11,119 bases of DNA from assembly GCA_937951485.1 (NCBI GenBank), contig CALEDJ010000073.1, positions 1-11,119 on the forward strand. The letters are read 5' to 3'. The position numbers and the translations under genes are program-made. This document shows positions 1 through 11,119 of this stretch, piece after piece. Every line of letters begins with the position of its first letter. The first letter of the stretch is position 1. The DNA is from an uncultured bacterium (GTDB lineage: Bacteria > Hydrogenedentota > Hydrogenedentia > Hydrogenedentales > CAILVY01). The notes under the pieces were generated by a model. That model was not told where the DNA came from. It did not search any database and saw only the letters and a list, made by a program, of their open reading frames with translations.

Positions 1-108
1 CGGGCGTCTACCGCGCAACCTGAGGAATGTTGTCGCTCCCTCTCCCGCTGGGAGCGGGCGTCTACCGCGCAACCTGAGGAATGTTGTCGCTCCCTCTCCC
101 GCTGGGAG
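1..108. repeat. 54-bp tandem direct repeat array (left edge)
   Basis: Two identical 54-bp units lie head to tail at 1-54 and 55-108. Each carries a palindromic core of the form CCCTCTCCC-NN-GGGAG. The array runs off the left edge, so the true copy number is unknown. A diverged version of the same unit (44 of 54 bases matching by my alignment), in the same orientation, forms the array at the right edge. The last unit merges into the 80-bp inverted repeat that begins at 92. No spacers separate the units, so this is not a CRISPR array. Confidence 0.9.
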
Positions 109-171
109 AGGGGTGGGGTGAGGGGAAAGGCCAATATGATCGAAGGCTATTCTCAACGCTAAGAATATTTT
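92..171 (+). repeat. 80-bp inverted repeat, left copy
   Basis: Bases 92-171 match the reverse complement of 10861-10940 at 74 of 80 positions by hand alignment, without gaps. The element starts with the palindromic CCCTCTCCC/GGGAGAGG core shared with the 54-bp units. It continues through a GGTGGGGTGAGGG stretch and ends in an AT-rich tail. It looks like an interspersed REP/BIME-type or MITE-like intergenic element. No transposase lies between the copies. It ends about 25 bp before the first promoter. Confidence 0.85.
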
Positions 172-196
172 AGAAAACGCCGATTTCCATTATTGT

Positions 197-225
197 TTGA
201 CTGTCGCCGGGTGCTCCGGTATCAT
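197..225 (+). promoter_or_regulatory. sigma70-type promoter for the ABC ATPase operon
   Basis: The -35 box TTGACT (197-202) and -10 box TATCAT (220-225) each match consensus at 5 of 6 positions and are separated by exactly 17 bp. Transcription would start near 232. That leaves a leader of roughly 68 nt before the ATG at 300 and excludes the in-frame upstream ATG at 225 as the start codon. Confidence 0.65.
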
Positions 226-282
226 TGCTGCGCGCCGGGGGGATTCTTCCGCGTCCGGCGCCGGTGGAAAGCGCAACATCTT

Positions 283-288
283 CGGAGG
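283..288 (+). promoter_or_regulatory. ribosome binding site deciding the ATPase start
   Basis: CGGAGG lies 11 nt upstream of the ATG at 300. The in-frame ATG at 225 has no comparable site and sits inside the -10 box, so 300 is the better start. Confidence 0.6.
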
Positions 289-299
289 CTAGAAAAAAC

Positions 300-1406
<1,107 letters not shown>

Positions 1407-1458
1407 CGACAGGGCGTCGCAGGTTGAAGCCCGTACTCCAGAACTTGGGACTGATTTG

Positions 1459-2211
1459 ATGTTTCCTGACCCCGTGTTTCCATGGCCCAACGACGCCGAG
1501 GTGGGACTGAGCATCACCTTTGATGACGCCCGCGCCTCCCAACTGGAAGTCGCTCTCCCAATTCTGGACGCCTCTGGAATAAAAGCCACCTTCTTCGTGA
1601 TGCCGGCGCCATTGGAACAACGCGCGGACAACTGGCGCGCGGCCCTTGTCGCCGGCCACGAAATCGGCAACCACACCGTCACACACCCATGCACCCGGAA
1701 TTTCTCCTTCATTGGTAAGAATGCGCTGGAGGCCTATTCGCTCGATGATATGGAATGGGAAATCCTTCACTGTAACGACCGCGTCGAGCAGTGTTGCGGG
1801 GTGAAACCTGTGGTTTTCGCCTATCCCTGCGGCCAGACCTACGTTGGTCAGGGCGCGCATACGCGCAGTTACGTCCCTCTTATCGCGGACCATTTCGTCG
1901 CTGCGCGCGGCTTCCCCGGCGAACGCCACAACCTCCCCGGCCGCTGCAACCTGCACCAGGTGTTCGGTTGCCCATTTGACTGCCTCACATTCGAGGCGGT
2001 GCTCGCCATGATCAACGCGGCCCGCGAAGAGCGCGGCTGGCTCGTACTCGCCGGTCACGACGCCGGCGACGGAAGACAGCGGCAGACAGTGGACGAAAAG
2101 ACACTGCGGATGCTCTGCGAATACGCGACCGACCCGCGAAACCGCGTTTTCGCGGATACCTTCGGGAATATCGCAGAAAGCATAAAGAAAAAGAACCGGA
2201 CGGCGGAATAA
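1459..2211 (+). CDS. Polysaccharide deacetylase family protein (NodB/CE4 fold)
   Basis: This 250-aa protein belongs to the carbohydrate esterase 4 superfamily, metal-dependent enzymes that remove N- or O-acetyl groups from glycans. Motif 1 is TFDD (20-23; D22 the likely base, D23 a metal ligand). Motif 2 is HTVTH (72-76), giving two metal-binding histidines. A motif-3-like AYPCG lies at 121-125 and a motif-5-like LAGH, with H200, at 197-200. The N-terminal strand-helix pattern (TFDD ... ILDASGIKATFFV) is typical. I see no signal peptide, so it is probably cytoplasmic, unlike many CE4 cell-wall enzymes. It may therefore act on imported sugars or intermediates. The ATG at 1459 is preceded by a weak GGGA; an in-frame TTG at 1456 is an alternative. 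The open frame extends upstream inside the ATPase gene but is antagonistic to it. Substrate unknown. Confidence 0.85.
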   Translation: MFPDPVFPWPNDAEVGLSITFDDARASQLEVALPILDASGIKATFFVMPAPLEQRADNWRAALVAGHEIGNHTVTHPCTRNFSFIGKNALEAYSLDDMEWEILHCNDRVEQCCGVKPVVFAYPCGQTYVGQGAHTRSYVPLIADHFVAARGFPGERHNLPGRCNLHQVFGCPFDCLTFEAVLAMINAAREERGWLVLAGHDAGDGRQRQTVDEKTLRMLCEYATDPRNRVFADTFGNIAESIKKKNRTAE

Positions 2212-2230
2212 CGACGAAAGAGACGGGTCC

Positions 2231-3397
2231 TTGAGTATCAATCTGGAGATCGCAAAAAAAGCATTTGAACGTGAATTTCAGCGCGCCCCGGAGACCATCG
2301 TCCGCGCGCCCGGCCGGGTCAACATCATCGGCGAACACACCGACTACAACCACGGCTATGTGTTGCCGATGGCCCTCGAACAGGCGACGTATATTCTCGC
2401 TGCGCGACGTACCGACTGCCAGTTACGCGCCTGGGCCGCGAATATGGATGCGCGGTGTGTCGCCGGTCTCGACCTTCGCGTACGCCGTCCCGAGGCCCCG
2501 TGGATGGATTATGTGATAGGGGTGGCCGATGAACTGGCCAAACTGGGGTATCCGTTGACCGGCGCAGACCTCATGATCCAGGGAGATGTGCCTGTCGGCT
2601 GCGGGCTGAGCAGCTCTGCGGCGCTCGAAATGGCCGCGTTGCGCATGTTCGAGTCGCTGGCCGGGTTCCGTTTGGACGGCCCCGGCGCAGCCCGTCTGGG
2701 CCAGCGGGTTGAGAATCATTTCCTGGGCCTGAACACCGGCATCATGGACCAGTTCATCTCGCGCTGCGGCCGCGCCGGATGCGCGCTCTTTCTCGATTGC
2801 CGCACCTACGAATACGAACTTATCCCGGTGGCCTTTTCCGGCGCGGTGTTCATCATCGCCAACACGCGCTGCGCGCGCGGGCTGACCGCCTCGAAATACA
2901 ATGAGCGCGTCGCCGAATGCGCCGAAGCGGTCCGTGTGCTGGCCGAGCGCACGGGGAAAGGCGGCACGCACCTCCGTGATTTCACCCTCGAGGACCTCGA
3001 AGCCTGCCGCGAACACCTGCCTGATATTCCTTATCGCCGGGCGCGTCATGTCATCACGGAAAACATGCGGACCCTGGATGCCTGTGCCGCCATGCGGGCC
3101 GGCGATGCCGCGGCGCTGGGCGCGCTGATGAACGCCTCCGGCGACAGCCTGCGCGCTGACTATGGAGTCACCAGCCCGGAACTGGACGCGATGACCGACG
3201 CCGCGCGCGGATTGCCCGGCTGCCTTGGCGCGCGGATGACGGGTGCGGGTTTTGGCGGTTGCACTATCAACCTCGTCGAGGAATGTGAATCAGCCGGATT
3301 TGCGGATGCCCTGATGACGCAATACACCCGATGCACTGGGCTCGAGGGCGAAGTCTTCGTCTCGCGACCGGGAGATGGGGCAGCCGTATTGGAGTGA
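2231..3397 (+). CDS. galK: Galactokinase (GHMP kinase family)
   Basis: This 388-aa enzyme phosphorylates alpha-D-galactose to galactose-1-phosphate with ATP, the first committed step of the Leloir pathway, in the cytoplasm. The galactokinase signature GRVNIIGEHTDYN is at 28-40; R29, E35, H36 and D38 are the expected sugar-binding residues. The GHMP ATP-binding motif PVGCGLSSSAA spans 121-131. The likely catalytic aspartate is D173 in GIMDQF. A SKYNER motif (221-226) and the C-terminal GARMTGAGFGGC (333-344) complete the fold. The start is TTG at 2231: there is no earlier ATG in frame, the next Met is too far in, and this start gives the normal N-terminus. The RBS is weak. It lies 19 nt after the deacetylase and is probably co-transcribed with it. 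No galT or galE is in the window. Confidence 0.95.
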   Translation: MSINLEIAKKAFEREFQRAPETIVRAPGRVNIIGEHTDYNHGYVLPMALEQATYILAARRTDCQLRAWAANMDARCVAGLDLRVRRPEAPWMDYVIGVADELAKLGYPLTGADLMIQGDVPVGCGLSSSAALEMAALRMFESLAGFRLDGPGAARLGQRVENHFLGLNTGIMDQFISRCGRAGCALFLDCRTYEYELIPVAFSGAVFIIANTRCARGLTASKYNERVAECAEAVRVLAERTGKGGTHLRDFTLEDLEACREHLPDIPYRRARHVITENMRTLDACAAMRAGDAAALGALMNASGDSLRADYGVTSPELDAMTDAARGLPGCLGARMTGAGFGGCTINLVEECESAGFADALMTQYTRCTGLEGEVFVSRPGDGAAVLE

Positions 3398-3414
3398 AAT
3401 CAGTTCTCTGGATC

Positions 3415-3433
3415 TTGTGCGGCACAGTTTTTT
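3415..3433 (+). terminator. Possible intrinsic terminator after galactokinase
   Basis: Eighteen bases after the galactokinase stop, TTGTG (3415-3419) pairs with CACAG (3423-3427) around a three-base loop, with one G-U pair. Six T residues follow (3428-3433). The stem is short, so termination may be partial. Confidence 0.45.
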
Positions 3434-3549
3434 ATCAGGCATTTGCGCGAAAGGCCCATTAGTGCCTTGGGCATGGAAAGCATCGGATTTTTCTGACAAT
3501 GCCGGCAACAGGAATACCCGTTTCACACAGGTGTCTTCAATGCCTTTGT

Positions 3550-3579
3550 TTGACAGTTTTTGGAATCATGTGGCAGAAT
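3550..3579 (+). promoter_or_regulatory. Promoter candidate for the pilin operon
   Basis: A perfect -35 TTGACA (3550-3555) is followed after 18 bp by CAGAAT (3574-3579), which matches the -10 consensus at 4 of 6 positions. A TGG precedes it, fitting an extended -10 (TGn). It would give a leader of about 200 nt before the first pilin gene. The rest of the 3398-3785 gap holds the terminator candidate and the structured leader listed separately. I saw no sigma54-type element there. Confidence 0.45.
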
Positions 3580-3615
3580 TAAACGAGCCTCGTTGCTCCA
3601 CACCTTACGTATTTG

Positions 3616-3746
3616 CCGGTTCCTCGGGGGAGAAGAACGGGTCGTGCTTCGGCGCGTCAAAAGCGCTAATAGTAAAGGAGAACCGGAAATCATCATGCCA
3701 AGGTCACCGAGTAAGGCAGTGTGCCGATGCCTGCCATTGGGCACAT
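3616..3746 (+). promoter_or_regulatory. Candidate structured 5' leader RNA of the pilin operon
   Basis: Several helices can be drawn in the leader. A 7-bp outer helix is CCGGTTC (3616-3622) with GAACCGG (3680-3686). Inside it is a 5-bp hairpin with the very stable UUCG loop (CGTGC 3643-3647, GCGCG 3652-3656). TGCC (3696-3699) can pair with GGCA (3715-3718). A 7-bp hairpin is GTGTGCC (3719-3725) with GGCACAT (3740-3746). The region ends 39 nt before the first pilin start codon. It does not show the conserved sequence blocks of c-di-GMP-I or c-di-GMP-II riboswitches as I remember them. No known class is recognised. Confidence 0.35.
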
Positions 3747-3773
3747 GGACAGCCCGACATGAAGTCTGAAAAT

Positions 3774-3778
3774 GGAGA
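3774..3778 (+). promoter_or_regulatory. ribosome binding site deciding the first pilin start
   Basis: GGAGA lies 7 nt upstream of the ATG at 3786. It supports that start over the in-frame ATG at 3759, which would give a leader peptide nine residues longer. Confidence 0.6.
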
Positions 3779-3785
3779 AACATGC

Positions 3786-4253
3786 ATGAAAACACTGCGC
3801 AGCGTCTCCGAAAGAGGAATCACTTTGCTTGAAGTGATGGTCGCCTTTTCGATTTTTGCCATTGTGATAGGGGTAACGGCGACTTCGCTGGCCTCTTTTT
3901 ATGTCACGATGGACATGCAGCACGAGCGCATCGGGGGCGTGCAGTCGTGTCGATCGGTCATGAGCGCCGTTCGCGAAAAGCGCGGGCAATTTCTTCTGGC
4001 ACACGATGAATTTGACCGGGCTGGTCTATTGCAGTGGATTCAGGAGAAAAATGAAGAGGGATGGCTTGATTTTATTCATTCAGGACCGGCGGGACTCGAC
4101 GACCATCAGATTGTCGTGGACTGTTTTAACATGACTGGATCGCCTGCTTCCGCGGAAGACAGTCCCCTGCGGGTACATGTCAGAGCCACATGGCGTGACA
4201 TGAAAGGACGCCCCATGAATGCCCAGATAATTTCTGTGATCGCAGACCAATAG
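3786..4253 (+). CDS. Type IV prepilin-like protein, PilV/GspI-like minor (pseudo)pilin
   Basis: This 155-aa protein begins with a class III (prepilin) signal. An 11-residue basic leader ends in Gly11, followed by ITLLEVMVAF with Glu16 at the diagnostic +5 position, and a hydrophobic helix to about residue 30-38. A PilD-type prepilin peptidase would cut after G11 and methylate the new N-terminus. The TLLEVMVA sequence and the C-terminal strand around VHVRATWRDMKG (130-141) resemble PilV and GspI, minor subunits that initiate a type IV pilus or type II secretion pseudopilus. Two cysteines (C55, C113) could form a disulfide in the periplasm. It is the first gene of a tight four-gene operon; its stop codon overlaps the RBS of the next gene. 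The frame is open well upstream to 3375, but that part lacks pilin character and is probably non-coding. Pilus or secretion system assignment is open. Confidence 0.85.
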   Translation: MKTLRSVSERGITLLEVMVAFSIFAIVIGVTATSLASFYVTMDMQHERIGGVQSCRSVMSAVREKRGQFLLAHDEFDRAGLLQWIQEKNEEGWLDFIHSGPAGLDDHQIVVDCFNMTGSPASAEDSPLRVHVRATWRDMKGRPMNAQIISVIADQ

Positions 4254-4256
4254 GAG
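4252..4256 (+). promoter_or_regulatory. RBS overlapping the upstream stop codon
   Basis: AGGAG overlaps the TAG stop of the preceding pilin gene (4251-4253) and lies 9 nt before the ATG at 4266. This supports ATG 4266 over the in-frame TTG at 4257, which is only 1 nt from the RBS core. It suggests translational coupling of the two pilins. Confidence 0.65.
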
Positions 4257-4265
4257 TTGCAACGC

Positions 4266-4901
4266 ATGCGCAGCAAAGGATTTACGCTGTTGGAAATGAT
4301 GATGGCGGTATCCATTCTGGCCATTGTCGGGCTGCTTGGCTTAATTGTCATATCGTCTTCCGCGGAATCCGCCGAATTGGCGCAGGCGAAAGCGGAAGTA
4401 CAGGCAGGTCTGCGTGATGTCATGGCGGCCATCATGGACGCTGTCCGTGAGGCTTACACCGATCGCACCGTTGCTGTTTCGCCGCCCCGTTCCCCGGTCA
4501 ACGTTGAGAGCATTCAGACCTCGGAAAGCAATGATCGCATTACATTCCATGTTCCCGTACGGGTTGCGGGGACGGCAATTGTTCGGGGGTCAACCCCCAT
4601 CACTATCCAGTTTGAAAACGAAGATGCCAACGGCAACGCCCTGTTGGATTCCGGCGAAGACCTGAATGGCGACGGCACGCTGAACCGCCGCGTACTTCGA
4701 ATGCAGGACGGCCAAACGCAGGTGCTTGGCGCCTCCAACAACATCAGCAATTTGCGTTTTGAATTGCAGCCCAATCAGAACGCTCGCGATAATCTATTGA
4801 CATCGCTGTATGTGTGGCTTGAGGCATCCAGACGCTATGGCCCAGGCATGAAACACCTTGTGCGCGCCGAGTTGGCAGCGGTCATAGACCTCAAGAACTG
4901 A
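4266..4901 (+). CDS. Type IV prepilin-like protein, PilW/GspJ-like minor (pseudo)pilin
   Basis: This 211-aa prepilin has a very short leader, MRSKG, followed by FTLLEMMMAV; Glu10 is at +5 after cleavage. A hydrophobic helix runs to about residue 30. The position after a PilV/GspI-like gene, the size, and the segment QVLGASNNISNLRFEL (152-167) followed by an aromatic strand fit PilW/GspJ, the subunit between I and K in the pseudopilus tip. An acidic loop at 117-139 (ENEDANGNALLDSGEDLNGD...) is rich in Asp, Asn and Gly and resembles calcium-binding or dockerin-type loops. Minor pseudopilins of type II secretion are known to bind calcium, but here this is inferred from sequence alone. No cysteine is present. 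The gap to the next gene is 25 nt with a strong RBS. Confidence 0.85.
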   Translation: MRSKGFTLLEMMMAVSILAIVGLLGLIVISSSAESAELAQAKAEVQAGLRDVMAAIMDAVREAYTDRTVAVSPPRSPVNVESIQTSESNDRITFHVPVRVAGTAIVRGSTPITIQFENEDANGNALLDSGEDLNGDGTLNRRVLRMQDGQTQVLGASNNISNLRFELQPNQNARDNLLTSLYVWLEASRRYGPGMKHLVRAELAAVIDLKN

Positions 4902-4926
4902 CACATAACAAGAAAAGGAGGGGCGT

Positions 4927-7245
4927 ATGAACGATAACCGGAAACGACAGAAAGGCATGGCCCTGCTTTTTGTGATGGTTTCCATCATTGTCATTCTGGG
5001 CGCGTTGGCGCTGATCATGATCCAGGTGCAGGGTGCAAAACGGGAGTCCGACCACGCCTATGCGATGATCGCAGCGGAAGAGGCCGCCATGGCGGGCATT
5101 GACATGGCCGCCCAAACGCTGTGGTCGGACTATATCGTGAGCAACGGCAACACCACGGGGAACTGGGCGTCCTACCGATTCTATCTCAATAACGTTCTGG
5201 AAATACCCAAGAATGAAGATTTGAATTTCAACGGGGTTCAGGACCCAGAGGAAACGGGAGACGGCGACGGCGTTTTTGACACGTATCCTCCGGGATATGA
5301 TCAGCGCGGCTGGGCAATGCTCGATGAACCATTGCCATTCACTGATCCTGACACGGGCATGGTGGTGTCAACGTTGGACAGCGTGCACATTGCGCGTTAT
5401 GATCAAATCTCCCGGTCTGTTTTGACCGTCACTTCCACCGGTTCCTCCATGGGCAAAACCAGAACTGCCATTCAGATAGTACATGTCGGGGGGACACCTA
5501 CGCCACATACCCAGTTTGCCATTCTTGCCAATAACATCAGTTGCATCCTGTGCCATGCGGAATTCTTGTCGCTTCCTTTGCAAAACAACACCGATCCCTC
5601 TTTATATGGCAGTTTTGATCGCATCAAGATTGCGGCGTTGGAATCGCTGCTGGTGCGAAAGACAGAAGCGGCATCAAACGTGGCGGGAACGGTCTATACC
5701 CGCGGGCAAGTCTATGACGAACGGAACAGACTGTATACCCCTGAAGGGCTTGCAGGGTCAACCTTCAAAGCGTATCACTTCAGCAACGAGAATGGAAAGA
5801 TCACGCAAGACGCCTCGGGCAATATGACCAATGTGGGTCTTTTGAACGCCGCACTGAACGAACGCGGAGAACTCAACCAATTCGCGAATCTCTACATGAA
5901 TTATCCCGAGGACCCACTCCTGCAAACGGACGGACTGGTGCCCGGCACCTTTCCGGCGCCATTCCCGGATGAAAACGGCGATCGCTACGTCAACGATGAT
6001 GAGTTTGAACGGATCGTGCAAACGGCCAACGGCAGGATTGCTTTTGAATATGGTCCGGAAGCCCCGCCGGGCGGCGCCATCATGGCGGGGGTTGCCTACG
6101 GCGTGCCCAAAGGTTCTGTCTATACGGGGACAGGATTGCCCACAGCGTCGAATGCCGCCCTTGACAGTCTGTCCTCCACGGGGTCCTATGAAGGCAATCT
6201 ATTCCTGGTTGGCACGGATGACGACCCCATTATTATTGACAGAACAGTGGCTGTGGACGGGGACGTTGTAATCAAAGGCCCCATCAAAGGGTATGGGCAA
6301 TTGCTTGCCCGGGGTAATGTCTATATTGTGGGCGACGTTACTTATAAGGATGCCCCGGGCGTATTTGGACGGGACGAGGACGGCAATGAGAACGCCTTCG
6401 CTCTGGTGGCGGGGGGCAGCATCATGATGGGTGACTATCTTACGGTGCGTGGTGTCAACCACAGCGCCCGGGAAAACGAACAGTATCCCCGGTGGCAGGA
6501 GTACAGCATTCACATGCGCGAAGCCCACCGGCAGAACAACGTGACCATTAACGGTGTTACGGAAACGCTGCGATGGGGCTATTTCGATGAATGGTCGGTG
6601 GATTCCGGGCAAATCGTGCCTGGACGCCGCGGCCAGCAGTTCAGTTTCACCACTTCAGAATTGAAGTTGTTCAATAAAATGGAATTGCAAAAAGCGCTGG
6701 CAGACCCGGATTATGTACCGCGTTTCTACGGACTGAGGGAAAGTCAACCCAACAACATATACATCTACGACGCAAGCGATGAACATGCTGTTCGATATAC
6801 TGCGCCGGGGGTAAAGTTGCTTTCGGACTACCTGATTGAGAAAGGACTGCCCCTGGATATTCTGGATCGCGCCGCCTTTCATTATTGCAGCCCGGCCGGC
6901 AATTGGATATCCGAAAACACCTTGCGCAATATCTGGTTTGAAGACGAACTTTCGCGTCCGTCCACGGGACGGCCTTTCCGTTTTGATGGTCTGCTTTACA
7001 GCAACAATTCCATCTGGGCCATTGTGCGAAGCAAGACCAGGCACAAATCCAACACAAATGGATCCATGGACATTCGCGGCGGCGTTATCGCCGCCGATCT
7101 GGGCGTCTTTGTCCCCGGCAATGGCAGCACGGTGGGGTTGCGACTTTACTATGACCCTCGTGTGGAGCGATTTCTGGAAATTCGTGACACTTCCCGCGTT
7201 TCTTTTGAACGCGCGGCGTTTTATTTCAAGCGGGATGCCGCCTGA
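4927..7245 (+). CDS. Large PilX/GspK-like pilus-tip protein with CxxCH motif
   Basis: This 772-aa protein opens with a basic leader ending KG (residue 10), then MALLFVMVSIIVILGALALIMI. Phe replaces the +5 Glu, as in GspK-type tip pseudopilins, and the segment around AMIAAEEAAMAGID (46-59) matches the conserved helix of PilX/GspK proteins. Only the N-terminus would be membrane-anchored; the rest would be periplasmic or extracellular. CILCH (206-210) is a perfect CxxCH heme-c attachment motif; the only other cysteine is C654. Acidic loops lie at 96-118 and at 348-359 (DENGDRYVNDDE), the latter fitting an EF-hand loop. A repetitive beta-rich stretch (VDGDVVIKGPIKG...GNVYIVGDVTY, about 442-473) and another near 712-745 suggest a beta-solenoid-like passenger. 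It is more than twice the usual GspK length. The RBS is excellent (GGAGG, 5 nt before ATG). Precise role unknown; the K/X-like assignment is firm only for the N-terminus. Confidence 0.8.
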   Translation: MNDNRKRQKGMALLFVMVSIIVILGALALIMIQVQGAKRESDHAYAMIAAEEAAMAGIDMAAQTLWSDYIVSNGNTTGNWASYRFYLNNVLEIPKNEDLNFNGVQDPEETGDGDGVFDTYPPGYDQRGWAMLDEPLPFTDPDTGMVVSTLDSVHIARYDQISRSVLTVTSTGSSMGKTRTAIQIVHVGGTPTPHTQFAILANNISCILCHAEFLSLPLQNNTDPSLYGSFDRIKIAALESLLVRKTEAASNVAGTVYTRGQVYDERNRLYTPEGLAGSTFKAYHFSNENGKITQDASGNMTNVGLLNAALNERGELNQFANLYMNYPEDPLLQTDGLVPGTFPAPFPDENGDRYVNDDEFERIVQTANGRIAFEYGPEAPPGGAIMAGVAYGVPKGSVYTGTGLPTASNAALDSLSSTGSYEGNLFLVGTDDDPIIIDRTVAVDGDVVIKGPIKGYGQLLARGNVYIVGDVTYKDAPGVFGRDEDGNENAFALVAGGSIMMGDYLTVRGVNHSARENEQYPRWQEYSIHMREAHRQNNVTINGVTETLRWGYFDEWSVDSGQIVPGRRGQQFSFTTSELKLFNKMELQKALADPDYVPRFYGLRESQPNNIYIYDASDEHAVRYTAPGVKLLSDYLIEKGLPLDILDRAAFHYCSPAGNWISENTLRNIWFEDELSRPSTGRPFRFDGLLYSNNSIWAIVRSKTRHKSNTNGSMDIRGGVIAADLGVFVPGNGSTVGLRLYYDPRVERFLEIRDTSRVSFERAAFYFKRDAA

Positions 7246-7254
7246 AAATGAACA

Positions 7255-7262
7255 GGAAGGAG
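7255..7262 (+). promoter_or_regulatory. ribosome binding site deciding the HEAT protein start
   Basis: GGAAGGAG lies 9 nt before the ATG at 7272. The in-frame ATG at 7248 has no RBS and would add eight charged residues ahead of a clean signal peptide. Confidence 0.65.
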
Positions 7263-7271
7263 TACGGAACG

Positions 7272-8174
7272 ATGAGAAAAATGACGTGTTTTCTGGCCAT
7301 GAGTGTCATGGCCTCCGTTTCCGGTGCGGACACGATATATCTGAAGAACGGCGTCTTTTTTGACGGGATCATCACAGTGCAGGCGGATGGCACATATCGT
7401 GTCCAGGCGGGGCCGCGCACCCTCATTTATCGTGAATCAGAAATAGACCGCATCGAAAAAAATGATCGCACCGGACGTCCCGACAAAGAAGCCATGAAGG
7501 CGCGCTGGTTGGAACGCGACAACGAGTTGACCCGTTTGACGGGATTGTCCACTGAACAACGGAAACAGGTGGATGCCCTGCTGTCTAAACTGGTGCGTGC
7601 GGAAGGAGGAGACATCGTCAGCATACGCGAGCGCTTCGTTGCCTTGCAGTCGGAGATGGATGTGTTTCGTTACCTTGAATTCCTGCTGCAGGACATGAGC
7701 TACATTCTGATGCCGAGAGTCCTGGAAATCATCTGCTACCTGGATGCGGGCCGTGCTCCGAAAATTCTGCGCGTCGCCGCGGAGCATCCGTATTACGGCA
7801 CCAGAGAAAAAGCGCTGGAGTGGCTTGGACGCCTGCAGGACCGCGCCAGTATCCCCCTTATCGCCCGTGGCCTGCTGGACGGGATGCCTGAAGTGCGCAT
7901 TGCGGCAGCCTATGCCTTGGCCAACAGTGGCGGAATCGAAGCGACGCCGGTGTTGATTGAATCACTGAAACATTTCGACATGCGGGTGGCCAATGCCAGC
8001 CGCGAGGCGCTGGATGCCCTGTGGCAATCAAAATATGGCACGCAGAAGCCCCGAACCGTAGATGAATGGAAGGAATTCTGGGCCGCCCACGCGAACAGCA
8101 TCGCTGCCGCACCGATTTTTCCAGATAATCTGAAACCATTGATTGACTCCGACCTGGAACTGCACGTGAGTTGA
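7272..8174 (+). CDS. Secreted HEAT-repeat protein with N-terminal small beta-barrel-like domain
   Basis: This 300-aa protein starts with a probable Sec signal peptide (MRKMTCFLAMSVMASVSGA, cleavage near residue 19). Next comes a short beta-rich domain (about 20-63, DTIYLKNGVFFDGII ... DRIEKN), a pattern common at the mature N-terminus of exported proteins in polysaccharide-degrading bacteria. A charged helical region follows (70-150), then two or three HEAT-like alpha-helical repeats (about 160-252), each with the alternating helix pattern REKALEWLGRL and VRIAAAYALANSGG. It ends with a DEWKEFWAAH segment. HEAT repeats form protein-binding solenoids. It follows the K/X-like gene by 26 nt and is probably the last gene of the pilin operon, so a periplasmic partner or scaffold role is plausible but inferred. 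It has no catalytic motif that I recognise. A mature Cys at the lipobox position is absent, so it is not a lipoprotein. Confidence 0.75.
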   Translation: MRKMTCFLAMSVMASVSGADTIYLKNGVFFDGIITVQADGTYRVQAGPRTLIYRESEIDRIEKNDRTGRPDKEAMKARWLERDNELTRLTGLSTEQRKQVDALLSKLVRAEGGDIVSIRERFVALQSEMDVFRYLEFLLQDMSYILMPRVLEIICYLDAGRAPKILRVAAEHPYYGTREKALEWLGRLQDRASIPLIARGLLDGMPEVRIAAAYALANSGGIEATPVLIESLKHFDMRVANASREALDALWQSKYGTQKPRTVDEWKEFWAAHANSIAAAPIFPDNLKPLIDSDLELHVS

Positions 8175-8202
8175 CACGGCAGCGGTTGTTCTGTTCCGAT
8201 CG

Positions 8203-10614
8203 CTATGGCTCCAGAGGAAGCAGTTCCCATGATTCCGGATTCTCGATGCGGACGGAGAACCCCTCCGGAACCGTGATTGCATAACGCAGCGTTTTCGCTT
8301 CTCTGCGCCACGCAAGTGTAATTTCTGAATTCCCGACAGGGATACGCCCCTGGCAGGACTTCAGCGGCACATCGGCAAAGCGCACCCGCACTTCCTTGTT
8401 GACGGGGTCAATGTGGCGCAGACCCAGCACATCGCGATAGAGGGTGACGACGATGTGCGAGGCGAAGCCGTGATTCAGGCTCGCATAATCGCCGATGTTC
8501 TCCCACAAGGTTCCCGTGCGTTCGGCCATGTACAGCAGATAATCAATCGCCTCTTCCAGAATCTGTTGGGAGCATCCCGCGCGCGAAAGCAATTCGAGGC
8601 GAATCATGTTGCCGATAAAGGCATTCGCTTCATGGATTTCAGGATATGCCTTCGTGTCTTTGCGTTTCGGACCGAATTCCTCGCACAACCGCCGCCATAA
8701 TTCCGGATGGGATTCCGGCGTGGCCACCCCGAAATAGAACGCGAAATACTGGCATACCTCGGTGCGGTTTTCCGTCACTTCCAGGCGGCCCTCTTTGCGC
8801 ACCGCGTTGTCCACGAAAAATTCGCCATCATAAGATTGACGCCGGATCACCTCAAGGATTTGTTCGGCCTCCTTTTCCAACGCTTCCAGATCATACAGAC
8901 GCGCCGCCGTGGACAAGGCCGCCGCATAGAGCATGTTGGAGGGATAGTTCACGTCCTGCACGAAACGGTTGGCCGCAGACCATTCCACAAAAACCCAACT
9001 CTCCAGTTTCTCCAACAGGCCGTCTTCGTTCCGAAATCGTTTGAAATAATCGAAGAGCGCAAGCACCTTCGACTTCAGCGCATCCGCAAGAACACGGTCC
9101 CCGCTGCGCTCGACGTATTCGCCCAGTTGCAGCACGAACCACAACGCCCAGTTCGGAATGAACACGCCATCATAGTGATCCGCCGGATAGCACATCGGAA
9201 GCATGCCCTCCGGTAAGTGCGCAAAACGTTCCGGCAGCAGGTAGTTCTCCAGAAAATTGCGCTCCACACGCGTGTCACCCGACAGCAACATCGCAGACCG
9301 CGCCGTGAAAAACGAATCACACAGCCAGCCCGCCCGTTCCCGGTGCGGACAATCCATGAAAATATCCAGGGCGTTCTGCGCAAAAGTCGTCACGCCCGCC
9401 GCGAACAATGTGTTCAGTCGCGCATCGTCCGCCACGAATTCCGCCCGTGTGGTGTCCGGGTTCTCATATAGACGCAGGCCGATGCCCGAAACCTCGCATG
9501 CACCGTCCAGCGCGATGATTTTCAAATACCGCAAGGTGTACGGCTCAAAAGATTCCAGTACGTATTCGCCCGCTTCCAGACGACAGGCGATCGCATTCAC
9601 GCAGCCAAGTCGTTTGAAGTTCACATCGCCCTCATGCAGCATTTCGTCAAAGGTCACATACAGGCGCACGGGTGACGCGCACGCCACCCGCAACTGGACA
9701 AATCCGCTCAGGTTCACGCCCAAATCGAGAATCTGATATCCTTTCTCGGGGATATGCAACGACGCGTCGGGATCATACGGCGCATTTTGCGCCATGCTGG
9801 AAACATTCCTGATGCGCTCGACCTCATACGAAACGATGTATTCCAGTTCATTTTCAGGATACCCCCCCAGTTTTGGTCCGATATCCTTCAGGCTGCGGTC
9901 GCGCCAATAAGACCGCAGTCTCTCCAGTTCCTCGACGCTGCCCTGCGAGACCAGTCCCACGGCGGCGCGCGACTGCAGCACGGGGTAGGGGACCCCGCGC
10001 GGCAGCAGTCGTTTCGGCTCGGTCTCAGCGCATGCGGTTATTGGGAATCCCACGTCGGGGTCAATGCGCCACCGGTCATATTCGGGACGCATCCGGTAGG
10101 CTTCCATGAACGGCCGCTGGAAACTGTAGCGCTGCACCTTCTGCACCCGCTCCGGCAACACGCTTGCGGCAAATTCCCCGCCGGGCGCGCCGGTTGCGGC
10201 GAGAATTTTTCCGTTTACCTCAACTTCCGCCTGCAGGAACGATGGTTGATCGAGCAGATAGTAACTGTTGACGTTGTAGCCCGCCACCTCAATCGCTACC
10301 ACATTGCGCCCGGGAGTCAACAGGCCGCTTATGTCCCACGCATCCACGCGATACCAGCCATGCGGCCCGCGCGCTGGGCCATAGCCCGCCATATGCCCGT
10401 TCACGAACGCCCGATATACCGTCGAAGCGGTGAGGCGAAGAACGGCAGATGTTCCCTCCGGCGCATCCACCACCGCCCGGAATCCCACAAACAGATTCCG
10501 CTCCGTCTCCCGGCCTTCCGGCCACACCGGCCTGGCTTTCTGAAACCCTGGTTCAAGAACGTCCTGAGTCGCTGCAACATTCATCATGGCGATCACCAAT
10601 ATCATCCCCGACAT
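8203..10614 (-). CDS. GH78-like alpha-L-rhamnosidase
   Basis: This 803-aa glycoside hydrolase is expected to release terminal alpha-L-rhamnose from glycosides or polysaccharides by an inverting mechanism. The N-terminal part (about 40-135) is a beta-sandwich typical of bacterial rhamnosidases, with YRAFVNGHMAGYGPARGPHGWYR. A further beta region lies at 290-385. The (alpha/alpha)6 barrel starts near 390. D421, E426 and D433 in DCPHRERAGWLCD keep the spacing of the substrate-binding acidic residues described in Bacillus RhaB, and E705 in GTLWE fits the other key acid. SLNHG (712-716) is also typical. The N-terminus (MSGMILVIAMMNVAA) is hydrophobic and may be a weak signal peptide lacking basic residues. 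The start ATG at 10614 is preceded by GGAAGGGA. The gene converges on the HEAT gene with a 28-bp gap and no clear terminator. It has its own promoter. Rhamnose specificity is inferred. Confidence 0.88.
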   Translation of the reverse strand: MSGMILVIAMMNVAATQDVLEPGFQKARPVWPEGRETERNLFVGFRAVVDAPEGTSAVLRLTASTVYRAFVNGHMAGYGPARGPHGWYRVDAWDISGLLTPGRNVVAIEVAGYNVNSYYLLDQPSFLQAEVEVNGKILAATGAPGGEFAASVLPERVQKVQRYSFQRPFMEAYRMRPEYDRWRIDPDVGFPITACAETEPKRLLPRGVPYPVLQSRAAVGLVSQGSVEELERLRSYWRDRSLKDIGPKLGGYPENELEYIVSYEVERIRNVSSMAQNAPYDPDASLHIPEKGYQILDLGVNLSGFVQLRVACASPVRLYVTFDEMLHEGDVNFKRLGCVNAIACRLEAGEYVLESFEPYTLRYLKIIALDGACEVSGIGLRLYENPDTTRAEFVADDARLNTLFAAGVTTFAQNALDIFMDCPHRERAGWLCDSFFTARSAMLLSGDTRVERNFLENYLLPERFAHLPEGMLPMCYPADHYDGVFIPNWALWFVLQLGEYVERSGDRVLADALKSKVLALFDYFKRFRNEDGLLEKLESWVFVEWSAANRFVQDVNYPSNMLYAAALSTAARLYDLEALEKEAEQILEVIRRQSYDGEFFVDNAVRKEGRLEVTENRTEVCQYFAFYFGVATPESHPELWRRLCEEFGPKRKDTKAYPEIHEANAFIGNMIRLELLSRAGCSQQILEEAIDYLLYMAERTGTLWENIGDYASLNHGFASHIVVTLYRDVLGLRHIDPVNKEVRVRFADVPLKSCQGRIPVGNSEITLAWRREAKTLRYAITVPEGFSVRIENPESWELLPLEP

Positions 10615-10657
10615 GTGTAATCCCTTCCGTAGTCGTTTTGTTCAGCACACGCCATCA

Positions 10658-10678
10658 CGATGAGTCCTTCACTCATCG
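10658..10678 (-). promoter_or_regulatory. Perfect 8-bp palindrome in the rhamnosidase leader
   Basis: CGATGAGT (10658-10665) and ACTCATCG (10671-10678) are exact inverted repeats around a 5-bp centre. They lie between the predicted transcription start (about 10692) and the start codon at 10614. No T run follows on either strand, so it is not an intrinsic terminator. It could be an operator for a dimeric regulator or an mRNA hairpin. Confidence 0.5.
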
Positions 10679-10698
10679 GTCCCCAGACAATTCACGCT

Positions 10699-10727
10699 AT
10701 TGTATCCACAGGGGGCCTGACTCACAA
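10699..10727 (-). promoter_or_regulatory. sigma70-type promoter for the rhamnosidase gene
   Basis: On the minus strand, -35 TTGTGA (10727-10722, 4 of 6) and -10 TACAAT (10704-10699, 5 of 6) are separated by 17 bp. The predicted leader is about 78 nt long and carries the palindrome at 10658-10678. Confidence 0.55.
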
Positions 10728-10733
10728 AAAAAG

Positions 10734-10787
10734 TACGTTGTTCACGCTTCAGCATGTCCCTACGTTGTTCACGCTTCAGCGTGCCCG
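10734..10787. repeat. 27-bp tandem duplication with hairpin core
   Basis: Two adjacent 27-bp copies (10734-10760, 10761-10787) differ at three positions. Each contains TACGTTGTTCACGCTTCAGC. The second copy has a perfect 5-bp hairpin, CACGC-TTCA-GCGTG; the first has one mismatch in it. It looks like a small intergenic palindromic repeat. It lies just upstream of the rhamnosidase -35 box. Confidence 0.8.
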
Positions 10788-10803
10788 TTTTTCTTCCTTT
10801 TTT

Positions 10804-10838
10804 GTCATTTCGAGGTGGCATAAGCGACCGAGAAATCC
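10804..10838. repeat. REP-like imperfect palindrome
   Basis: GTCATTTCGAG (10804-10814) and CGAGAAATCC (10829-10838) frame a short imperfect inverted repeat. This resembles the GTCATTTCGAG...GAGAAATC type of intergenic repeat found in many bacterial genomes. Assignment is by resemblance only. Confidence 0.4.
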
Positions 10839-10860
10839 TGGTTTGGGGGCAGTGCTGTCC

Positions 10861-10940
10861 AAAATATGCTTAGCGTTGAGAATAGCCTTCGAACATATCG
10901 GCCTTCCCCCTCACCCCACCCCTCTCCCGGAGGGAGAGGG
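10861..10940 (-). repeat. 80-bp inverted repeat, right copy
   Basis: This is the reverse-complement partner of 92-171 (74 of 80 matching, no gaps). It places the CCCTCTCCC palindromic core towards the outer edge of the window, as on the left. The two copies bracket all eight genes. Identity drops immediately inward of 10861. Confidence 0.85.
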
Positions 10941-10974
10941 AGCAGATTTGACAGCGACAAATATGACGCCATAT

Positions 10975-11119
10975 CCCCACCCCTCTCCCTCCGGGAGAGG
11001 GCGTTTACCGCGCCACCTGCGGCATGCTGTTGCTCCCTCTCCCTCCGGGAGAGGACGTTTACCGCGCCACCTGCGGCATGCTGTTGCTCCCTCTCCCTCC
11101 GGGAGAGGACGTTTACCGC
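10975..11119. repeat. 54-bp tandem direct repeat array (right edge)
   Basis: Two identical 54-bp units (11003-11056, 11057-11110) are followed by 9 bases of a third that runs off the window. A partial unit containing the CCCTCTCCC/GGGAGAGG core (10975-11002) precedes them. The units are about 81% identical to the left-edge units and in the same orientation, although the adjacent 80-bp repeats are inverted. Between this array and the 80-bp repeat is a 34-bp AT-richer spacer (10941-10974) in which I see nothing else. Confidence 0.88.

Follow-up and report, generated by a model that had tools for sequence, protein, structure and literature searches.

A protein of the pilin family that contains a CxxCH motif raises the question of whether covalently bound heme c can be part of a pilus tip. 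We know of no pilin that carries covalent heme, and our search of the open-access literature turned up no pilin described as heme-bearing, with TfcP, a separate protein, as the sole comparable case. The motif lies in a gene of an uncultured member of the Hydrogenedentota, and the window analyzed here is the entire 11,119-base contig (contig 73) that carries this gene, from a 4.55-Mb genome assembled into 77 contigs. A preliminary description of the same DNA had drawn attention to the motif in a PilX/GspK-like protein and had offered heme, a metal site or chance as explanations.

The CxxCH protein and its predicted fold

The gene (4927..7245, + strand) encodes a protein of 772 amino acids that is predicted to consist of a prepilin helix, a pilin beta-sheet, an inserted beta-solenoid with the CxxCH motif and a last pilin strand. 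The translation agrees with the initial observation that CILCH occupies residues 206-210 (5542..5556, + strand) and that only one further cysteine is present (C206, C209 and C654 in all). Judged by its sequence, the motif is a candidate heme c site in which C206 and C209 would bind the heme and H210 would serve as the proximal ligand. The closest named record, from a Candidatus Hydrogenedentota MAG, shows 70% identity across the protein.

The N-terminal prepilin-type segment (residues about 11-72; 4957..5142, + strand) is a single long helix past G10 with a weak match to GspK. Beyond weak MinC_C and GspK matches, neither Pfam nor NCBIfam assigned the main part of the protein to a family. The NCBIfam T2SS_GspK match (residues 8-81) reached 15.4 bits, where the cut-off is 130, and membership in the GspK family of the type II secretion system (T2SS) was rejected for this reason. 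The resemblance to GspK and PilX, the tip subunits of the T2SS pseudopilus and the type IV pilus, is thus weak and N-terminal; the name PilX/GspK-like suits that end of the protein but not the whole, for which ComZ-like is more precise. To our knowledge CxxCH is not part of GspK. In pilins, the helix is N-terminal and everything past the helix is exported. Because the modelled protein has only the N-terminal helix, this topology bears out the earlier placement of CILCH outside the membrane.

AlphaFold2 was run twice on this one sequence, the second time with a different and more diverse alignment, so that the runs do not represent independent proteins. Mean pLDDT was 86.5 and 87.8 and the two models agree. 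As assigned by DSSP, the models predict a helix at residues 2-72, a pilin-type sheet up to 191, a solenoid at about 192-750 and a last strand at 753-767. Foldseek returned a sole match with E < 0.001, ComZ from Thermus thermophilus (6QVI, E 2.9e-6), and VIA-align superimposed both domains on 6QVI_A (Z 15.9, 346 residues aligned, rmsd 11.5). The inserted solenoid by itself matched ice-binding proteins at Z 13. In ComZ, which is encoded among minor pilins and has been proposed to lie at the tip, the solenoid is inserted before the last pilin strand, while the insertion of GspK is helical (PMC6561018). The CxxCH protein is like ComZ in the place of its solenoid. On its modelled fold, a pilin-like domain with an inserted beta-solenoid, it is a ComZ-like tip pilin, and the Foldseek and VIA matches reinforce the initial view of a tip protein.

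The likeness is one of structure. Although ComZ (6QVI, PMC6561018) is the best and only strong structural match, it has no CxxCH, and its similarity in sequence does not rise above noise (E 0.1). Sequence searches of the PDB gave no match with the first alignment; the second recovered ComZ at E 0.1 and otherwise chance-level matches. A cytochrome c chain in that search (E 1.2, 41 residues around its own CTFCH) was too weak for use. Orthology with ComZ by sequence was likewise rejected, since the profile match reached only E 0.1 and one carrier genome encodes a true ComZ as a separate gene.

In the models the motif falls in the first solenoid turn, near the linker from the pilin domain. This turn, with the CxxCH insertion, would span residues about 192-259 (5500..5703, + strand), where residue 192 is the domain boundary given by VIA. 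The motif itself is modelled as part of a loop that joins two short strands, and the predicted fold is not that of a cytochrome c.

Conservation of the motif among relatives

C206, C209 and H210 were invariant in 73 of 73 aligned relatives from four groups: 43 from Hydrogenedentota, 10 from a second phylum, 19 from a family that we infer from ComZ sequences to contain Thermus, and one from a Deinococcus plasmid. Since the rows of this alignment were selected for having the motif, the check that counts is the ranked list of profile matches. Down to about 99 bits, every sequence in that list that covered the site had CxxCH, and those above 99 bits without it were fragments that begin past the site. 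The top site-covering sequence without CxxCH appeared at 88 bits. Relatives were present in 45 of the 147 genomes searched, nearly all from one order, and 100% of those covering the site had the motif.

The two residues between the cysteines differ among groups. The 10 relatives of the second phylum, about 38% identical, all have CIMCH or CSMCH, the 19 of the Thermus-containing family have CIFCH, CVFCH or CLFCH and the Deinococcus homologue (WP_239051903.1, Deinococcus sp. KNUC1210) has CVMCH. The codons of the motif also vary synonymously (TGC/TGT, CAC/CAT), which together with the varying x positions indicates that selection acts on the protein. Six more distant relatives keep the motif as well, five as CMYCH in a second protein family of the Thermus-containing family and a remote one as CQFCH, even where little else around the site can be aligned. 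The five genomes examined from the phylum of the CQFCH relative yielded no additional CxxCH case. The CMYCH proteins (loci L144-L147 and L156) form a second, very different family of solenoid pilins with the motif at the equivalent place.

This record bears on the simplest alternative, that a short and single motif arose by chance in a large protein. The expected count of CxxCH from composition is 1.8e-4 for a protein such as this, and shuffling the sequence produced the motif in 3 of 20,000 shuffles. With invariance across very divergent relatives added to these figures, the chance reading offered in the preliminary description is ruled out for practical purposes.

The motif was absent from other solenoid pilins retrieved by the same profile, which have a shorter first solenoid turn (e.g. 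FDYSYFMNHFGWW), and from Thermus ComZ, which has the short first-turn version. One 3.1-Mb genome of the Thermus-containing family (G489) carries a ComZ gene (E 3e-89 against 6QVI) and a CIFCH gene about 5.7 kb apart in one pilin cluster, which establishes them as two distinct genes; their products presumably have distinct jobs. The fold without the motif was seen only in distant branches of their own, those of Thermus ComZ and of the other solenoid pilins, and never inside the CxxCH family, where the 73 close and six distant relatives answer the question of conservation strongly in the affirmative. Trees of the shared core did not resolve motif loss from original absence in the solenoid pilins without CxxCH.

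Two genomes contain the gene in duplicate. At locus L121 of genome G065 (2499-8286), two CxxCH-type pilin genes are each followed by a gene for the same kind of exported protein, a tandem duplication, and in genome G047 the CxxCH-type pilin gene is likewise present in two copies.

Heme, metal or disulfide at the CxxCH site

If the motif is a genuine site, it might still serve as something other than a heme attachment site. Many exported proteins use CxxC pairs to bind zinc or to form disulfides, and the position of the motif in a modelled loop between two short strands, in a fold that does not resemble a cytochrome's, would suit a zinc or iron site or a disulfide. We regard this as improbable. 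The histidine directly after the second cysteine is as invariant as the cysteines, and a disulfide has no need of it; no other cysteine or histidine is conserved across the 73 sequences to complete a metal site, and every carrier tested outside Hydrogenedentota encodes cytochrome c assembly.

The preliminary description had asked whether the genome encodes cytochrome c maturation, and it does: there were two matches to PF01578 in addition to matches to ResB (PF05140). Together, PF01578 and ResB are typical of system II. Each of the two families was found in 62 of 66 Hydrogenedentota genomes, and PF01578 was found in 30 of 30 carrier genomes tested outside this phylum. One Hydrogenedentota genome (G008) has the pilin and a ResB gene near a contig end without a PF01578 match; the partner of ResB may have been lost to the contig end. 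Because many bacteria carry genes for cytochrome c assembly, their presence is permissive and does not prove that heme is attached.

Other conserved residues lie close to the motif. R232 and R259 are invariant (73/73), K234 is present in 71 of 73 sequences, L238 and R244 are invariant or nearly so, and G10 of the prepilin segment is invariant. R232 and K234, just past the motif, could be guessed to contact the heme propionates. A distal ligand is less apparent: no further cysteine, histidine or methionine is conserved across the groups, and the candidates are group-specific, M714 and H620 for the second phylum and H706 for Hydrogenedentota only. A heme at this site may be five-coordinate, or may have lysine or tyrosine as a ligand.

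We therefore favor, with a probability of about 0.68, a ComZ-like tip pilin of a type IV pilus or pseudopilus that carries one covalent heme c at C206 and C209 with H210 as proximal ligand. Since all close relatives examined keep the motif, over at least three lineages, their pilus tips probably carry bound heme. If this is correct, a strictly conserved heme would place redox or ligand-sensing chemistry at the pilus tip, where it has hitherto not been sought, and would tie the maturation of cytochrome c to the assembly of the pilus. It would also correct database names such as 'polymer-forming cytoskeletal protein'; the Deinococcus gene is so annotated, a name that takes account of neither the pilin segment nor the heme motif. 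On the plasmid (NZ_CP092194.1, 108194-110356; L168, 6049-8211), this CxxCH ComZ-like pilin gene is followed by three prepilin genes.

Gene neighborhood and a proposed tip complex

Directly upstream are two genes for smaller pilins, both on the + strand and both likely partners of the CxxCH protein. Minor pilin 1 (3786..4253, 155 amino acids) has a GspI/PilV-like N-terminus and matches N_methyl (PF07963) above the cut-off. Minor pilin 2 (4266..4901, 211 amino acids) has a GspH/GspJ-like N-terminus and matches both PF07963 and TIGR02532 above their cut-offs. With the CxxCH gene, their order resembles the GspI-GspJ-GspK tip set. Downstream is a conserved neighbor (7272..8174, + strand, 300 amino acids), a HEAT-repeat protein with a probable signal peptide (HEAT_2, PF13646, E 7e-11). 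Among homologous Hydrogenedentota loci, many of which are broken off by contig ends, minor pilin 1 was found in 24, minor pilin 2 in 34 and the HEAT-repeat protein in 38, and this recurrence indicates that the gene set belongs together.

Secretins and PilB/GspE-type ATPases are encoded on other contigs of the same genome. On contig 5 a secretin, an ATPase and a PilX_N protein scoring below the cut-off are clustered, which places the genes of the filament machine away from the tip set. ComEC was found in 63 of 66 genomes, which is only permissive for a role in transformation; ComZ binds DNA.

We propose that the CxxCH protein would be inserted into the membrane by its N-terminal helix and that its periplasmic domain would receive heme from the Ccs (system II) machinery before assembly. 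It would then cap a small tip complex with the two adjacent minor pilins, in the manner of GspK with GspI and GspJ, with the heme close to the pilin-solenoid hinge. The heme would most likely serve a structural or redox-responsive function, in which it fixes or tunes the fold of the tip and its contacts with partners. Such a role is favored over the conduction of electrons along the pilus because there is only one heme rather than a chain of them.

A noncanonical cytochrome c of Myxococcus xanthus, TfcP, offers the closest precedent; it is needed for the type IV pilus tip complex, and in the judgment of the authors it does not function in electron transport (PMC8833165). The likeness consists of a single heme c motif tied to a type IV pilus tip complex (PMC8833165). 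TfcP, however, is soluble, has a cytochrome c fold and stays in the periplasm as a protein of its own, outside the pilus, whereas here the motif is within the pilin-like protein itself.

The suggestion that the heme links the pilus to electron transfer found little encouragement. A respiratory heme could pass electrons on contact of the tip with a mineral, with a soluble carrier or with a partner cell; by analogy with ComZ the tip would be exposed, and cytochrome-like CxxCH genes lie a few kb upstream in one locus of the second phylum. In most of the loci read, however, no other heme-motif gene lay alongside, and CxxCH is absent from the adjacent minor pilins of the Deinococcus plasmid and of the window (two and zero cysteines). 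A lone tip heme, in a protein with one heme motif only and no universal histidine or methionine as distal ligand, would have no evident route to the cell, and we consider electron transfer unlikely as its task.

An extension of the ComZ-like heme pilin reading is more speculative, and less likely than not. The proteins might constitute an undescribed family of heme-bearing tips in at least three lineages, in which the hinge heme would sense redox state or gas, or accept electrons, and thereby alter tip binding or retraction.

The rest of the window encodes an ABC transporter ATPase, a polysaccharide deacetylase and a galactokinase-like GHMP kinase (225-3397) on one side and an alpha-L-rhamnosidase-like glycoside hydrolase (8203-10614, - strand) on the other. 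Tandem repeats of 54 bases occupy both contig ends (1-112, 2.1 copies; 10981-11119, 2.6 copies) and are similar to each other; the contig probably ends where assembly broke within these repeats.
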